Origin: an uncultured Flavobacterium sp. | GTDB taxonomy: Bacteria > Bacteroidota > Bacteroidia > Flavobacteriales > Flavobacteriaceae | Length of the DNA stretch: 64,000 bases | Assembly: GCF_946478785.1 (NCBI RefSeq) | Contig: NZ_CAMLDD010000020.1 | Location: 1-64,000 of the forward strand | Direction: 5' to 3' | Shown: positions 1 through 64,000 of the stretch, piece by piece | Numbering within the stretch: position 1 is the stretch's first letter | How the letters are laid out: each line of letters starts with the position of its first letter | Translations under genes and position numbers: made by a program | The notes under the pieces: generated by a model | Databases searched by the model: none | Told to the model about the DNA's origin: nothing | Seen by the model: the letters and a program-made list of their open reading frames with translations, nothing else

Positions 1-90
1 AATTTTCTATGATATTAAAAGTCAATATCGGACAACAACAGTTTTAAATCATTAATAAAATGGTTCGAAAATTGTCCCGACAGGACGACA

Positions 91-127
91 AAAATCCTTT
101 CTGTATTTCACAGGAAGGATTTTTTAT
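91..127 (+). terminator. Rho-independent terminator of an upstream gene
   Basis: Inverted repeat AAATCCTTTCTG / CAGGAAGGATTT followed by a T-rich tract. The gene it serves lies left of the window. It separates that gene from trxB. Confidence 0.6.
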
Positions 128-205
128 TTCTAGACTATTCGTAATTATCTATTTTGAAATAGCAAAAACTGATTAGTTGGGTTCTTTTTTCCAACAATAA
201 AAACT

Positions 206-213
206 TACTTTTG
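206..213 (+). promoter_or_regulatory. -7 box of the trxB promoter
   Basis: TACTTTTG matches the Bacteroidota -7 consensus TAnnTTTG and lies 29 bases before the trxB start codon. No good -33 TTG is seen at 19-21 bases, so the call rests on the -7 box alone. Confidence 0.4.
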
Positions 214-242
214 CACCATCAATTATTAATACAATCAATACT

Positions 243-1190
243 ATGTCAGATACAATCGAAAAAATTAAATGCCTAATTATTGGTTCTGGGCCGGCGGGTT
301 ATACTGCTGCTATTTATGCTGCCAGAGCAAATATGAATCCAGTTTTATACCAGGGAATGCAGCCGGGAGGTCAGTTAACAACGACTAATGAAGTAGAAAA
401 TTTTCCAGGTTATGTTGATGGTGTTACAGGACCTGAAATGATGATTCAGTTACAAGAGCAAGCCAAACGTTTTGGTTCTGATATTCGTGATGGATGGGCT
501 ACAAAAGTTGATTTTTCAGGAGAGATTAAGAAAGTTTGGATTAACGATCAAATAGAATTGCACTGTGAAACGGTTATTATTTCTACAGGAGCTTCAGCTA
601 AATATTTAGGATTGCCTTCAGAACAGCATTATTTACAAATGGGCGGAGGAGTTTCTGCTTGCGCTGTTTGCGACGGATTTTTCTACCGTAATCAGGAAGT
701 TGTCATTGTTGGAGCAGGAGATTCTGCTTGTGAAGAAGCACATTACTTATCGAAATTGTGTAAAAAAGTAACGATGTTGGTACGAAGCGAAAAATTCAGA
801 GCTTCGAAAATCATGGAAGAACGCGTTCGTAAAACAGAGAACATTGAAATTTTATTGAATCACGATACTGTTGAAGTTTTAGGTGACGGAAATGTAGTAC
901 ATGCCATTAAAGCTTTAAACAAAACTACTGCAGAAGTTATTGAAATTCCAGCAACAGGATTTTTCGTAGCGATTGGTCACAAACCAAATACAGATATTTT
1001 TAAAGATTACATCACACTTGATGAAACAGGATATATAATTAATGTTCCGGGAACATCTAAAACAAATGTTGAAGGTGTTTTTGTAGCGGGAGATGCTGCT
1101 GATCACGTTTATCGTCAGGCAATTACGGCTGCGGGTACAGGATGTATGGCTGCATTGGATGCAGAACGTTATCTGGCTGCTAAAGAATAA
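243..1190 (+). CDS. trxB: Thioredoxin-disulfide reductase
   Basis: Flavoenzyme that passes electrons from NADPH to thioredoxin in the cytoplasm. The 315-residue length is normal for low-molecular-weight TrxB. Visible signatures are the FAD-binding GSGPAG at residues 14-19, the redox-active CAVC at 140-143 followed by Asp144, the NADPH-binding GAGDSACEEA near 157, and a C-terminal FAD motif GVFVAGDAAD. The gene stands alone, with terminator-like hairpins on both sides and a TAnnTTTG box 29 bases upstream. Assignment to the TrxB family is firm; a ferredoxin-NADP reductase would lack the CxxC. Confidence 0.95.
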   Translation: MSDTIEKIKCLIIGSGPAGYTAAIYAARANMNPVLYQGMQPGGQLTTTNEVENFPGYVDGVTGPEMMIQLQEQAKRFGSDIRDGWATKVDFSGEIKKVWINDQIELHCETVIISTGASAKYLGLPSEQHYLQMGGGVSACAVCDGFFYRNQEVVIVGAGDSACEEAHYLSKLCKKVTMLVRSEKFRASKIMEERVRKTENIEILLNHDTVEVLGDGNVVHAIKALNKTTAEVIEIPATGFFVAIGHKPNTDIFKDYITLDETGYIINVPGTSKTNVEGVFVAGDAADHVYRQAITAAGTGCMAALDAERYLAAKE

Positions 1191-1247
1191 GGAAATTTGT
1201 TTCAGGTTTTCTTTGTTTCAGATTTCAAGTTGCTGGAACGTATCAAA

Positions 1248-1293
1248 TAAAAAAACAGAAAATCCATTCGAAAGAATGGATTTTCTGTTTTTT
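1248..1293 (+). terminator. Rho-independent terminator after trxB
   Basis: Near-perfect stem, AACAGAAAATCCATTC against GAATGGATTTTCTGTT with a GAAA loop, flanked by A and T tracts. It can act on both strands, so it may also end read-through of the minus-strand gene that follows. Confidence 0.75.
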
Positions 1294-1294
1294 A

Positions 1295-1354
1295 TGAAAC
1301 CTGAAACCTGAAACCTGAAACCTGAAACCTGAAACCTGAAACCTGAAACCTGAA
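1295..1354. repeat. Heptamer tandem repeat TGAAACC x8
   Basis: Eight exact copies of TGAAACC (1295-1350) plus a partial TGAA, between the trxB terminator and the 3' end of the next gene. A GTTTCAGG sequence at 1199-1206 is the reverse complement of the unit, so the region could fold. Related degenerate 7-8 base arrays occur at four other gene boundaries in the window. Confidence 0.9.
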
Positions 1355-1360
1355 CTTTTC

Positions 1361-2194
1361 TTATTTAATCTTCTTGAATAATTTTGCTTCTTCACTGAAG
1401 CGTGTAAGCTCTATTTTTGGTTTTCCTAAAAGCGACACTTCAGCTTTGTCTCCAATAGCAAGTGATATTGAGATTTCAGCCAATATAGCTCCAGTGGCAT
1501 AATTCTCTGCAGTTAATTTTGCTTCTTTTATGTTGAACTTTATTCCGGTAAAATTTGAGTTATTATCTATACGGATACTCCCTTTTTCGGCAGCGCCTTC
1601 GATGGCAGCATTTGCTTTTTGGTACAAATCACATTTGAAATTAATTGCTGATACCAGAGATTTTATTGATGAGCTTTTGCTTAATTGTAAAACTGCTTCC
1701 TCTGATTTTAAATTTATTTCCGATTTTGATTTGTCATCTGCAACTAAACTGAATTTCTTTGCATTGACATTCAAAAGCAATTTAGAATAATCAAAACTGT
1801 TGAAGGTGATATCATCTAATTGCAGTTCCTGAATAGCATAAACTACAGCTTCATTTTTAGTTATAACTTTCGTTAATGACTTTGTGTAAGTAACGCGAAC
1901 TGCCAGTTTTTTGAAAATAGAAGACTCTTTCGAAGTATATAAACGCAGCACTTTTTCTCTTAAATCCATTCCGATAATGTCGTGCAAATTATCATCGGCT
2001 TCAATTTTTATTTCGTTTTTTTCGCCTCGTTCCAAATAGACTTCGATATTATCATCAACTTCAAGAGCATCAAAATCGCCAACTTCTTTTATTGATGTTG
2101 TAACTATTTTAGAACCTTTTATTTTCTCTCTCTTTTGTGCAAAAGTTAATGTCGTAACTAATAGTAATAAGAATAGTGCTGTACTTTTTTTCAT
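1361..2194 (-). CDS. Secreted head-GIN (DUF2807) domain protein
   Basis: A 277-residue exported protein with signal peptide MKKSTALFLLLLVTTLTFAQ. The body has the repetitive beta-rich pattern of head-GIN proteins (VDDNIEVYLE, then many short beta turns with serine and lysine). The function of this family is not established; it is common in Bacteroidota next to PspC-domain genes, as here. It is the last of a minus-strand run of PadR regulator, PspC protein and two head-GIN proteins, separated from its neighbour by 86 bases. A periplasmic or outer-membrane-associated beta-helix is the likely form, by inference. Confidence 0.75.
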   Translation of the reverse strand: MKKSTALFLLLLVTTLTFAQKREKIKGSKIVTTSIKEVGDFDALEVDDNIEVYLERGEKNEIKIEADDNLHDIIGMDLREKVLRLYTSKESSIFKKLAVRVTYTKSLTKVITKNEAVVYAIQELQLDDITFNSFDYSKLLLNVNAKKFSLVADDKSKSEINLKSEEAVLQLSKSSSIKSLVSAINFKCDLYQKANAAIEGAAEKGSIRIDNNSNFTGIKFNIKEAKLTAENYATGAILAEISISLAIGDKAEVSLLGKPKIELTRFSEEAKLFKKIK

Positions 2195-2280
2195 TAATTC
2201 TATATTTTGATTTTGACAAATATAAAAAAATCATCCACTTTTGATGAATGATTTCTTTTATATTTAACACATTAATAGTG

Positions 2281-3012
2281 TTATCCCTGGCTGATGCTTC
2301 CTCCTGAACTTTCAGATTTTTCAATTGTTTTAGGAGAGGAGTCATAATGAATGCTTGCTCCGCTTGATGCATCTGCTTTCAATCGTAAAATTGGATGGAC
2401 ATTTACACTTGCTCCGCTTGCAGCTTCTGCTTCAACTTCGTTTGCCAATAAGTTTTCTGCATTAATACTGGAGCCGCTTGCAGCTGATGTTTTAATCTTC
2501 AACGCCTTTCCTTCTATATTAATAGTGCTTCCGCTTCCTGAGTCACAAGTAATATTATCAGATTCAACATTCACATTTATTGTAGAAGCACTTGACGCTT
2601 CAATGTTTATATTTTCTCCCTGAATTACATTTTCACTATGTACAGATGAGGCGCTCGAAGCTTCAATTTTGTCAATAACAGGCATTTTTACAGTAACTTT
2701 TTTGGTAACATTGTTAAAAGAACTGAATTTGCAGGATATTACCAGAGTTCCGTTTTCCACTTTTGTTGTAATCTCTTTTTGGATATTATCGTCTGCTTCT
2801 ACAATGATTTCTGTAGAATCAGATTGCTCAATAACCAAATCAATGGCGTTGCTAACAGATACATTTTTAAATTCACCCTGAACAATTCTTTTTTCGGTAG
2901 TAACATTTCCACTGCCTTCAATTGAATTCATGTTAAAATTACATGAAGCAAACAATAGTGCGGTGATTGTTGCAATAATAAATTTCGTAATATGAATGAT
3001 TATTTTTATCAT
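2281..3012 (-). CDS. Head-GIN (DUF2807) lipoprotein
   Basis: A 243-residue lipoprotein: N-terminal hydrophobic segment ending in LLFASC, with Cys as the lipidation site. The family hallmark NAIDLVIEQSDSTEIIVEADD is followed by a long run of near-periodic segments (SASSVHS, SASTINV, SGSGSTINIEG, AASGSSINAE, AASGASVNV, SSGASIHYDS), as in the repeating rungs of a beta-helix. It begins 5 bases after the PspC-protein gene and is therefore probably co-translated with it. The family function is unknown; a role in envelope sensing is inferred from operon context only. Confidence 0.8.
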   Translation of the reverse strand: MIKIIIHITKFIIATITALLFASCNFNMNSIEGSGNVTTEKRIVQGEFKNVSVSNAIDLVIEQSDSTEIIVEADDNIQKEITTKVENGTLVISCKFSSFNNVTKKVTVKMPVIDKIEASSASSVHSENVIQGENINIEASSASTINVNVESDNITCDSGSGSTINIEGKALKIKTSAASGSSINAENLLANEVEAEAASGASVNVHPILRLKADASSGASIHYDSSPKTIEKSESSGGSISQG

Positions 3013-3016
3013 GGTT

Positions 3017-4732
3017 TTAGTTAATTTTGATTATAACTCCGTTTTTATCAGTGGTTAGCCTTCCGTTAGTTTTTTTTCCGTTTAATACTTCTTTTCCGTT
3101 AATTTTAATCGAAACTTCTTTTACAGTATCATTTGCAATAGTATCTTGTTCTACATCATTGTAATCATCTTCATCAGCAGGACAGTTTAGACATTTTATT
3201 TTAGAACCTTCTACCTTATAGTTATAGTTTCCGCTAAAATGTAAGTTGAAAAAATCATCATCTGAATCGTCGTAATCCTGAACAGAAGCATCTGGTTTAA
3301 ATAATTGTCCTTCTGACAAGTACAAATACACATCAACTTCCTGATCTCTGAATTTGTTTTTTACATCTGTAAGAAAATAATTATCCAAAATTAAATAATT
3401 TCCTTTAATATCAATGTTATAATTAATTTTTTCTGCTCTTTTTTTGGCATTTGTAAATGAGTTTCCTCTGGCACTCTTTTCTATTTGTATATAAGGAGCA
3501 GCCTGATCAGTATGCAAAACATGTAAACGGACTTCATTTGAATAAATCAACTCATTATTAGCAGAGTCTTGGACAAACTCAAATTCTCTGTGATCATATA
3601 AATCTTTGGCATAGTAATCATTATATCTGAATTTTACATACAATGTATCTTTCGGAGTAATATTGATTGCTTTCTTTTCTACTGTTTTATTATCATAGGA
3701 TATTTCAGTAGCTTGTTTGATTCCGATACTGATAGCAATTGCAATTGCAATAATCCAAATTGCTAATAAAGTATATTTGGCAATATTTCCTATTGTTTTA
3801 GTATTTGGCGCTAATAATTTGAAACCTAAAAGTGTCAAAAAGAAAAACGGAATACCAACAGCAAAGAACATCAATAAGCCAAATGACCAGATAGGATATT
3901 CTGTGAAATTTCCGGCTTCAACAAAATTCTGCCACGGAAAATCAACAAAAACATTCGTACCTAAAGTAAACACTCCAATTAACAACATAATCAAGGTCGA
4001 AATACCAGCCATAATCAGGATCACTCCTAAAAACTTAGCGAAGATTTTAAAAATCGTCATAATAAAATCACCAAATGAGCTACTTATTCTCCCAGCTCCC
4101 GACTTTACCTGGTTTCCCATTGCGTCATAATCAGCATTTTTGAATTTATCTGATAAAGACTCAATTTCTTCACGAACTTTTCTTTCGATGTTTGAAATCG
4201 TAACAGGCTCGCCCGTCATTTCCAGTTTTTCAGATGTTGTAATCGCTTCCGGAGTTACCACCCAAAGAACGAAATAAGCTAAAATTCCGGTTCCAAAACC
4301 TGCAAAAACGAATATTAAGAATACAATTTTTACCCAAACAGCATCAATTCCAAAATAATGTCCTAAACCGGTAGCAACTCCGCCAATCATACCTTTTTCT
4401 TTATCACGGTATAATTTTTTGGTTCTTCTGCCATTATCATGAAACGATTGATTTGTTTTTTCTTCGTCTTCAATAATGTAGTCTTCCGGCTGTCCCATTA
4501 CTGTAATCACCTCGTCAACATCTTTCAGTCCCACAACATGTTTCTCGCTTTTTTGTTTTTCTGTTAATAATTCAGAAACACGCATTTCGATGTCTTTAAT
4601 AATTTCATCTTGTCCTGATGAGTTGTTTAACGATCGTTTTATTGCGTCAAAATAGCGTGTTAATTTTAAGTATGCATCTTCATCGATGTGAAAAAACATC
4701 CCGCCTAAGTTAATATTTACTGTTTTGTTCAT
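3017..4732 (-). CDS. PspC-domain envelope-stress membrane protein
   Basis: A 571-residue inner-membrane protein. The N-terminal 80 residues are a soluble segment beginning NKTVNINLGGMFFHIDEDAY, seen in Bacteroidota PspC proteins. A PspC domain follows (KKLYRDKEKGMIGGVATGLG to YFVLWVVTPEA, about residues 105-160), then several hydrophobic helices (about 220-345) and a polar C-terminal periplasmic part. PspC in enterobacteria senses envelope damage. Here the gene sits between a PadR repressor gene (2-base gap) and two head-GIN genes, a recurrent arrangement. The exact trigger cannot be read from sequence. Confidence 0.8.
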   Translation of the reverse strand: MNKTVNINLGGMFFHIDEDAYLKLTRYFDAIKRSLNNSSGQDEIIKDIEMRVSELLTEKQKSEKHVVGLKDVDEVITVMGQPEDYIIEDEEKTNQSFHDNGRRTKKLYRDKEKGMIGGVATGLGHYFGIDAVWVKIVFLIFVFAGFGTGILAYFVLWVVTPEAITTSEKLEMTGEPVTISNIERKVREEIESLSDKFKNADYDAMGNQVKSGAGRISSSFGDFIMTIFKIFAKFLGVILIMAGISTLIMLLIGVFTLGTNVFVDFPWQNFVEAGNFTEYPIWSFGLLMFFAVGIPFFFLTLLGFKLLAPNTKTIGNIAKYTLLAIWIIAIAIAISIGIKQATEISYDNKTVEKKAINITPKDTLYVKFRYNDYYAKDLYDHREFEFVQDSANNELIYSNEVRLHVLHTDQAAPYIQIEKSARGNSFTNAKKRAEKINYNIDIKGNYLILDNYFLTDVKNKFRDQEVDVYLYLSEGQLFKPDASVQDYDDSDDDFFNLHFSGNYNYKVEGSKIKCLNCPADEDDYNDVEQDTIANDTVKEVSIKINGKEVLNGKKTNGRLTTDKNGVIIKIN

Positions 4733-4734
4733 GA

Positions 4735-5067
4735 TTATTGATTTTGATTGGTGATTAGTTTTACAGCGTCTGACAATTCTGTCCAGGTACCGTTTAATTC
4801 GTTTAAAAAGGTTTGTCCTATTTCGGTTAATCCATAATATTTACGCGGTGGCCCAGAGGTCGATTCTTCCCAGCGATAATTAAGCAAACCGTCATTTTTC
4901 AGTCTGGTTAAAAGAGGGTAAACTGTTCCCTCAACAACTAGTAATTTTGCATTTTTCAAAGTGTCTAATATTTCTGATGTGTATGCGTCTTTTTCTTTTA
5001 ATACAGATAAGATGCAAAACTCAAGAACACCTTTGCGCATCTGTGCTTTTGTGTTTTCAATGTTCAT
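4735..5067 (-). CDS. PadR-family transcriptional regulator
   Basis: A 110-residue winged-helix regulator. The PadR core is clear: MRKGVLEFCILSVLKEKDAY, EGTVYPLLTRLKNDGLL and PPRKYYGLTEIGQ. It is short, lacking the long C-terminal dimerization arm of PadR-s2 proteins. It is the first gene of the minus-strand operon with the PspC and head-GIN genes and probably represses that operon, as small PadR proteins usually control the membrane-protein gene next to them. Upstream lies a block of palindromic repeats rather than another gene. Confidence 0.85.
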   Translation of the reverse strand: MNIENTKAQMRKGVLEFCILSVLKEKDAYTSEILDTLKNAKLLVVEGTVYPLLTRLKNDGLLNYRWEESTSGPPRKYYGLTEIGQTFLNELNGTWTELSDAVKLITNQNQ

Positions 5068-5143
5068 AATTTCATTTTGTTTTTTTTAGATTGAACAATT
5101 CGTTTTTTGATTGATGATTTTGATTGATGATTGATTGTTTTCA

Positions 5144-5225
5144 GGAGCTGTTTCCTGCTATCCGCTGTATCTTTTGTGGCGAACCCCGCCACAAAAGGAT
5201 GCGCTGCTATCAGGGCTAGGGCTCC
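5144..5225 (+). repeat. 82-base palindromic dispersed element, copy A
   Basis: Long imperfect hairpin: outer arms GGAGC/GCTCC, middle GCTATCCGCTGTATCTTTT against AAAAGGATGCGCTGCTATC, inner stem GTGGCG/CGCCAC. A second element of exactly 82 bases with the same outer plan is at 45976-46057. The inner stems differ in sequence but both pair, so the structure rather than the sequence is kept. No coding function is seen. Confidence 0.8.
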
Positions 5226-5253
5226 GGTATTCATAATAACTTTTAATCTTTTA

Positions 5254-5280
5254 TGACACACTGAGTGAAGTCGAAGTGCT
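5254..5280 (-). repeat. CACTTCGAC-type short repeat next to copy A
   Basis: Read on the minus strand the segment begins AGCACTTCGACTTCACTCAG. It starts 28 bases after the 82-base element, exactly as repeat R1 (46086-46111) does after copy B. It shares the CACTTCGAC core with the repeats around the GIY-YIG gene. Its edge reaches the TAG stop codon of the adjacent DUF4870 gene. Confidence 0.6.
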
Positions 5281-5758
5281 ACTTTATAAAAGGAATCGTT
5301 AACGGATATTTATATAATTCTCCGTTCGATGTTTTTATTGAAGCATAAATCACTAAAAAGAATTCAACTACTTTCAGTAATCCAAAAAGCACGACTGCTG
5401 TCCCACCTATAGTAAGCAATCCAATGTTACCCTGAAAATCAAAATTTGTGATTTCAAAATTGTGGTCGTTAAAAAAAGCTTCCATTGGAAGATTTTGAAG
5501 AAATACCGCTACAAAAACCGGAATAGCAATTAAGGCCAAAACCAAAGAATATAGCAATAAGCTCAATTGAAAATTCAATGTCTGTTTTCCGTGGTGATTT
5601 ACAAATTCTGATTTGTCTTTGTAACTCGACCAGATTAATATTGGAAAAATATAATTCCCAAACGGAATAATGTATTGAGTCAAAGTACTTAAGTGTGTGA
5701 AAGTTGCAGTGTTCTTGTCTGATGTGTTTTCCATGATGAGTGGTGTTAATGTTTCCAT
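5279..5758 (-). CDS. DUF4870-like membrane protein
   Basis: A 159-residue integral membrane protein with three to four hydrophobic segments. The motif YIIPFGNYIFPILIWSSYKD followed by FVNHHGKQTLNFQLS is characteristic of DUF4870 (Tic20-like) proteins, whose function is not established. Start is uncertain: translation may begin at Met9 (MENTSDKN, 5734), which removes a weak extension. The stop codon touches a dispersed repeat, so the extreme C terminus may have been altered by insertion. It is transcribed alone toward the PadR operon. Confidence 0.75.
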   Translation of the reverse strand: METLTPLIMENTSDKNTATFTHLSTLTQYIIPFGNYIFPILIWSSYKDKSEFVNHHGKQTLNFQLSLLLYSLVLALIAIPVFVAVFLQNLPMEAFFNDHNFEITNFDFQGNIGLLTIGGTAVVLFGLLKVVEFFLVIYASIKTSNGELYKYPLTIPFIK

Positions 5759-5941
5759 GATTAAAAGTATATAGTAATTTCTTATGCAAATATATATCTA
5801 AAAAACAGTATCTTGTTTTACATAGTACCAAATGTTAACAAAATATTAACATTGTTAAAATTTGAAATTCATGCATAAATGTCTAAAAATGATTTGGAAG
5901 TATTGATTTTACTGCTGTTTCTGGAAAGTAACCTCAATTTA

Positions 5942-5971
5942 TTGTGCGTGCATAGTTTTTTTGTATTTTTA
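5942..5971 (+). promoter_or_regulatory. Promoter of the DUF4442 gene
   Basis: TTG at 5942-5944, a 19-base spacer, then TATTTTTA at 5964-5971, a one-base variant of the TAnnTTTG -7 box. It lies 18 bases before the ATG at 5990, which supports that start over an in-frame ATG further upstream. Confidence 0.45.
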
Positions 5972-5989
5972 CATAAAAAAATAAATATC

Positions 5990-6442
5990 ATGGCAGTTTC
6001 AGTTTCAAAACTTAACAAATTTGTATTATTCAAATTACCGTCAGCATTCATTTGTGGTGTGCGTGTTAAAGCTATCGATGAAAATAGCTGTACCGTCACT
6101 GTAAAACATCGTTGGATTAATCAGAATCCGTTTAACTCCATGTATTTTGCAGTTCAGGCAATGGCGGCCGAATTAACAACCGGAGCATTGGTAATTTCAC
6201 AAATTCAGGAAAGTGGAAGAAAAATTTCTATGCTGGTTGCCAATAACAAAGGAAACTTTACCAAAAAAGCAACAGGCAGGATTACTTTTGTCTGCAATGA
6301 CGGACATTTAATTGCCGAAGCTATCAAACAAACAATCGCAACCGGCGAGGGACAGACTTTCTGGATGAAATCTATTGGAACAAATGAAGAGGGTATTCAG
6401 GTTTCAGAAATGGATTTCGAATGGAGTGTCCGCTTGAAATAA
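5990..6442 (+). CDS. DUF4442 hotdog-fold thioesterase-like protein
   Basis: A 150-residue protein of the DUF4442 group, related to PaaI/YiiD hotdog thioesterases. Supporting pattern: KLPSAFICGVRVKAIDENSC, HRWINQNPFNSMYFAVQAMA, then TGALVISQIQ and a C-terminal beta sheet. The substrate is unknown; acyl-CoA or acyl-ACP hydrolysis is inferred from the fold. An ATG at 5879 would add 37 hydrophobic residues, but the promoter lies within that extension, so the start at 5990 is preferred. The gene is followed by a strong bidirectional terminator. Confidence 0.75.
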   Translation: MAVSVSKLNKFVLFKLPSAFICGVRVKAIDENSCTVTVKHRWINQNPFNSMYFAVQAMAAELTTGALVISQIQESGRKISMLVANNKGNFTKKATGRITFVCNDGHLIAEAIKQTIATGEGQTFWMKSIGTNEEGIQVSEMDFEWSVRLK

Positions 6443-6460
6443 ATTTTCAATATAAAATAT

Positions 6461-6488
6461 AAAAAAGACCTCAATTGAGGTCTTTTTT
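6461..6488 (+). terminator. Bidirectional terminator
   Basis: Perfect palindrome AAGACCTCAATTGAGGTCTT bounded by A6 and T6 tracts, between convergent genes. It can terminate both the DUF4442 gene and the minus-strand small-protein gene. Confidence 0.85.
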
Positions 6489-6507
6489 GTTGAAACAAAG
6501 ATTCAGA

Positions 6508-6663
6508 TTATTTTTTAACGCAACAAGATTTTTTCTCTGTTGCTGTTTTTTTGCAGCAAGATTCTTTTTTAGCTTTTTCTTTTTTAGCAGCAGGTTTTGT
6601 TTCCTGAGCCTGAAGACTAATCGTAAATAATGCGATTGCTAATACTGTAAATAATTTTTTCAT
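6508..6663 (-). CDS. Small secreted Lys/Cys-rich protein (CC...CC)
   Basis: A 51-residue gene. The first 20 residues (MKKLFTVLAIALFTISLQAQ) form a clear signal peptide with an AQ cleavage site. The mature 31 residues are Lys-rich and contain two vicinal cysteine pairs, in ESCCKK and KSCCVKK. ATG is at 6661-6663 and the TAA at 6508-6510 sits just before a terminator. Downstream on the same strand of an HMA-domain membrane protein and an HMA-AraC regulator, it may be a periplasmic metal-binding peptide; this is inference. I do not recognise a named family. Confidence 0.65.
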   Translation of the reverse strand: MKKLFTVLAIALFTISLQAQETKPAAKKEKAKKESCCKKTATEKKSCCVKK

Positions 6664-6763
6664 TTTTTTTTATGGTTTAATTGTTGTTTGTTAATGATTT
6701 AATGATTTGTATTTTGTCAAATATAATAAGATTTGGTTTGATGATTCTCAAGATTTAGTTAAA

Positions 6764-7477
6764 TTATAGTAGTGAAACTAACATTGCTAAACTCATTAAA
6801 ATCATCAGCCCATCTTCTATAATCGTTACGGTACTCATTGGTAAATTAAAGAAGGCTCCCAAACAGGCACACTGAATTTTCTTCTTATTCAAAACCGATT
6901 GTAAAACACCAATGATACTAATGCTCATTAAAATAAAAGTAGCTGCATTTGTGAATATCGGATTAAAATTCAGCAGGTAAGAGATTCCTAATCCAAGTTC
7001 TAAAAAGGCGTAAACATATCCCCACACTGGAATTTTCCTTGCCATAACATCGTACATCGCATAACTCTCAGCAAAGCCTTTTAAATTGAGTAATTTAAAA
7101 AATGAAAAAACCAAAAAGAATCCTGCCATAAAATGCTGCATGGCCTGCATCCAGTCAAAATGATGATTCGTTAACTGAATCAGGACTGTAACTAAACTGA
7201 TGTAAAAGAAAATTAATAAAATGGGTTTGTAAGTTTCAAACCAGGATCTTGTTTCTTCCGCAATTTCATGATGATGAATCTCTGAAATTTGATATTTATT
7301 TTCTAATGCATGCTGTAAATCTGTTAACGGAACATGCTTTGTCATCGTTACAGTTGCTAAATTATCATTTTTAGAAACAGCAGCATTAGTTATGTTTTGA
7401 ACTTGTTCAAGTGCTTTTTTGACTTTTTCCTCACAGCTGGAACAAGTCATTCCAGTAATTTGATATGTATGTGTCAT
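6764..7477 (-). CDS. HMA metal-binding domain fused to MauE-like membrane domain
   Basis: A 237-residue protein. Residues 1-65 are a heavy-metal-associated (HMA) domain with GMTCSSC (Cys12 and Cys15), the fold of copper chaperones and P-type ATPase N termini. From about residue 85 there are four or more membrane helices of MauE/DoxX type, with a CAC motif in IQCACLGAFFNLPMSTV, a segment conserved in MauE-like proteins. MauE proteins act with thiol-disulfide systems, so metal delivery or thiol redox at the inner membrane is plausible. It lies between the AraC-like gene (82 bases upstream) and the CC small protein. Confidence 0.75.
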   Translation of the reverse strand: MTHTYQITGMTCSSCEEKVKKALEQVQNITNAAVSKNDNLATVTMTKHVPLTDLQHALENKYQISEIHHHEIAEETRSWFETYKPILLIFFYISLVTVLIQLTNHHFDWMQAMQHFMAGFFLVFSFFKLLNLKGFAESYAMYDVMARKIPVWGYVYAFLELGLGISYLLNFNPIFTNAATFILMSISIIGVLQSVLNKKKIQCACLGAFFNLPMSTVTIIEDGLMILMSLAMLVSLL

Positions 7478-7559
7478 GATATTTGATTTAGATTAAAAAA
7501 CAAATTTCCGAACTAAAGCACACTTATGATTGTAAAATTTTGGGAATGATTTGCAAGAT

Positions 7560-8120
7560 TTACAAATTCTCAATCTGAATCCGCTTCTTGTTTTTTAACT
7601 GCTTAAAATAGGTAGGCGTAAAACCGGTCACTTTTTTAAACTGATTACTTAAATGTGCCACATTGCTGTAATTTAAAATATCGGCAATTTCGCTTAAGGA
7701 AAGTTCATTGTAAATAATCAGTTCTTTAACCTTTTCTATTTTTTGACTGATAAAATATTTTTCAATGGTTGTGTTTTCAACTTCCGAGAAAAGATTGCTC
7801 AATGAATTGTAATCCTGATTAAGATTTTCTGCCAAATAATCAGATAAATTAGTTTTGAGTTCATTGTTTTTATGGTGTACCAAATCAATAATCAGCGTTT
7901 TGATTTTTTCAATTGTTTTACTTTTTTTATCATCAATTAAGTCAAAACCTAAAGCATGAAGGCGGATTAAAAGGTTGTTTTTTTGATCTTTGGTGATAGC
8001 ATTCTGAAGTTCAACCTCACCCAACTCAACTGAAATAGTCTGAATTCCAAGCTTTTCAAACTCATTTTTCACAACCATTTTACATCTGCCGCAAACCATA
8101 TTTTTAATATATAATTTCAT
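7560..8120 (-). CDS. AraC-type regulator with an N-terminal HMA-like domain
   Basis: A 186-residue protein. The N terminus (MKLYIKNMVCGRCKMVVKNE) resembles an HMA fold with Cys10 and Cys13 in a CxxC. The C-terminal 100 residues are an AraC DNA-binding domain: ELSLSEIADILNYSNVAHLS, then FKKVTGFTPTYFKQLKN. A metal-binding module as the sensor of an AraC regulator is an economical one-component metal switch. It is upstream of the HMA-membrane protein on the same strand and divergent from an MFS gene, either of which it may control. Ligand identity (Cu, Hg, Zn or other) cannot be told from sequence. Confidence 0.75.
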   Translation of the reverse strand: MKLYIKNMVCGRCKMVVKNEFEKLGIQTISVELGEVELQNAITKDQKNNLLIRLHALGFDLIDDKKSKTIEKIKTLIIDLVHHKNNELKTNLSDYLAENLNQDYNSLSNLFSEVENTTIEKYFISQKIEKVKELIIYNELSLSEIADILNYSNVAHLSNQFKKVTGFTPTYFKQLKNKKRIQIENL

Positions 8121-8217
8121 TTTTGCCTGATATAATTAAAATTTAAAGTAAACTTCTGGGTAATAAATTTACAGATAAATAATGTAAATGTACAGCTATT
8201 CTTTGAGCACACTAACC

Positions 8218-8225
8218 TAAATTTG
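8218..8225 (+). promoter_or_regulatory. -7 box of the MFS gene promoter
   Basis: TAAATTTG matches the consensus exactly and lies 32 bases before the MFS start codon. A TTTG at 8202-8205 is only 12 bases upstream, closer than usual, so the -33 element is unclear and activation by a regulator is possible. Confidence 0.4.
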
Positions 8226-8257
8226 TACCATAAAAATTTAGTATTTCAAGATTACAA

Positions 8258-9406
8258 ATGAAAAAAAGTCTTATTGCACTCTCATTGGGAGGTCTCACGA
8301 TTGGTATAACAGAATTTGTCGTGATGGGTTTATTGCCCGATATTGCTTCAGACATGAAAGTTTCGATTCCGGTTGCCGGATATTTAATTTCGTCTTATGC
8401 TTTAGGAGTTGTTATTGGTGCTCCTTTATTGGTTATTCTTGGAAGAAATTTTCCACCCAAGAAAATGCTTTTAATTTTAGCTTTGATGTTAACGGTTTTT
8501 AATGCGCTTTCAATTATTGCACCCAATTATAATTTTTTATTCGCTTCCAGATTTCTTTCCGGATTACCACACGGAGCCTTTTTTGGAGTAGGGGCGGTAG
8601 TCGCAAGCCGTTTGGCAGATAAGGGAAAAGAAGCTCAGGCGATTTCGATAATGTTTTCAGGCTTGACTTTAGCAAATTTGATTGGAGTGCCAATTGGTAC
8701 TTATATAGGACATCATTTTATATGGCGTTATACTTTTGTGCTGATTGCAATTGTAGGATTGCTTACTTTTCTATTTATAACATTATGGATGCCGAATTTA
8801 GAAAAAAGCGGTGATGTAAACATGAAAACACAACTGCTCTTTTTTAAAAAAACAGAAGCTTGGCTTATTATTGGAATTACAGCAATTGGTTTTGGCGGAT
8901 TGTTTGCCTGGATTAGCTACATTGCACCTTTATTAATTAATGTTTCCAAATTTTCACCAGAAGATGTTTCCTATATTTTAATTTTAGCTGGCTTCGGAAT
9001 GGTAGTTGGAAATTTTGTGGGAGGAAAATTAGCTGATAAATATTCGCCTGCACCAACTGTACTTGCTTTACTTTTTGTGATGGTCATTGATTTGATTATG
9101 GTTTACTTCTTCTCTTTTAATCAATATATGTCCTTGTTTTTTACTTTTTTAACCGGTGCCATTTCTTTTTCTGTCATAGCACCAATTCAGATGTTGATGA
9201 TTAAAACTGCTAAAAATGCCGAGATGATTGCTTCGGCTGCACTTCAGGGAAGTTTTAATATTGGAAATGCTTTAGGAGCATTTTTAGGAGGACTGCCTTT
9301 AGCAGCTGGTTATAGTTACGCATCGCCAAATCTCATAGGCGTTGTAATGGCAATTATAGGAATGATTATAACTTTTATTTTAATGCAAAAACATAAAACT
9401 GTTTAA
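8258..9406 (+). CDS. MFS transporter, AraJ/DHA1-like
   Basis: A 382-residue major facilitator with about 12 hydrophobic helices. Features: GITEFVVMGLLPDIASDM in helix 1, conserved in the AraJ/YdhP/Bcr-type DHA1 group; RFLSGLPHGAFFGVGAVVAS in helix 4; and GTYIGHHFIWRYTF in helix 5. Such proteins export sugars, purines or drugs by proton antiport, but the substrate here cannot be predicted. It is transcribed divergently from the HMA-AraC regulator across 137 bases, so that regulator may control it. Length and helix count are normal. Confidence 0.85.
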   Translation: MKKSLIALSLGGLTIGITEFVVMGLLPDIASDMKVSIPVAGYLISSYALGVVIGAPLLVILGRNFPPKKMLLILALMLTVFNALSIIAPNYNFLFASRFLSGLPHGAFFGVGAVVASRLADKGKEAQAISIMFSGLTLANLIGVPIGTYIGHHFIWRYTFVLIAIVGLLTFLFITLWMPNLEKSGDVNMKTQLLFFKKTEAWLIIGITAIGFGGLFAWISYIAPLLINVSKFSPEDVSYILILAGFGMVVGNFVGGKLADKYSPAPTVLALLFVMVIDLIMVYFFSFNQYMSLFFTFLTGAISFSVIAPIQMLMIKTAKNAEMIASAALQGSFNIGNALGAFLGGLPLAAGYSYASPNLIGVVMAIIGMIITFILMQKHKTV

Positions 9407-9844
9407 GCTGAAGACAGATTAAATAATTTAGATTGTATTTATTTTGAATAGTATGTCATACTCCTGAAATTGCTTCTTTTTCTGTTTTTGTTAAGTACTT
9501 ATTTCTTAAAACTTGTTTTGGCTTGGTTTTTCTCAATTTGTATAGTATTAATAGAACTTATAGATTTAACGTTGGGCACGTTGTCACAGAAAACAATGTG
9601 AAAAATTGTCAAAGTTGCTTAAATAATAAATTTCTTTGTTATGATTTTTTATAAAAATACATTCGGACTAAAAGAAGTTTTTGTCAAAAGCTAATTAACC
9701 AACACTTTTACTGAAGTATTTGTTAAGTCAAAATTGCATTACTTAAGCATTAGTTTTATTCTTGTATGATTACATCATAGCTAACTTGTGAGAAATTATT
9801 TTAAATTAAAATTTAAAGGTGGTTATTAAATTGTTTACTCCACA

Positions 9845-9858
9845 TGTAATCGATTGAA
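9845..9858. promoter_or_regulatory. Half-conserved LacI-type operator
   Basis: TGTAATCGATTGAA matches the left arm and centre of the perfect palindrome at 10028-10045 and departs in the right arm. The two sites are 183 bases apart, a spacing that would allow DNA looping. Confidence 0.4.
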
Positions 9859-10027
9859 TTTTATGCAAAAATCTTATTGACATCAAAATAATAAAAGAGG
9901 ATTTATTTGAATTTATGTATTTAAATTGCATAAATGATATTTTAAAACAGAATATTTTTTTATATGTAATTTTTTTTAAGATTTTTTTATGAAATATAAT
10001 TTTTTATACAGAATTTTTTTTTATGTT

Positions 10028-10045
10028 TGTGTAATCGATTACACA
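10028..10045. promoter_or_regulatory. Perfect 18-bp palindromic operator
   Basis: TGTGTAATCGATTACACA is a perfect palindrome with a central CG, the form bound by LacI-family regulators. It lies about 180 bases before susC and is the best candidate for the switch of the pectin-type locus. No lacI-like gene is in the window, so the regulator must be encoded elsewhere. Confidence 0.6.
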
Positions 10046-10223
10046 TTGCTTTTTTGTTTTTTGAAGAGTCAAATTTCTGTTTGTTTTCAGGAGTTGCGGA
10101 AAGAGTCAGAAGATTGAAATTAAATTTAAAAACATTCAGATTGTAGTTTTTCGATAATAAATATAATTTTTAAAACCATAAAATAAGCTTAATAAACATT
10201 ACTAATAAACTAAACAGTGAACT

Positions 10224-13200
10224 ATGAATTTTAAAGGGTTATTTAATAAAAGAACAAATTGTTGTCTGGCAATTGTTTTCTTATTGTGTTTGCTTACCAG
10301 TAACAAGGTGAGTGCACAGGACTTGACAGTTGAAGGTGTGGTAAAAGATGCATCGGGGCTAACCTTGCCAGGGGTAAACGTATTGGAAAAGGGTACGAAA
10401 AATGGTGTGTCAACAGATTTTGATGGAAAATATAAATTGAAACTTTCAAGTTCAAAAGCAACTGTAGAGTTTTCTTTTATAGGATTTACAACGCAGTCTG
10501 TTGCTGTTGCCGGTAAAAAAACAATTAATGTTGTTTTGGCTGAAGAAGCAAATGCTTTAAATGAAGTGGTTGTTGTGGGATACGGAACTGTAAAAAAGTC
10601 TGATTTGACTGGAGCTGTTTCTACTATTTCAGGAAGTACTTTGGCAAAGATACCTGTCTCTAATGTTTCTGAAGCTTTAACAGGTAGATTAGCTGGGGTA
10701 AATGTTACAAGTTCTGAAGGTTCACCAGATGCTGAGATTAAAATTAGAGTTCGTGGAGGTGGTTCTCTTACACAGGATGCTTCCCCTTTAATTATTGTAG
10801 ATGGTTTTCCTGTAAATAGTATGAACGATATTGCAGCTTCTAATATTGAGTCTATGACAGTATTAAAAGATGCTTCATCTACCGCTATTTATGGATCGCG
10901 TGGTGCAAACGGTGTTATCATCATTACTACTAAGACAGGTAAAAATGGTAAGATGGATATAAGCTTCAATATGTTTTATGGTATGAAGACCTTAGCAGAT
11001 GAAATTGATGTACTGTCAGCAGATGATTTTGTGAAATGGCAATATGAATATGCGATGCTTTCCAATACAGATAATACTGTTTTGAACAATCCTGACTCTT
11101 ATACCAAATATTTTGGTAACTGGCAGGATCGTGATTTGTATAAGGGAGTAAAAGGGGATAATTGGCAAAAGCAGCTTTTTGGACGTACTGGAGAGGTGCA
11201 AAGCCGTGATTTAGGAATTCGTGGAGGAACAGAAAAATTAAGTTACAATTTTAATTATACTCTCTATGATGAAAAAGCTATAATGATAGGATCTGATTAT
11301 AAAAGAAACAATCTTTCGTTAGCTTTGAAAAATAAAGCCAGTGATAAAATCGATCTTGGTTTTACCATACGTTATTCCGATACAAAAATATTAGGATCAG
11401 GAGTGAATGAACAAAACGAAAAGTCTTCAACAGATTCTCGTTTACGTAATGCTGTAGGTTATTCACCTGTTCCTATTCAGGAAGTTGGGTCTGTAAATGT
11501 AGATCCTGATGTAAATGATCTAATAAATCCATTCGTGTCTTTAGCGGATAATGATCGTGAACAGTATAGAAAAAACTTTAATATGCTGGGAAGTTTTGGT
11601 TGGGAAATTATAAAAAACCTTAAGTTTAAAAGCGATATAGGTCTGGATAATTATAATAATTTAGATTACCGTTTTTATGGTTCTTCAACTTATTTTTCAT
11701 CAACAGCGAAAATTGGAGCAGGAAAACCTGGTATGGTGATGAGTGATCGTAAGGATGTTCGTTTTAGAAATGCTAATACTTTAAACTATGATTTTAAAGA
11801 GTTGATGGGAGAGAAGCATCATTTAACTGTGCTTTTAGGTGAAGAGTCGATAACTACAAGTTCTAATAATACGACTTCAACCTTTCTTAATTATCCTGAT
11901 TTCTTCCATTTAGAACAAGCGAAAATATTAACGACACAAGGTACACCTTTATCTGTTGATAATTTCTATAGTGCTGATGATAAGTTACTGTCTTTCTTTG
12001 GGCGATTGAATTATGATTTTAAAGATCGTTATATTTTTACAGCTACATTTCGTGCGGATGGATCCAGTAAATTTGCAGGATCAAATCGTTGGGGTTATTT
12101 TCCGGCTGCAGCTGCAGCATGGAAGATTTCACAAGAGAACTTCCTAAAAGATGTTTCCTGGCTAGATCTTCTTAAAGTGAGGGTAAGTTATGGTGAAGCG
12201 GGTAATAACAACATACCTGTAGGTCAAACGGTTCAAACTTTTGATTCAAATGCTAATCAATGGATTAATAATGTTGATAATTACTGGGCTGCTCCAAAAA
12301 TTATGTCAAATCCTGAATTGAAATGGGAAACTACAATTACTCAGAATATTGGTTTGGATTTTGGATTTTTTAAAAATCGTTTAAATGGTACTTTAGATAT
12401 CTACAAAAATTTGACACAAGATTTGTTACTTAGTTTTCCAGTAGGTGGTAGTGGCTATGATACACAGTATAGAAATATGGGTGAAACTCAAAATACTGGT
12501 TTTGAAGGTACTTTAAATGTTGTTGCGATCGAGAAAAAAGATTTTGGATTAAATTTTTCTTTTAACATTGGGTTCAATAAAAATCGTATAAATTCATTAG
12601 GTGTTATGGACAACTTTTTAACCAGTAGTACATGGACATCGGATATAACAGCTGACTATGCTGTAAATGCAGGTTCTCCTTTAGGATTAATGTATGGTTA
12701 TGTTAGTGACGGTCGTTATGAGGTTTCAGACTTTGAATATAATGGATCAAGTTATGCTTTAAAATCTGGAGTTGTGAATTCAGAAGTAGTGGGTACATTA
12801 CGACCAGGTATGATGAAATTAAAAGATTTGGATGGAGATAACAAAGTTACTGCAGCAGACAGAAGAGTTATTGGTAACGCAAATCCTAAAAATACGGGAG
12901 GTTTTGTAATTAACGCAAATGCATATGGTTTTGATCTTTCGGCTGCCTTTAACTGGAGCTACGGAAATGATATCTATAATGCAAATAAAGCAGAATTTAC
13001 TACAGCAAACAGAAATGGGAAATATAAAAATTTAAGTTCTGATATGGCAGACGGAGTAAGATGGACAAACATTAATCCTGCTACAGGGGAGATCGTTAAC
13101 GATCAAACAGAATTAGCAGCTTTAAATGCTAATACAACTATGTGGTCTCCGTATATGAGTAGTTTTTTATTTACTGATTATGAGGTAGAAGATGGATCAT

Positions 13201-13439
13201 TTATTAGGTTAAATAATTTGACTTTAGGTTATACTATGCCTGAGTTTTTTAGTTCAAAAATTCATGCAGCAAAATTAAGATTCTATTGTACTGCAACTAA
13301 TGTTTTCTTATTGACAAACTATTCAGGTCCAGATCCGGAGGTTTCCACAAGAAGAAAATCACCTCTTACACCTGGTGTTGATTATTCAGCATATCCGAGA
13401 AGCAGACAGTTAGTGTTTGGTTTAAATCTTAATTTCTAA
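10224..13439 (+). CDS. SusC/RagA-family TonB-linked outer-membrane transporter
   Basis: A 1071-residue outer-membrane protein. After a signal peptide ending KVSAQ comes a carboxypeptidase-like regulatory domain (VEGVVKDASGLTLPGVNVLE, about 34-110). The SusC signature NEVVVVGYGTVKKSDLTGAV, a plug domain (about 115-230, with VLKDASSTAIYGSRGANGVI) and a C-terminal 22-strand barrel ending in LNLNF follow. It imports oligosaccharides with its SusD partner, encoded 16 bases downstream. Linkage to a PL9-type lyase suggests pectic oligogalacturonides as cargo, by inference. The palindromic operator upstream probably governs this whole unit. Confidence 0.93.
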   Translation: MNFKGLFNKRTNCCLAIVFLLCLLTSNKVSAQDLTVEGVVKDASGLTLPGVNVLEKGTKNGVSTDFDGKYKLKLSSSKATVEFSFIGFTTQSVAVAGKKTINVVLAEEANALNEVVVVGYGTVKKSDLTGAVSTISGSTLAKIPVSNVSEALTGRLAGVNVTSSEGSPDAEIKIRVRGGGSLTQDASPLIIVDGFPVNSMNDIAASNIESMTVLKDASSTAIYGSRGANGVIIITTKTGKNGKMDISFNMFYGMKTLADEIDVLSADDFVKWQYEYAMLSNTDNTVLNNPDSYTKYFGNWQDRDLYKGVKGDNWQKQLFGRTGEVQSRDLGIRGGTEKLSYNFNYTLYDEKAIMIGSDYKRNNLSLALKNKASDKIDLGFTIRYSDTKILGSGVNEQNEKSSTDSRLRNAVGYSPVPIQEVGSVNVDPDVNDLINPFVSLADNDREQYRKNFNMLGSFGWEIIKNLKFKSDIGLDNYNNLDYRFYGSSTYFSSTAKIGAGKPGMVMSDRKDVRFRNANTLNYDFKELMGEKHHLTVLLGEESITTSSNNTTSTFLNYPDFFHLEQAKILTTQGTPLSVDNFYSADDKLLSFFGRLNYDFKDRYIFTATFRADGSSKFAGSNRWGYFPAAAAAWKISQENFLKDVSWLDLLKVRVSYGEAGNNNIPVGQTVQTFDSNANQWINNVDNYWAAPKIMSNPELKWETTITQNIGLDFGFFKNRLNGTLDIYKNLTQDLLLSFPVGGSGYDTQYRNMGETQNTGFEGTLNVVAIEKKDFGLNFSFNIGFNKNRINSLGVMDNFLTSSTWTSDITADYAVNAGSPLGLMYGYVSDGRYEVSDFEYNGSSYALKSGVVNSEVVGTLRPGMMKLKDLDGDNKVTAADRRVIGNANPKNTGGFVINANAYGFDLSAAFNWSYGNDIYNANKAEFTTANRNGKYKNLSSDMADGVRWTNINPATGEIVNDQTELAALNANTTMWSPYMSSFLFTDYEVEDGSFIRLNNLTLGYTMPEFFSSKIHAAKLRFYCTATNVFLLTNYSGPDPEVSTRRKSPLTPGVDYSAYPRSRQLVFGLNLNF

Positions 13440-13455
13440 TTTAAATTATCAGAAG

Positions 13456-15252
13456 ATGAAACATAAAATAATAATAGCAGGTTTAATAATATCAGGGTTT
13501 TTTACTTCATGTCAGGAATTTGGTGATGAATATTTAGATGCACCTGCACAGTCAACTTTAGATGAAAAAGCTCTTTTTTCTACCCCAGGATTAGCTAAAG
13601 GCGCTATAGCGGGAATAAAAGAATCATTTGCAGAAACAGATTCCTATAGAGGAAGGCTTTTAGCTTATCAAGGATTAAATAGCGATGTCGAATGGCTTTT
13701 AAATTCATCAAGTTCAGGCGCAAAGAGTGATTTAGTCATATATGATGCAAAAGCGAATAATTCGGAAATGAATAAACCGGTAAATGTGTGGGCAAAAATG
13801 TATGAAGGAATCGAACGTGCAAATTTGTGTATTAGAGGGATTCGGGCTTATGGTAATCCACAACCAGGTAATGAAATGGGACAATTATTAGGAGAAGCAC
13901 TAACATTGCGTGCTATTTATTATGCTGATTTGATTAGAAATTGGGGAGATGTTCCAGCCCGTTTTGAGCCTGTGACAAATTTGACGGTATATATCCCAAA
14001 AACCAACCGCGATGTAATTTATAAACAATTAATAGCAGATTTGGGAGAAGCATCTTCATTAGTTGCCTGGCCAAATGAAACAGCTGCAACTGCGACGGTA
14101 GAATATGTGAATAAAGCTTTTGTAAAAGGATTAAGAGCTCGTTTGGCTATGATGGCAAGTGGTTATCAGCAATATCCTGATGGTGTGCGTAGAAGTACAG
14201 ATCCTGATCTTTCAGTAGATAAGATGTATAAGTTAGCTTTAGATGAATGCCGTTTAGTTATTCAAAGTGGTACAGCGCATTTAGAAAATTCTTTTGAGGG
14301 GTTATGGAAAAAATATAATCAAGATTACATAACTGCGGGTGGTGAATCGCTTTGGGAGATTCCTTTTATCCATTCGAGAGGTAGAATGTTATACACATTT
14401 GCTGTAAAACATGATACTAAGGATCAATTTCAATCTATGACTGACAGTAATGGCGGAAGTGCAGGGCCATTACCATTTGTTTATTATGATTACGATAATG
14501 CTGATACAAGAAGAGATGTGACTTGTGTACCTTACAAATGGGGTAAAGCTGTTGATAATATTGCTAAACAGGAGTTGACTGATTTACAAGTGTGGTATTT
14601 TGGAAAATATAGATACGAATGGATGAGTAGAATTCCTTCTGCTCCTTCAGACGATGGAGTTAATAAAATTTATATGCGATATGCGGAGGTTCTTCTAATT
14701 GCTGCTGAAGCTGCAAATGAAATAGAGGGTGCAGCAGCAGCAGCACCATATTTGAAAGAAATTCGTAAAAGGGCTTTTGTTCCATCTGATCATGCTGTTA
14801 AAGTAGAAGATTACGTAAACGCTCTAACTGAGAAGGGAGATATGATGAATGCCATTATTGATGAATATCAATATGAATTTACAGGAGAAATGGAACGTAA
14901 ATTTTCTCTGATTCGTTGGAATAAGTTAAAGACTAAGTTAGATGAGGCTAAAGCCAAAATGACTGATTTAAAAACAAGAACCGGTAACTATAGTGATGTG
15001 CCTAAAACATTATATTACAAATATAAAGCAGATAATATTTCTCTTGATATATATGGACTGAATCGTGGTGAAACTACAGATCCGGGAGCAGGTTATTCAT
15101 CTAAAGCTTGGGAAAAATTAGAGGATGTAAAAATTGCTTCGCTTTACAAAGAAGGAAATAATCCAGATAAAAGACAATTTTGGCCAATTTGGGAGGTATT
15201 TATTCAAGGAAGTAACGGCCAATTGAAAAATGATTGGGTTTTTGGTAACTAA
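13456..15252 (+). CDS. SusD/RagB-family nutrient-binding lipoprotein
   Basis: A 598-residue surface lipoprotein. Lipobox GFFTSC places the lipidated Cys early. SusD features include the N-terminal SusD-like region (AKMYEGIERANLCIRG), ALTLRAIYYADLIRNWGDVP and a C-terminal RagB segment (KIYMRYAEVLLIAAEAANEI, then EYQYEFTGEMERKFSLIRWN). It caps the SusC barrel and captures glycans. The gene follows susC by 16 bases and its stop lies 31 bases before the next lipoprotein gene, so one transcript is likely. An AGC-repeat-encoded Ala tract (GAAAAAP) is seen near residue 425. Confidence 0.92.
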   Translation: MKHKIIIAGLIISGFFTSCQEFGDEYLDAPAQSTLDEKALFSTPGLAKGAIAGIKESFAETDSYRGRLLAYQGLNSDVEWLLNSSSSGAKSDLVIYDAKANNSEMNKPVNVWAKMYEGIERANLCIRGIRAYGNPQPGNEMGQLLGEALTLRAIYYADLIRNWGDVPARFEPVTNLTVYIPKTNRDVIYKQLIADLGEASSLVAWPNETAATATVEYVNKAFVKGLRARLAMMASGYQQYPDGVRRSTDPDLSVDKMYKLALDECRLVIQSGTAHLENSFEGLWKKYNQDYITAGGESLWEIPFIHSRGRMLYTFAVKHDTKDQFQSMTDSNGGSAGPLPFVYYDYDNADTRRDVTCVPYKWGKAVDNIAKQELTDLQVWYFGKYRYEWMSRIPSAPSDDGVNKIYMRYAEVLLIAAEAANEIEGAAAAAPYLKEIRKRAFVPSDHAVKVEDYVNALTEKGDMMNAIIDEYQYEFTGEMERKFSLIRWNKLKTKLDEAKAKMTDLKTRTGNYSDVPKTLYYKYKADNISLDIYGLNRGETTDPGAGYSSKAWEKLEDVKIASLYKEGNNPDKRQFWPIWEVFIQGSNGQLKNDWVFGN

Positions 15253-15283
15253 ATTAATAATAGATAAATTATATTTTATAATT

Positions 15284-16867
15284 ATGAAAATAAATAACAT
15301 ATTTAAAGGGCTGTTAACTACGCTGTTGTTGTTGCTTGTACTTTGTTCAGGTTGTGAGAGTTACAACGAGGCATTGCTTACCGATATTGGCAACACAAGG
15401 TTGTTTTCACCAATTCTGGAGAAACCTCAAATTAGAAATCAGACTAATGTTGAGTTAAATTGGGAAACCCGTGCTGAAGATGATCATTATGTTATTGAAT
15501 TTAGTGCAGACGATCCAAACTTTACTACAATTTTTAAAACCGTAGAAGTTAAAGGAGACGAATTACCGGTGCTTGTCGCTCTGGAAGGAGAAACACTTTA
15601 TTCAATCAGGGTAAAGGCGGTTAGTGCAACCGGAAAAGAAGATTCTCAATGGTCAGTTACAACTGCTAGTACTTTGGGAGAACAAATTTTCTTGACTATT
15701 CAGGATACAGATATTGCTGCTAAAACTGCTATTTTAAGATGGACACCTAACAGTAGTGTAACAACTATTGTGCTTAGTCCGGGAGATATTACGCATAGTA
15801 TTACAGCCGAAGAAAAAGTAAATGGTATAGCTACAGTAACAGGTTTGAGTCCTGAAACTGCTTATCAGGCAAATTTGTTCAACGGCACTAAGAAAAGAGG
15901 TGCTACTACATTTACAACTGGTATTGATATTGGCGATGGTATATTAGTAAAAGAAGGAGATGATTTGTTAGTGGCTATTGCTAATGCAGATTCAGGAGAT
16001 AAATTATTTTTAGAGCCTGGTGTTTATAAGTCAGTAGGAGCAGACGGAGTAACTCCAAGTACTGATATTGTATTAAAGAAAACCATCACAATTAGTGGCG
16101 TTCCTGGCTTAGCGAAACCAGTTTTACATTATAAAATAACAGTTAATTCGGCAACTAGTAATGTTTCGCTTTTAAATTTAGTTTTAGATGGTACAGGTAT
16201 TGATAATGCGAGTCTTATTACCGTTGCTTCTCCTACTGTTTATACGTTTGGCGATATTTTAATAAGTGGTTGTGAAGTGCATGATTATACTCGTGCATTA
16301 TTAAATGGAAGTAACGCAGGAGGGTCAACAATTACTTCATTTGTTGTGGATAATTCCACAATTACTAGTGTAAATACCAACAATGGTGGAGAATTTATCA
16401 ATGTTAGAACTGCATTTGTTAAAAATCTTACATTTAAAAATAGCACTTTTAATAACTGTTCTGCTAGTCGTGATTTTATTCGTTTGGATCCCGTTACAAC
16501 TATCACAGGAGAGACTTCAACTGTTTTAGTTGAGTCATGTACTATTAATTGTCCCGGAATGACGGCTTCTAACAGATTTATGTATGTTCGTTTTGCCGAC
16601 AATTTACCTACAGTTAAAAATACATTGTTTTCAAATACTGCAGCTATTTATGCTTCAAATCAAGGTGGCACTAAACTTCCTACTTTTAGTAATAATAATT
16701 ATTTTAATTCACCAAACTTCCAAAGCACTACAATTGCTAGCAATAAGGCAGATACTGCAGGAACTGCATTAGATCCAGGATTTACTAATGCTGCTGAAGG
16801 AGATTTTACAATTTCAAATCAAACTTTGATTGATAATAAAGTAGGGGATCCACAATGGATTAAATAA
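15284..16867 (+). CDS. DUF4957/DUF5123-like beta-helix surface lipoprotein
   Basis: A 527-residue lipoprotein with lipobox LCSGC. Residues about 40-210 look like two fibronectin type III units (TNVELNWETRAEDDHYVIEF, KTAILRWTPNSSVTTIVLSP). From about 225 there is a right-handed beta-helix with DUF4957 character (AIANADSGDKLFLEPGVYKS) and a C-terminal part like DUF5123 (NYFNSPNFQ, FTNAAEGDFTI). Such proteins occur in pectin utilization loci and are probably glycan-binding or lyase-like; no catalytic residues are evident. ATG at 15284 gives a proper signal peptide; an in-frame ATG at 15230 overlaps susD and is rejected. Confidence 0.8.
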   Translation: MKINNIFKGLLTTLLLLLVLCSGCESYNEALLTDIGNTRLFSPILEKPQIRNQTNVELNWETRAEDDHYVIEFSADDPNFTTIFKTVEVKGDELPVLVALEGETLYSIRVKAVSATGKEDSQWSVTTASTLGEQIFLTIQDTDIAAKTAILRWTPNSSVTTIVLSPGDITHSITAEEKVNGIATVTGLSPETAYQANLFNGTKKRGATTFTTGIDIGDGILVKEGDDLLVAIANADSGDKLFLEPGVYKSVGADGVTPSTDIVLKKTITISGVPGLAKPVLHYKITVNSATSNVSLLNLVLDGTGIDNASLITVASPTVYTFGDILISGCEVHDYTRALLNGSNAGGSTITSFVVDNSTITSVNTNNGGEFINVRTAFVKNLTFKNSTFNNCSASRDFIRLDPVTTITGETSTVLVESCTINCPGMTASNRFMYVRFADNLPTVKNTLFSNTAAIYASNQGGTKLPTFSNNNYFNSPNFQSTTIASNKADTAGTALDPGFTNAAEGDFTISNQTLIDNKVGDPQWIK

Positions 16868-16893
16868 AAGAACAAAACTATTTTGTTAATTAT

Positions 16894-16940
16894 AAAAGGC
16901 ATGCTGAATTTAAAACATTTACGCATGCCTTTTCTTTTTA
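16894..16940 (+). terminator. Hairpin terminator or attenuator inside the locus
   Basis: AAAAGGCATGC and GCATGCCTTTT form an 11-bp stem around an 18-base loop, followed by TCTTTTTAG. It lies between the DUF4957-like gene and the lyase gene, so lyase expression may be reduced or need its own promoter. Confidence 0.7.
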
Positions 16941-16963
16941 GTTACAATTTAAAAACAATAAAA

Positions 16964-18418
16964 ATGAAAACGATATTAAGATTAATAGTGCTTTTTGCAT
17001 TATTTTCCTGTCAAAAAGATGAGGATACTCCTCAGGTTTCAGATGTTTTAGTTCAAAAAATTGAAATTCAGGGAACTGATATTGCAACTGGGCTTAATGG
17101 GCAGATGACAGCTAAGATCACACCTGAGGATGCAACTGATAAAACAGTTTCATGGAAAATTTCAGATGCTGCTGTTGCTGAAATATCTAAAACAGGTTTG
17201 ATTACTGCCAAGAAAAATGGAACTGTAACAGTTACCGCTACTGCAAAAGATAAAAGTGCTGTTGCCGCTACCAAAGTAATTAATATTACGAGCTTTTCAG
17301 TTACTCCTGTGGCTGATTATGAGGTTTCAACTGTTACTGAATTAACTACGGCACTTGCAAAAGTCAAAGCAGGTGAAACTATTGTTTTGAACGGAGGAAC
17401 TTATGCCATGACTTCAAAAATTAGCATTACAACATCGGGAACGTCAGATAAAGTGATTATGTTAAAAGCTAAAGATGGAGCAGCAAGACCGAAATTTGAC
17501 TTTTCTGCAATGTCTGAAAGTTCAGCTAATCAGGGAATTGTTTTAAGTGGCAATTATTGGCATATTAAAGGGATTGATATTTATAAAGCCGGTGATAACG
17601 GAATGCAGGTTAAAGGAAGCAATAATACAATTGAATTTATGACTTTCTCAGAATGTTCTGATTCAGGTTTACAATTAGATAATGGTGCTGCAAATAACAC
17701 GATTCTGAATTGCGATTCGTATTTCAATGCTGATGCAACTCTTGAAAATGCTGATGGGTTTGCCTGTAAATTAAATGCCGGAACCGGTAATAAATTTATT
17801 GGATGCCGTGCCTGGAAAAATCTGGATGATGGCTGGGATGGTTATTTAAGAGGAGCAGATGATATTACGACAATATATCAAAATTGTTGGGCAATCAAAA
17901 ACGGGTATCTTAAAGATGGAAGTAAAGGAGCCGGAGACGGAAATGGATTTAAGACAGGAGGGAGCGATGATAAACTCTTAAAACACCATGCAAAATACAC
18001 TAATTGCATCGCTGTAGGAAATGTTGCTGATGGTTTTGATCACAATAGCAACAGGGGAGAAGTAACTCTCTTCAATTGTTCTGCTTATGAGAATGGCAGG
18101 AACTATTCTTTTAGCAACTCAAATCCATTATCAAAACTGATTATTAAAAACAGTAATGTTTTAGGAGCTTACGGAACTGCTCTGGCAGCTGTTGTAGATA
18201 TAACCAACAACAGCTGGCAAAACGGAATTACCGTTACGGCAGATGATTTTATCAATATTGATTATTCGCAATTAACAGCTGCCAGAAAACCAGATGGCAG
18301 TTTGCCGGATGTAACCTTCTTTCACTTAAAAGGGGATAGTGATATGATCAACAAGGGAATTGATGTAGGGTTACCCTTTAATGGAACTTTACCTGATTTA
18401 GGGGCTTTTGAATTTTAA
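16964..18418 (+). CDS. PL9-type pectate lyase lipoprotein with Big_2 domain
   Basis: A 484-residue lipoprotein (lipobox ALFSC). Residues about 25-115 are a bacterial Ig-like (Big_2) domain: KIEIQGTDIATGLNGQMTAK, then AEISKTGLITAKKNGTVTVT. A right-handed beta-helix follows with the PL9 pattern SYFNADATLENADGFACKL, FIGCRAWKNLDDGWDGY and GNGFKTGG. PL9 enzymes cleave polygalacturonate by beta-elimination using a lysine base and calcium held by aspartates; the Asp-rich NADGFACK and DDGWD motifs fit. The ATG at 16964 starts the signal peptide; an upstream in-frame ATG falls within the hairpin and is rejected. Confidence 0.85.
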   Translation: MKTILRLIVLFALFSCQKDEDTPQVSDVLVQKIEIQGTDIATGLNGQMTAKITPEDATDKTVSWKISDAAVAEISKTGLITAKKNGTVTVTATAKDKSAVAATKVINITSFSVTPVADYEVSTVTELTTALAKVKAGETIVLNGGTYAMTSKISITTSGTSDKVIMLKAKDGAARPKFDFSAMSESSANQGIVLSGNYWHIKGIDIYKAGDNGMQVKGSNNTIEFMTFSECSDSGLQLDNGAANNTILNCDSYFNADATLENADGFACKLNAGTGNKFIGCRAWKNLDDGWDGYLRGADDITTIYQNCWAIKNGYLKDGSKGAGDGNGFKTGGSDDKLLKHHAKYTNCIAVGNVADGFDHNSNRGEVTLFNCSAYENGRNYSFSNSNPLSKLIIKNSNVLGAYGTALAAVVDITNNSWQNGITVTADDFINIDYSQLTAARKPDGSLPDVTFFHLKGDSDMINKGIDVGLPFNGTLPDLGAFEF

Positions 18419-18792
18419 ACAGTTTAAAACAACTCCTCAATTAAATTATTTCCAAAGCAAGCCTGTAAATTTTCTCGATCTTGTTTTTTGTATATACATT
18501 ATTTGGATTTCTTAAATATTTAATAATGAAACAATTATTTTATTAACTTCTATAAAGCTGTTTTCAGTATTTTCATTTATTAAAGCTCAGACTTTACTTT
18601 TTTAAATTACAGAAGAGGGTATTCAGATAATGGATATCCTCTTTTTTTTGTTTTAAAGTTTGCCTTTAGGGCCTTTTTTAATAGCACGGAATAAAGTAGT
18701 AAATGGTTATAATTGATAATTTTAAGAAGGATTTTAAACAAATTGAAAATATAGGTTGTATTTTTAAAATCTAATTTTTAGTTAAAAATAGG
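18419..18792. other. Intergenic region after the lyase, with possible gene debris
   Basis: No intact gene. Around 18526-18607 the plus strand reads MKQLFY then stop, and in another frame KLFSVFSFIKAQTLLF then stop, which resembles a signal peptide broken by frameshift. A terminator follows at 18614-18650. The remnant is weakly supported. Confidence 0.3.
18614..18650 (+). terminator. Rho-independent terminator
   Basis: AGAGGGTAT pairs with ATATCCTCT (one G-T wobble) and is followed by T8. It ends transcription from the lyase side before the sugar kinase gene. Confidence 0.65.
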
Positions 18793-19692
18793 ATGAACAA
18801 CGAAAAAAAACTTAAAGCCGTGGCCTTCGGAGAAATTCTTTGGGATGTTTTTGATAACAAAAAAAAAATTGGAGGAGCACCATTAAATGTGGTCTTACGA
18901 ATGAAAAGTTTTGGTTGTGATGCTACGGTAATTAGTAGTGTTGGCAATGATGAAGATGGTAGTGTAATTCTCAATGAAGTTAAGGCATTAGGAATTAAAA
19001 CGGATGGCATTATACAATCTGATAGCTTTCCTACAGGTGTGGTGCAAGTAACTCTGGATAAAAGCGGCTCAGCCACTTACATTATTAATTATCCGGCAGC
19101 CTGGGATAAAATTGAGATAAATGATTTTGCCCTAAACTCAGTAAGTCATGCTGATGTTTTAATATACGGAAGTTTGGCATGCAGGGATGCAGTATCCCGA
19201 AAATCTTTAGAGCTATTATTGCGAAGTGATACTTATAAAGTATTTGATGTTAATTTAAGAAAACCGCATTATTCATATGAAATTTTGGAGAGGCTAATGT
19301 TAGCGGCTGATTTTATAAAATTCAATGAAGAAGAAATTCTTGAGATTGCGACAGCTTTACAGTCTCCTTTTATAACACTTGAAGAAAATATTCATTTTAT
19401 AGCTTCCCGAACCAATACAGCTTCTATTTGCGTAACAAAAGGAAAAGATGGGGCTTTATTGTTATGGGAAGGGGAATTACATAAGAACGAAGGATATACT
19501 GTTCAGGTAGCCGATACAGTAGGGGCAGGAGATTCGTTTTTAGCATGCTTGATTACTTCTTTACTTACAGGAAAATCACCTCAGACTGCTATTGATTTTG
19601 CTTGCGCTGTTGGGGCATTGGTTGCTGCGTCATTTGGGGCGAATCCTGAAATTTCTCTGGTAGAAGTTGATAAATTGATTAATGATAGGTAA
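18793..19692 (+). CDS. PfkB-family sugar kinase, fructokinase-like
   Basis: A 299-residue ribokinase/PfkB-family kinase. The N terminus AFGEILWDVFDNKKKIGGAP contains the substrate-binding GGAP motif, and VADTVGAGDSFLACL near residue 235 is the second PfkB signature with the catalytic Asp. It phosphorylates a sugar in the cytoplasm with ATP. The overall look is closest to Bacteroidota fructokinases. Its place after a pectin-type locus also allows 2-keto-3-deoxygluconate kinase, the enzyme that follows lyase products; sequence alone does not decide. A terminator separates it from the lyase, so it has its own promoter. Confidence 0.8.
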   Translation: MNNEKKLKAVAFGEILWDVFDNKKKIGGAPLNVVLRMKSFGCDATVISSVGNDEDGSVILNEVKALGIKTDGIIQSDSFPTGVVQVTLDKSGSATYIINYPAAWDKIEINDFALNSVSHADVLIYGSLACRDAVSRKSLELLLRSDTYKVFDVNLRKPHYSYEILERLMLAADFIKFNEEEILEIATALQSPFITLEENIHFIASRTNTASICVTKGKDGALLLWEGELHKNEGYTVQVADTVGAGDSFLACLITSLLTGKSPQTAIDFACAVGALVAASFGANPEISLVEVDKLINDR

Positions 19693-19744
19693 GTAAGCAA
19701 ATTTCCTTTTGTATTAAAGATTAAGGAATTTTAGCTTTTGTGTA

Positions 19745-20002
19745 TTATTTATCATGTTCTAAATTATCAACAGCAGAAATCTGGTCAAGAATATTAGTCT
19801 GATTTGGAGAAATATAATTTTTTACTTCTGGGATGCTTTCCTTCCTGAAAAGAATATCTAATGCATTATATAGTTTTAATAAAACATCTCTGTCTTCTTT
19901 TTCAATCTCTAAAGCAGTATTAAAATTAAAAACATAATTATTAGAATTGCGAACTTCTACTTTAATCGTTTTTGATGTGATTTTAAATTTGACTATATCC
20001 AT
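19745..20002 (-). CDS. Hypothetical 85-residue protein
   Basis: Small acidic and lysine-rich cytoplasmic protein with no signal peptide or membrane segment. The middle (EIEKEDRDVLLKLYNALDILFRK) should be helical. No family recognised. It lies convergent to the sugar kinase gene and is the only minus-strand gene between the pectin-type locus and the surface-protein block. Codon composition looks coding, but without homologs the call is moderate. Confidence 0.45.
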   Translation of the reverse strand: MDIVKFKITSKTIKVEVRNSNNYVFNFNTALEIEKEDRDVLLKLYNALDILFRKESIPEVKNYISPNQTNILDQISAVDNLEHDK

Positions 20003-20599
20003 ATTGTTGCAAGTTGCTTAATTCTAAAATACTGTTTAGTAATCGTTTATCTGTGATATGTTTGTGCTCTTCAAGCATTCAGATAAAAGATAGTAGCTTA
20101 ATTTAAGCGTAAAATTAGTTTTTAATAAAATTAATTCCAATAAAAAAAACTAATCAATTGATTCCTAATTACTTGTTTTGGAGATTTTTTTAAATTTGGT
20201 TATATTCATAATATAATTACTCCTTAAAAAGATTCTATATTATAGTCAAAAAAATTACTACATTTGACATAATAGATGATTATTTGATAATTTAATTATT
20301 TGTAAATCAGTAATTGTATTGTGCAGAGAGCTAATTCTTAAATGATAATAGCCGAATATTTAATTCTAATTGTTGTTTGAAATGCTAATTAAAATAATCA
20401 AAATTATATTTACAAATTTCACTGTTCTTTCATTATAATATTATTAGTAGAGAAATAGCCAAGTATCTGATATAACAATGTTTTTTTAGGATAGGCATAA
20501 TTCATATTTCTATTGGATTATAGGTCTTTTAAAAAGGTTTGAAAAGGTTAAAAATTGGTTTTATTTTTTTTATTGTTTATAGATTGCAATTACTAAATT
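20003..20599. other. 597-base AT-rich intergenic region
   Basis: No gene of credible length on either strand. A TAAATTTG box at 20191-20198 matches the -7 consensus but lies about 400 bases from the next plus-strand gene and has no well-spaced TTG. The rest is A/T-rich with no clear hairpin. Confidence 0.5.
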
Positions 20600-20872
20600 A
20601 TGCTTGTAAAAAAAATAAAAATTCGATTATTGTTTGTCATTTGTGCTTTTTTTGTGCCGTTACTTGGTGTTTCACAAGGAGGACCTCCACCACCAGGTGA
20701 TGATCCTCCGTTGCCACTTCCAATTGATGATAATTGTATTTTATTATTGGCAGCAGGTCTTTTTTTGGCTTTATATACCATAAGAGAATCCAGAAGAAAA
20801 GCTGTCAATTCCAAAAACAGGCCGGAGAAAATATTAGTTCATAATGGGTTATTAATAAAAAAAGGTCAGATT
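20600..20872 (+). CDS. PID-CTERM-like small protein, open into the next gene
   Basis: Codes for a signal peptide (MLVKKIKIRLLFVICAFFVP, ending GVSQ), a proline-rich stretch GGPPPPGDDPPLPLPIDDN, a hydrophobic helix (CILLLAAGLFLALYTI) and a basic tail RESRRK. This is the plan of small PID-CTERM sorting-tail proteins of Bacteroidota, normally 60-80 residues. Unusually there is no stop: the frame runs without interruption through about 20 linker residues into the next signal peptide at 20873. Either the stop was lost, giving a fused 687-residue product, or the second gene starts internally. Confidence 0.6.
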
Positions 20873-22663
20873 ATGAAAAAAATAGTTAAAATGTTTTTCT
20901 TACTTGTTACTTTTAGTTCTTTCTCTCAAATTTATTTTAGTCCAAACAGTTATATATACGTAAAGAATCAATTACTGTATGTCAATCAGGATATAGATCT
21001 GCAACAAAACTCCACGTTGTATTTAAGAAACCAGTCTCAATTAGTTCAGGGAACAACTGGTATTTCTGCTAATAAAGGAATAGGTAGTTTATCAGTATAT
21101 CAAGAAGGAACATCTGATAATTTTGATTATAATTATTGGTGCTCTCCTATTGGAAATGCTTCTGCAATTACCGGGAACGAAAATTTTGGAGTAACGATGC
21201 TTAACAGGCCCACTTCCTCCACTGCATCAACCCCGGCTACAATATTAGCCCAAGCGAGTAGAGATGGAACCGCAAATCCTTTGTCAATAGCGGCACGATG
21301 GATTTATAAATTGACAAATGCAAATAGTTATTCCCAATGGATTTATGTTGGAAACAATACTACAATAGCACCTGGGGAAGGTTTTACTATGAAAGGAACC
21401 AGCGGAACAGATAGTGTTGATGCAGAGAGTAATGGTGTCCAAAATAATTCCGGAGGAAATGGAGCCCAAAGATATGACTTTAGAGGTAAGCCCAATGATG
21501 GTAATATAACCGTAACGCTGGGAACCAATAATGCAACCTTAACCGGAAATCCCTATCCGTCGGCTTTACATCTTAATGCTTTTCTTTTAGATACTGATAA
21601 TACTGTAGGGACAGGGATTGCATATTTTTGGGAGCAGGACAGATCCGTAAATTCTCATCTTACTCTCGACTATAGAGGAGGGTATGGAAGCTATTCACCC
21701 ATCAGTCTGGGGTCAAGCGGGGTATATGTTCCCGCTACTTTTAATTCTTATAACAGTGATGGTTCCCTCAATACAACCGGTACATCCTCCGGACTTGTAA
21801 TTGAACGTAAATATTCACCCATAGGCCAGGGATTTCTCTTGAATGGAGCAACAAACGGAATCGTTACATTAAAAAATTCACACAGAGCCTATTATAAAGA
21901 AGGAAACCCTCAAACTAAATTTGAGCGCCGTGCAAATAAAACCTCGGGAACAAAAGAATCAATTTCCCAAGTATCCTATTTAAAATTGAACGTAATACTT
22001 AACGATCAATTTACAAAACAAATGGCATTAGTGCTTTCGCCTGATGCAACAGACGGATTAGACAGAGGAATAGATGCCTTAAGTATGAATACTACCTTAC
22101 CAAACGATGTGTACTTTTTTTTAAACGGTGCCAATTATGTAATTCAGGGGATTAATTTTGAAGCTGCAAAAAAAATATCTTTAGGAGTAAAAGCTAAAAA
22201 TGCTAGTGTAATAAAATTCTATATTCCGGAAGTTGTAAATTTTAATCCATCTCAGGAAATTTATATTTACGATTCATTGGATGATTCTTATCATGATATA
22301 AAAAATAACATGTATGAGGCAACAGTTGCTCCAGGAGTGTACAATGATAGGTTCAAAATTGTTTTTAAGGATGAAAAAAAATTAAACACAGAAGAGAATT
22401 TAAAGAAAAAAGAACTTATTATAAGCCAAAATAACGCAACACAATTGTTGACAATTTTTAATGAAAATCAGGTAAAATTAAAGTCAGCCACAGTATATGA
22501 TATGTCCGGTAAAACAGTTTTGTTGAAGAAAAAATTAGGAATGGACTATCAGTATTCTTTTTCAACCAGTGGTTTGAGAATGGGTATATATATTATCGAA
22601 TTAGCTGCTGAGGATGGTACACAGACCATTCAGAAAATTTTTATTTCTAATTCAGGTAAATAA
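20873..22663 (+). CDS. T9SS-secreted surface protein (type A sorting domain)
   Basis: A 596-residue protein from the ATG at 20873, which opens a second complete signal peptide (MKKIVKMFFLLVTFSSFSQ). The body has the pattern of secreted Flavobacteria proteins (YNYWCSPIGNASAI, LTGNPYPSALHLNAFL) with no enzyme motif seen. The last 80 residues form a type IX secretion C-terminal domain: SATVYDMSGKTVLLKKKL, then GLRMGIYIIELAAEDGTQTI. It should cross the outer membrane by T9SS and stay on the surface or be released. It is in frame with the preceding PID-CTERM-like module. Confidence 0.75.
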   Translation: MKKIVKMFFLLVTFSSFSQIYFSPNSYIYVKNQLLYVNQDIDLQQNSTLYLRNQSQLVQGTTGISANKGIGSLSVYQEGTSDNFDYNYWCSPIGNASAITGNENFGVTMLNRPTSSTASTPATILAQASRDGTANPLSIAARWIYKLTNANSYSQWIYVGNNTTIAPGEGFTMKGTSGTDSVDAESNGVQNNSGGNGAQRYDFRGKPNDGNITVTLGTNNATLTGNPYPSALHLNAFLLDTDNTVGTGIAYFWEQDRSVNSHLTLDYRGGYGSYSPISLGSSGVYVPATFNSYNSDGSLNTTGTSSGLVIERKYSPIGQGFLLNGATNGIVTLKNSHRAYYKEGNPQTKFERRANKTSGTKESISQVSYLKLNVILNDQFTKQMALVLSPDATDGLDRGIDALSMNTTLPNDVYFFLNGANYVIQGINFEAAKKISLGVKAKNASVIKFYIPEVVNFNPSQEIYIYDSLDDSYHDIKNNMYEATVAPGVYNDRFKIVFKDEKKLNTEENLKKKELIISQNNATQLLTIFNENQVKLKSATVYDMSGKTVLLKKKLGMDYQYSFSTSGLRMGIYIIELAAEDGTQTIQKIFISNSGK

Positions 22664-22756
22664 ACAATTATCCATGCATCTGAATACAGTACTTAATTTT
22701 ATAATGTGCCTGATAAAAAGCTTACTTAAAATATTTAATAATCTAAGATGACTAAA

Positions 22757-23806
22757 ATGAAAAGTAAAATTCTACTTCTGTTTTTTATTCCTTATTTATC
22801 CTTTGCCCAAATTGGGATAAATACTACTGATCCCAGAACAACATTAGATGTCAATGGAGGAGTTACGCACAGGGAAGTAAGCTTTACTGTAGCCTCTAAT
22901 GCAGCCAATATTAATACAGAAACCTCACTTGCCAACATTACGGGCACTGCTACCGGTACAGTTGCGGTAACAGCATATACTCCAACTATCAATGGTCATG
23001 TGTTAGTTATTTCTAATAATACCACAGGCGGTTTTGGTGCGACTTTTTCAGGAACAACAATTCCTAATGCTCAGGCCATAAGTTTTATTTATACCAATGG
23101 CGCATGGAAAACTACAATGGGGTCATCGACAGTATCAACATCCAATTTTTACAACAGTGATGGTTCCCTGACCAGCAATCGTACGGTAGCCCTGGGATCC
23201 AATAATCTTACTTTTACAGGTACTGGAAGGGCTGAATTCCAAGCCCCAGTTACGTTAGGATTTGCCAAAGATACACCTAGGGGGATAGCAACAATATATA
23301 ATGCTACAAATGGTGATGTGTATGGTATCGAGCAGGTTTCAAGCAGCCAGTCAGGGACATCAGCTCCAGCTTTCCGTTTATTTACATCAAATTTTACAGG
23401 GATACCACCCTATCTTGGTTTTGGTAAATATACTACTGCAACCGCTTTTACTGAATATGCCAGGTTTCATACTAATGGTTTTTTTGGTATCTGGACTGGT
23501 ACCGGAGTAAGTTCTACCTTGCATGTAAATGGCAGTATTGCCACTAGTATCACGGTTATTTCGGGAAATGTAACATTAGGTGTGAGTAATAAAACAGCAA
23601 TCATTCCGCTCGGGTCTGCATTCACCGTTACGTTGCCGGCTGCTAACACAGCAAGTGGGAGAGTTTATACCATTGTCAATAATACAGTTGGGGCAAAAAC
23701 CATAGGAAATTATATTGATTTAACCGGGACTACTGTAACCACTATCGGTGCAGCAAGCAGTGTAGAAATACAGAGTGATGGTACCAGCTGGCGTCAGATA
23801 CAATAA
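22757..23806 (+). CDS. Secreted beta-rich surface protein, paralog 1
   Basis: A 349-residue protein with signal peptide MKSKILLLFFIPYLSFAQ. After it comes IGINTTDPRTTLDVNGGV, a motif common at the start of Bacteroidota surface proteins that resemble phage tail-fibre or adhesin stalks. The body is Thr/Asn/Gly-rich and beta-structured and ends VEIQSDGTSWRQIQ. No T9SS tail is seen. Start choice: an ATG three codons earlier is not kept in the paralog, where ATAACTAAA replaces ATGACTAAA, so the ATG at 22757 is preferred. Function unknown; an adhesin or surface-layer role is inferred. Confidence 0.7.
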   Translation: MKSKILLLFFIPYLSFAQIGINTTDPRTTLDVNGGVTHREVSFTVASNAANINTETSLANITGTATGTVAVTAYTPTINGHVLVISNNTTGGFGATFSGTTIPNAQAISFIYTNGAWKTTMGSSTVSTSNFYNSDGSLTSNRTVALGSNNLTFTGTGRAEFQAPVTLGFAKDTPRGIATIYNATNGDVYGIEQVSSSQSGTSAPAFRLFTSNFTGIPPYLGFGKYTTATAFTEYARFHTNGFFGIWTGTGVSSTLHVNGSIATSITVISGNVTLGVSNKTAIIPLGSAFTVTLPAANTASGRVYTIVNNTVGAKTIGNYIDLTGTTVTTIGAASSVEIQSDGTSWRQIQ

Positions 23807-23851
23807 AAAAAACTTGCTTTTAAAGTATATAATCTTAAAAGGATAACTAAA

Positions 23852-24883
23852 ATGAAAAGTAAAATTCTGTTATTGTTTTTTATCACCTATTTCTCCTTTG
23901 CCCAAACAGGGATAAACACCACCGACCCCAGAACAACATTAGATGTCAACGGAGCGGTTACCCGCAGGCAGGTAAGTTTTACTGTAGCTTCTAATGCGGC
24001 CAATATTAATACACAAACTTCACTGGCCAGTATTACAGGTACCGCTACCAATACTGTTGCGGTAACGGCTTATACGCCGACTATCAATGGGCATATATTA
24101 ACCATTTCAAATAATACTACAGGCGGTTTTAATGTAACCTTTGCAGGGACTACTATTCTCAACGGACAGGCCGTACTTTTTGTCTATACCAATGGGGCAT
24201 GGAAGACGACATTAGGGTCATCAGCAACAGCAACCGAGATTTATAACAGTAACGGTACCCTGACAGGCAATCGTACGGTAACGATGGGAGCTAATAATCT
24301 TACTTTTTCAGGCTCCGGAAGGCTTGAATTCAACCCGGTTGGGATGGGATTTGCTAAAGACACACACAGGGGAATTGCAGCAGTGTATGATGCGTCCACG
24401 GGTGACGCTTATGGTATCGAGAAAGTTTCAGCTGCCCAGACTGGTATGACCGATGCGCTGCGTGTGTTTACATCAAATGCCGGAACAGCATATCTCGGTT
24501 TTGGTAAATATACTAATGCAACCGCTTTTACTGAATATGGAAGGTTTACTAATGGCGGACTCTTTGGAATTGCTACTACTTCGCCAACTTCTACTTTGCA
24601 GGTCACTGGCAGTGTTGCCAACAGCATCATAATTATTACCGGAAACCTGACATTAGATAACACCCATAAAACAGTAATTATTCCACTTGCGTCTACATTT
24701 ACAGTTACGCTGCCCGTCGCACCAGCAGTACCGAGTCGAATTTATAGCATTGTCAATAATACAGTTGGTACTAAAACCATAGGTAGTTATATTAATTTAG
24801 CCGGGAGTTCAATAAGCACAATCAACGCCTCAAGCTGTGTTGAAGTGCAGAGTGATGGTATTAATTGGTATCAGATACGATAA
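23852..24883 (+). CDS. Secreted beta-rich surface protein, paralog 2
   Basis: A 343-residue tandem paralog of the preceding gene, 45 bases downstream. Signal peptide MKSKILLLFFITYFSFAQ, then GINTTDPRTTLDVNGAV. Long blocks match the neighbour (VSFTVASNAANINT, AYTPTINGH, YTNGAWKTT, SIVNNTVGTKTIG), while the middle differs (LEFNPVGMGFAKDTHRG). This is a recent duplication with localized divergence, as in antigenically varying or receptor-binding surface proteins. No catalytic motif and no T9SS tail are seen. It probably shares a transcript with paralog 1. Confidence 0.7.
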   Translation: MKSKILLLFFITYFSFAQTGINTTDPRTTLDVNGAVTRRQVSFTVASNAANINTQTSLASITGTATNTVAVTAYTPTINGHILTISNNTTGGFNVTFAGTTILNGQAVLFVYTNGAWKTTLGSSATATEIYNSNGTLTGNRTVTMGANNLTFSGSGRLEFNPVGMGFAKDTHRGIAAVYDASTGDAYGIEKVSAAQTGMTDALRVFTSNAGTAYLGFGKYTNATAFTEYGRFTNGGLFGIATTSPTSTLQVTGSVANSIIIITGNLTLDNTHKTVIIPLASTFTVTLPVAPAVPSRIYSIVNNTVGTKTIGSYINLAGSSISTINASSCVEVQSDGINWYQIR

Positions 24884-24943
24884 TTTAACATCAGGCTTTA
24901 TCATTCAAGTTCATAAATAAAATAATGAGTGACACTGTTTTAA

Positions 24944-25254
24944 TTATTTTATAGCTATTAAGACATTTGTCTTTCCATTTACAAAACCTTTCTTTTCATC
25001 TGAATAATCGTAAAGAATTCGACTAAAACCATGTGATAGATTTTCCATAAAAACCGGATGTCCTTTATTCTAATGGTATTTAAGTGTTTCTCAACTTGCT
25101 TTAATTTATTAGGCAGTGTTTTAACTCTAAGTATTTTAGAAAATCAGGATTTCAGAGCTTCAAATTCAGGTCTGATTTCAGGATTTTCAAAGTCGATTTT
25201 ATTTTTGTCAATTATAAAATTATTTTTTGAAAGATTTTTTTCCTGAGGTTATGG
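24944..25254 (-). pseudogene. Possible decayed gene on the minus strand
   Basis: Read on the minus strand, pieces of protein-like sequence appear in turn: KNNFIIDKNKIDFENPEIRP then a TGA, ILRVKTLPNKLKQVEKHLNT in the same frame, then after a frame change GHPVFMENLSHGFSRILYDY to an end at TNVLIAIK and TAA (24944). There is no start codon. A degraded 3' portion of an unknown gene is the simplest reading, but chance open frames are possible. Confidence 0.3.
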
Positions 25255-25335
25255 AGGGGTTACCATAAGAGATAAAGCCGAAAGCGGTATTCTTTCTTTC
25301 AAAATTGCGAAATCATTTGCTCAGGAGAAAATAAT

Positions 25336-25367
25336 CTTTCAAATGATAATAACTTTAGGTAAATTTG
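25336..25367 (+). promoter_or_regulatory. Promoter that sets the start of the NadR-like ATPase gene
   Basis: TTTC at 25336-25339, a 20-base spacer, then a perfect -7 box TAAATTTG at 25360-25367. Transcription would begin near 25374, downstream of an in-frame ATG at 25343, so the GTG at 25385 is the likely start of translation. Confidence 0.45.
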
Positions 25368-25384
25368 CGCTTTATTTTACGAAA

Positions 25385-25918
25385 GTGCAAAAAGAAATCA
25401 TAGTTATCATTGGTGGTCCGGGAACGGGAAAATCTACTCTTTTAAACGAATTAGTCGCTCGCGGCTATTGTTGTTATCCTGAAATTTCAAGACAAGTAAC
25501 CCTCGAAGCGCAGCAGCGTGGTATTGACCAATTATTTTTGGAACAGCCTTTATTGTTCAGCGAAATGTTGCTTCAAGGACGCATTAAACAGTTTGAAGAC
25601 GCACTTAAAGAACCTGATGACTTAGTTTTCATCGATCGTGGAATTCCTGATGTTGTTGCTTATATGGATTATATTGGCGATGAATATCCGGTACATTTTA
25701 CAAAAGCCTGTGAGGATTTCAAATATTCGAAAACCTTTATTTTGCCGCCCTGGGAAGAGATTTATGAAAGTGATACAGAGCGCTATGAGAATTTTGAACA
25801 GGCAGAAACGATTCAGACACATCTTATTGAAACCTATAAGAAATACGGTTACGACTTAATTGAAGTTCCTAAAGATACCGTTGAGAACAGAATTCTTTAT
25901 ATATTAGATAAAATTTAG
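25385..25918 (+). CDS. NadR/AAA_28-like P-loop ATPase
   Basis: A 177-residue ATP-binding protein. Walker A is GGPGTGKSTLLNELV near residue 10. A Walker-B-like LVFIDRGIPDVVAYMDYIG and the later ILPPWEEIYESDTERYENFE are typical of AAA_28 proteins, related to the kinase part of NadR and found singly in Bacteroidota. The substrate is unknown; nucleotide or nucleoside kinase activity is possible. The preferred start is GTG at 25385, because the upstream ATG at 25343 precedes the likely transcription start. It lies 64 bases before recQ on the same strand. Confidence 0.75.
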   Translation: MQKEIIVIIGGPGTGKSTLLNELVARGYCCYPEISRQVTLEAQQRGIDQLFLEQPLLFSEMLLQGRIKQFEDALKEPDDLVFIDRGIPDVVAYMDYIGDEYPVHFTKACEDFKYSKTFILPPWEEIYESDTERYENFEQAETIQTHLIETYKKYGYDLIEVPKDTVENRILYILDKI

Positions 25919-25982
25919 AAGCGTTTTAAAGTTGCAAAAACTAGAAAACTGATTCTAAATTTTTAACTTTAAAACCATACCA

Positions 25983-27878
25983 ATGGCCGAAGCACAGGAA
26001 ATCCTTTTAAAATACTGGAAACACGACAGTTTCAGACCGTTGCAAAAAGAAATTATTGATTCGGTTTTAGAAGGCCGGGATACTTTTGCCCTGCTTCCCA
26101 CTGGTGGCGGAAAATCAATTTGTTTTCAGGTTCCGGCGATGATGCAGGAAGGTGTTTGTTTAGTCATTTCGCCTTTGATTGCCCTGATGAAAGATCAGGT
26201 AGCGAATTTGCAAAAGAGGGAAATTAAAGCGATTGCACTTACCGGTGGAATCCATACTGAAGAAATCATTGATCTTCTAGATAATTGCCAATACGGAAAT
26301 TATAAGTTTCTATATCTTTCTCCTGAGCGTTTACAGTCTGACTGGATTTTGGAACGCATCAAAAATCTTCCTATCAATTTAATTGCAATTGATGAAGCAC
26401 ATTGTGTTTCGCAATGGGGTCATGATTTTCGCCCGGCTTATTTGAAGATATCGGAACTTAAAAAATATTTCCCAAAGATTCCATTTTTGGCTTTGACTGC
26501 TACGGCGACTCCAAGGGTTATTGAAGATGTTAAAACAGAAGTTGGATTGAAAGATCCTAAGTTTTTTCAGCAGTCTTTTGAAAGGAAAAATATTGCCTAC
26601 ATGGTTTTTGAAGTTGAAGACAAATTATATCGTGTAGAACAAATCCTAAAGAAAAACCCTCAGCCTTCTATTATATATGTACGAAATAGAAAATCATGCC
26701 TGAATATATCAACGCAATTGCAATCGTTAGGATTCAAGGCAACGTATTATCATGGTGGACTTTCATCAAAGGAGAAAGACAAAAACATGCAATTGTGGAT
26801 GTCGGAACAAGCACAGGTTATTGTGGCTACCAATGCCTTTGGAATGGGTATTGACAAAGACAACGTAAAGACGGTTATACATACACAGTTACCGGAAAAT
26901 CTGGAAAATTATTATCAGGAATCCGGAAGAGCGGGACGAAATGGCGAAAAAGCATTTTCAGTTTTGCTTTATAACAACTCAGATGCGAACCAGACAGAAC
27001 AGCAATTTTTGAGTGTTTTACCCGATAAGAAATTTTTGAAAACAATTTATGTGAAGCTTTGCAATTATTTTCAGATCGCTTATGGTGAAGGCTTAGATGA
27101 TACCTTCTCTTTTAAATTAAATCATTTTTGTCATAAATACGACTTTCCTACCTTAAAAACATATAATGCTTTGCAGTTTTTGAATCAGCAGGGAATCATT
27201 ACAATGTCTCAGGAATTCTCGGAGAAGATTACAATGCAGTTTTTAATTGAATCTAAAGAGGTTATTCGGTACATGAGTTTAAATCCGAATGACGAAGAAA
27301 TTATTCTCGCAATCTTGAGAACTTATCCGGGCATTTACGAGATGAAAACACCTTTCAATCTTTCGCTGATTGCAAAAAAAGCACATCATAGTGAAGAACA
27401 AGTTTCTGCCGTTTTGGAAAAATTGAGAGAAAAGGAAATCATCGAATACAAATCTAAAAACAACGACGCTACTATATTATTTAATGAAGTTCGTGAAGAT
27501 GACCTTACCATTAACAGAGTTTCAAAATATCTTGAAAGACAAAATCAGCTGAAAAAAGAGCAGCTAATATCTGTTCTATATTATATTAAGGAAAACAAAA
27601 CTTGCAAAAACAGATTGGTTTTAGATTATTTTGGAGAAGAAACGACGAAAAATTGTGGTGTTTGTTCCTATTGCATTACACAAAAGGGAAAAATAACAGA
27701 AGCCGATTCGATTGCTGATAAAATTCTTCATTTATTAAAATCAGCTGCTTTAACTTCGCGGGAAATTCAGGGGCATATAAAATTGGATGCCAATGATATC
27801 GTTTCGGTACTTCAGGAATTATTAGAAAACAATCATATTACCATATTAGCGAACAATAAATACACTTTAAAATCATAA
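25983..27878 (+). CDS. recQ: ATP-dependent DNA helicase RecQ
   Basis: A 631-residue superfamily 2 helicase that unwinds DNA in recombination repair. The order is normal: motif 0 HDSFRPLQ, Walker A LLPTGGGKSICFQ, the DEAH-type box IAIDEAHCVSQWGHDFRP, motif III LALTATATP, motif VI QESGRAGRNGE. The RecQ-Ct zinc site is present (NCGVCSYCI) with a winged helix. The C-terminal end may replace the HRDC domain with a short helical region, as in many shorter RecQ proteins. Its stop codon overlaps the fmt start, indicating translational coupling. Confidence 0.93.
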   Translation: MAEAQEILLKYWKHDSFRPLQKEIIDSVLEGRDTFALLPTGGGKSICFQVPAMMQEGVCLVISPLIALMKDQVANLQKREIKAIALTGGIHTEEIIDLLDNCQYGNYKFLYLSPERLQSDWILERIKNLPINLIAIDEAHCVSQWGHDFRPAYLKISELKKYFPKIPFLALTATATPRVIEDVKTEVGLKDPKFFQQSFERKNIAYMVFEVEDKLYRVEQILKKNPQPSIIYVRNRKSCLNISTQLQSLGFKATYYHGGLSSKEKDKNMQLWMSEQAQVIVATNAFGMGIDKDNVKTVIHTQLPENLENYYQESGRAGRNGEKAFSVLLYNNSDANQTEQQFLSVLPDKKFLKTIYVKLCNYFQIAYGEGLDDTFSFKLNHFCHKYDFPTLKTYNALQFLNQQGIITMSQEFSEKITMQFLIESKEVIRYMSLNPNDEEIILAILRTYPGIYEMKTPFNLSLIAKKAHHSEEQVSAVLEKLREKEIIEYKSKNNDATILFNEVREDDLTINRVSKYLERQNQLKKEQLISVLYYIKENKTCKNRLVLDYFGEETTKNCGVCSYCITQKGKITEADSIADKILHLLKSAALTSREIQGHIKLDANDIVSVLQELLENNHITILANNKYTLKS

Positions 27879-28825
27879 TGGAAAAATTGAGAATTATATT
27901 CATGGGAACTCCGGAATTTGCTGTTGGCATTTTGGACACCATTATTAAAAACAATTACGATGTTGTTGGCGTAATTACGGCTGCAGACAAACCAGCGGGA
28001 CGCGGACAAAAAATAAAATATTCGGCAGTTAAAGAATATGCACTGTCAAACAACCTTCCTTTATTACAGCCTGTGAATTTAAAAGATGAAAGTTTTTTAG
28101 CAGAATTAAAAGCTTTAAACGCCAATTTACAAATTGTTGTTGCTTTTAGAATGCTTCCAAAGGTAGTCTGGGAAATGCCAGCTTTAGGAACCTTTAATCT
28201 TCATGCATCCTTATTGCCAAATTATCGCGGAGCAGCCCCAATTAACTGGGCTATCATTAATGGCGAAGCCAAAACCGGCGTAACGACTTTTTTCATAGAT
28301 GATAAAATTGATACCGGAGCAATGATTCTAAATTCGGAAATCACGATTGACCCAGAAGAGAGTGCAGGACAATTACATGACAGATTAATGTTATTAGGAA
28401 GCGAAACCGTTATTGACACATTGAAAGTAATTGAAAGCGGAAATGTAACCACCACAATTCAGGAAGATAATGAAGAAATTAAAACAGCTTACAAACTAAA
28501 CAAAGAAAACTGCAAGATCGATTGGACAAAACCCGGAGGAGAAATAAATAATTTAATTCGCGGTTTGAGCCCGTATCCTGCTGCGTGGAGTTTTTTGAAA
28601 GATAAAAGCGAAGAACAGACTATCAAAATATACGAAGCAAAACTGTCTTTAGAGGCACATACATACGAAACAGGAAAACTGATTTGCAGCAAAAAAGAAA
28701 TTAAAGTTGCTGTTCAGGATGGCTTTTTACAGCTTTTAAATTTGCAGTTACCCGGAAAAAAAAGAATGCAGGTAGCTGAATTGTTAAACGGAATTACTTT
28801 TTCTGAAGAAGCAAGAGTGTATTAA
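27878..28825 (+). CDS. fmt: Methionyl-tRNA formyltransferase
   Basis: A 315-residue cytoplasmic enzyme that formylates initiator Met-tRNA with 10-formyl-tetrahydrofolate. Seen: IIFMGTPEFAVGILD at the N terminus and the catalytic block FNLHASLLPNYRGAAPINWA with the Asn-His-Asp logic of formyltransferases (Asp in DDKIDTGAMI). A C-terminal OB-like domain ends in KKRMQVAELLNG. The start ATG overlaps the recQ stop by one base, so the pair is one transcript. Length is normal and assignment is firm. Confidence 0.95.
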   Translation: MEKLRIIFMGTPEFAVGILDTIIKNNYDVVGVITAADKPAGRGQKIKYSAVKEYALSNNLPLLQPVNLKDESFLAELKALNANLQIVVAFRMLPKVVWEMPALGTFNLHASLLPNYRGAAPINWAIINGEAKTGVTTFFIDDKIDTGAMILNSEITIDPEESAGQLHDRLMLLGSETVIDTLKVIESGNVTTTIQEDNEEIKTAYKLNKENCKIDWTKPGGEINNLIRGLSPYPAAWSFLKDKSEEQTIKIYEAKLSLEAHTYETGKLICSKKEIKVAVQDGFLQLLNLQLPGKKRMQVAELLNGITFSEEARVY

Positions 28826-28931
28826 GGCCAACAAAACAGGGGTTTTTGCGTGTTTTTAATGACAGACTAGTTGTTTTATGAACAAAAAAAACAAGTTATT
28901 AACAATTTTTGCTAAATTTAAAGAAAACACT

Positions 28932-28961
28932 TGCAAGGAACGGATTTCCTACTAAATTTGT
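28932..28961 (+). promoter_or_regulatory. Consensus promoter of the HU gene
   Basis: TTG at 28932-28934, a 19-base spacer, then TAAATTTG at 28954-28961. This is a full match to the Bacteroidota housekeeping promoter. It leaves a leader of about 40 bases with a T9 tract before the HU start codon, fitting a strongly expressed gene. Confidence 0.7.
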
Positions 28962-29006
28962 GTATTAACAATTTTTTTTTTAACCAACAATTAATAACTA
29001 ATTATT

Positions 29007-29279
29007 ATGAACAAATCAGAATTAATCGATGCTATCGCTGCTGATGCAGGAATTACAAAAGCTGCTGCAAAATTAGCTTTAGAATCATTTTTAGGAAATG
29101 TGGGCGCTACTTTGAAAAAAGGAGGAAGAGTATCATTGGTAGGTTTCGGATCATGGTCAGTATCTTCAAGAGCTGCCAGAGACGGTAGAAACCCTCAAAC
29201 AGGAAAAACTATTCAGATTGCCGCTAAAAATGTTGTAAAATTCAAAGCTGGAGCTGAATTAGAAGGTGCAGTGAACTAA
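29007..29279 (+). CDS. HU-family DNA-binding protein
   Basis: A 90-residue histone-like nucleoid protein. Clear HU pattern: MNKSELIDAIAADAGITKAA, the beta-arm SLVGFGSWSVSSRAARDGRN with the RNPQTG motif that contacts DNA, and the terminal helix VVKFKAGAELEGAVN. It bends and compacts DNA as a dimer. The gene has a strong consensus promoter and its own terminator, so it is a single-gene unit. Confidence 0.95.
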   Translation: MNKSELIDAIAADAGITKAAAKLALESFLGNVGATLKKGGRVSLVGFGSWSVSSRAARDGRNPQTGKTIQIAAKNVVKFKAGAELEGAVN

Positions 29280-29310
29280 GTAAGAAAGTTCTCTAAACTT
29301 ATAATATAAT

Positions 29311-29339
29311 CAAAACCCTCCCCTTTGGAGGGTTTTTTT
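29311..29339 (+). terminator. Rho-independent terminator of the HU gene
   Basis: AAACCCTCC and GGAGGGTTT form a G/C-rich stem followed by T-rich sequence, 32 bases after the HU stop codon. Confidence 0.85.
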
Positions 29340-29358
29340 ATATGGTTTAACTATTTTA

Positions 29359-29391
29359 TTTGGGTTTTTAAAAATTTTATGATTAAATTTA
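29359..29391 (+). promoter_or_regulatory. Promoter of the YqgE gene
   Basis: TTTG at 29359-29362, a 21-base spacer and TAAATTTA at 29384-29391, one base from consensus. It lies inside a longer open frame and favours the ATG at 29409 as the start. Confidence 0.4.
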
Positions 29392-29408
29392 ATAAAAATT
29401 GTAGCCGT

Positions 29409-29969
29409 ATGATTTCAGAAAAATTAAAAAAAGGACACCTGCTTATTGCCGAGCCTTCTATAATTGGAGATTTATCTTTTAATAGATCGGTAATTTTATT
29501 GGCAGACCATAACAAAGAAGGATCAATAGGTTTTATCATTAATAAGCCATTAAAATATACTATTAATGACTTGATTCCTGATATTGATGCAAATTTCAAG
29601 ATATATAATGGGGGGCCTGTAGAACAGGATAATCTCTATTTTATTCACAATATCCCGGATTTAATCCCAAACAGCGTTGAGATTTCTAACGGGATTTATT
29701 GGGGAGGTGATTTCGAATCAACTAAAGACCTTATAAATGACGGATCTATTCATAAAAATAATATTCGTTTTTTCTTAGGTTATACTGGTTGGGACGAAAA
29801 TCAGCTTGAGAGTGAAATGCAGGGAAACTCGTGGATCATTACAGATAATAGTTATAAAAATAAAATTATCGGAAAGTCCACCACTCATTTTTGGAAGGAG
29901 CAGATTATCGAACTTGGAGGTGATTACCTTATTTGGTCGAATGCACCAGAGAATCCATATCTGAATTAA
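29409..29969 (+). CDS. YqgE/AlgH family protein
   Basis: A 186-residue protein of the UPF0301 (YqgE/AlgH) family. Typical pattern: KLKKGHLLIAEPSIIGDLSF, NRSVILLADHNKEGSIGFII, YNGGPVEQDNLYFIH, then FFLGYTGWDENQLESE. The biochemical role is not established. The ATG at 29409 matches the usual family start; the upstream ATG at 29325 would add 28 residues across the promoter and is rejected. Its stop codon overlaps by four bases the end of the convergent aminotransferase gene. Confidence 0.88.
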   Translation: MISEKLKKGHLLIAEPSIIGDLSFNRSVILLADHNKEGSIGFIINKPLKYTINDLIPDIDANFKIYNGGPVEQDNLYFIHNIPDLIPNSVEISNGIYWGGDFESTKDLINDGSIHKNNIRFFLGYTGWDENQLESEMQGNSWIITDNSYKNKIIGKSTTHFWKEQIIELGGDYLIWSNAPENPYLN

Positions 29970-30805
29970 TTTTCAGAAATGGATTCATTTAGCTTCTCGA
30001 TCAATAAATTGCCCAGCTTACTGGTAAACTCTTTTTTTCGATATTTTGTTATAGGTTGTATTCCTGTGATTACATTTGTTAGAAATAGTTCATCTGCTTT
30101 TTGAAGATCAAAAGGTGAAATTATTTCTTCAGATACTTCTATGCCCTCAACTTTTCTCGCTAAAGCTAAAATTTGCTTACGCATAACACCATTTAAACAA
30201 CCTTCAGAAACAGGTGGGGTAATTAGCTTTTTGCCCGTAACCATAAATAAGTTCCCCTGTAATACCTCAACGACATTTTTAGCGTCGTTAAGCAAAATGC
30301 AGTTGTCTAAACCATTTTCGTTAGCAAAAATACTCCCGGTAACGTTTATCAATTTATTGGTTGTTTTAATCGAAGATAATAGCTGTTTGGCTACATAGAA
30401 GTCTTTATATAAATCAACTTCATATAAAGCAGTATTTAGGGCATAAGAGGTGTTTTCAAGAGGTGTTGCATGAATTAAATAAGAGACTTCATTCGTTTTT
30501 GGCAAATACAGTCCTCCATCATTTCTAAAAACGGTTATTCTTGCTCTGGCTGAAGTCGAAATTCCTTTTTGCTTTACCAGATTTAAAACCTGCTCTTCGA
30601 AATATTCCATTGTGAAGTTCATTGGAATTTCCATTCTAATCACACGCATCGAAGCCATTAATCTAAAATAATGATCTTCCAGAAACAAGATTTTGCTATT
30701 GACTATTTTTAGTGTTTCAAAAACACCATCACCATACAAAAAAGCACGGTTTTGAGTTAATACATTTTCCTCCTGTGCTACTATGTTTCCGTTAAAATTG
30801 ACCAT
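29966..30805 (-). CDS. Class IV aminotransferase (PabC/BCAT-like)
   Basis: A 279-residue PLP enzyme of fold type IV: branched-chain aminotransferases, D-amino acid aminotransferases and aminodeoxychorismate lyase. Seen: NRAFLYGDGVFETLKI, SSIKTTNKLINVTGSIFANE with the PLP-binding Lys in KTTNK, and VVEVLQGNLFMV. The short form, and its common place near yqgE in Flavobacteria, fits aminodeoxychorismate lyase (PabC) for folate synthesis, but the reaction cannot be settled by eye. It is transcribed toward yqgE with a four-base overlap. Confidence 0.8.
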   Translation of the reverse strand: MVNFNGNIVAQEENVLTQNRAFLYGDGVFETLKIVNSKILFLEDHYFRLMASMRVIRMEIPMNFTMEYFEEQVLNLVKQKGISTSARARITVFRNDGGLYLPKTNEVSYLIHATPLENTSYALNTALYEVDLYKDFYVAKQLLSSIKTTNKLINVTGSIFANENGLDNCILLNDAKNVVEVLQGNLFMVTGKKLITPPVSEGCLNGVMRKQILALARKVEGIEVSEEIISPFDLQKADELFLTNVITGIQPITKYRKKEFTSKLGNLLIEKLNESISEN

Positions 30806-30861
30806 AAAAAAACCCTGATTTTTTGTTCAGGGCAAATATAAGGCATAAAAATAGACTTTTA

Positions 30862-31254
30862 CTAAACAGAACCTATAAGATGTTTTAGGTCTGAGATCTG
30901 ATTCTCCCACAACTGTTTAGCTTCTCCTACTTCTTCTTTTTCGGCAAAATCAATTACCATTAGTGACACATCTTTGGTTAATTCATCGACCAATATGTGT
31001 AGTTCAAAGAAATATTCGGTGTCTTTGCTGGCATCATCAACCCATTTAAATTTCACTTTCTCGCCTGTCTTTTTAGAGGCTAGTCTTGCTTTTTCCTGCG
31101 AATCATTCCAAATAAAAGTAAAAAATTCACCTCTTGAATTTACATTGTCTGCAAACCATTCTGACAAACCCGACGGCGTTGATATATATTGATACAATAA
31201 TTGCGGAGAAGAATTGATCGGAAACTCTATTTCGTAACGTATTTTTGAATCCAT
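30862..31254 (-). CDS. START-like domain (SRPBCC-type) protein
   Basis: A 130-residue soluble protein. The pattern KIRYEIEFPINSSPQLLYQY, then TPSGLSEWFADNVNSRGEFF and FFELHILVDELTKDVSLMVI, matches the Bacteroidota START-like family of the SRPBCC superfamily, which forms a lipid- or ligand-binding cavity. The ligand is unknown. The ATG at 31252-31254 (MDSK) is chosen because it starts the first strand of the fold; an ATG 14 codons upstream lacks family support. It stands between the aminotransferase and the tRNA-Met gene. Confidence 0.75.
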   Translation of the reverse strand: MDSKIRYEIEFPINSSPQLLYQYISTPSGLSEWFADNVNSRGEFFTFIWNDSQEKARLASKKTGEKVKFKWVDDASKDTEYFFELHILVDELTKDVSLMVIDFAEKEEVGEAKQLWENQISDLKHLIGSV

Positions 31255-31340
31255 GTCTACATTTAATTTTTTGGAAATATAAGAATATCTGTTCAAAAAA
31301 AAAGGTTTTTTAAAAATATTTTTTTTTCTTCGTTTTATGC

Positions 31341-31370
31341 TTGTTAGCTTTAATATAATTTTTATATTTG
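31341..31370 (+). promoter_or_regulatory. Consensus promoter of the tRNA-Met gene
   Basis: TTG at 31341-31343, a 19-base spacer and TATATTTG at 31363-31370, matching the full Bacteroidota consensus. It lies 36 bases before the tRNA. Confidence 0.7.
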
Positions 31371-31406
31371 CACCCGCAATGAGGGATTCATTCCACTTGC
31401 AGTCCA

Positions 31407-31480
31407 GGCGAGGTAGCTCAGTTGGTTAGAGCGCAGGATTCATAACCCTGAGGTCACGGGTTCAACTCCCGTCCTCGCTA
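31407..31480 (+). tRNA. tRNA-Met (CAT anticodon)
   Basis: A 74-base cloverleaf. The acceptor stem GGCGAGG pairs with CCTCGCT (first pair G-T). The D arm is GCTCAGTTGGTTAGAGC, the anticodon loop TTCATAA gives CAT, and the T arm is CGGGTTCAACTCCCG. The 3' CCA is not encoded. The anticodon stem lacks three G-C pairs next to the loop, so it is more like an elongator than an initiator tRNA; a lysidine-modified tRNA-Ile2 cannot be excluded by eye. An accessory block with a recombinase starts just downstream. Confidence 0.92.
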
Positions 31481-31483
31481 CTT

Positions 31484-31519
31484 AAGGAAACACAACAATC
31501 GTTGTGTTTCCTTTTTTTA
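31484..31519 (+). terminator. Rho-independent terminator of the tRNA gene
   Basis: AAGGAAACACAAC and GTTGTGTTTCCTT form a perfect 13-bp stem with an AATC loop and a T7 tract, three bases after the tRNA. Confidence 0.9.
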
Positions 31520-31678
31520 TGCAGTCAATTTTTTGTAGAACAATTAGTTACAAATCACAAGATGGGTGTTCGATTTTGTCGAATAATTTTAAGGAATGGA
31601 GGGATTGATTTAGGAAAAGCATATTACTGTCCACTTAATGCGCTTTTTCAATGTACGAAGTTTACTTAAGGTAACAGA

Positions 31679-31831
31679 TTAATTGTCACAATCAGTTTTA
31701 TTATAATTCTTTGCAATAAGATAAAGTAATTCAAGAATTGTAGACGCTTCACTTGTATCCACTTGAATTTTATTTTTTGCCAATATAGTTATAGCGCTCT
31801 TTACCGATATTTTCTTTTCCTGAAATTTCAT
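31679..31831 (-). CDS. Small recombinase-associated protein (50 residues)
   Basis: A 50-residue gene starting MKFQEKKISVKSAITILAKN and ending LELLYLIAKNYNKTDCDN. ATG is at 31829-31831 and TAA at 31679-31681. It begins six bases after the serine recombinase stop on the same strand, so the two are translated together. The pattern (Lys-rich start, then hxxhLxxNxIxVDxxEAxxILxxLYxxAK) is like small proteins often seen beside recombinases or in mobile elements of Bacteroidota. Function is unknown; a helical, DNA- or recombinase-binding accessory role is inferred. Confidence 0.65.
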   Translation of the reverse strand: MKFQEKKISVKSAITILAKNKIQVDTSEASTILELLYLIAKNYNKTDCDN

Positions 31832-31837
31832 TAATAT

Positions 31838-33316
31838 TTAGTTTAAATTATTTTTCAGCAATAAAATCTTAGATAATGCACTACTTAATTCGAAGCAGAG
31901 CTCACCTGTTTGAAAGTTGATTTTACTTGGTGGAATCAAGCTAATTATTTGCTTTTTATCAGCTATATTTAGCGATTGAAAATTTTCAAATATATTATTA
32001 AAAGGTTGATTGGTCCGTTCAGAATTCTGTAGAATAGCACTAATCTCCTGATTGACAAATTTAAGCTCTTTGTTAAGACTTTCAATCATAGTAGTGCATT
32101 CGCTTTTTATGGCGCTAAAATCATCAAATTTTAAGCTTCCTGTCACAAATAGCTTCCTGACTTTGGAAATCATTAATTCCTGCTCTTCAAGCTGCTTAGA
32201 CAGACGATATCTTCTCTGTAATAATTCTTTTTTCTGAAAGCTAACATTTATATCTTTAAGGACAAGACTAAATAATTCATGTACATTATCCAAAAGTGCT
32301 ATTTTTTGAAGCTTCTCATTATAATTGTTGTTAAGCAGATTAGCACTAATTCTGGTTTTACATCTACCGATACAATGATAATATGGATATTTTTTAGTCT
32401 TGCCTTGAGAAAAACTACCCCGAAGTTTCTTATTACACAAAGGACAAATCAAATATCCCTTTAAAAAGAATATTGCATTTAAATCTTCTTTTTCACAACT
32501 TCTCTTCCTTTTTGTAGTAATGATATTCTGAACTTCATAAAATAATGCTTCAGATATTAACGGAACATGAATCCCTTTAATTGTTTGATTTCCTTTAGTT
32601 TCTGATGATAAAACTATTAAACCACAATAGACTGGATTTCGTATAAACTTCCAAAAATTAGATTTTGAACATTTAAAGCCTCTGGCATCTGCCATTCGTC
32701 TTAATTCCTCAAGCATATAGCAGTTCTTTGCAAGTTGCTCAAAAATCCATTTTACAACTTCAGCTTCCGGTTCTTTCGGAGCCATATATTTCTTACCATC
32801 TACTCCCGTTAAGTTTGTAAAACCAATTGGCGCTTTGTTTGGGTATCTGCCTAACAATTTAGCTCTCCGAATTCCATTTGAAGTATTTAGTGCCCTTCGA
32901 CTATTTTCAGCTTCGGGTATAGACAAATAAACAGCTAACATTACTATACTTTCCGGGACGGAAAAATCAATAGGTTGATCAATGGCCATCGCAACTGTAG
33001 AATGCTTTCTGAGTACACCAATCATCTCATAGGCGTATTCAATATTTCGACTAAACCTATCCCACTTTACAAATAAAATATTATTCTCCTCTCCTGGTGG
33101 TCTTTTCTTTATTACTGCAATCAATCTATTCCATTCCGGACGATTAAAATTTTTGGCCGAAAAGTCTTCACTGTAAACACCTTTGACATGTATGTTGTTA
33201 TACTCACAATATTTCAATAGGCGATCTTCCTGTTCAGGCAGGGAATATCCTTTCCTCTTTTGCTCATCCGTGCTAACCCGGATATATAAATAGGCTGATT
33301 TAGTATGAACAGACAT
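31838..33316 (-). CDS. Large serine recombinase (resolvase + recombinase + zinc ribbon)
   Basis: A 492-residue site-specific recombinase. The resolvase domain is at 1-150 with YLYIRVSTDEQ carrying the catalytic Ser15, then FVKWDRFSRNIEYAYEMIG. A Recombinase domain covers about 165-270 (KAPIGFTNLTG, FWKFIRNPVYCGLIV). A zinc-ribbon follows with CPLCNKKL and YHCIGRC. A coiled-coil segment lies near 360-440. Large serine recombinases integrate or invert DNA without host factors. Its place beside a tRNA gene and at the edge of an accessory block suggests it mobilized that block. The 3' end is six bases from a small partner gene. Confidence 0.9.
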   Translation of the reverse strand: MSVHTKSAYLYIRVSTDEQKRKGYSLPEQEDRLLKYCEYNNIHVKGVYSEDFSAKNFNRPEWNRLIAVIKKRPPGEENNILFVKWDRFSRNIEYAYEMIGVLRKHSTVAMAIDQPIDFSVPESIVMLAVYLSIPEAENSRRALNTSNGIRRAKLLGRYPNKAPIGFTNLTGVDGKKYMAPKEPEAEVVKWIFEQLAKNCYMLEELRRMADARGFKCSKSNFWKFIRNPVYCGLIVLSSETKGNQTIKGIHVPLISEALFYEVQNIITTKRKRSCEKEDLNAIFFLKGYLICPLCNKKLRGSFSQGKTKKYPYYHCIGRCKTRISANLLNNNYNEKLQKIALLDNVHELFSLVLKDINVSFQKKELLQRRYRLSKQLEEQELMISKVRKLFVTGSLKFDDFSAIKSECTTMIESLNKELKFVNQEISAILQNSERTNQPFNNIFENFQSLNIADKKQIISLIPPSKINFQTGELCFELSSALSKILLLKNNLN

Positions 33317-33593
33317 AAGTCAATTTTTAAATTTAACATTTTAAGTTCTCAAATAAAATATCTCTTAAAAAAGCTCCCTTTTCAATTTAATGAAAATTTT
33401 CAAATTATTAAATGCTTTTAACACAAACTACTTAACTTATTTTTTGCTTTCTTGAATAAATAATAAATTTCAATTTACGGAGAATCATATCTGTTTTTTT
33501 GTATAGTATTATAAACAGTGAAACTATCCTTTCTGTAAAGTCTTTTTGAAGTCATCATAGTTATTTTCTACATTATCGACATTTTTTAAAATG

Positions 33594-34112
33594 TTATTTG
33601 ACAAACTCACCATTGAATTCTATAGACACCAAATCACCCAATAAGATATTTGGCACTTCCATGCCTATACCAAAATCCTTTCGATTAAGAGTTCCGGCAA
33701 GGCCAAATCCTGCTGTTGTTTTTTGAGACATCGGATTTTTAGCTTTACCATTATAAAATAGCTCAAATGAAGCAGTTTTGGTAATCCCTTTTATTGTGAC
33801 AACAGCTTCCAAGCTATGATTCCCATGTCCGAGATTTATTAGTCTTTTCCCAATTATGGTAGCAATCGGAAATTGTGTTACATCGAAAAAATCAGCTGCT
33901 TTTAAATGATGATCCCTTTCTTCTATTCTGGTATCCAAAGAATTGATTTGTATCGTAGCTTTGATCTGTGCGTCACGGAAATCTTCTTTGTCTGATTGGA
34001 TCGTTATATCGAAATCTTTAAAAAAACCACTCATTTGGGTGATTCCTAAATGCGAAATTGTAAATCCGGCTTGTGAATGTGCCGAATCGGCTCTCCACAC
34101 GTGATTGTTCAT
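33594..34112 (-). CDS. YceI-like lipocalin-fold protein, no signal peptide
   Basis: A 172-residue YceI-family protein: WRADSAHSQAGFTISHLGIT, VTQFPIATIIGKRLINLG and HSLEAVVTIKGITKTASFEL. YceI proteins bind polyisoprenoids or other amphiphiles in a beta-barrel. Most are periplasmic, but this one starts directly at the fold with no leader and so should be cytoplasmic. A remnant of a SnoaL-like gene lies upstream. It belongs to the accessory block and may serve the same stress or redox response as the AraC-linked genes. Confidence 0.85.
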   Translation of the reverse strand: MNNHVWRADSAHSQAGFTISHLGITQMSGFFKDFDITIQSDKEDFRDAQIKATIQINSLDTRIEERDHHLKAADFFDVTQFPIATIIGKRLINLGHGNHSLEAVVTIKGITKTASFELFYNGKAKNPMSQKTTAGFGLAGTLNRKDFGIGMEVPNILLGDLVSIEFNGEFVK

Positions 34113-34305
34113 ATGCTGTAGTTTTTAAGATAAACTTTAATGAAGTGAAGCAATGCCTATGAAAATACACGTTGACTTTACTTATTTTTTTGTTCAATTC
34201 AATTATAGTAACCGCTGGAATATCAAAAGTTGTACCACCTAAACGCAAATACGATTCGTTGCCTACAAAAGCAGCTATGGATAGTTTATTGTTTTTCAAA
34301 TTCAT
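34113..34305 (-). pseudogene. C-terminal remnant of a SnoaL/NTF2-like gene
   Basis: The minus strand from 34305 reads MNLKNNKLSIAAFVGNESYL, then GGTTFDIPAVTIIELNKKIS and KVNVYFH. This matches only the last strands of SnoaL/NTF2-like domains, in which DxPAVTIIEL..GKI....YFD closes the fold. The N-terminal two thirds are missing. The open frame then runs into YceI in another phase, where it is meaningless. Most likely a truncated copy left by rearrangement in the accessory block. Confidence 0.5.
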
Positions 34306-34396
34306 TATTATTTTTACTAAATTTTAGACAACAAAAGATCAATCAGCTGTTTTTGTAGTAGCTGTATATAGCTTCAGAAGAATCGTTTATCTGTGT

Positions 34397-35317
34397 TTAA
34401 TTAAAAGAGGCCCTGAATTCTAATGGAGATAATTTTGTCTTTGTCTTGAAAAGCTTGTTGAAGGACTGCGGATGTTCAAAACCAAGTCCATATGCTATTT
34501 CCCCCACTGACAGATTAGTGGTGGAAAGTTTTTCTTTAGCCTTTTCGATGACTTTATTTTGGATGTGCTGCTGTGTACTCTCTCCTGTGAGCAATTTCAA
34601 CAGGCCACTCAGATAACTGGCCGATACATTTAGATGATTGGCAACAAACTGTACAGTTGGTAAACCGGTACTCTCCACGTCGTCTCTCTCAAAATAATCC
34701 TCTAATAGATTCTCTATACGCTCCAGGATCTTATGATTGGTCATCTTGCGGGTAATAAATTGCCGCTGATAAAATCTTTCGGAAAAATTCAACAATGCCT
34801 CAAGTAGGGAAATAATAATATTCTGACTATAAGTATCAATATTGGAATGATATTCCTGTTGGATGCTTTTGATAATATTTACGGCGATTTCCTCTTCTTT
34901 TTCGGAAAGGAATAGGGCTTCGTGCATTGCATACTGAAAAAATTCATATTTTTTAATGGTTTTGGCCAAAGATGTGTTCCAGAGAAAATCCGGATGTATC
35001 ATTAAAATCCATCCTGAGTGATCTGATGTGTTCTTAAACTCTTTCTCAATCCTAAAAACTTGGTTGGGAGCCATAAAAAACATTACGCCTTCATCAAAAT
35101 CGAAAGATTGCTGTCCATAAATCATTTTAACGCCCAAATCCCGTTTGATAGTTATGGAATAACAATCCAATATCATAAGCTGCTCCGAATCTACAAGTGA
35201 ATGGTTGATATGCTTATAATCCACAATGCTGATAAGTGGATGTTCCGGCTTGGGAAGTTTCCACAGATTGTGAAATTCTGATATTGTTTTTAACCGTATG
35301 GGACGTTTATTTTCCAT
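34397..35317 (-). CDS. AraC-family transcriptional regulator
   Basis: A 306-residue regulator. The N-terminal part is a cupin-like ligand domain (GVKMIYGQQSFDFDEGVMFF). Residues about 200-306 are the AraC DNA-binding domain with two helix-turn-helix units: FVANHLNVSASYLSGLLKLL and SVGEIAYGLGFEHPQSFNKL, ending LSPLEFRASF. A 17-base motif upstream (35382-35398) recurs before the NmrA-like gene at the same distance from the -7 box, so this protein probably activates its own gene and the NmrA-aldo/keto reductase operon. Ligand unknown. Confidence 0.88.
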   Translation of the reverse strand: MENKRPIRLKTISEFHNLWKLPKPEHPLISIVDYKHINHSLVDSEQLMILDCYSITIKRDLGVKMIYGQQSFDFDEGVMFFMAPNQVFRIEKEFKNTSDHSGWILMIHPDFLWNTSLAKTIKKYEFFQYAMHEALFLSEKEEEIAVNIIKSIQQEYHSNIDTYSQNIIISLLEALLNFSERFYQRQFITRKMTNHKILERIENLLEDYFERDDVESTGLPTVQFVANHLNVSASYLSGLLKLLTGESTQQHIQNKVIEKAKEKLSTTNLSVGEIAYGLGFEHPQSFNKLFKTKTKLSPLEFRASFN

Positions 35318-35345
35318 ATACTTTCTTCATTAACTTTCTATAGGA

Positions 35346-35398
35346 CAAATGTATAAAATAAGCAAAACCCTGATTTATCTCAATCTACTTTTGCTGTA
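35346..35398 (-). promoter_or_regulatory. araC-type gene promoter with shared activator motif
   Basis: On the minus strand TACATTTG (35353-35346) is a -7 box, 28 bases before the AraC start codon. Upstream the plus-strand motif AATCTACTTTTGCTGTA (35382-35398) matches AATCAACTTTTGTTGTA at 38861-38877 in 15 of 17 bases. The distance from motif to -7 box is the same in both promoters (27 bases after the TTG on the minus strand). Confidence 0.6.
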
Positions 35399-35500
35399 GC
35401 CCGATATGAGTTTCCATAAATAAATTTGAGTTCTGCCCTTGAATAAGCGGAACCCAAATTTTTATTTGCACAGCTTACGAAAGCTACTTAAGAGCACTTT

Positions 35501-35884
35501 CTATGAAATATTTTTTGTTGCAGCTGTAACAACTACAAATTTTTCAAATTTCTCGTGAACAATCCAGGTAGAATTGCGTCCACCTTTTATAGAAACAATA
35601 TCACCTTCTTTCATCTCAACCTTCTCTCCGTCCTCCAGCGTTATTGTAACAGATCCCTTCAAAACATACCAGGACTCATCTCCTTCAAAGCGGTATTTAA
35701 AAGTGGAAGGCTCTATACTAAGGAGCATAGCTTTGTGTACAGGTGTCTTTGCCCCAACAGCCCGGATAAGGTTAATCTTTACCTGCGGTTCTCCGCTAAT
35801 TTTATCTTCCGGGTTTTCTGTGTAATTATGCCAGTTTTCAGTAGCCGATATGCTTGTTTTAGTAATTGTTGCGTCTAAATCCAT
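35501..35884 (-). CDS. Cupin protein of the DUF861 type
   Basis: A 127-residue single-domain cupin. KYRFEGDESWYVLKGSVTIT, EDGEKVEMKEGDIVSIKGG and STWIVHEKFEKFVVV match the DUF861 (Cupin_3) family, related to ureidoglycine aminohydrolase. Most members are uncharacterized. The ATG at 35882-35884 starts the family-like N terminus (MDLDATIT); a longer frame begins at 36001 but overlaps the preceding gene and is rejected. It lies 53 bases after the SnoaL-like lipoprotein gene and probably belongs to its transcript. Confidence 0.8.
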   Translation of the reverse strand: MDLDATITKTSISATENWHNYTENPEDKISGEPQVKINLIRAVGAKTPVHKAMLLSIEPSTFKYRFEGDESWYVLKGSVTITLEDGEKVEMKEGDIVSIKGGRNSTWIVHEKFEKFVVVTAATKNIS

Positions 35885-35937
35885 AATGGTCTCAATTAAT
35901 TTAAAACTATATTTATTGCTCTCGTTTAATTTTTTTA

Positions 35938-36780
35938 TTAAAACTTTCCGTTGCTGTTTTGCCAGAGGCTTTGCCCGGGAATGGTTTCGATTATATCCCA
36001 ATGTTCTGCCAATTTTCCATTTTCAATTCTCCACATATCATATACCGCCAGGCTGCTTCCAAAACCTTCTACTGCCGACATCGCCAAAACGAAATTTCCG
36101 TGTGCCAAAATCTTTTTTGGTGTATATTCTAATTGAGCCAAAATAGGTGCTGCTGCCTCAACAGAGGCCAATCCATCTCCAACACCGGGATTATGTTGGA
36201 TATAATTTACAGCAATATAAGTATCTAAATTAGTAAAAATATGTCCGACCAAAACCTCATTCATAAATTTGGTAACCAAAGTGCGATTGGCTTCAGTTTT
36301 ATCCAAATCTGTGATCTTTTTGGAACCATCTATCAATGAATGCCCGCTTGGGTTATTCTCGGCAATGACTTGTAAATTATCCCAATGTTCTATCGCTTTT
36401 CCGCTGGCATCGTATAAAAAAACATCGAAACTTACCTGATTAGTACCAAACAGATTGTTCAATTGCGTATGCGTGAATACATAATTTCCATCAGTAAATG
36501 TACGTTGTATACTTGTTGTTAAACCGCCTGCACCCGCCTGGGCTTGAAAAGAAAGTACAGCAGCTTTTCCATCAGGACTATTCAAATTATGCTGTTTGTA
36601 AACAGGATTGTCTGAAATATAATCATTAATTGGTTGTGTATCTCCCGAAGCCAAACTATTGATGATTTTTTCAGTTTTCTCTGCGTTAGAAATCATAGCT
36701 GTCCCATCGTCGTCATTATTGCAGGATGAACATAAGGCTATTGCCAATAATAAACCGGTAATTTTCAATTTGTAATTCAT
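35938..36780 (-). CDS. SnoaL/NTF2-like lipoprotein with two domains
   Basis: A 280-residue lipoprotein (lipobox ALCSSC). Two NTF2-like units follow each other: about 30-150 (DYISDNPVYKQHNLNSPDGK, FDVFLYDASGKAIEHWDNLQ) and 165-275 (NLDTYIAVNYIQHNPGVGDG, YDMWRIENGKLAEHWDIIET). Each has the YxQHNP and ExWD signatures of SnoaL-type proteins, a pairing known in predicted SnoaL-like aldol condensation-type proteins. Substrate unknown; periplasmic or outer-membrane location. It follows the aldo/keto reductase by 128 bases on the same strand. Confidence 0.8.
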   Translation of the reverse strand: MNYKLKITGLLLAIALCSSCNNDDDGTAMISNAEKTEKIINSLASGDTQPINDYISDNPVYKQHNLNSPDGKAAVLSFQAQAGAGGLTTSIQRTFTDGNYVFTHTQLNNLFGTNQVSFDVFLYDASGKAIEHWDNLQVIAENNPSGHSLIDGSKKITDLDKTEANRTLVTKFMNEVLVGHIFTNLDTYIAVNYIQHNPGVGDGLASVEAAAPILAQLEYTPKKILAHGNFVLAMSAVEGFGSSLAVYDMWRIENGKLAEHWDIIETIPGQSLWQNSNGKF

Positions 36781-36908
36781 TTTTTTTAGTTTAATGTTAA
36801 TTTAATAGTGTAAGGTTGCACCAGCAAAAGAAAATACAGTGAGCTGTAAAGCTTAAGGAATATTTTGCCAGGCGGTATTTGAATTGTTGGACAGCACATT
36901 TTCAACTT

Positions 36909-37892
36909 TTACCAATTGAACAAACCATTTTCAGCAAGGTTCATTGCCGGCATATAGTCGCTTTGTGCTTTTTCTTTTGGAAGTATGTTTTCAATTCTTC
37001 CTAAGTCTTCTTTTGTCAATGAAATTTTCAATGCTTTCAACGTATTTTCTACTTGTTCTGGAGTTCTTGAACCAACCAGAGCAAGTATATCTTCTCCCTG
37101 AGATAATACCCAGGCAATTGCCAATTGTGATAAAGTAGCGTTTTTTTCTTTTGCTATTTGCTCTAAAGCATTGGAAAGTGCTATGTTTTGGCTAAAGTTT
37201 TCTAATGTAGAGGGAGATATCATATGGCTGATATGTTCCAGTTTTTGCTGTGGGTCGGTGCCTCCGATTATACCGGACAGTAATACGCCAAAACCGACTA
37301 CTCCTATTCCTAATTCTCTCGCTGCAGGGATAAGTTCATCTTCAATCTTACGGCTCATCATCGAATAGGTTACTTCTACTAAACTGATTGGGTGGGTAGC
37401 ATTCGCCCTGCGTAATGTGACGGCATCTACCTCTGAAATACCAATATTGCGGATAAAACCTTTATCTGCCAATCTTGAAATTGCGCCGATCGTTTCTTCT
37501 ACAGGAATATGGGGATTGATGCGGCATGGCTGATACAGATCAATATAATCCAGACCAAGTCGTTTCAACGAATAGGTAAGGTAGCTTTCAATCAATTCAG
37601 GACGGGAGTCAATACCATACAATCCGCCTCCTGCTTTTAGCATGCCTCCAAATTTAACTGAAACAAAGGCCTTATCTCTGTCTTGTCCTCTTAATGCTTC
37701 GCCGACAAGTATTTCGCTTAATCCGGCATCATAAAAATCTCCCGTATTCAGGAAGTTGATACCGGCATCCAAAGCAGTATGGATGGCATTGATTCCTTCA
37801 TTCTTGTTCGCTGGCATACGCATTGTACCTAGTCCCAATCGGGAAATTGCATTTTGCGAAATATTGTTGTCCGCTATATTTAAATATTTCAT
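36909..37892 (-). CDS. Aldo/keto reductase
   Basis: A 327-residue NADPH-dependent oxidoreductase of the AKR superfamily. Seen: RLGLGTMRMPANKNEGINAI, LDAGINFLNTGDFYDAGLSE, where the catalytic Asp-Tyr pair appears as NTGDFYDAG (Asp then Tyr four residues on), VSVKFGG with the Lys, and RLGLDYIDLYQPCRINPHIP. In place of the usual catalytic His motif YxxHxPD this protein has YQPCRINP, as in the AKR13 group. The ATG at 37890-37892 is preferred over one 17 codons earlier that would overlap the NmrA-like gene. It follows that gene by 13 bases. Confidence 0.85.
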   Translation of the reverse strand: MKYLNIADNNISQNAISRLGLGTMRMPANKNEGINAIHTALDAGINFLNTGDFYDAGLSEILVGEALRGQDRDKAFVSVKFGGMLKAGGGLYGIDSRPELIESYLTYSLKRLGLDYIDLYQPCRINPHIPVEETIGAISRLADKGFIRNIGISEVDAVTLRRANATHPISLVEVTYSMMSRKIEDELIPAARELGIGVVGFGVLLSGIIGGTDPQQKLEHISHMISPSTLENFSQNIALSNALEQIAKEKNATLSQLAIAWVLSQGEDILALVGSRTPEQVENTLKALKISLTKEDLGRIENILPKEKAQSDYMPAMNLAENGLFNW

Positions 37893-37905
37893 ATTTGTGT
37901 GTTTT

Positions 37906-38805
37906 TTATAAGTTTTGATACGCTTTTGCAAAGTCATTGGCAAAATCTTCCATTTTTACTTTTCCTAAAATAACTTTATCCCTGTTTTTTGTCAGATCTT
38001 CATATAAGGTACCGCTATTTTTAGCTTCATTTAACTTTGCAAAACCATTGGCAGCCTGAGGGCTCATACCAAAGTTTTTATAGGATTCCTCTAATGCATT
38101 GTGCGGAATTTCAATCCATTTTATCTCTTTGCCGATGGCTTCGCCCAATACTTTAACCAATTGATCACTACTTACTTCATCACTTATGATGTAACGAACT
38201 TTTCTTTCTCTTGAGGGTGTGATTAGTTCTTCTGCCGCTGCCTCTGCAATATCTATTGGAGAGGCCCATGGTTCAGGTTCAGAAGCGTGATAACTGGTTA
38301 TAATAGCATTCTGTTCCTTTATTGTTGGTGTAAATGCCAAAAGATTGGAATAAAAAGACATCGGACGCAAAGTAGTGATGGCTACATCCTCAGGTAATTT
38401 CTTTAAGGCTTGTTCAGCATAATAATGGAAAGCCAGCATTCCGTTCCCGGTATCAGAATGCCCTCCAATACTGCTTAGATGAACAATTCTTTTCAGTCCT
38501 GAATTAAGAATTGCCTGAACATATTTTTCGCATATTTTTTCGTAATGACTGAGCAAATCGATTGTCGGGTCAAACATGTTTACAGTCGGTTCCATTAAGT
38601 AAGCTGCATCTGCACCAATAAATGTCTCAGTTAAAAAATCAATATCCTCAATGCTTCCAATGGCTGCTTTAGCCCCTAATGCATCTATTTCCTTTTTTTT
38701 ATCAGGATTGCTGCTGATGACAGTTACTTCGTGACCCTTTGCTGCCAATTGTATAGCCAGCGGTTTACTTATTGGTCCTAATGAACCGGTTACAATTATT
38801 TTCAT
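37906..38805 (-). CDS. NmrA-like NAD(P)-binding oxidoreductase
   Basis: A 299-residue atypical short-chain dehydrogenase. The N-terminal Rossmann motif is MKIIVTGSLGPISKPLAIQL, with a loop (GSLGPIS) in place of the strict GxxGxxG. IDALGAKAAIGSIEDIDFLT and RIVHLSSIGGHSDTGNG are typical of NmrA/QOR2-type proteins, which sense redox state or reduce quinones. It is the first gene of the operon with the aldo/keto reductase. The promoter carries the motif shared with the AraC gene, so induction by that regulator is likely. Confidence 0.85.
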   Translation of the reverse strand: MKIIVTGSLGPISKPLAIQLAAKGHEVTVISSNPDKKKEIDALGAKAAIGSIEDIDFLTETFIGADAAYLMEPTVNMFDPTIDLLSHYEKICEKYVQAILNSGLKRIVHLSSIGGHSDTGNGMLAFHYYAEQALKKLPEDVAITTLRPMSFYSNLLAFTPTIKEQNAIITSYHASEPEPWASPIDIAEAAAEELITPSRERKVRYIISDEVSSDQLVKVLGEAIGKEIKWIEIPHNALEESYKNFGMSPQAANGFAKLNEAKNSGTLYEDLTKNRDKVILGKVKMEDFANDFAKAYQNL

Positions 38806-38824
38806 TTGCCTAAATTTTATTTAG

Positions 38825-38877
38825 CAAAGTTCCGTAAGAGTTCTAAAGCCGCTGTAGCCCAATCAACTTTTGTTGTA
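38825..38877 (-). promoter_or_regulatory. NmrA-operon promoter with shared activator motif
   Basis: Minus-strand GAACTTTG (38832-38825) is an imperfect -7 box 19 bases before the NmrA start codon. AATCAACTTTTGTTGTA (38861-38877, plus strand) matches the motif before the AraC gene, and ATATGA follows five bases later in both. Equal spacing to the -7 box and the weak -7 sequence fit an activator-dependent promoter. Confidence 0.6.
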
Positions 38878-38943
38878 TCTAAATATGAAGCGAAGAGGAT
38901 TTTATAGCAGTAATTTTATTTTTGAAGGCATACCGCATGCTTA

Positions 38944-39816
38944 CTATGCGATATGCTCATTTAATCTGACAATGATGTCCTGCCAAAGTTTGTCTTTCAT
39001 ATTTTTTTTGAAGAAGCCGAAATGGTCAATCTTTTTTAAGCAAAAATCTTTTGGGTCAAGTTTTGTAAAAGAAATAGGCTTACTGCTTTTGACGTATTTC
39101 CAATATGCTTGGGTGTTTTTTTCGTTTGAAATAGTATCATCAACTGTCCAATAGGTGTGTATAGGAAATTTAAACTCTTTAAAATGACCTTCTGGAACCG
39201 TTTTACCGTAGAATTTATCATCAAAAAAATAGGCCTCCTTTTCCAGCCAGGCTCTCCATTCATAAACCACATTTTTAGGCAGGTTTTCCATTATACCGAA
39301 TTGTTTTGCTTTTACAAAACCAGTCAGCCATACACTTATCGGTGCAAAAACATAAAAGTATAAATAGGCTTTCATTCTATATAAGAAAGGCATATTGGAA
39401 TAGTAACCTGATGAAACTGCAAAATTAATTACCCCTCTGATGTTGTCAAGGTTTTCCATAAATCCGATTTGTTGTCCACCGGCACTGTGCGCTATAATTA
39501 AAAATGGCAAATTAGGAAATGCTTCATTCAAGTATTTCTTGATGGCAGACATATCTTTCGTTCCATAATCGGAAAAAGTAAAATCACAATTCTCTAAATT
39601 TTCAGAAGAGGAATTTCCGCTTCCTCTGTAATCCCACAGGCAGCACAAATAATCACTTTCTGCTAAATACATTAGAAATGAAAGATAAATTTCTTTTTTT
39701 GTGCCTGTGCCGCAATTGAATTGTATTACTGCTTTTGGTTCTTCAGGAATCAGCAAAACTCCTTTGAGCTTTATTCCATCCTTGCAGGTGGTTTCAAAAT
39801 CTTTTTTATTTATCAT
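38944..39816 (-). CDS. Alpha/beta hydrolase (serine hydrolase)
   Basis: A 290-residue cytoplasmic alpha/beta hydrolase. The nucleophile elbow is HSAGG in LPFLIIAHSAGGQQIGFM, after an oxyanion-type segment FNCGTGTKKEIYLSFLMYLA and DYRGSGNSSSENL. A late acid (TVDDTISNE) and His (KIDHFGFFKK) complete a plausible triad. The architecture resembles the predicted alpha/beta hydrolase group with a long cap helix region. Substrate unknown. It is separated from the NmrA-like gene by 138 bases, so it likely has its own promoter. Confidence 0.8.
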   Translation of the reverse strand: MINKKDFETTCKDGIKLKGVLLIPEEPKAVIQFNCGTGTKKEIYLSFLMYLAESDYLCCLWDYRGSGNSSSENLENCDFTFSDYGTKDMSAIKKYLNEAFPNLPFLIIAHSAGGQQIGFMENLDNIRGVINFAVSSGYYSNMPFLYRMKAYLYFYVFAPISVWLTGFVKAKQFGIMENLPKNVVYEWRAWLEKEAYFFDDKFYGKTVPEGHFKEFKFPIHTYWTVDDTISNEKNTQAYWKYVKSSKPISFTKLDPKDFCLKKIDHFGFFKKNMKDKLWQDIIVRLNEHIA

Positions 39817-39877
39817 TTGACAGAGTCTTTTAAAAATTTACAATTCGGCTAATCACTGATGGTTCTGTTAGAATCCT

Positions 39878-40639
39878 TTAATGGCCGGTGTTTTCAATAA
39901 CTTCAAGATTTGAGGATGGCCAGTTTTTATGCACAATCCGGGCTTGTTGCAACGGAATTATTTTGTCGTCTCTGCCATGTAAAATAAGGGCATCCTTCAC
40001 CTGCACGTTTTTTACAAACTTGCTGACAGAAACTTCATCAATGTTTGTTTTTAACTCACTTTCTAATTTTCGGATTAATTTTCTTCGGGCATTCTTAGCA
40101 ATCCCAATCTGATCTGAAATATAATTTACCCGCTCCAAAAATGAGTCGGGGGTTGTAATCATTACATATTTATCAATTTCCAAATGTGGGCTTCTTTTTA
40201 AGGCATAGGTTGTTACAACGGCGCCAAATGAGTGGCTGATAATTTTTTTTGGATTATACTTTTTAAGGATTTGAATGATAAGGTCGCTGAACTCCAAGAG
40301 GTTTGTCTGACCTTTGGTACTAAAACCATGTGAGGGGCCATCAAAGGCCAAAATATAATAATCATGCTGCAGAAGCTGCCCAATTATACTGGCAAAATTG
40401 CCTGAGTGTCCTTCCCAGCCATGAACTAGTAAAACCATCTCATTTTTGGGATTGCCCCAGTTGTACAATTGGATGTCAAACTTTTTAAAACTGATTTGCT
40501 TCTTATTGGCTGTACTTAAAACATCCGTCTCGTGTTGTCTTATTTTTTTTTGCTGTGGGTTTGTCAGGGTTTTATAGGCGTAAAAAGCGGTTGCGCGTGG
40601 GAAAATATTCGATCTGAATTTTATTACTTTTTTTATCAT
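39878..40639 (-). CDS. Alpha/beta hydrolase co-transcribed with TetR
   Basis: A 253-residue alpha/beta hydrolase. Seen: EMVLLVHGWEGHSGNFASII with the HGW oxyanion motif, FDGPSHGFSTKGQT, the nucleophile elbow SHSFGAVVTTYAL, the late acid in LILHGRDDKIIPLQQARIVH and the terminal catalytic His in VIENTGH. The product ends immediately after that His, shorter than usual, so the C terminus may be trimmed. The start is three bases after the TetR gene, so the two are co-translated; TetR probably represses both. Confidence 0.82.
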   Translation of the reverse strand: MIKKVIKFRSNIFPRATAFYAYKTLTNPQQKKIRQHETDVLSTANKKQISFKKFDIQLYNWGNPKNEMVLLVHGWEGHSGNFASIIGQLLQHDYYILAFDGPSHGFSTKGQTNLLEFSDLIIQILKKYNPKKIISHSFGAVVTTYALKRSPHLEIDKYVMITTPDSFLERVNYISDQIGIAKNARRKLIRKLESELKTNIDEVSVSKFVKNVQVKDALILHGRDDKIIPLQQARIVHKNWPSSNLEVIENTGH

Positions 40640-40642
40640 TTT

Positions 40643-41209
40643 TTAAGCAGTTAAATCCATTGTTAATTCCTCTAAAATCAAAATGGACATTTCGTTATAA
40701 ATCTTTTTATCTTTTTCGATTCTCGTTATTTGTATTAAACCCATTAGGTTTGTAATAATCATTTTTGCTTTTAATGATGTATTCTTTAATGGTTTGAAAG
40801 TTTTCTGTAATTGCCCTTCTTCCAAAATAGTTGTTGTCCAATCTGCCACAGCATTGGAAAATTCTAATAATTTCAACTGTAAAGATTCTTCCAATGTATT
40901 GATATCTGAGGTCAGGGCACTGACTATACAAACCTTGTTTTCCTGCGCTAATCTTTCGTAATATAGAAACAGTTTATGGAGTTTTTCTAATGCTGTTTTA
41001 CTTTCATTTCTTTCAATGGTTCCCTGCAACGCCTTTGAGTGACTATTGATGATGGCAATCCCTAAATCTGTTTTAGTTGGAAAATAATAATGTATAGAGG
41101 AAGTCCTAATTCCGATTTCTTGCGCAATTGTTTTGTAGCTGAATGCATTATATCCACGTTCAATTAAAAGATTGTTTGCTGTGCTTATAATAATTTCTTT
41201 TGTATTCAT
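40643..41209 (-). CDS. TetR-family transcriptional regulator
   Basis: A 188-residue repressor. The N-terminal HTH is clear: KEIIISTANNLLIERGYNAF, SYKTIAQEIGIRTSSIHYYF and PTKTDLGIAII. The C-terminal ligand domain is diverged and resembles YxaF/LmrA-type regulators with a TetR_C helix bundle. An imperfect 20-bp palindrome lies six bases upstream of its start and is the likely operator, giving autorepression and control of the hydrolase downstream. The inducer is unknown. Confidence 0.88.
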   Translation of the reverse strand: MNTKEIIISTANNLLIERGYNAFSYKTIAQEIGIRTSSIHYYFPTKTDLGIAIINSHSKALQGTIERNESKTALEKLHKLFLYYERLAQENKVCIVSALTSDINTLEESLQLKLLEFSNAVADWTTTILEEGQLQKTFKPLKNTSLKAKMIITNLMGLIQITRIEKDKKIYNEMSILILEELTMDLTA

Positions 41210-41214
41210 ATATC

Positions 41215-41234
41215 TATCTACTTATAGGTAGATA
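41215..41234. promoter_or_regulatory. Palindromic TetR operator
   Basis: TATCTACTTATAGGTAGATA: 7-bp arms TATCTAC/GTAGATA around a TATA centre, six bases upstream of the TetR start codon. The place and size fit autorepression by the TetR protein. Confidence 0.65.
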
Positions 41235-41575
41235 AAATTATAAAAAATATCTTCTTATTTTATATTTACAATGATTTTAACAGAAAATTTTTAATAATTC
41301 AATGCTTTAATTCACGAATATGAATCTGCTATATCACATCTTTTAAATTTACTTTCCTTATTAACAGCCCTAAGAAAATGAAACTCTACGATACATCCCT
41401 ATTGATAGGAATGCTCAATAACCTTTGCAAATCCTGTGCAAAAAAGTTCGACATTTGTTCGGGCGTGGCTACAAGAACAAACCCTTAAACATCTGATTTA
41501 AGGGTTTTTTTATTTAAAGTTCTTTTTACTAAGTGTGGAATTTAGAAAACATTTAGTTACACCTTAATAAGGTAA
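41235..41575. other. 341-base region with a tiny open frame and a terminator
   Basis: No gene of clear standing. On the plus strand an ATG at 41378 opens a 36-codon frame (MKLYDTSLLIGMLNNLCKSC and on to VATRTNP) that ends just before the hairpin at 41479-41512. Three cysteines and the terminator make a small gene possible, but the frame could equally be the worn 3' end of something else. Confidence 0.3.
41479..41512 (+). terminator. Rho-independent terminator
   Basis: AAACCCTTAAA and TTTAAGGGTTT form an 11-bp stem around an 8-base loop with a T7 tail. It implies plus-strand transcription arriving from 41235-41478, where no confident gene is seen. Confidence 0.75.
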
Positions 41576-42274
41576 TCAATATAAAATTAGAACTGTTAAA
41601 TAATTCTGCTTTTTTTCTCCGAAAAAAAATACTTCATTTATTTCCGGCTTTAGCCAAATATTCCACAATTTCTTTTTTGTCACGGGTGCAATAATTCTCG
41701 AATTATCTTCTATTAAATTTCCATTAAAGTCTAAAACATATTCATTAGAAACAAAATCAAACAATCTTATTGTGTTTGTTTCGATAGTCAGCTCCGGTTC
41801 TCCTTCCATATTAAACCAAATATCTCTTCCTGCAAAAGACCAAACAATTTCTCCTTCTTTTGATATTCTGAAGATTTGTGATTCTCCATGAATAATAAAG
41901 TCTTCTTCAAGTTTATAAATAGAAAAGTTAGAGTGAAGGTCAAATTCTTTATACCAAAGTAACTCTAAGAAAGGAATATCTAAACAATAAACTTTATTAC
42001 CGCCAAGCATCAATATTTTGTCATGCTCAAGAATGAATGAATTAAGAAATATTCCACTAAAACTTCCTACCCCGTAAATTTTGGCATTTGAAATTTTGAT
42101 TCCGGATTCTTTAATAATAATGACATGTTTAGTTGTGTCTTCCGAGTTTGAATTTGAAAGATATATTTTCTTATATTGTATTAAATCATTATTAGAATTT
42201 GATTCTTTACATATATTATAAGATAATTCAATTTCGAAATTTTTGTAATTAAGTTTCATCTTGTTGAAGTTCAT
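41576..42274 (-). CDS. Hypothetical protein
   Basis: About 232 residues from the ATG at 42274 (MNFNKMKLNYKNFEIELSYN); starts at 42301 or 42259 are also possible. No signal peptide. The pattern of short strands with a recurring Trp or Phe (LLWYKEFDLHSNFSIYKLEE, FRISKEGEIVWSFAGRDIWF, FFFGEKKQNYL) suggests a small beta-propeller-like protein. No family recognised. It lies at the right edge of the accessory block before core genes. Coding seems likely from length and composition. Confidence 0.5.
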   Translation of the reverse strand: MNFNKMKLNYKNFEIELSYNICKESNSNNDLIQYKKIYLSNSNSEDTTKHVIIIKESGIKISNAKIYGVGSFSGIFLNSFILEHDKILMLGGNKVYCLDIPFLELLWYKEFDLHSNFSIYKLEEDFIIHGESQIFRISKEGEIVWSFAGRDIWFNMEGEPELTIETNTIRLFDFVSNEYVLDFNGNLIEDNSRIIAPVTKKKLWNIWLKPEINEVFFFGEKKQNYLTVLILY

Positions 42275-42393
42275 CCTGTTTTTAATAGAATGTTTTTTCA
42301 AATATAAATTATAAATTGAATAGTGTGAAAGGAATGTTTGATTATTAAGTTTTAGCTAAATAACATTAAAAGCTATAGGATATTTGTTATTGA

Positions 42394-42433
42394 AAAAAAT
42401 CTAAAACCTAAAATCTGAAATCAGAAATCAAAA
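42394..42433. repeat. Degenerate heptamer array before the DUF493 gene
   Basis: Consecutive near-copies of a 7-base unit: TCTAAAACC, TAAAATC, TGAAATC, AGAAATC, AAAACC. It is related to the TGAAACC array at 1295-1354 and overlaps the promoter of the next gene. Confidence 0.6.
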
Positions 42434-42444
42434 CCGTATCTTTG
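42415..42444 (+). promoter_or_regulatory. Promoter of the DUF493-DUF4290 unit
   Basis: CTG at 42415-42417, a 19-base spacer, then TATCTTTG at 42437-42444, which matches TAnnTTTG exactly. It is 19 bases before the start codon and overlaps a repeat array. Confidence 0.5.
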
Positions 42445-42463
42445 CGTTTATTTTTAAGTACGA

Positions 42464-42760
42464 ATGGAGAACGATAAAGAAAAAAACACCGCCGAATTTT
42501 ACGAAAGACTAAAGGTTGAGCTGGATAATTCAAACACCTGGCCAGCAGAATATTTGTATAAATTTATAGTGCCTTCGGTAGCCGATAATGTAGAGCAGGT
42601 TCAAAAAGCTTTTGACAGTATGGGAGCGGTTATCAAAACAACAAAATCTAAAACAGGTAAATTTACCAGTGTTTCTATAGATGTAACAATGAATAGTGCT
42701 GACGAAGTGATTAGCAAATACAAAGAAGTTTCTACAATAGAAGGTATAGTTTCATTATAA
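42464..42760 (+). CDS. DUF493 family protein (YbeD-like)
   Basis: A 98-residue protein of the UPF0250/DUF493 family with a ferredoxin-like regulatory fold. Seen: TWPAEYLYKFIVPSVADNVE, then TKSKTGKFTSVSIDVTMNSA and a final STIEGIV. YbeD in enterobacteria resembles an allosteric ACT-like domain; the role here is unknown. The gene is followed two bases later by a DUF4290 gene and the murA gene, an arrangement common in Flavobacteria. Confidence 0.85.
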   Translation: MENDKEKNTAEFYERLKVELDNSNTWPAEYLYKFIVPSVADNVEQVQKAFDSMGAVIKTTKSKTGKFTSVSIDVTMNSADEVISKYKEVSTIEGIVSL

Positions 42761-42762
42761 TT

Positions 42763-43485
42763 ATGGTCGAAAAATATAAAAAAGAAGTCGCGAATGACGT
42801 TGTTTTCAACTTAGAATATAATTCTGAAAGACAGCGTTTACTTATTCCTGAATATGGTCGTCATTTGCAGAAACTGATCGATCAGGCCACTATTATCGAA
42901 GATGATGAAACACGTAATAAGGCCGCAAAATACATTATTCAGGTTATGGGAAGCCTAAATCCGCATTTGCGTGATGTGCCGGATTTTCAGCATAAATTAT
43001 GGGATCAGCTTTTTATTATGTCTGATTTTAAATTAAATGTAGATTCGCCATACCCAATTCCGTCACGTGATGTGCTGCAGTTAAAACCGGATGTTTTACA
43101 ATATCCGCAAAACTTTCCTAAATACAGATTTTACGGTAATAACATCAAATACATGATTGATGTTGCAAATAAATGGGAAGATGGCGAAATGAAAAATGCA
43201 TTGGTTTTAGTAATTGCTAACCATATGAAAAAGTCATACTTAAGCTGGAACAAAGACACAGTAAAAGACGATGTGATTTTCGAGCATTTATTTGAATTAT
43301 CAGGAGGAAAAATCAACTTGCTGCAAAGCACAGAGGAACTTTTAAACACAACCGATTTATTGCGTACCAACAAACGCATGTCAAATAAAATTACGCCTCC
43401 TGGTCAGCCAAAAATTCAAGGCAACAAAAACAATAAGGGGCCAGGAAAGCCAAAACCTTTTCAAAAAAACAATAATCAGAAATAA
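42763..43485 (+). CDS. DUF4290 domain protein
   Basis: A 240-residue Bacteroidota-specific protein. The DUF4290 core is visible: FNLEYNSERQRLLIPEYGRH, LQKLIDQATIIEDDETRNKA, SLNPHLRDVPDFQHKLWDQL and YPIPSRD. The last 35 residues are a Lys/Asn/Pro/Gly-rich tail (PGQPKIQGNKNNKGPGKPKP), likely disordered and perhaps RNA-binding. No signal peptide or membrane segment. Function unknown. It begins two bases after the DUF493 gene and precedes murA by 93 bases, which include a repeat array. Confidence 0.85.
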   Translation: MVEKYKKEVANDVVFNLEYNSERQRLLIPEYGRHLQKLIDQATIIEDDETRNKAAKYIIQVMGSLNPHLRDVPDFQHKLWDQLFIMSDFKLNVDSPYPIPSRDVLQLKPDVLQYPQNFPKYRFYGNNIKYMIDVANKWEDGEMKNALVLVIANHMKKSYLSWNKDTVKDDVIFEHLFELSGGKINLLQSTEELLNTTDLLRTNKRMSNKITPPGQPKIQGNKNNKGPGKPKPFQKNNNQK

Positions 43486-43494
43486 AAAAAAGGT

Positions 43495-43569
43495 CCTAAG
43501 ATACTAAGATGCTAAGCTACTAAGATTTTTTAGCTCAAAACCTTAGATCCTCAGAACCTCAGAACCTAA
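43495..43569. repeat. Octamer array CTAAGATN with inverted partner
   Basis: At 43495-43526 the unit CTAAGAT(N) occurs four times (the third as CTAAGCT). At 43551-43569 CCTTAGATCC, TCAGAACC, TCAGAACC follow, partly complementary to the first block. It fills the gap between the DUF4290 and murA genes and could fold into a weak hairpin. Confidence 0.65.
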
Positions 43570-43578
43570 AAGAGAAAT

Positions 43579-44892
43579 ATGGGAGTATTTAAAATCGAAG
43601 GAGGAATTCCTTTAAAAGGAGAAATCACTCCGCAAGGAGCAAAAAATGAGGCGTTACAAATTTTATGTGCCGTGCTTCTGACGGGAGATAAAGTAATAAT
43701 TAATAATATTCCCGATATTATTGACATTAATAAATTAATCACTCTCTTAGGTAATTTAGGAGTTAAAATTCAACGAAATGGAGCAGGTTCGATTACGTTT
43801 CAGGCCGATGAGGTTAATGTTGGATATTTAGAAACTGAAGCTTTCAAAAAAGAAGGCGGGGCGCTTCGTGGTTCGATTATGATTGTTGGGCCTCTTTTGG
43901 CACGTTTTGGAAAAGGATATATTCCAAAACCGGGTGGAGACAAAATCGGCCGTCGCAGATTAGATACACACTTTGAAGGTTTTATTAATCTTGGAGCAAA
44001 ATTCAGATACAACAGAGAAGATCACTTTTACGGAGTAGAAACTCCTGCAGAAGGCCTTCAGGGAACGGATATGTTACTTGATGAAGCCTCTGTAACCGGA
44101 ACAGCAAATATCGTGATGGCTGCTGTTTTGGCAAAAGGAAAAACTACAGTTTACAACGCTGCCTGTGAACCCTATTTACAGCAATTATGCAAAATGCTGA
44201 ACTCAATGGGAGCTAAAATTACCGGCGTAGGTTCAAATTTATTGACTATCGAAGGGGTTGAAAGCCTTACAGGTTGTGAACACAGAATCCTTCCGGATAT
44301 GATCGAAATTGGTTCATGGATTGGTCTTGCTGCTATGACAAAAAGTGAAATCACAATCAAAAATGTAAGTTGGGAAAACTTAGGTTTGATTCCGAATACA
44401 TTTAGAAAACTAGGAATTACAATTGAAAAACGCGGAGATGATATTTATATTCCGGCTCACAAAGACGGATACGAAGTAAAAACCGATATTGATGGTTCTA
44501 TTTTAACCATTGCAGATGCTCCATGGCCAGGATTTACACCTGACTTATTGAGTATTGTTTTGGTTGTAGCGACACAGGCAAAAGGCGATGTTTTGATTCA
44601 CCAGAAAATGTTCGAAAGCCGTTTGTTTTTCGTAGACAAATTAATCGATATGGGAGCAAAAATCATGTTATGCGATCCGCACAGAGCGGTGGTTATGGGG
44701 CATAATTTTGAATCTCAGCTAAAAGCAACAACAATGTCTTCTCCGGATATCCGTGCCGGAATCTCATTATTGATCGCAGCACTTTCCGGAAAAGGGACAA
44801 GCACCATTCAAAATATAGAACAAATCGATCGTGGATACGAGCGTATCGACGAGCGTTTAAGAGCAATTGGAGCAAAAATTGTGAGAGAGTAA
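43579..44892 (+). CDS. murA: UDP-N-acetylglucosamine 1-carboxyvinyltransferase
   Basis: A 437-residue EPSP-synthase-fold enzyme that transfers enolpyruvate from PEP to UDP-GlcNAc, the first committed step of peptidoglycan synthesis. Seen: Lys22 in QGAKNEALQILCAVLLT, the loop KPGGDKIGRRRLDTHFEGF and DIRAGISLLIAALSGKG. The loop residue that is Cys115 in E. coli MurA (PGGCxIGxR) is Asp here (Asp121). This replacement keeps activity in other bacteria and prevents covalent attack by fosfomycin, so intrinsic resistance is expected. The gene follows the DUF493-DUF4290 pair. Confidence 0.95.
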   Translation: MGVFKIEGGIPLKGEITPQGAKNEALQILCAVLLTGDKVIINNIPDIIDINKLITLLGNLGVKIQRNGAGSITFQADEVNVGYLETEAFKKEGGALRGSIMIVGPLLARFGKGYIPKPGGDKIGRRRLDTHFEGFINLGAKFRYNREDHFYGVETPAEGLQGTDMLLDEASVTGTANIVMAAVLAKGKTTVYNAACEPYLQQLCKMLNSMGAKITGVGSNLLTIEGVESLTGCEHRILPDMIEIGSWIGLAAMTKSEITIKNVSWENLGLIPNTFRKLGITIEKRGDDIYIPAHKDGYEVKTDIDGSILTIADAPWPGFTPDLLSIVLVVATQAKGDVLIHQKMFESRLFFVDKLIDMGAKIMLCDPHRAVVMGHNFESQLKATTMSSPDIRAGISLLIAALSGKGTSTIQNIEQIDRGYERIDERLRAIGAKIVRE

Positions 44893-44898
44893 AAGTTA

Positions 44899-44974
44899 GC
44901 CACGAATTTCACAAATTTTAAATATTGCAATAAAACACAATCTTGGTATTAGTGTAATTAGTGAAATTCGTGGC
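44899..44974. repeat. Long inverted repeat GCCACGAATTTCAC
   Basis: GCCACGAATTTCAC (44899-44912) and GTGAAATTCGTGGC (44961-44974) are exact reverse complements separated by 48 bases, followed by A7. It sits between murA and the CDF gene. It could act as a terminator on the minus strand or be a member of a dispersed palindrome family. Confidence 0.75.
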
Positions 44975-45000
44975 AAAAAAATAGTTCAAAAATAGTCTAA

Positions 45001-45876
45001 ATGACAAATGAACAAAAAGCTATAAAAGCTACTTATTTTAGCATAGCCGGAAACACCTGCTTAGCCCTCATAAAAGGCTTGGCAGGTTTTTTTGGCAATT
45101 CTTACGCCTTAATTGCAGATGCGATTGAATCGACTACGGATATATTTTCATCCTGTTTGGTGCTATTCGGAATCAAATATTCGAATAAACCTGCCGATGA
45201 AAATCATCCTTACGGTCACGGTCGTGCAGAACCTTTAATAACTTTTTTGATTGTAGGTTTTTTAATTACCTCCGCAACAATTATTGGTTACGAAAGTATT
45301 GCGAATATTAATACTTCACACGATTTACCTAAATCCTGGACATTATATGTTCTAGGTGCTATTATTATCTGGAAAGAGTATTCTTTTCGATTGGTAATGA
45401 AACGAAGTAAACAAATAAAAAGTTCGGCTCTGGCTGCAGATGCCTGGCATCATCGAAGCGATGCAATTACATCTGTTGCAGCCTTCATCGGAATTTCGAT
45501 TGCCTTGTTCATGGGAAAAGGCTACGAATCAGCAGATGACTGGGCGGCACTTTTCGCTGCTTTTTTTATCTTATACAACAGCTACAAAATTTTCAGGCCT
45601 GCACTGGGTGAAATCATGGATGAACATTTAAATGATGATTTGGTTGAAGAAATTAGAGTAAAAGCACTATCAGTTCAAGGCATTCTGGGGACCGAGAAAT
45701 GCTTTATCCGCAAAGCCGGAATGCGTTACCATGTCGATCTTCATGCCATTGTTTCTGCCAAAATTTCGGTAAAAGAAGGGCATGATTTATCGCACAAATT
45801 ACAAGATACTTTAAAAGAAAAAATTCCACAGTTAGGAAATGTTTTGATTCATATAGAACCCGATGATTATCATTGA
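45001..45876 (+). CDS. Cation diffusion facilitator (CDF) transporter
   Basis: A 291-residue inner-membrane metal:proton antiporter with six hydrophobic helices. The transport-site motifs are DAIESTTDIFSSC in helix 2 and DAWHHRSDAITSV in helix 5 (HxxxD form), with HPYGHGRAEPL in the loop between helices 2 and 3. The cytoplasmic C-terminal domain has KCFIRKAGMRYHVDLHAIVS, typical of FieF-type exporters. Zn, Fe, Co or Mn are possible substrates; the D-H-D type motif favours Zn or Fe. It is a single gene bounded by repeats on both sides. Confidence 0.9.
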   Translation: MTNEQKAIKATYFSIAGNTCLALIKGLAGFFGNSYALIADAIESTTDIFSSCLVLFGIKYSNKPADENHPYGHGRAEPLITFLIVGFLITSATIIGYESIANINTSHDLPKSWTLYVLGAIIIWKEYSFRLVMKRSKQIKSSALAADAWHHRSDAITSVAAFIGISIALFMGKGYESADDWAALFAAFFILYNSYKIFRPALGEIMDEHLNDDLVEEIRVKALSVQGILGTEKCFIRKAGMRYHVDLHAIVSAKISVKEGHDLSHKLQDTLKEKIPQLGNVLIHIEPDDYH

Positions 45877-45883
45877 GAAAAAA

Positions 45884-45920
45884 GATTCTGAGATTCTAAG
45901 GGGCTAAGATTCTAAGTTCT
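45884..45920. repeat. Octamer array GATTCTAA
   Basis: GATTCTGA, GATTCTAA, GGGGCTAA, GATTCTAA in tandem directly after the CDF stop codon. It belongs to the same degenerate family as the arrays at 43495 and 63513. Confidence 0.65.
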
Positions 45921-45975
45921 CTTTATTGGTACTAATTGAATCCGTTATTCTTTAAATAGAAAAAGGATTTTTTGG

Positions 45976-46057
45976 GCGTTGCCTCCGGCCGGGCTATCCG
46001 CTATATCTTTTTATTTTTAAAGAAAAATAAAAAGGATATCGCTTCTATCCCTAACGC
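45976..46057 (+). repeat. 82-base palindromic dispersed element, copy B
   Basis: Outer arms GCGTT/AACGC, then GCTATCCGCTATATCTTTTT against AAAAAGGATATCGCTTCTATC, and an inner stem ATTTTT/AAAAAT. It has the same length and plan as copy A at 5144-5225, including an identical GCTATCCGCT start, but a different inner stem that still pairs. It is the left part of the repeat cluster around the GIY-YIG gene. Confidence 0.8.
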
Positions 46058-46085
46058 AATTTCATGTAAGTTAGGCCTAGTATTT

Positions 46086-46111
46086 TGTCACTTCGACGAA
46101 GGAGAAGTCAC
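46086..46111 (+). repeat. 26-base repeat R1 (TGTCACTTCGACGAAGG...)
   Basis: Begins TGTCACTTCGACGAAGGAG and ends AAGTCAC. It is identical over all 26 bases to R2 at 46485-46510. It lies 25 bases beyond the GIY-YIG stop codon and 28 bases after palindromic copy B. The CTTCGACGAAG core is itself nearly palindromic. Confidence 0.9.
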
Positions 46112-46136
46112 TGAGGGAGAGACATTCCGTATTCTT

Positions 46137-46454
46137 TTATTCAAAATGATAATTTAAAAACTCAAATTCAGAATTAAATCCTTGAATTAAAAACAGTTTC
46201 TTTTCTCTTCTCCATTTTTTTAATTCTTTTTCCCTGGCTATTGCTTCCTGTACCCAAACAAATTTTTCATAATAAATTAAGAATTCGATCCCATATTTTG
46301 AGGCAAAAGTTTTATTACCAGTTTCTAAATTATCTTTATGCTGTTGAAGTCTGATTTTTAAATTATTAGTGACTCCAATATAAAAAGTAGAACGATATTT
46401 ATTGGTTAAAATGTAAACATAATAACTATGAAAGCCTTTTTTCGGATTAAGCAT
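46137..46454 (-). CDS. Single-domain GIY-YIG endonuclease
   Basis: A 105-residue protein with only the GIY-YIG nuclease fold: SYYVYILTNKYRSTFYIGVT carries the YVY/YIG strands (about 12-27), followed by NNLKIRLQQHK with the catalytic Arg and AIAREKELKKWRREKK with the metal-binding Glu. There is no DNA-binding domain, as in the UvrC-like/YhbQ-type small group. Two identical 26-base repeats in the same orientation bracket the gene and a third inverted copy follows R2. That context suggests a nuclease acting on or spread with the repeats. A cell role in DNA repair is the alternative. Confidence 0.85.
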   Translation of the reverse strand: MLNPKKGFHSYYVYILTNKYRSTFYIGVTNNLKIRLQQHKDNLETGNKTFASKYGIEFLIYYEKFVWVQEAIAREKELKKWRREKKLFLIQGFNSEFEFLNYHFE

Positions 46455-46484
46455 AATTTAGTTTTAGTTATTGGGTCTCATTTT

Positions 46485-46510
46485 TGTCACTTCGACGAAG
46501 GAGAAGTCAC
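46485..46510 (+). repeat. 26-base repeat R2, identical to R1
   Basis: Exact copy of the 26 bases at 46086-46111, 30 bases upstream of the GIY-YIG start codon. It forms the left arm of an inverted pair with R3. Confidence 0.9.
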
Positions 46511-46553
46511 ACAAGAAACTCACATTAGCAATGTAGAAAATCTCTCTACCTCA

Positions 46554-46580
46554 GTGATTTCTCCTTTCGTCGAAATGACA
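46554..46580 (-). repeat. 27-base inverted repeat R3
   Basis: Reverse complement begins TGTCATTTCGACGAAAGGAG and ends AAATCAC. It differs from R2 by two C/T changes and one extra A, and can pair with it across a 43-base loop to give a long hairpin (46485-46580), the form of a REPIN. Confidence 0.85.
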
Positions 46581-46604
46581 ATATTGTGGATTTACTACCT
46601 GAAT

Positions 46605-49094
46605 CTAATCCAATACATTCAAAATCTTCAGTCCGAACACAACACCATTTTGCTGGATGCCGCTTTGGTAAGAGTGTACATAATCTACCCGAAACAATTT
46701 AAACTTGCCAAAACCTAAATTGTCTAACCCAACTGTAAATTCTGTGAACGGATTTCTGTCAGGTAATGCCAAAGCATGAAAGCCAATATTCATTGTGGAT
46801 TTTAAAAGATTCAAAACAGGGATTTTATTCATGATAAATCCGGTATCATTATATTCCAAATGCGTTTCAAAGTAACGGTCATTAGTGCTGTTTGAGTAAT
46901 AAGGCATTAAATTAAATACATTCAGATACCTGCTGCTCGTTCCGATATGAGTTTGGTTTCCGTTAAAGTGTTTATAATCGATAAAAGAAATGTTTTCGGC
47001 ATTAAAGAATTTACCGGCTTTTAAATTAATTCCTGTGATTCCCTTGTTTCCTAATGATAAATCGTAAAATAAGGAAGCGCTTAAACGTTCAAATTCATAT
47101 TTTTTTTCATTAGCGGCAAATGCTTTTTCAATAGCTAAAAAGATGGTTGGATATTTGTCATTGTTAATATTAAACTTTCCATCAGGTCTTGAAATGTATT
47201 TGTTTCCAAAATTAATTCTGGCATTCAAAGCGGTTTTAAATAAGTGATGGCGGTCAAATGACAGAGTTGTATAATCATCCGGGGCCAAAGGATTGTTAGA
47301 AGAATACACATCATTCTTTTTAAAGACAGAATAATCGGTAGCATTAAAAAGAGGTTTTCGTTGTTCATACGCTACTCTGGCATTCAAATTAATTCCGTTT
47401 GCGACATTTTGTGAATAATTGATTTGAGCAAATTCCAAATTATATAACTTCATGTAATTGTCTTTAAAAAATAAAGAGCTAACAGAATTGACAAATTTAG
47501 TGATGGGTGAAGCTCCATTAAACTGAGCTGTTTTTGTTCCTCATGAAAGGTTTACTTGAGCGTAATTGATATTGTTGAATTGATGAGCAAAGTTTCCGGT
47601 AGCTCTAAAACGCTCATCTGAAAAACCATAATTAAAAGTGGTGCTTACAGAAGTATTTTTCCCTTTTTCGTCATTCCATTTTCTGAATGAAAAACCCGAA
47701 TCAAAATTAAATCCCTGTACAGTATTAAAACTTAAAGAACCTAAATTCAATAAGCCTTCATATCCAAATGAATATTTCCTTGAACTGTTTTTATAATTAT
47801 AACCCATTAAAATATCCCATACTTTAAACTTATTATGTTTTGCATCTACAGAATCCAGGTATTTTTGAGATTTTCTAATAGTCAGTAAACTATCTTTTTT
47901 GGTATAATCAGTACTTTCTTCAATAGTAAGAGGAATGGGGCGGATTTCATTCCAAAAAGCATCGTCTTTTTTATTAGCATTGGCTTCAAAAGCAACAATT
48001 TCATTTCCAAAAGTTTTCTTTGCAAAGGAATCCGGAAAATTATAATTGGAATAGACATAATTAAAATTTCCGGAGAATTTAATTCCGAAAGCACCAGCGT
48101 TAAACGAAAGTGTCTGCGCATTTTTAGACCAGATTTTATCCTTGGAATTATAACTGAAGCTCTGTTTTAAAGTCATGATTTCAGTAAATTCATTTTTCAT
48201 ACGATAACCTTTAATGTCTAGATCTATAGCGTAAATAGCAAAACTATCTTCTACAATATAAATGTAACCTTCAAAAACGGGTTCTTTGTCTCGTTTTGGC
48301 GTTACCTTAATTTTATTGATTTGTTGGTTGTTATCGTCAAAAAAAGTTCCCTCAAGTTTGTATTTGTAGTAGTTGAAAGCATTATCAGCAATAGGGGAAA
48401 TGAGTTTTACATCAAAATCCAATGTATTTTCATAAAAATCATAAGTCGATAAGCTGGCTGTATTATAACTGAAACCATTATTGTTCCCGGAGATTTTCGA
48501 TGCAATGATTTTCTCTTTTAGTTTATCGGGTTTTTCAAAGGTAATTTTCGAAATAGTTTCAGATAAATATAAAATTCCGGTTCCGGTTGAATCTAAATTG
48601 GATGCCATGTCTTCGCCAAGATCAACTTTTTGCCCAAGGATTTTCTTTGGTAGATCTTTGACTTTAAACATCCCTTTCGAATAAAAGTCAGCAGTAAAAC
48701 GTGCTGTCTTTGCTGAATTTTCTTTTTTGTTTGCAATTGCGTTTTTTATAATTGCGTTAGCAGGATTGTTTTTTTTGTCAATGATAACTTCGTTCAAAGC
48801 AAAACTCTCTTCCAGCATTTTTACATCCAAAAGAACCGTTTTAGATTCTGATGAGACTGCGGCTTTTTGAGTTTTAAAACCTAAATACTGAAAGGTTATT
48901 TTGTTCTTGCCAACTTCTTTTACATTGAGCTGGTATTTTCCCTGTTCATTTGATGTTGTACTCGTATAAGTATTCTCCTCAATTACAGAAACAAACGGCA
49001 AAGGATTTCCTTTTTCATCAGTTATAGTTCCTTTGATTTGGGCAAAGTTTGAAATAGAAAAAAATAAAAAGGCAAATAAGGTATAGTTTTTCAT
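46605..49094 (-). pseudogene. DUF5686 outer-membrane protein gene with in-frame TGA
   Basis: The whole frame codes about 829 residues: signal peptide MKNYTLFAFLFFSISNFAQ, a carboxypeptidase-like regulatory domain (IKGTITDEKGNPLPFVSVIE), then the DUF5686 region and a C-terminal beta-barrel. A TGA at 47541-47543 interrupts it after FNNINYAQVNLS. The same frame continues at once as GTKTAQFNGASPITKFVNSV to a normal end (LKILNVLD). One base change, for example GGA to TGA, explains it. It is a recent nonsense mutation, a sequencing error or read-through. An ATG at 47453 could not restart a functional exported protein, since no signal peptide would be present. Confidence 0.8.
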
Positions 49095-49164
49095 GAAAGT
49101 TTTTTCTCTCACAAAAATAAAATAAGTTAAAAGCGGGGGTATTAATAATTTGTTAAATAACAGA

Positions 49165-49578
49165 TTACAGAAATGACTGAATGGCTAATTCATAACTTTT
49201 TAATCCAAAACCTAAAATGACACCTTTCGCATTTCCTGATAGATATGATTGATGCCTGAAACTTTCACGCGCATAAGTATTAGAAATATGCACCTCGATA
49301 ACAGGAGTGGTTACGGCTTTAATAGCATCTCCAAGACCAATTGAGGTATGTGTATAAGCACCAGCATTTAAAATAATTCCATCAAATGTAAAACCAACTT
49401 CCTGAATTTTTCCAATCAATTCGCCTTCAATATTGCTTTGGTAATAGGAAAGTTCAATATTAGGAAATTTATGCTCCAGTCTTTCAAAATAATCTTCAAA
49501 AGTCTGGCTTCCGTAAACTTCGGGTTCTCTTTTTCCTAAAAGATTTAAATTGGGTCCGTTAATGATAGCGATTTTCAT
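49165..49578 (-). CDS. aroQ: Type II 3-dehydroquinate dehydratase
   Basis: A 137-residue cytoplasmic enzyme of the shikimate pathway that converts 3-dehydroquinate to 3-dehydroshikimate. Signatures: IINGPNLNLLGKREPEVYGS with the catalytic Arg and Tyr, QSNIEGELIGKIQEV, LNAGAYTHTSIGLGDAI with the catalytic His region, and EVHISNTYARESFR. The ATG at 49576-49578 gives the normal family start; a longer frame to 49785 runs across a terminator and is rejected. It lies downstream of an outer-membrane barrel gene on the same strand. Confidence 0.95.
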   Translation of the reverse strand: MKIAIINGPNLNLLGKREPEVYGSQTFEDYFERLEHKFPNIELSYYQSNIEGELIGKIQEVGFTFDGIILNAGAYTHTSIGLGDAIKAVTTPVIEVHISNTYARESFRHQSYLSGNAKGVILGFGLKSYELAIQSFL

Positions 49579-49679
49579 ATAAGGTATATTGTTTTCTATG
49601 TGCCTTTTTGTATTAATGTTTTTTTGGCATTGACATTGCAATTGATTTTTGATATTTGCCATTGAACTTGGTAAAAATA

Positions 49680-49712
49680 AAAAAACCGTTCTAATTAACA
49701 GAACGGTTTTTA
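49680..49712 (-). terminator. Rho-independent terminator of the barrel-protein gene
   Basis: AAAAACCGTTCT and AGAACGGTTTTT form a perfect 12-bp stem with a 7-base loop. It follows the minus-strand barrel gene and lies before aroQ, and is palindromic enough to act both ways. Confidence 0.8.
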
Positions 49713-49732
49713 TAAAAGTATGTGATATTATT

Positions 49733-50293
49733 TTAGAATAAGAATCCGACTGATAACTGTACAGTAGAATTTTTAACATCCGCATCTTTTGAAGCTTCTG
49801 TCAATCCTAAACCATAACGACCCTGTACGAAAAAGTTTTCTGTAATCTTAAATCCTAAACCGGCATTCACACCAAATTCGAAAGTTTCACCATTTTCTAC
49901 ATCGAAATCATTTTTTTCACTTAGTAAAAACGAAGCCTGAGGACCAACTTCAAGACTAAAAGAGTCTGTTAAATAAAACTTAGCCATTACAGGAATGGAC
50001 AAATAACCTAATTCATTTTTAAATTCAGTCACTGCATTTTTGTATGTTGCTCCTTGCGTTGAATACAAAAGTTCAGGCTGGATAGCGAATCTGTCTAATA
50101 ATTTGATTTCTGCAACAAGTCCTGCATGGTAGCTTGTTATTCCTTCTTTATCCAGTTCAATGCCTTCAAAACTAGCATCTCCTGTCTGGTTGGCAAAGTT
50201 AACCCCTGCTTTAACTCCAAATTTTACTAATTGTGCCTCACTTGTTGTCGATGCTGCGATAAATAATAGGGCAGCTAAAATTATTTTTTTCAT
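49733..50293 (-). CDS. Outer-membrane beta-barrel protein (PorT/OMP_b-brl type)
   Basis: A 186-residue protein with signal peptide MKKIILAALLFIAASTTSEA. The body begins QLVKFGVKAGVNFANQTGDA and has the alternating strands of an eight-stranded barrel (IQPELLYSTQGATYKN, YLSIPVMAKFYLTDSFSLEV, ITENFFVQGRYGLGLTEAS), ending QLSVGFLF with the terminal aromatic residue of outer-membrane proteins. Family function is not established. It has its own terminator and sits back to back with two other barrel genes. Confidence 0.85.
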   Translation of the reverse strand: MKKIILAALLFIAASTTSEAQLVKFGVKAGVNFANQTGDASFEGIELDKEGITSYHAGLVAEIKLLDRFAIQPELLYSTQGATYKNAVTEFKNELGYLSIPVMAKFYLTDSFSLEVGPQASFLLSEKNDFDVENGETFEFGVNAGLGFKITENFFVQGRYGLGLTEASKDADVKNSTVQLSVGFLF

Positions 50294-50571
50294 AATGTTA
50301 ATTTTAAGATTTTATTAAAGCAAAATAATACAAATAAAAACTCTTAATTTTTATATTTATTGTATATGTTGTTTCATGATTCCCATCAAGTATAAATTTA
50401 TAAGAAAAAGGCTTGAATTATAAATGTATGAAAGAATTTTACTAATAATCTAAAGTCTTTTCTTCTAACGGTTTTTAGTGATTTTAAAATATGTAATACT
50501 TTGATAATTAGATTTTTGATTATTTTAACAAGATTTTTGTAACTTAATAAACGAATTATTTGATATTATTA

Positions 50572-50604
50572 TTTGGTTTATTGATGTTTATTAATATAGA
50601 TTTG
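50572..50604 (+). promoter_or_regulatory. Promoter of barrel gene 1
   Basis: TTTG at 50572-50575, a 21-base spacer, TAGATTTG at 50597-50604. The same elements with the same spacing precede barrel gene 2, including the surrounding TTTGGTTTAT and ATAGATTTG. Confidence 0.7.
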
Positions 50605-50639
50605 TCTTACTAATATAATATTAATTTATCAAAAAAAAA

Positions 50640-51152
50640 ATGAAAAAAATTATCTTATCAATCGTTGCGATTTTAGCATTTGGATTTGCAAATGCACAAG
50701 AACAAACTGTTAAAGGGAAATGGTTAATTGAAGCAAACACTGGTTTTGGTGCTGGAACAGGAAATACTTCATTTGGATTATGGTCTGAGGATGGTAATAC
50801 TGCTTATAACATTGGAGCTGAAGGTGGTTATTTTGTTGCTGATAATTTAGCTGTAAAATTAGGTTTAGGTTATGGAGATGATGGTGGTGATATTGAAAAC
50901 ACTACTCTTGCATACAAAGTTGGTGCAAAATATTATGTAGCAAATAAATTTCCAGTTGAGCTTTCTTACAACGGAGTAGATATTAAAGATAGGGATGAGA
51001 ATCCTTCTTATGTTGGAATTCAAGGTGGTTATGCTATCTTTTTAGGATCAAATGTTTCTATTGAGCCAGGAGTTCGTTACAATCATTCATTAAATGATGA
51101 TTTTTATGAAAGTGCTTTCCAATTCAATGTTGGATTTGCATTGCATTTCTAA
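50640..51152 (+). CDS. Small outer-membrane beta-barrel protein 1
   Basis: A 170-residue exported protein. The signal peptide MKKIILSIVAILAFGFANAQ is nearly identical at DNA level to that of the gene downstream. The mature part is Gly-rich and beta-structured (AEGGYFVADNLAVKLGLGYG, YKVGAKYYVANKFPVELSYN, VGIQGGYAIFLGSNVSIEPG) and ends FNVGFALHF, a barrel-closing strand. It is a typical small porin-like fold with unknown function. It has its own promoter and terminator. Confidence 0.85.
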   Translation: MKKIILSIVAILAFGFANAQEQTVKGKWLIEANTGFGAGTGNTSFGLWSEDGNTAYNIGAEGGYFVADNLAVKLGLGYGDDGGDIENTTLAYKVGAKYYVANKFPVELSYNGVDIKDRDENPSYVGIQGGYAIFLGSNVSIEPGVRYNHSLNDDFYESAFQFNVGFALHF

Positions 51153-51174
51153 TATCTGAAAAAAATATTTTCTT

Positions 51175-51205
51175 AAAAACCTTCCCTAACCGGAGGGTTT
51201 TTTTT
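51175..51205 (+). terminator. Rho-independent terminator of barrel gene 1
   Basis: AACCTTCC and GGAGGGTT pair (one G-T) around CTAACC, followed by T7. It closely resembles the terminator of barrel gene 2. Confidence 0.75.
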
Positions 51206-51284
51206 ATGCTCACTTTCTTAATTATTTGGCTGTTAGTATCTTGAATACCATTTAACAATTCATCGTATTTTTTTTACAAATTTG

Positions 51285-51317
51285 TTTGGTTTATAAAAGG
51301 GAAATGACATAGATTTG
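51285..51317 (+). promoter_or_regulatory. Promoter of barrel gene 2
   Basis: TTTG at 51285-51288, a 21-base spacer, TAGATTTG at 51310-51317; matches the promoter of barrel gene 1 in elements and spacing. Confidence 0.7.
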
Positions 51318-51349
51318 CTGCCATTAATTTAATTATAATTTAAAAAAAA

Positions 51350-51967
51350 ATGAAAAAAATTGTTTTATCAATGGTTGCTGTTTTAGCATTTGGATTTGCA
51401 AATGCACAAGATTCTGAATCAAGATCTTTTGGATTTTCTCAAGGAAATATTCTTTTAGAAGGTAACTTGGGATTCCAATCAACAAATGACAAAAATGATG
51501 ACACTAAAACTAGTGGATTTCAATTTAATCCAAAAGCTGGATATTTTTTAACAGATAAATTTGCTGTTGGGGTAGAGTTAGGAGTTGGTTCTGCAAAAAC
51601 AGAAGTGGATGGAACAGATGTTGAAAAGGAATCAAACTTCAATGCTGGTGTTTTCGGTCGTTATTATTTCTTAGATCTTGGACAAAGATTCAAAACTTAT
51701 GCTGAAGCTGGAGTTGGATTTGGTAGTACTAAAGAAGGATTAGACGATGCTGAAATTAAGGCTACAGGTGTTAGATTTAATGCTGGTTTAGGAATTAATT
51801 ATTTCATATCTGATAGCTTTGCAATCAATTTTGGATTGACAAATATCTTGGCATACAGAAGTGATAAAGTTGAAGATTTTGAAGCGACCTCTTCATTTGA
51901 AGCAAACTTTAATGTTTTCAATAACTTCTTTACTGAGCCTAATTTTGGTTTAACTTACAAATTCTAA
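51350..51967 (+). CDS. Small outer-membrane beta-barrel protein 2
   Basis: A 205-residue exported barrel protein with signal peptide MKKIVLSMVAVLAFGFANAQ. The mature part (GNILLEGNLGFQSTNDKNDD, FQFNPKAGYFLTDKFAVGVE, YAEAGVGFGSTKEGLDDAEI) is an OmpA-like eight-stranded barrel ending FGLTYKF. Promoter, leader peptide and terminator resemble those of barrel gene 1 more than the mature parts do, so the pair arose by duplication of the whole unit with divergence of the barrel. The ligand or partner is unknown. Confidence 0.85.
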   Translation: MKKIVLSMVAVLAFGFANAQDSESRSFGFSQGNILLEGNLGFQSTNDKNDDTKTSGFQFNPKAGYFLTDKFAVGVELGVGSAKTEVDGTDVEKESNFNAGVFGRYYFLDLGQRFKTYAEAGVGFGSTKEGLDDAEIKATGVRFNAGLGINYFISDSFAINFGLTNILAYRSDKVEDFEATSSFEANFNVFNNFFTEPNFGLTYKF

Positions 51968-51990
51968 TTTGTAATTAAACTTCATATTCA

Positions 51991-52018
51991 AAACCTTCCC
52001 TAGCCGGAAGGTTTTTTT
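51991..52018 (+). terminator. Rho-independent terminator of barrel gene 2
   Basis: AAACCTTCC and GGAAGGTTT form a perfect stem around CTAGCC with a T7 tail, 23 bases after the stop codon. Confidence 0.85.
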
Positions 52019-52046
52019 ATGCCTAAAAAAGTTTTACTTTGCATTT

Positions 52047-52943
52047 ATGAAATGGAATACGTTTATAAAAGATTACCAATCCTATTTGCGGATAGAAAGG
52101 GGCTTGTCTAAAAATACCATCGAAAATTATGGTTTAGATATTGAACGGTTATGTCTTTTTTTAGAAAATAATCAAATAGATATTTCTCCAATAAAAATTT
52201 CAGATGAAACTGTTCAGCAATTTATTTATTCGGTTTCAAAAGAAGTTAAACCACGTTCTCAGGCGAGAATTATTTCGGGTCTAAAAAGTTTTTTTAATTA
52301 TCTGGTTTTTGAAGATTATCGAACTGATAATCCGCTGGAACTAATTGAAACCCCTAAAACAGGACGTAAATTGCCGGATACATTATCTGTTGAAGAGATT
52401 GATAATCTGATTGCAGCTATAGATTTAAGTTCAAACGAAGGCGAGAGAAACAGGGCTATGCTGGAAACTTTGTATGGCTGTGGACTTCGTGTTTCGGAAT
52501 TGGTGTCCTTAAAAATTTCAGATTTGTTTTTTGAGGAAGGATTTATAAAAATCACCGGGAAAGGGAACAAGGAACGTTTTGTGCCTATTGGTAATTTAAC
52601 TCAAAAATATATTGAAATTTATCAGAAAGAAGTTCGGGTTCATTTAAATATAAAAAAAGGATATGAAGATACTTTGTTCCTGAACCGCAGAGGCAATCAG
52701 CTTACACGAGCCATGATTTTTACTATTATTAAAGATCTCGCAGTAAAAATTGGCATGAACAAAAATATAAGTCCGCATACTTTAAGGCATTCTTTTGCGA
52801 CGCATCTTTTAGAAAATGGTGCCGATTTACGCTCCATACAACTCATGCTCGGACATGAATCGATAACGACCACGGAAATCTATGTTCATTTAGACCGAAG
52901 TTTTTTAAAAGAGGTAATGCATAATTTTCATCCCCGAAGATAA
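52047..52943 (+). CDS. xerD: Tyrosine recombinase XerD
   Basis: A 298-residue tyrosine recombinase that resolves chromosome dimers at dif. N-terminal SAM-like core-binding domain (YQSYLRIERGLSKNTIENYG). Catalytic residues visible: Arg in LYGCGLRVSELVSL, Lys in KITGKGNKERFVPI, HTLRHSFATHLLENGADLRS (His and Arg), LGHESITTTEIYVHL (His and the nucleophile Tyr). The length and lack of arm-binding extension identify a Xer-type housekeeping enzyme and not a phage integrase. XerD is preferred over XerC by general resemblance only. Confidence 0.85.
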   Translation: MKWNTFIKDYQSYLRIERGLSKNTIENYGLDIERLCLFLENNQIDISPIKISDETVQQFIYSVSKEVKPRSQARIISGLKSFFNYLVFEDYRTDNPLELIETPKTGRKLPDTLSVEEIDNLIAAIDLSSNEGERNRAMLETLYGCGLRVSELVSLKISDLFFEEGFIKITGKGNKERFVPIGNLTQKYIEIYQKEVRVHLNIKKGYEDTLFLNRRGNQLTRAMIFTIIKDLAVKIGMNKNISPHTLRHSFATHLLENGADLRSIQLMLGHESITTTEIYVHLDRSFLKEVMHNFHPRR

Positions 52944-53061
52944 TTTTTTTGGAAAAAATAAGTTATTAACACTACCTTTCTTAAAAAAACAAATGCTTTG
53001 CAGAGAATAATTTAAGAAATAGGTCTGTGTTATTAGTGTTAACTTATCCGCATTAAAAATT

Positions 53062-54585
53062 ATGGTTTTTGATTTATATGAAAATGAAGATTGTAATAAT
53101 GTGAATGATTTTTATAAAAAATTGTTTGCCGAAATTCCCGATTTGATTTTTCAGATTATAATCGACACTGATAATAACTATTCATTTCCATTATTTAGTA
53201 AATCAATTGAAGAAATATTTGAATTAAGTTATGGCGACTTTCTAAATGACATTAAATCTGCTATTTCTGAAAGAATTCATCCTTCAGATCGTGAATTATT
53301 TTTTCAGACGTTTATAAGAGCTAAAAAGCAAGTTTCCAGATGGGAGGTTGAGTTTAGGGGAATATTGCCTGAAAAGGGGTTGAGGTGGTTTAGGATTTCA
53401 TCTAAATCCGAATTGTCTTCTGAGGGCAAAGTGAGTTTTTTTGGGCATCTTTCTGATATTACCAATTTAAAAGATAAAGAATTGAAACTCCGTATTTCCG
53501 AAGAGCGGTTTCAGTTTGCCTTAGAAGCTTCTACAGCCGGTATTTGGGACTGGAATATGCTAACTAATAAAGTCTTTTATTCTTCTTTGTCCCTGAAAAT
53601 TTTAGAACTTGAATCTGCAGATGTATTTGACGATCCTGAGCGTTGGGATCAAATTGTACATCCTGATGATCTGCCAAAATATTATTCAGATATACAGGAT
53701 CATTTTGATAATAAAACTCCTTATTATGAAAATTATCATCGGGTAATGACCTCTAGCGGAAATTATAAATGGATTTTGGACAGGGGGAAGGTTATTGAAC
53801 GCGACGAAAACGGGAAACCTTTGCGTGTTATCGGGACCCATACCGATATTTCTGCCCAGAAAGAAAAGGAGCTGGAACTTATAAAAACAATGAAATTGTA
53901 TAGTGAGCAAAATAGCAGGCTGCTAAATTTTTCTCATATCGTTTCGCATAATTTAAGCACACAGGCCGGAAATATTAAAGCGATATTGGATTTTATTGAT
54001 ATTGATGAAAAAAAAGAAACGATTACAGAGATGTTGATGCATCTAAAGACTGTTTCTAATGATTTGAATGATACTATTTTAAATTTAAATCAAATTGTTC
54101 AGATTCAGAATAATATCAATATGATTGTCAAGCCTCTCAATTTGTGGGAGTACATCAATAAAACGATTTCAACAATCAAAGATTTTAATTCTGAATCCAA
54201 GGCAGAGATTATAAATAATGTTCCGGAGTATTTAATGATAAATTTTAATCCTGCTTATCTCGAAAGTGTTTTGTTGAATTTTACAACAAATGCAATCAGA
54301 TATTCACACCCCGAAAGAAACGCTGTTATTGTTTTTGATTATAGTATAGAAGAAGATGGCAGTAAAGCATTAAAAATTATAGACAATGGTTTAGGGATAG
54401 ATTTAGAAAAATATGGCGGCTTGTTATTTGGGATGTATAAAACTTTTCATAAACATAAAGATGCACGCGGAATCGGTTTGCATATCACTAAAAACCAAAT
54501 AGAGGCTATGAAAGGAAAGGTATTTGTGGGAAGTGAAGTTGGGATAGGCACAACCTTTAAAATTGTCTTTAACGATGAATTGTAA
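53062..54585 (+). CDS. PAS-domain sensor histidine kinase
   Basis: A 507-residue cytoplasmic kinase without membrane segments. Two PAS domains (about 20-140 and 150-268), both PAS_3-like with HPSDRELFFQ and HPDDLPKYYSDI. The dimerization helix has LLNFSHIVSHNLSTQAGN, where His296 in SHNL is the likely phosphoacceptor. The HATPase domain has the N box NFTTNAIRYSHPERNA, G1 IIDNGLGID and G2 ARGIGLHI. There is no receiver domain and no response-regulator gene nearby, so its partner is elsewhere. The signal is unknown; a soluble PAS pair suggests an internal or redox cue. Confidence 0.9.
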   Translation: MVFDLYENEDCNNVNDFYKKLFAEIPDLIFQIIIDTDNNYSFPLFSKSIEEIFELSYGDFLNDIKSAISERIHPSDRELFFQTFIRAKKQVSRWEVEFRGILPEKGLRWFRISSKSELSSEGKVSFFGHLSDITNLKDKELKLRISEERFQFALEASTAGIWDWNMLTNKVFYSSLSLKILELESADVFDDPERWDQIVHPDDLPKYYSDIQDHFDNKTPYYENYHRVMTSSGNYKWILDRGKVIERDENGKPLRVIGTHTDISAQKEKELELIKTMKLYSEQNSRLLNFSHIVSHNLSTQAGNIKAILDFIDIDEKKETITEMLMHLKTVSNDLNDTILNLNQIVQIQNNINMIVKPLNLWEYINKTISTIKDFNSESKAEIINNVPEYLMINFNPAYLESVLLNFTTNAIRYSHPERNAVIVFDYSIEEDGSKALKIIDNGLGIDLEKYGGLLFGMYKTFHKHKDARGIGLHITKNQIEAMKGKVFVGSEVGIGTTFKIVFNDEL

Positions 54586-54885
54586 ATAATCAATACAAAC
54601 AGTTGTGAAGAAATATTAAAGATTCTTTTTATTGGAATTCTAAGGACCATTACTTCCCTGAAATCATAGTGTAAATTTAAACTTATTTTTATCAAAAGGA
54701 GATGAGATGCTTCATTTTTATTAAAAAGAGATTCGATTCCTAAAAAATATCCGTATTCTAATTAATGTTAACATATAAGATTGGTTAATTGATTTACACC
54801 AAATCACTAAAAAAGTTTGTTTTTTTAATTGTTTGTAGTTTTTTTTCATTCTATTTGTTGCGATTAATTATATAAAACAAAACGC
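54586..54885. other. 300-base intergenic region
   Basis: No gene seen. Contains A/T-rich sequence before the lipoprotein gene with no clear TAnnTTTG box and no strong hairpin. Confidence 0.5.
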
Positions 54886-55644
54886 ATGAAAAAATTACTT
54901 TATTTATTCAGCGCCTCATTGTTGGTGCTTACTTCTTGCTCTAACAATGACAATGATTCGTCAGGTATCACAAAATATATTTTGCCCAAAACAATAAAAT
55001 ATACGACTCCAACTAATCCCGTGGGTTATCTTTACACATTTGTTTATAATGGAAATAAGCTAGTAAGTGTTACACATGAAAATATTAAAACTGATTATAC
55101 TTATGATGGAAATGTAATTGTAGGTGTTAAAAACGTACAATATGAAAAGACCTATACCTATGCCAATAATAAATTGGCAATGGCTACTTATACTTCTTTA
55201 GCCCCGACCAAAGAAAAGAAGGTATATACCTATAATTCTGATGGAACTATAACAGAAGATAAATACGATATTAACACCACAACTTTAGTAGAGAGTAAAA
55301 TGGGGACAACTGTGCTTACTTTAGTAAACGGAAATTTGGTTAAATTATATAGAACATATTCGCCAACTGATCCTTATACATTTGAATACGTATACGATTC
55401 TAAAAACAGTCCTTTCAAAAATATTTTAGGATTGAATCTATTATTAGTTGATAGTAACGGGGGGTTTTGGCCAATTAGTGATTTGATCTCGTTGAATAAT
55501 AATGCTACACAAAGTATTTATTATTCATCAACAGAAACAAGATTGTACATAAAAATAGATTATGTTTATAATAAAAATGGATATCCTACTAAAGCAACTA
55601 TACATAAAAACGGAGATGTTCTAATAGTTGAATATACCTATTAG
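54886..55644 (+). CDS. Hypothetical lipoprotein with YD-like strand repeats
   Basis: A 252-residue lipoprotein; lipobox LTSC with Ser-Asn-Asn-Asp after it, typical of Bacteroidota surface lipoproteins. The body repeats short units such as YLYTFVYNGNKLVSVTHEN, TDYTYDGNVIVGVKN and KTYTYANNKLAMATYTS, then KKVYTYNSDGTITEDKYD, reminiscent of YD/RHS-like strands found in DUF4595-type lipoproteins. No enzyme motif is seen. Function unknown. It is a single gene followed by a weak hairpin. Confidence 0.7.
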   Translation: MKKLLYLFSASLLVLTSCSNNDNDSSGITKYILPKTIKYTTPTNPVGYLYTFVYNGNKLVSVTHENIKTDYTYDGNVIVGVKNVQYEKTYTYANNKLAMATYTSLAPTKEKKVYTYNSDGTITEDKYDINTTTLVESKMGTTVLTLVNGNLVKLYRTYSPTDPYTFEYVYDSKNSPFKNILGLNLLLVDSNGGFWPISDLISLNNNATQSIYYSSTETRLYIKIDYVYNKNGYPTKATIHKNGDVLIVEYTY

Positions 55645-55662
55645 CAGCATTCTAATTTTTAG

Positions 55663-55697
55663 AAAAGGCCAGGCGCACATAGTGTTTGGCTTTTTTA
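55663..55697 (+). terminator. Weak terminator after the lipoprotein gene
   Basis: AAAAGGCCAGGC pairs imperfectly with GTTTGGCTTTTTT. T6 follows the stem. A bulge lowers confidence. Confidence 0.4.
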
Positions 55698-55753
55698 TGT
55701 AAAAAATTAAAAACTACTTTTACAAATCATTTATCCACTTATTTTGAATGCTT

Positions 55754-55856
55754 CTATTGAAGATCAGCTTCTTTTTTGGCTTTTTCTGCCGCTTTTGCCT
55801 TTTGAACATCATTTTTTTTCTTGTGCAACTGTAGTTACAGTAGTAAATAACAACAT
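55754..55856 (-). pseudogene. Frameshifted small secreted Ala/Lys-rich protein
   Basis: The minus strand from the ATG at 55856 reads MLLFTTVTTVAQEKK and then a TGA that overlaps an A8 run. In the next frame it goes on NDVQKAKAAEKAKKEADLQ to a TAG at 55754. The first part looks like the end of a signal peptide with an AQ cleavage site, the second like the charged body of a small exported protein similar in style to the one at 6508. A slip in the A8 tract would join the two. Confidence 0.4.
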
Positions 55857-55926
55857 GCTGTGTGATAATCTGTTAATAGGTTTCTCTTTTTACGGTTTGG
55901 ATGGGTTTTTAGATATTGTTAGAAAC

Positions 55927-55960
55927 AAAAAAAACTTCTCAGCGATGAGAAGTTTTTTTT
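55927..55960 (-). terminator. Rho-independent terminator of rny
   Basis: AAAACTTCTC and GAGAAGTTTT form a stem around AGCGAT with A/T tracts on both sides; it lies 20 bases after the rny stop codon on the minus strand. Confidence 0.8.
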
Positions 55961-55979
55961 ATGATATATATTTTCAGAA

Positions 55980-57542
55980 TTATTTAGCAATATTTACTGC
56001 TCTGGTTTCACGAATAACTGTCACTTTAACCTGACCGGGATAAGTCATTTCTGTTTGGATTTTTTGTGAAATCTCGAAAGATAAATTCGCTGCATTGTCA
56101 TCAGATACTTTTTCACTTTCTACAATTACACGAAGTTCTCTACCTGCCTGGATTGCATAAGCATTTTTAACTCCGCTGAATCCGTAAGCAACTTCTTCAA
56201 GATCTTTCAAACGCTGGATGTAAGAATCCAAAACCTGACGTCTTGCGCCCGGTCTCGCTCCAGAAATAGCATCACAAACCTGAATAATTGGAGATAATAA
56301 TGATTTCATCTCAATCTCGTCGTGGTGAGCTCCAATTGCGTTGCAAACCTCTTCTTTTTCACCATACTTCTCAGCCCATTGCATACCTAACAATGCGTGA
56401 GGCAAATCACTCTCAGTATCCGGAACTTTACCAATATCATGAAGTAAACCTGCTCTTTTAGCTAGTTTTACGTTTAAGCCTAATTCGGCTGCCATGATAC
56501 CACAAAGTTTAGAAACCTCTCTTGAGTGTTGCAATAAGTTTTGTCCGTACGATGAACGGTATTTCATTCTTCCTACTACTTTTATCAACTCTGGGTGTAA
56601 TCCGTGGATTCCTAAATCGATAACGGTACGTTTACCAACTTCAATAATTTCATCATCGATTTGTTTCGCCGTTTTGGCAACAACTTCCTCAATTCTCGCT
56701 GGGTGAATACGTCCGTCAGTAACTAATTTGTGTAATGCCAGACGGGCAATTTCTCTGCGGACAGGATCAAAGCAGGAAAGAATGATGGCTTCAGGTGTGT
56801 CATCAACAATGATTTCAACTCCGGTTGCAGCTTCAAGAGCTCTAATATTACGTCCTTCACGACCAATAATTCTACCTTTTACATCATCAGACTCAATATT
56901 GAAAACAGAAACACAATTTTCAACTGCTTCTTCTGTTCCAACTCTCTGAATGGTGTTAATGATAATTTTCTTAGCTTCTTGTTGTGCTGTAAGTTTAGCC
57001 TCTTCAATAGTTTCCTGAATATGGGACATTGCTTTGCTTTTAGCTTCAGCTTTTAAACCTTCCACTAATTGTTCTTTTGCTTCTTCTGCAGAAAGTCCTG
57101 AAATTACTTCCAATTGCTGTAATTGGCTTTTGTGCAATTTTTCTACTTCAGCTTGTTTTTTATCTAAAACCTCTATTTTGTTTTCGTATTCAAGCGTTTT
57201 CGCTTCAAAATCATCATTTACTTTTTTGGCTTTTGAAAGTTCGTTTGAAACTTGAGACTCCTTGTCTCTAACTCTTTTTTCAACTTCGGCTACTTTTTTA
57301 TCTCTAGCCAAAATCACCTGTTCATGCTCTGATTTTAATTCAATAAATTTTTCTTTTGCCTGAAGAATTTTATCTTTTTTAATGTTTTCGGCTTCTAAAT
57401 TAGCATCTTTTAGAATAGAGGCTGCTTCTTTTTTTGCGTTTTTGATTAAGTTAGAAATATTGCTTTTTTCGATAATTTTAGCGATTGCAAAACCAGCTGC
57501 AATCCCTATAATACCTGAAATAATGATCGTTATAATGTCCAT
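55980..57542 (-). CDS. rny: Ribonuclease Y
   Basis: A 520-residue endoribonuclease for mRNA turnover, membrane-anchored. Order of domains: N-terminal helix ([20 protein letters not shown]), a long coiled coil (about 30-200), KH domain with [20 protein letters not shown], and HD domain with [20 protein letters not shown] then [11 protein letters not shown] (His-Asp pair). The length matches the family. It lies downstream of zapA and a 6S-like RNA on the same strand, with a terminator after it. Confidence 0.95.
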
Positions 57543-57569
57543 GTTTGTTAAAATTTATATATAAAAAAA

Positions 57570-57724
57570 GCCTACATTAATTGCTTGAATAAACTCGTAA
57601 AGACAAGTTTTGAGCTAACTCACTGTTCAAGTTTCCAAGCCGAAGCATGGCATACTATAGTAGCGACGATTTGCTCATTCTAATTTGTTAGTGTTGAGTT
57701 TACCAATTGTGAACTAATGTAGGC
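57570..57724 (-). ncRNA. ssrS: 6S-like regulatory RNA between zapA and rny
   Basis: A 155-base minus-strand segment whose ends pair exactly: GCCTACATTA at the 5' end with TAATGTAGGC at the 3' end, followed by U7, as in a terminator. Inside are further pairing blocks (AACTCA/TGAGTT, GAGC/GCTC) and an apical CCATGC-TTCG-GCTTGG hairpin, giving one long interrupted stem like 6S RNA. Location downstream of zapA is the usual place of 6S RNA in several phyla. 6S RNA binds RNA polymerase in stationary phase. No start-site promoter is evident, so it may be processed from the zapA transcript. Confidence 0.7.
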
Positions 57725-57750
57725 AGTATCTTAGTTTATGTAAAGAACGT

Positions 57751-58044
57751 TTAATTTTCGAGATATTGATCTAATAGCGTATTTAATCTTTTAATTCTTT
57801 CGATGGTTTCTTCGCCATCAATAGCGTTATCAATCTGTTTTTGTTCTACTTGTGACGCAAATTGCAGGGCACACATAGCCAGTACATCTTGTTTGTCGCG
57901 AACTGCATAATTTTCTTCGAATTGCTTAATCATGGCATCAATTTTTTTAGAAGCACTTCTAAGTCCTTCTTCCTGAGCGGGTTCTACCGTTAATGGGTAA
58001 ACGCGGTCTGCAACTGATATTTTAATTTTAAGCTTTCCGTCCAT
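57751..58044 (-). CDS. zapA: Cell division protein ZapA
   Basis: A 97-residue protein that crosslinks FtsZ filaments at the division ring. Seen: KLKIKISVADRVYPLTVEPA, EEGLRSASKKIDAMIKQFEE and DKQDVLAMCALQFASQVEQK, the ZapA fold with a C-terminal helix. It lies six bases after a coiled-coil gene and 27 bases before the 6S-like RNA on the same strand. Length is normal and assignment is firm. Confidence 0.9.
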   Translation of the reverse strand: MDGKLKIKISVADRVYPLTVEPAQEEGLRSASKKIDAMIKQFEENYAVRDKQDVLAMCALQFASQVEQKQIDNAIDGEETIERIKRLNTLLDQYLEN

Positions 58045-58050
58045 GTTTTA

Positions 58051-58341
58051 CTAATCTGATAGTTGTGCAATACAGTAATCAATTTCGCGAATTAATGAAT
58101 TTATTTTAAGCTTTGTCTCTCTCTTGTTATTGTCGCTGCCGAGTAACGAATTGGCTATTTTAAGTGTTTCATATTGCTTTTTCAAAGCTTCAATTTCTTC
58201 AGATTGTTTCCGGATAATTTGCACAGCTTTGTTAAGTTCTAATCGTAAATCCTGATTGTTTTTTTCTAAAGCTTTTGATTTTGCAAATAGCTTTTCGACT
58301 TTATATTCAAGAGTATCAATTATTTCGGCAATTACACTCAT
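58051..58341 (-). CDS. Coiled-coil protein preceding zapA
   Basis: A 96-residue protein that is almost wholly helical with heptads (VEKLFAKSKALEKNNQDLRL, RKQSEEIEALKKQYETLKIA). No signal peptide or membrane segment. It resembles ZapB-type division coiled coils in length and form, and its place six bases before zapA supports a role in division, but no family signature proves this. Confidence 0.7.
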   Translation of the reverse strand: MSVIAEIIDTLEYKVEKLFAKSKALEKNNQDLRLELNKAVQIIRKQSEEIEALKKQYETLKIANSLLGSDNNKRETKLKINSLIREIDYCIAQLSD

Positions 58342-58512
58342 TATAAATCCTATTCATTACTTAATCCTACAAAGTTAGTATTCCTTTTTATTAATGCAAT
58401 TTTTTATCGATTTTTTTGCATTAAAAATAGGCAAATAAATGAAATTCAGTGAATTGTGTTTTTGAGGATTTTATACTCGGTTTTCGCCCCTTAATTTTTT
58501 ATCTTAGCAAAA

Positions 58513-60216
58513 ATGTTACTTATGAGATTTTCTTTGTTTTTTTTATTTGCCTGTAATTTTATCTTTGCCCAGTCCCAATACCCAAAGGATTATTTTCGGC
58601 CACCATTGGATATTCCGATGCAGCTTTCCGGTAATTTTGGGGAGCTGAGGCCTAATCATTTTCACGCCGGATTCGATTTAAAAACTAATCAAAGAGAAGG
58701 CCTGAATGTCTATGCTGTCGCTGATGGCTATGTTTCGAGAATAAAAATTTCGACTTTTGGAAACGGAAAATGTATTTATATTACGCATCCAAACGGCTAC
58801 ACATCGGTTTACGGGCATTTGCAAACAGCAGTCGGCCCAATTCAGGAATATATCCGGCAAACACATTACAAAGAGAAATCTTTTGAAATTGAAATGTTTC
58901 CAAAACCTCATGAACTTCCGGTTACTAAAGGACAAATAATAGCACTTTCGGGAAACAGCGGCTCTTCTCAGGGACCGCACCTGCATTTTGAATTTCGTGA
59001 TACAGAAACAGAATTTGTTATCAATCCATTGTTTTTTGGTTTTGACCAAAATATTATAGACAACACTAAACCCACGATTTCAAGCTTATTTGTTTACCCG
59101 TTGAATAATACGACCGTAAATCAGTCCAAACAGCCATTATTGCTGAATCTGTCACTTCAAAAAGACGGAAATTATATAGCAGGAAAGGTAAAAGCGAATG
59201 GGAAAATAGGTTTCGGAATTAATACTGTTGATCTTGATGATGTTTCGCACAACAAAAATGGTGTTTTTAATGTTACAGGTTTTTTAAACGGAGATCCAAA
59301 ATATAATTATCAGTTTAACACCTATTCTTTTGATGAAATGCGATATATAAATGCGCTGATCGATTATGAAAAATATAAAAGGACAGGGCAGCGTGTACAA
59401 AAATTGTTTATGAAAACACCTTATGCACTGAGTATTATTAAAACAGACTCTTTAAGAGGTATTGTTCCTGTAGAACCTAATTTGGCATCAACTTATCGAA
59501 TTGAAGTTTCAGATTATTTTGGGAATCTGAGGTCTGTAACTGTTCCTTTAGAATTCGATTCTGCTACACCAATTATAGATGCTGAGCCGGAGACTTCAAA
59601 ATATTTGGTTCGCCATGATAAGGATTCAAATTTTGAAAAAAATGATATGTCAGTCTTTTTTCCGGCAGGAACGTTTTACGAAGATTTCAATTTGAATTTC
59701 GATGTAAAAAACAATCGGATTTATATTCACGAAGATGTTGTTCCTGTGCATTCAAATTTTACAATAACCATTAAAGACAGTACTTATTCTGAAGCTTTAC
59801 GTGATAAACTTTTTATTGCAAAAATTAGCGGAAACAGTAAAAGCTATATTTCGACTACAAGAAAAAATGATGTTTTTACTGCTAAATCAAAAACATTAGG
59901 GCAATACGGTCTGGTTTCAGATACTATTGCTCCAACTATAAAAATAACCAAACAAATTGAAGGCAAATGGATTAGTGGAGTTAAAGCTGTTCAGTTTACG
60001 ATTAATGATAATTTATCCGGAATTAAATCTTATAATGGATATTTGAATGGAAATTGGGTTTTGTTTGAATATGACAATAAAACAAAAAAAATAACACATG
60101 TTTTTGATGATGTATTTGTCGCTGAAGGAGATAACGATTTAAAAATAGAGGTTGTTGATAATGTAGGTAATTCTGCTATCTTTGAAACTCATTTTTTTAG
60201 AAGTCAACAAAAATAA
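58513..60216 (+). CDS. M23-family (LytM) peptidase, exported
   Basis: A 567-residue protein with an N-terminal signal peptide ending IFAQ. The LytM domain is at about 35-175 with the zinc ligands His51 and Asp55 (HFHAGFD) and His158 (GPHLHFE), plus His102 in YGHL and His156. It probably cuts peptidoglycan cross-links. The domain is N-terminal, with a long C-terminal beta-rich part (about 190-560) of unknown role, a layout seen in Bacteroidota M23 proteins. Start at Met1 or Met4 is uncertain. The TonB-dependent receptor gene follows after 11 bases. Confidence 0.88.
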   Translation: MLLMRFSLFFLFACNFIFAQSQYPKDYFRPPLDIPMQLSGNFGELRPNHFHAGFDLKTNQREGLNVYAVADGYVSRIKISTFGNGKCIYITHPNGYTSVYGHLQTAVGPIQEYIRQTHYKEKSFEIEMFPKPHELPVTKGQIIALSGNSGSSQGPHLHFEFRDTETEFVINPLFFGFDQNIIDNTKPTISSLFVYPLNNTTVNQSKQPLLLNLSLQKDGNYIAGKVKANGKIGFGINTVDLDDVSHNKNGVFNVTGFLNGDPKYNYQFNTYSFDEMRYINALIDYEKYKRTGQRVQKLFMKTPYALSIIKTDSLRGIVPVEPNLASTYRIEVSDYFGNLRSVTVPLEFDSATPIIDAEPETSKYLVRHDKDSNFEKNDMSVFFPAGTFYEDFNLNFDVKNNRIYIHEDVVPVHSNFTITIKDSTYSEALRDKLFIAKISGNSKSYISTTRKNDVFTAKSKTLGQYGLVSDTIAPTIKITKQIEGKWISGVKAVQFTINDNLSGIKSYNGYLNGNWVLFEYDNKTKKITHVFDDVFVAEGDNDLKIEVVDNVGNSAIFETHFFRSQQK

Positions 60217-60227
60217 AATCTAAACGT

Positions 60228-62693
60228 TTGAATAAATTAAAATTAATAATTGTTTTCCTTTTTTTATGCATTGGTCATGTTTCATCTGCGCAGAGTGCTA
60301 AAGTTAAAGGTGTTGTTTTAGATCATGAAAATCGTCCGGTTGCTGACGTAAATGTTTCTGCGGGGGATAAAACCACCCAGTCTGATGCAAAAGGCTATTT
60401 TCAGATTTTCGTGCCGTCAAACAAAAAAACAGTTTTGATTTTTACACATATTTCATTGAAAATGATGACCCTGACAGTGAATCTGAAGCCTTACGAAACT
60501 TTCGTATTCAATCCTGTCATGAACAATTCTGAAGAACAGATGGGAGAAGTTTTTGTGACTTCAAAAAACAAAAAACGTGTTCAGGGCATTACAGTTATTA
60601 ATCCTTCCACAATTAAGAAGATCCCCGGAGCAAATGCCGGCATTGAAAATATTCTGAAAACATTGCCTGGTGTAAATTCAAATAATGAATTGAGTACGCA
60701 ATACGCAGTCCGTGGAGGTAATTATGATGAAAATCTGGTTTATGTAAATGAAATTGAAGTGTATCGTCCTTTTTTGATTCGTTCAGGACAGCAGGAAGGA
60801 TTGAGTTTTACAAACACAGACTTAGTTCAGAATGTTGATTTTTCTGCCGGAGGATTCCAGTCAAAATTTGGTGATAAACTCTCTTCGGTTTTAGATATTA
60901 CTTATAGGAAACCAACACAATTTGGGGCTGTACTCGAAGCCAGTTTTCTTGGCGGAAGCCTTGCGGTCGATGCTGTTTCTAAAAACAAAAAATGGTCTGC
61001 AGTAACGGGTGTCCGTTATCGCAATAATAGTTTGCTCGTAAAAAGTCAGGATACACAAACTAATTATACACCAACATTTGCAGATATTCAGACTAATATT
61101 AATTATGATATTTCCAGCAAATGGCAATTAAGTTTTTTAGGGAATATTTCGAGAAATAAATATTTATATCAGCCATTAACACGCGAAACAAAATTTGGAA
61201 CAATTGATCAGCCTATGGCACTTGCTGTTTATTACGAAGGACAGGAAAAAGATCAGTATGATACTTATTTTGGAGCCATAAAAACAACTTATAAAGTATC
61301 ACCAACTTTTACTTTAAAGTTTATCGGATCACTTTTTCATACCATTGAACAGGAACATTTTGATATTTTGGCACAATATCGTTTAGGAAATGTTGATGCT
61401 GACGGAACTACAAATCCTGAAGATGTTGATTTCACAAAAGGAATAGGAACTCAGCTAAATCATGCCCGAAATGATCTGGATGCCTTAATTGCAAATGCCG
61501 AGATAAAAGGTTTTAAAGAATGGAAAGACAATAACCAGTTAGAATTTGGCTTGAAGTTTACAAGAGAATCGATTCGTGACAGGATTGTGGAGTGGGAGGT
61601 AATTGATTCGGCTGGATTTTCTATAAATCCGCCAATTTTAGATCTTCCAAAAAACAATCAGCCTTATGAACCTTATACAGGACCGCTTTTACCGTATCAA
61701 AATATTCGTGCAACCAATTTTAATGATATAAACAGATTTTCAGGTTACGCACAATGGAATAATAAAACAGAACTGGGTTCTAACCAATTTTGGTATACCA
61801 TTGGAGCACGTTTTCAAAGCTGGCAGGTTTCAGGTGCAGCTGTTGAAGGTAAAAATCAGACCGTTTTTAGCCCCCGTGCACAATTTGCCTTAAAACCAGA
61901 TTGGGACATGGATATGATTTTCAGGGTTTCGGGCGGATTATATTATCAGCCTCCTTTTTACAGGGAACTTCGTGATAGTAATGGAGTGGTTAATCCGAAT
62001 GTAAAAGCGCAGCAGTCGATACATTTTGTGGTGAGTAACGATTATAATTTCAAGATGTGGAATCGCCCTTTTAAATGGGTTACAGAAGTTTATTATAAGT
62101 CACTTTCAGATGTGAATGTTTATTCAATTGATAATGTACGTATTCGTTATATTGCCGATAATAATGCCAAAGCGTATGCACAAGGACTGGACTTTAGGTT
62201 AAACGGAGAGTTTGTTCCGGGAACAGAATCATGGATTAGTTTTGGCTATCTTAAAACGGAAGAAAATTATGAAAATAAAGGCTATATTTCCAGGCCTACT
62301 GATCAAAGATTAAAATTTGCGATGTTGTTTCAGGATTATATGCCAAATATTCCCAGCATAAAATTATATTTGAATTTAGTTTATAATACAGGTTTACCGG
62401 GAGGTTCTCCTTCGTATTCTGATCCTTATTTATATCAAAACAGATTAAACGATTACAGAAGGGCTGATGTTGGTTTTTCCAAAGTTTTTATTGACCAGAA
62501 TAATGCATCAAAAGCCGTTTGGCTAAAAAACTTTAAAGAGTTGTCATTAGGAGTTGAAATATTCAATCTTTTTAATAATCAAAATGCAATAACCAACACA
62601 TGGGTCAGGGATGCTTATTCTAAAAATCAGTATGCAATTCCTAATTACATGACTTCAAGGATTTTTAATCTAAAATTGAATGCTAGGTTATAA
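60228..62693 (+). CDS. TonB-dependent outer-membrane receptor, TTG start
   Basis: An 821-residue outer-membrane receptor. Signal peptide ends VSSAQS, followed by a carboxypeptidase-like regulatory domain (VKGVVLDHENRPVADVNVSA) and a plug (TVINPSTIKKIPGANAGIEN, NNELSTQYAVRGGNYDENLV). The barrel ends FNLKLNARL. No SusD gene follows, so a non-SusC TonB-dependent receptor is indicated; cargo unknown. The only start before the signal peptide is TTG at 60228, 11 bases after the M23 stop. The two genes are probably one unit. Confidence 0.88.
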   Translation: MNKLKLIIVFLFLCIGHVSSAQSAKVKGVVLDHENRPVADVNVSAGDKTTQSDAKGYFQIFVPSNKKTVLIFTHISLKMMTLTVNLKPYETFVFNPVMNNSEEQMGEVFVTSKNKKRVQGITVINPSTIKKIPGANAGIENILKTLPGVNSNNELSTQYAVRGGNYDENLVYVNEIEVYRPFLIRSGQQEGLSFTNTDLVQNVDFSAGGFQSKFGDKLSSVLDITYRKPTQFGAVLEASFLGGSLAVDAVSKNKKWSAVTGVRYRNNSLLVKSQDTQTNYTPTFADIQTNINYDISSKWQLSFLGNISRNKYLYQPLTRETKFGTIDQPMALAVYYEGQEKDQYDTYFGAIKTTYKVSPTFTLKFIGSLFHTIEQEHFDILAQYRLGNVDADGTTNPEDVDFTKGIGTQLNHARNDLDALIANAEIKGFKEWKDNNQLEFGLKFTRESIRDRIVEWEVIDSAGFSINPPILDLPKNNQPYEPYTGPLLPYQNIRATNFNDINRFSGYAQWNNKTELGSNQFWYTIGARFQSWQVSGAAVEGKNQTVFSPRAQFALKPDWDMDMIFRVSGGLYYQPPFYRELRDSNGVVNPNVKAQQSIHFVVSNDYNFKMWNRPFKWVTEVYYKSLSDVNVYSIDNVRIRYIADNNAKAYAQGLDFRLNGEFVPGTESWISFGYLKTEENYENKGYISRPTDQRLKFAMLFQDYMPNIPSIKLYLNLVYNTGLPGGSPSYSDPYLYQNRLNDYRRADVGFSKVFIDQNNASKAVWLKNFKELSLGVEIFNLFNNQNAITNTWVRDAYSKNQYAIPNYMTSRIFNLKLNARL

Positions 62694-62786
62694 ATTTTAA
62701 GACATTTGTAAAATCTGAATTTAAAAGTCAGTGACCTAACATTCTATTTTATTGATTATATTTGGATGAAATTAGAAAATTAAGCT

Positions 62787-63506
62787 ATGAAAAAAGTCTT
62801 CTATATATCTTGTTCAGTATTAATTATTTTGCTTTCAGGCTGCCGTGAGGAAGTTAAGAAACCAAAAGTCACTTACGATGTATCAAACAAAGTAAGTATT
62901 TCAAAAACAGATTCTACTCAGATAGAAATTGCTGATTTGCCAATTCAGATGGAAGGAACAGACTATTTAATTCATCCGGTAGGGGATTTGAGGGTTTTTG
63001 AGAAAGGAACAAAATCACGTTACGGATCATCCAGTGTTAATGATGTTAGTTTTACGATTTCTAATTTAGGGGAATTTGAAATTACAGGGTACTTGCAAAA
63101 TTTGAAATTTCAAAAAACAGATTCAGACTCTATTCGTCCATTATCTGAAAAACCGGTTTTAATTTTAACAGCTACTTATTTAAAAGTGATTGCTGATAAA
63201 ACACAAAACAAAGTTATGGTGTATACCCTTGCAGATTCAGATACAAATAAAGACGGTAAAATTGATACAGGAGATATTAAAACGCTTTATTTAAGTGATA
63301 TTAGCGGGGGAAATTTCACTAAAGTATCAACAGATCTGGAGGAATTAGTTGACTGGAGTTTAATCGAATCTAAAAACCGTTTGTATTTCAGAACAATTGA
63401 AGATACGAATCAAAATGGTCAGTTTGATAAAAACGATGTTTTACACTATAGTTATATTGATCTGGCTTCAAAAAAATGGGAAGTTGTAAATTATAAACCA
63501 ATATAA
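62787..63506 (+). CDS. Lipoprotein with EF-hand-like repeats
   Basis: A 239-residue lipoprotein (lipobox LLSGC). Near residues 152-164 and 213-225 there are two acidic loops, DSDTNKDGKIDTGDI and EDTNQNGQFDKND, which match the calcium-binding DxNxDGxID pattern of EF-hand/dockerin-type loops. Calcium binding is therefore probable. The rest is beta-rich and of unknown function. It lies 93 bases after the TonB-dependent receptor gene on the same strand and may be part of the same outer-membrane system. Confidence 0.75.
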   Translation: MKKVFYISCSVLIILLSGCREEVKKPKVTYDVSNKVSISKTDSTQIEIADLPIQMEGTDYLIHPVGDLRVFEKGTKSRYGSSSVNDVSFTISNLGEFEITGYLQNLKFQKTDSDSIRPLSEKPVLILTATYLKVIADKTQNKVMVYTLADSDTNKDGKIDTGDIKTLYLSDISGGNFTKVSTDLEELVDWSLIESKNRLYFRTIEDTNQNGQFDKNDVLHYSYIDLASKKWEVVNYKPI

Positions 63507-63512
63507 TTTTAA

Positions 63513-63543
63513 GTTTCTAAGATAGCTGAGATACTAAGATTTA
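63513..63543. repeat. Octamer array CTAAGATA
   Basis: TTCTAAGA, TAGCTGAGA, TACTAAGA in tandem directly after the lipoprotein stop codon. It belongs to the degenerate array family also found at 43495 and 45884. Confidence 0.55.
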
Positions 63544-63621
63544 AGCTTAAAATGTCGTAGGCTTGATCAAGTTGTAGAGCTGGCTTCAGTCCGGTTTGAA
63601 TAATGTTTAAGAAGTGAAAAA

Positions 63622-64000
63622 TTAAATCAAAATATCACTTTCCAAATCAGATTTTCCTATTTCAAATCCAAACCCCAGGCGTTCTACCAATTCAATTACC
63701 AATTTTTTATACCAGTTTTCTGATTTGGGATGAATGTACATTTTTTCAATTAACTGGTCAATATCAACATTAATCTTAAGACCATCGTTCAATTTTAGAT
63801 TGCTTTGAGAGGTATCTGTAATAATGCGGACTTCGCGTTCATATTGAAAACTTTTTCGTTTAAACAAAAAAGGGAAGAAAGAATCATCAAACGGAATGTA
63901 TTCTTTCTTATAATCAATGTAATTTACCTCGCCAATATATTGATAGAAATTTTTTTCAGGATTAACTGCTTTTTGTAATCTTCCAATTGTAGATTGAATA
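63622..64000 (-). CDS. 3' end of a DUF2971-like gene (partial)
   Basis: The minus-strand frame is open from the window edge to the stop at 63622, about 125 residues. FKRKSFQYEREVRII followed by MYIHPKSENWYKKLVIELVE is like the C-terminal half of DUF2971 proteins, where a conserved K..F..E.EVRI motif occurs. The N terminus lies beyond base 64000. A TTG at 63867 might be read as a start, but sequence upstream of it is clearly coding too. Function is unknown; some DUF2971 genes occur in defence-type loci. Confidence 0.65.
   Translation of the reverse strand, partial: IQSTIGRLQKAVNPEKNFYQYIGEVNYIDYKKEYIPFDDSFFPFLFKRKSFQYEREVRIITDTSQSNLKLNDGLKINVDIDQLIEKMYIHPKSENWYKKLVIELVERLGFGFEIGKSDLESDILI

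Follow-up and report, generated by a model that had tools for sequence, protein, structure and literature searches.

A predicted GIY-YIG nuclease gene of Flavobacterium lies among hairpin repeats whose type follows the enzyme clade

Within the GIY-YIG nuclease superfamily, free-standing homing endonucleases of the Seg type exist. Ssn, a GIY-YIG family described by the Veyrier group in 2025, is said to occur in Neisseria and other bacteria and to cut dispersed cognate repeats, the NTS repeats, as single strands; the enzymes are reportedly single-domain proteins with many homologs, each with its own sequence. RAYT/REPIN systems combine a single gene for a transposase of the HUH tyrosine type with flanking GTAG-tagged hairpin repeats, the type of which follows the enzyme, and with dispersed inverted pairs of these repeats. 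The CGTC REPs have stems of 8-9 bp and loops of 4-5 bases and, according to the available part of the survey by Di Nocera et al. (2013, PMC3733652), apparently have no dedicated transposase; the same part mentions loss of the RAYT unit after spread for E. coli (PMC3733652).

In this study, a predicted GIY-YIG nuclease gene embedded in hairpin repeats is described and compared with these systems. It lies in the window, which is the whole stretch of 64,000 nucleotides from an uncultured Flavobacterium sp. that was analyzed. The features of the locus are the following:

46137..46454, minus strand: predicted GIY-YIG nuclease gene, 105 aa, single domain, REK signature
46083..46111, plus strand: hairpin repeat R1, 3' of the gene, core from 46087, tail AC
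46482..46510, plus strand: R2, exact second copy, 5' of the gene, core from 46486
46554..46579, minus strand: R3, inverted copy and partner of R2, ATTTC/GAAAT stem, CGAAAG loop
46486..46579, no strand assigned: R2-R3 inverted pair, a REPIN-like unit with the GTC tags outward
46082..46126, plus strand: R1 extended on its 3' side; forms an inverted repeat with 46539-46584 on the R3 side
45983..46062, minus strand: Flavo-1 RNA (82-base palindrome), outside the system

The core of R1 reads GTC-ACTTC-GA-CGAAG-GA-GAAGT-C. R3 is an imperfect copy of R1 and R2, with an ATTTC/GAAAT stem in place of ACTTC/GAAGT and one additional base in the loop. The initial annotation of this DNA had described the gene as bracketed by exact direct repeats of 26 bases, and R2 and R3 as a 96-base hairpin. 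The bracketing by exact copies on the plus strand was borne out, with the correction that the identity extends over 29 bases, and R2 and R3 do form an inverted pair, but one of 94 nt. In addition, R1 and R3 are inverted repeats around the gene, with arms of some 45 nt, matched over two adjoining segments. As single-stranded DNA, R2-R3 (46482-46586) folds strongly, at -21.4 kcal/mol (z = -5.7), a value equaled by none of 200 shuffles. The folds of single copies are weak; with standard parameters, R1 and R2 give -1.9 kcal/mol (z 0.31), which is not above shuffles. The repeat motif (up to 2 mismatches) occurs three times in the 64-kb window, to which the count was confined, and all three occurrences are at the GIY-YIG locus; none was found in 100 shuffles. 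The DUF5686 gene beside the nuclease (46605-49112, minus strand) is split into two ORFs, both of which match one single ORF in the related loci L002, L003 and L004, so that the gene is either broken or carries a sequence error.

The 82-base palindrome, which had been placed in the same repeat cluster, is real but was rejected as a part of the system, because it matches the Rfam family Flavo-1 (RF01705; 59.9 bits with a cut-off of 42), is absent near the gene in relatives and has a likeness at the same site in relatives without the gene. The core of Flavo-1 (up to 3 mismatches) was found within 700 bp of the gene in none of 80 related loci and six times elsewhere in them, and no Flavo-1 was found at this site in the alignment of L002-L004. 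L306 and L307, the relatives without the gene, carry a Flavo-1-like element at the same site, which scores 33.7 and 29.7 bits, respectively, below the cut-off of 42. Another three-mismatch match to the Flavo-1 core is present in the window at 5155-5175.

The assignment of the window ORF to the GIY-YIG nuclease superfamily, as a predicted nuclease, is based on a match to PF01541 (57 bits, cut-off 22.6; E = 2.5e-15), which confirms the single-domain gene of 105 residues as first annotated; no second domain was found. Invariant in 26 aligned sequences are Y14, Y25, G27, R35, E75 and N94, and also H39; we take Y14, Y25, R35, E75 and N94 to be the residues usually regarded as catalytic in GIY-YIG enzymes. 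The structure model (pLDDT 89.8) has the UPF0213 protein BH0048 as its best fold match (E 5.9e-4), followed by weaker matches to Slx1, UvrC and I-TevI domains, and the UPF0213 structures 1ZG2 and 1YWL are the nearest solved structures by sequence, the former also by fold. Searches of NCBIfam and PADLOC gave weak matches only, with a score of 25.2 bits for TIGR01453 (cut-off 56.05).

UPF0213 proteins are of similar size and the closest in structure, but the window protein falls outside the UPF0213-like class, which has an FEK signature and no repeats, as it has REK and repeats. This split was observed over 210 loci: an element is present in 174 of the 181 REK loci, in one of the eight FEK loci and in 12 of the remaining 21, where the letters are unclear or others. 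The distant UPF0213-like FEK relatives thus mostly lack repeats alongside. With GIY-YIG homing endonucleases such as I-TevI, the window gene shares the nuclease fold and the linkage to a presumed target; unlike them, it has no detected second domain and many repeats rather than one unique site. A phage origin was also considered and rejected: no match at E <= 1e-5 was found among 50,697 phage records, and the nuclease therefore does not resemble a phage homing gene.

Short GIY-YIG ORFs of about 79-93 aa were also observed at tRNA genes, in six places (L182; L183 with L185 and L187; L184; L186; L220; L222 with L226). In five of the six, a tRNA gene (Arg, Pro, Arg, Arg and Met) lies about 55-110 bases from the short gene or array, and at L184, no tRNA gene was seen nearby. 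Genome G037 carries five tandem short copies, one per 350 bp, behind a tRNA-Pro gene, with the 3' half of the tRNA after each copy where this was read. These ORFs have the appearance of a counterpart, at tRNA genes, to the family that is linked to repeats.

The generality of the arrangement was studied using the motif GTC-s5-GA-loop-GA-s5'-C, which fixes the GTC, the two GA steps and the C and leaves the stem free. The best 80 loci of 396 relatives were taken from genome contigs with flanks of up to 10 kb on each side. Of these loci, 78 have an element no more than 600 bp from the gene and 64 have one on both sides, and variant elements are visible by eye in the two that are motif-negative (L052 and L060). 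The density of elements is 2.91 per kb near the gene vs 0.064 per kb in the rest of the 80 loci, and the motif was not found in 131.6 kb of shuffled sequence. Gaps beside the gene carry an element in 115 of 132 cases, compared with 23 of 548 other inter-ORF gaps in the 80 loci (Fisher p = 7e-87; loci of related species are not independent, and p-values overstate the enrichment).

Addition of loci from whole genomes resulted in 156 non-duplicate loci including the window, after removal from 188 of four distant loci without a tblastn hit (L157, L158, L162 and L181, in which no strict element was found) and of 28 of the remaining 184 as duplicates with the same gene and 150-bp flanks. Of the 142 loci with more than 60 bits against the window protein, 138 carry an element at a distance of up to 400 bp (106 on both sides). 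The initial annotation would have been refuted by orthologs lying as often as not in repeat-free contexts, which was not the case; at 60 bits or less, one of 14 loci has an element, which has a TTAAC stem and looks spurious. A match to the protein at E <= 1e-10 is present in 163 of 395 genomes in the phylum. Another 57 loci from Bacteroidota and from plasmids gave an element in 51 and on both sides in 39; three of the 57 repeat earlier loci, without which the count is 48 of 54, and L195 was dropped. The motif gave no hit in four of the 142 loci and in six of the 57; L052, L171, L248 and L249 show variants on inspection by eye, and the remaining six are L146, L154, L192, L206, L228 and L245. 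The nearest element lies a median of 45 bases from the start (121 loci) and 29 from the stop (123 loci), in both orientations (upstream 38 plus and 35 minus, downstream 29 plus and 40 minus). The closer relatives are nearly always embedded in repeats of the same plan, with examples in three phyla.

The repeats are short hairpins with covarying stems. When elements were collected without demanding pairing, a perfect Watson-Crick stem of 5 bp was present in 270 of 347 near the gene and in 33 of 99 far from it. The perfect stems near the gene are of 11 kinds (ATTTC, ACTTC, ATCCT, ATCCC, ATTCC, ACTCC, ATGTC, ACCCT, ATCTC, ATTTT and ACCTC), of which ATTTC makes up 205 of the 270. Among 349 near elements found with pairing, closed GNA/GNNA loops are present in 86 of 88 five-base loops, 56 of 74 six-base loops and 53 of 91 seven-base loops, and 96 loops are longer. 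The loop-closing pair alternates between C-G (CGAAG) and G-C (GGAAC). GNA loops and tandem G.A pairs give unusually stable DNA hairpins. From the sequences, a loop that varies in length between stems that stay paired would suit a folded strand more than a palindromic duplex, in which the spacing would be fixed; a dimer that reads the palindrome as a duplex is also possible and would likewise give covarying stems.

For comparisons within one genome, the limits were set by us at 95 bits or more for clade I and 65-95 bits for clade II; the 60-bit limit used above was likewise our choice. Loci of both clades were available from 10 genomes. None of the 10 clade I genes has xTTGC stems at its side, and nine of the 10 clade II genes have them, the exception being G077, in which clade II lacks an xTTGC flank. 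On a protein tree of 186 tips, built from 210 proteins less six that fell outside 85-160 aa and 18 that had no label, the stem labels require 49 parsimony changes, compared with at least 91 in 200 shuffles, a low count to which shared ancestry contributes. The repeat type follows the enzyme clade, even within one genome.

The number of repeats mostly follows the presence of the clade as well. ATTTC-type copies, including those beside the gene, were compared in 121 genomes of the genus, with the clade assigned by the best E-value per genome; the medians are 21 with clade I (n=51), 2 with clade II only (n=20) and 0 with no hit (n=50). The higher copy number with the gene that had been anticipated thus appears in the medians, 21 vs 0, with exceptions both ways. 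Clade I genomes are larger (median 4.7 vs 3.05 Mb), and within genomes of 2.5-4.5 Mb, the ATTTC-type medians are 6.5 vs 1 (p = 0.001). On one side, seven of 51 clade I genomes have 0-2 copies, some, not all, of which were seen with another stem type. On the other, six of 50 no-hit genomes have at least 10 copies (range 10-147). G115, of 6.2 Mb, holds 147 copies of the ATTTC type and 57 of the ATTGC type, and the only relatives of the gene found in it are distant, so the gene is not needed to keep the repeats; the other repeat-rich no-hit genomes are G111 (27 ATTTC-type copies), G059 (20), G044 (19), G072 (17) and G090 (10). Such genomes can be read either as gene loss after spread or as independence from the gene.

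ATTGC-type copies, again with those beside the gene included, have a median of 12 in 31 clade II carriers vs 1 in 90 others; the carriers were hand-picked, and G038, G039 and G042, which are clade II only in the ATTTC-type comparison, are counted here among the 90. Among clade II genomes, those whose gene has xTTGC flanks (n=15) reach a median of 20, six with flanks of another type or with none hold 0-6, and 17 of the 90 genomes not scored as carriers have at least 10 copies. The ATGCT type (GNYA loop) is a weak support for clade specificity: G028, G047 and G126, the three genomes in which the gene has ATGCT flanks with this loop, have the highest numbers of the 121 genomes (6, 11 and 6), of which 4, 6 and 2 are at the gene itself and 2, 5 and 4 away from it. 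Elsewhere, G079, which has no clade I hit, has three copies and G014, G082 and G038 have two each; genomes with ATGCT flanks of another loop type have two (G014) or none (G029, G119 and G128).

Some related species share gene sites, and most pairs of loci differ. Among 81 loci (3240 pairs), 121 pairs share a neighbor, 44 of them on both sides, and 3119 share none. The window locus, L002, L003 and L004 share a site, and all have the gene and the repeats. In the window, this site lies between a cation-efflux gene and the DUF5686 gene. The 30 best matches among 90 genomes with the transporter included 28 with both neighbors visible; one of the 28 is filled with a GIY-YIG gene (the same place as L003) and 27 are without it, and of the latter, 25 have no element and two, L306 and L307, have elements without the gene. 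In Azospirillum lipoferum 4B (L253, 1489-1782), sufB and sufC are separated by the gene together with two REP pairs; three relatives that were aligned, as well as a more distant fourth, have nothing but a shorter spacer at this place. Of three other REP pairs in 400 kb of this plasmid, one is lacking as a unit in three relatives and another in two, and for the third site, no close relative was found. No insertion boundaries or target duplications were resolved at the Azospirillum and window sites, where the alignments are too diverged. At the two gene sites compared, the gene and the repeats are mostly present or absent together. The repeat-only alleles may be what recombination between R1 and R2 left when it deleted the gene or, conversely, may precede a homing event into the pair; the data are compatible with either.

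Outside the Bacteroidota, six loci were reached, through plasmid records only (seven of 10 matching records fetched). The REPs on either side of the gene are CGTC-tagged in Rhizobium, Shinella and Azospirillum (CGTCATCC...GGATCCA) and TGTC-tagged in Planktothrix; two Sinorhizobium records have palindromes with a CCTC tag around it, which the motif missed and which are plain by eye. In Planktothrix (L251), the nuclease and its repeats lie between an MmeI-type restriction gene and the DISARM gene drmA. As in the CGTC REPs in the available part of their survey (PMC3733652), the repeats have a CGTC or TGTC tag (some CCTC) and complementary AT at the outer end of the stem, form inverted dimers and occur in Bacteroidetes and alphaproteobacteria. 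The tag in the window is TGTC and the R3 stem starts with AT, with R1 and R2 stems starting with AC, paired with GT. Compared with the CGTC plan of stem, loop and CCA tail, the window elements have 5 bp, the tandem G.A, 1 bp, a GAA/GAAA loop and a CAC tail; those of Azospirillum, Rhizobium and Shinella have longer stems and ATCCA. Flavobacterium elements, with 5 bp, tandem G.A, mostly 1-2 bp and a loop, thus differ from the 8-9 bp stems given in that part of the survey, and the linked GIY-YIG gene is a further difference from the CGTC REPs as surveyed there (PMC3733652). Pairs with the tags outward are the commonest of neighboring pairs in the 80 loci, with no majority (96 of 198; median start-to-start distance 76). 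CGTC REPs are described as mostly head-to-head dimers that are dispersed in the genome; the repeats studied here are likewise dispersed, with up to 183 copies per genome.

The explanation that we consider probable is that the hairpin repeats, both those beside the gene and those scattered in the genomes of relatives, are the substrate of the predicted nuclease, which would recognize them and cut them as folded single strands. The link between the enzyme and the repeats is firm, recognition is very likely, and cutting of single strands, for which the analogy with Ssn is used, is likely. The single-strand step is proposed from features of the hairpins, namely stems of 5 bp with tandem G.A, loops of the GNA/GNNA kind and a loop length that varies, and from what is reported for Ssn. 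The enzyme would bind its cognate hairpin and cut it as a folded single strand, and cuts repaired from another copy would spread the repeats and occasionally the gene; such mobility of the repeats is possible. Like the enzymes reported as Ssn, the window protein is a single-domain GIY-YIG protein; repeats lie near its gene and, in relatives, in many copies in the genome, and these would be its cognate sequences. The window gene and its relatives are from genera other than Neisseria. Because of the Ssn work, the kind, a GIY-YIG nuclease with dispersed cognate repeats, is probably already known. The system works like RAYT/REPIN, with a single gene flanked by hairpin repeats of a type that follows the enzyme and with dispersed inverted pairs. 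It is not a member, and RAYT membership was rejected, as the enzyme is a GIY-YIG protein in which no HUH domain was found, not an HUH tyrosine transposase, and the tag is of the GTC type (TGTC), not GTAG. 'REPIN-like, with a nuclease of another family', as the initial annotation put it, is a good description, with the repeat type tracking the enzyme clade.

Several other explanations were weighed. Chance clustering of intergenic repeats beside a non-essential gene could account for a gene and repeats that are both intergenic and common to related species; it is hardly credible, as it is contradicted by the enrichment relative to other gaps and to distant GIY-YIG relatives and by genomes in which the genes of two clades are flanked by repeats of different types. 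The repeats could also be terminators, attenuators or mRNA stabilizers with a merely regulatory link to the nuclease, as the short median distances to start and stop and the strong fold of R2-R3 would allow. Repeats that reach 183 per genome, are rare in other gaps (23 of 548) and, unlike terminators, face both ways make this improbable.

The roles of policing and of mobility weigh more. A nuclease that moves nothing may police single-stranded DNA (uptake, transformation, phage or the lagging strand), with the repeats deciding at which places recombination or import would be cut and at which spared; what is reported for Ssn in Neisseria, the hairpin design of the repeats and the absence of matches at E <= 1e-5 in the 50,697 phage records agree with this, but policing alone leaves a clade's own repeat type beside the gene unexplained, and we lean slightly against it as the full account. 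Somewhat more doubtful is a true mobility enzyme that cuts the repeat pair, with repair copying pairs or the unit of gene and repeats to new sites, a minimal mobile element analogous to RAYT/REPIN or a homing element. Repeat numbers that follow the clade in most genomes, the presence of one to six gene matches in each of 16 genomes, including fragments and copies with stops, the 3119 of 3240 locus pairs without a common neighboring gene, the filled, repeat-only (L306 and L307) and empty alleles of the window site and the absence of the Azospirillum gene unit from relatives are all consistent with mobility. Related species, however, often share a site (44 of 3240 pairs on both sides), so movement would be rare; the repeat-only alleles equally fit gene loss by R1-R2 recombination, and there are repeat-rich genomes without the gene and no resolved boundary or target duplication.

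A wider proposal, which we put forward tentatively and with more doubt than confidence, is that a GIY-YIG family provides the dedicated enzyme so far missing for the CGTC REP superfamily as a whole. Each clade would cut its own DNA hairpin and thereby spread the repeats and, rarely, itself, so that the REPIN mode of life would have arisen a second time and independently, in Bacteroidota, Alphaproteobacteria and Cyanobacteria. Among the publications listed in literature searches, none linked GIY-YIG enzymes to REPs. GTAG REPs have a known partner enzyme, and the 2013 survey of CGTC REPs, in its available part, left the enzyme question open (PMC3733652). Recognition and cutting by the nuclease described here, if true, would give a known but ownerless repeat family its enzyme, and the many enzyme-repeat pairs with different stems, including two pairs in one genome, make the enzyme question of the CGTC REPs testable. 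Should these enzymes prove to be sequence-specific cutters of single strands, every clade could contribute a new specificity for tools, and the repeats could be read as the sites of that activity.
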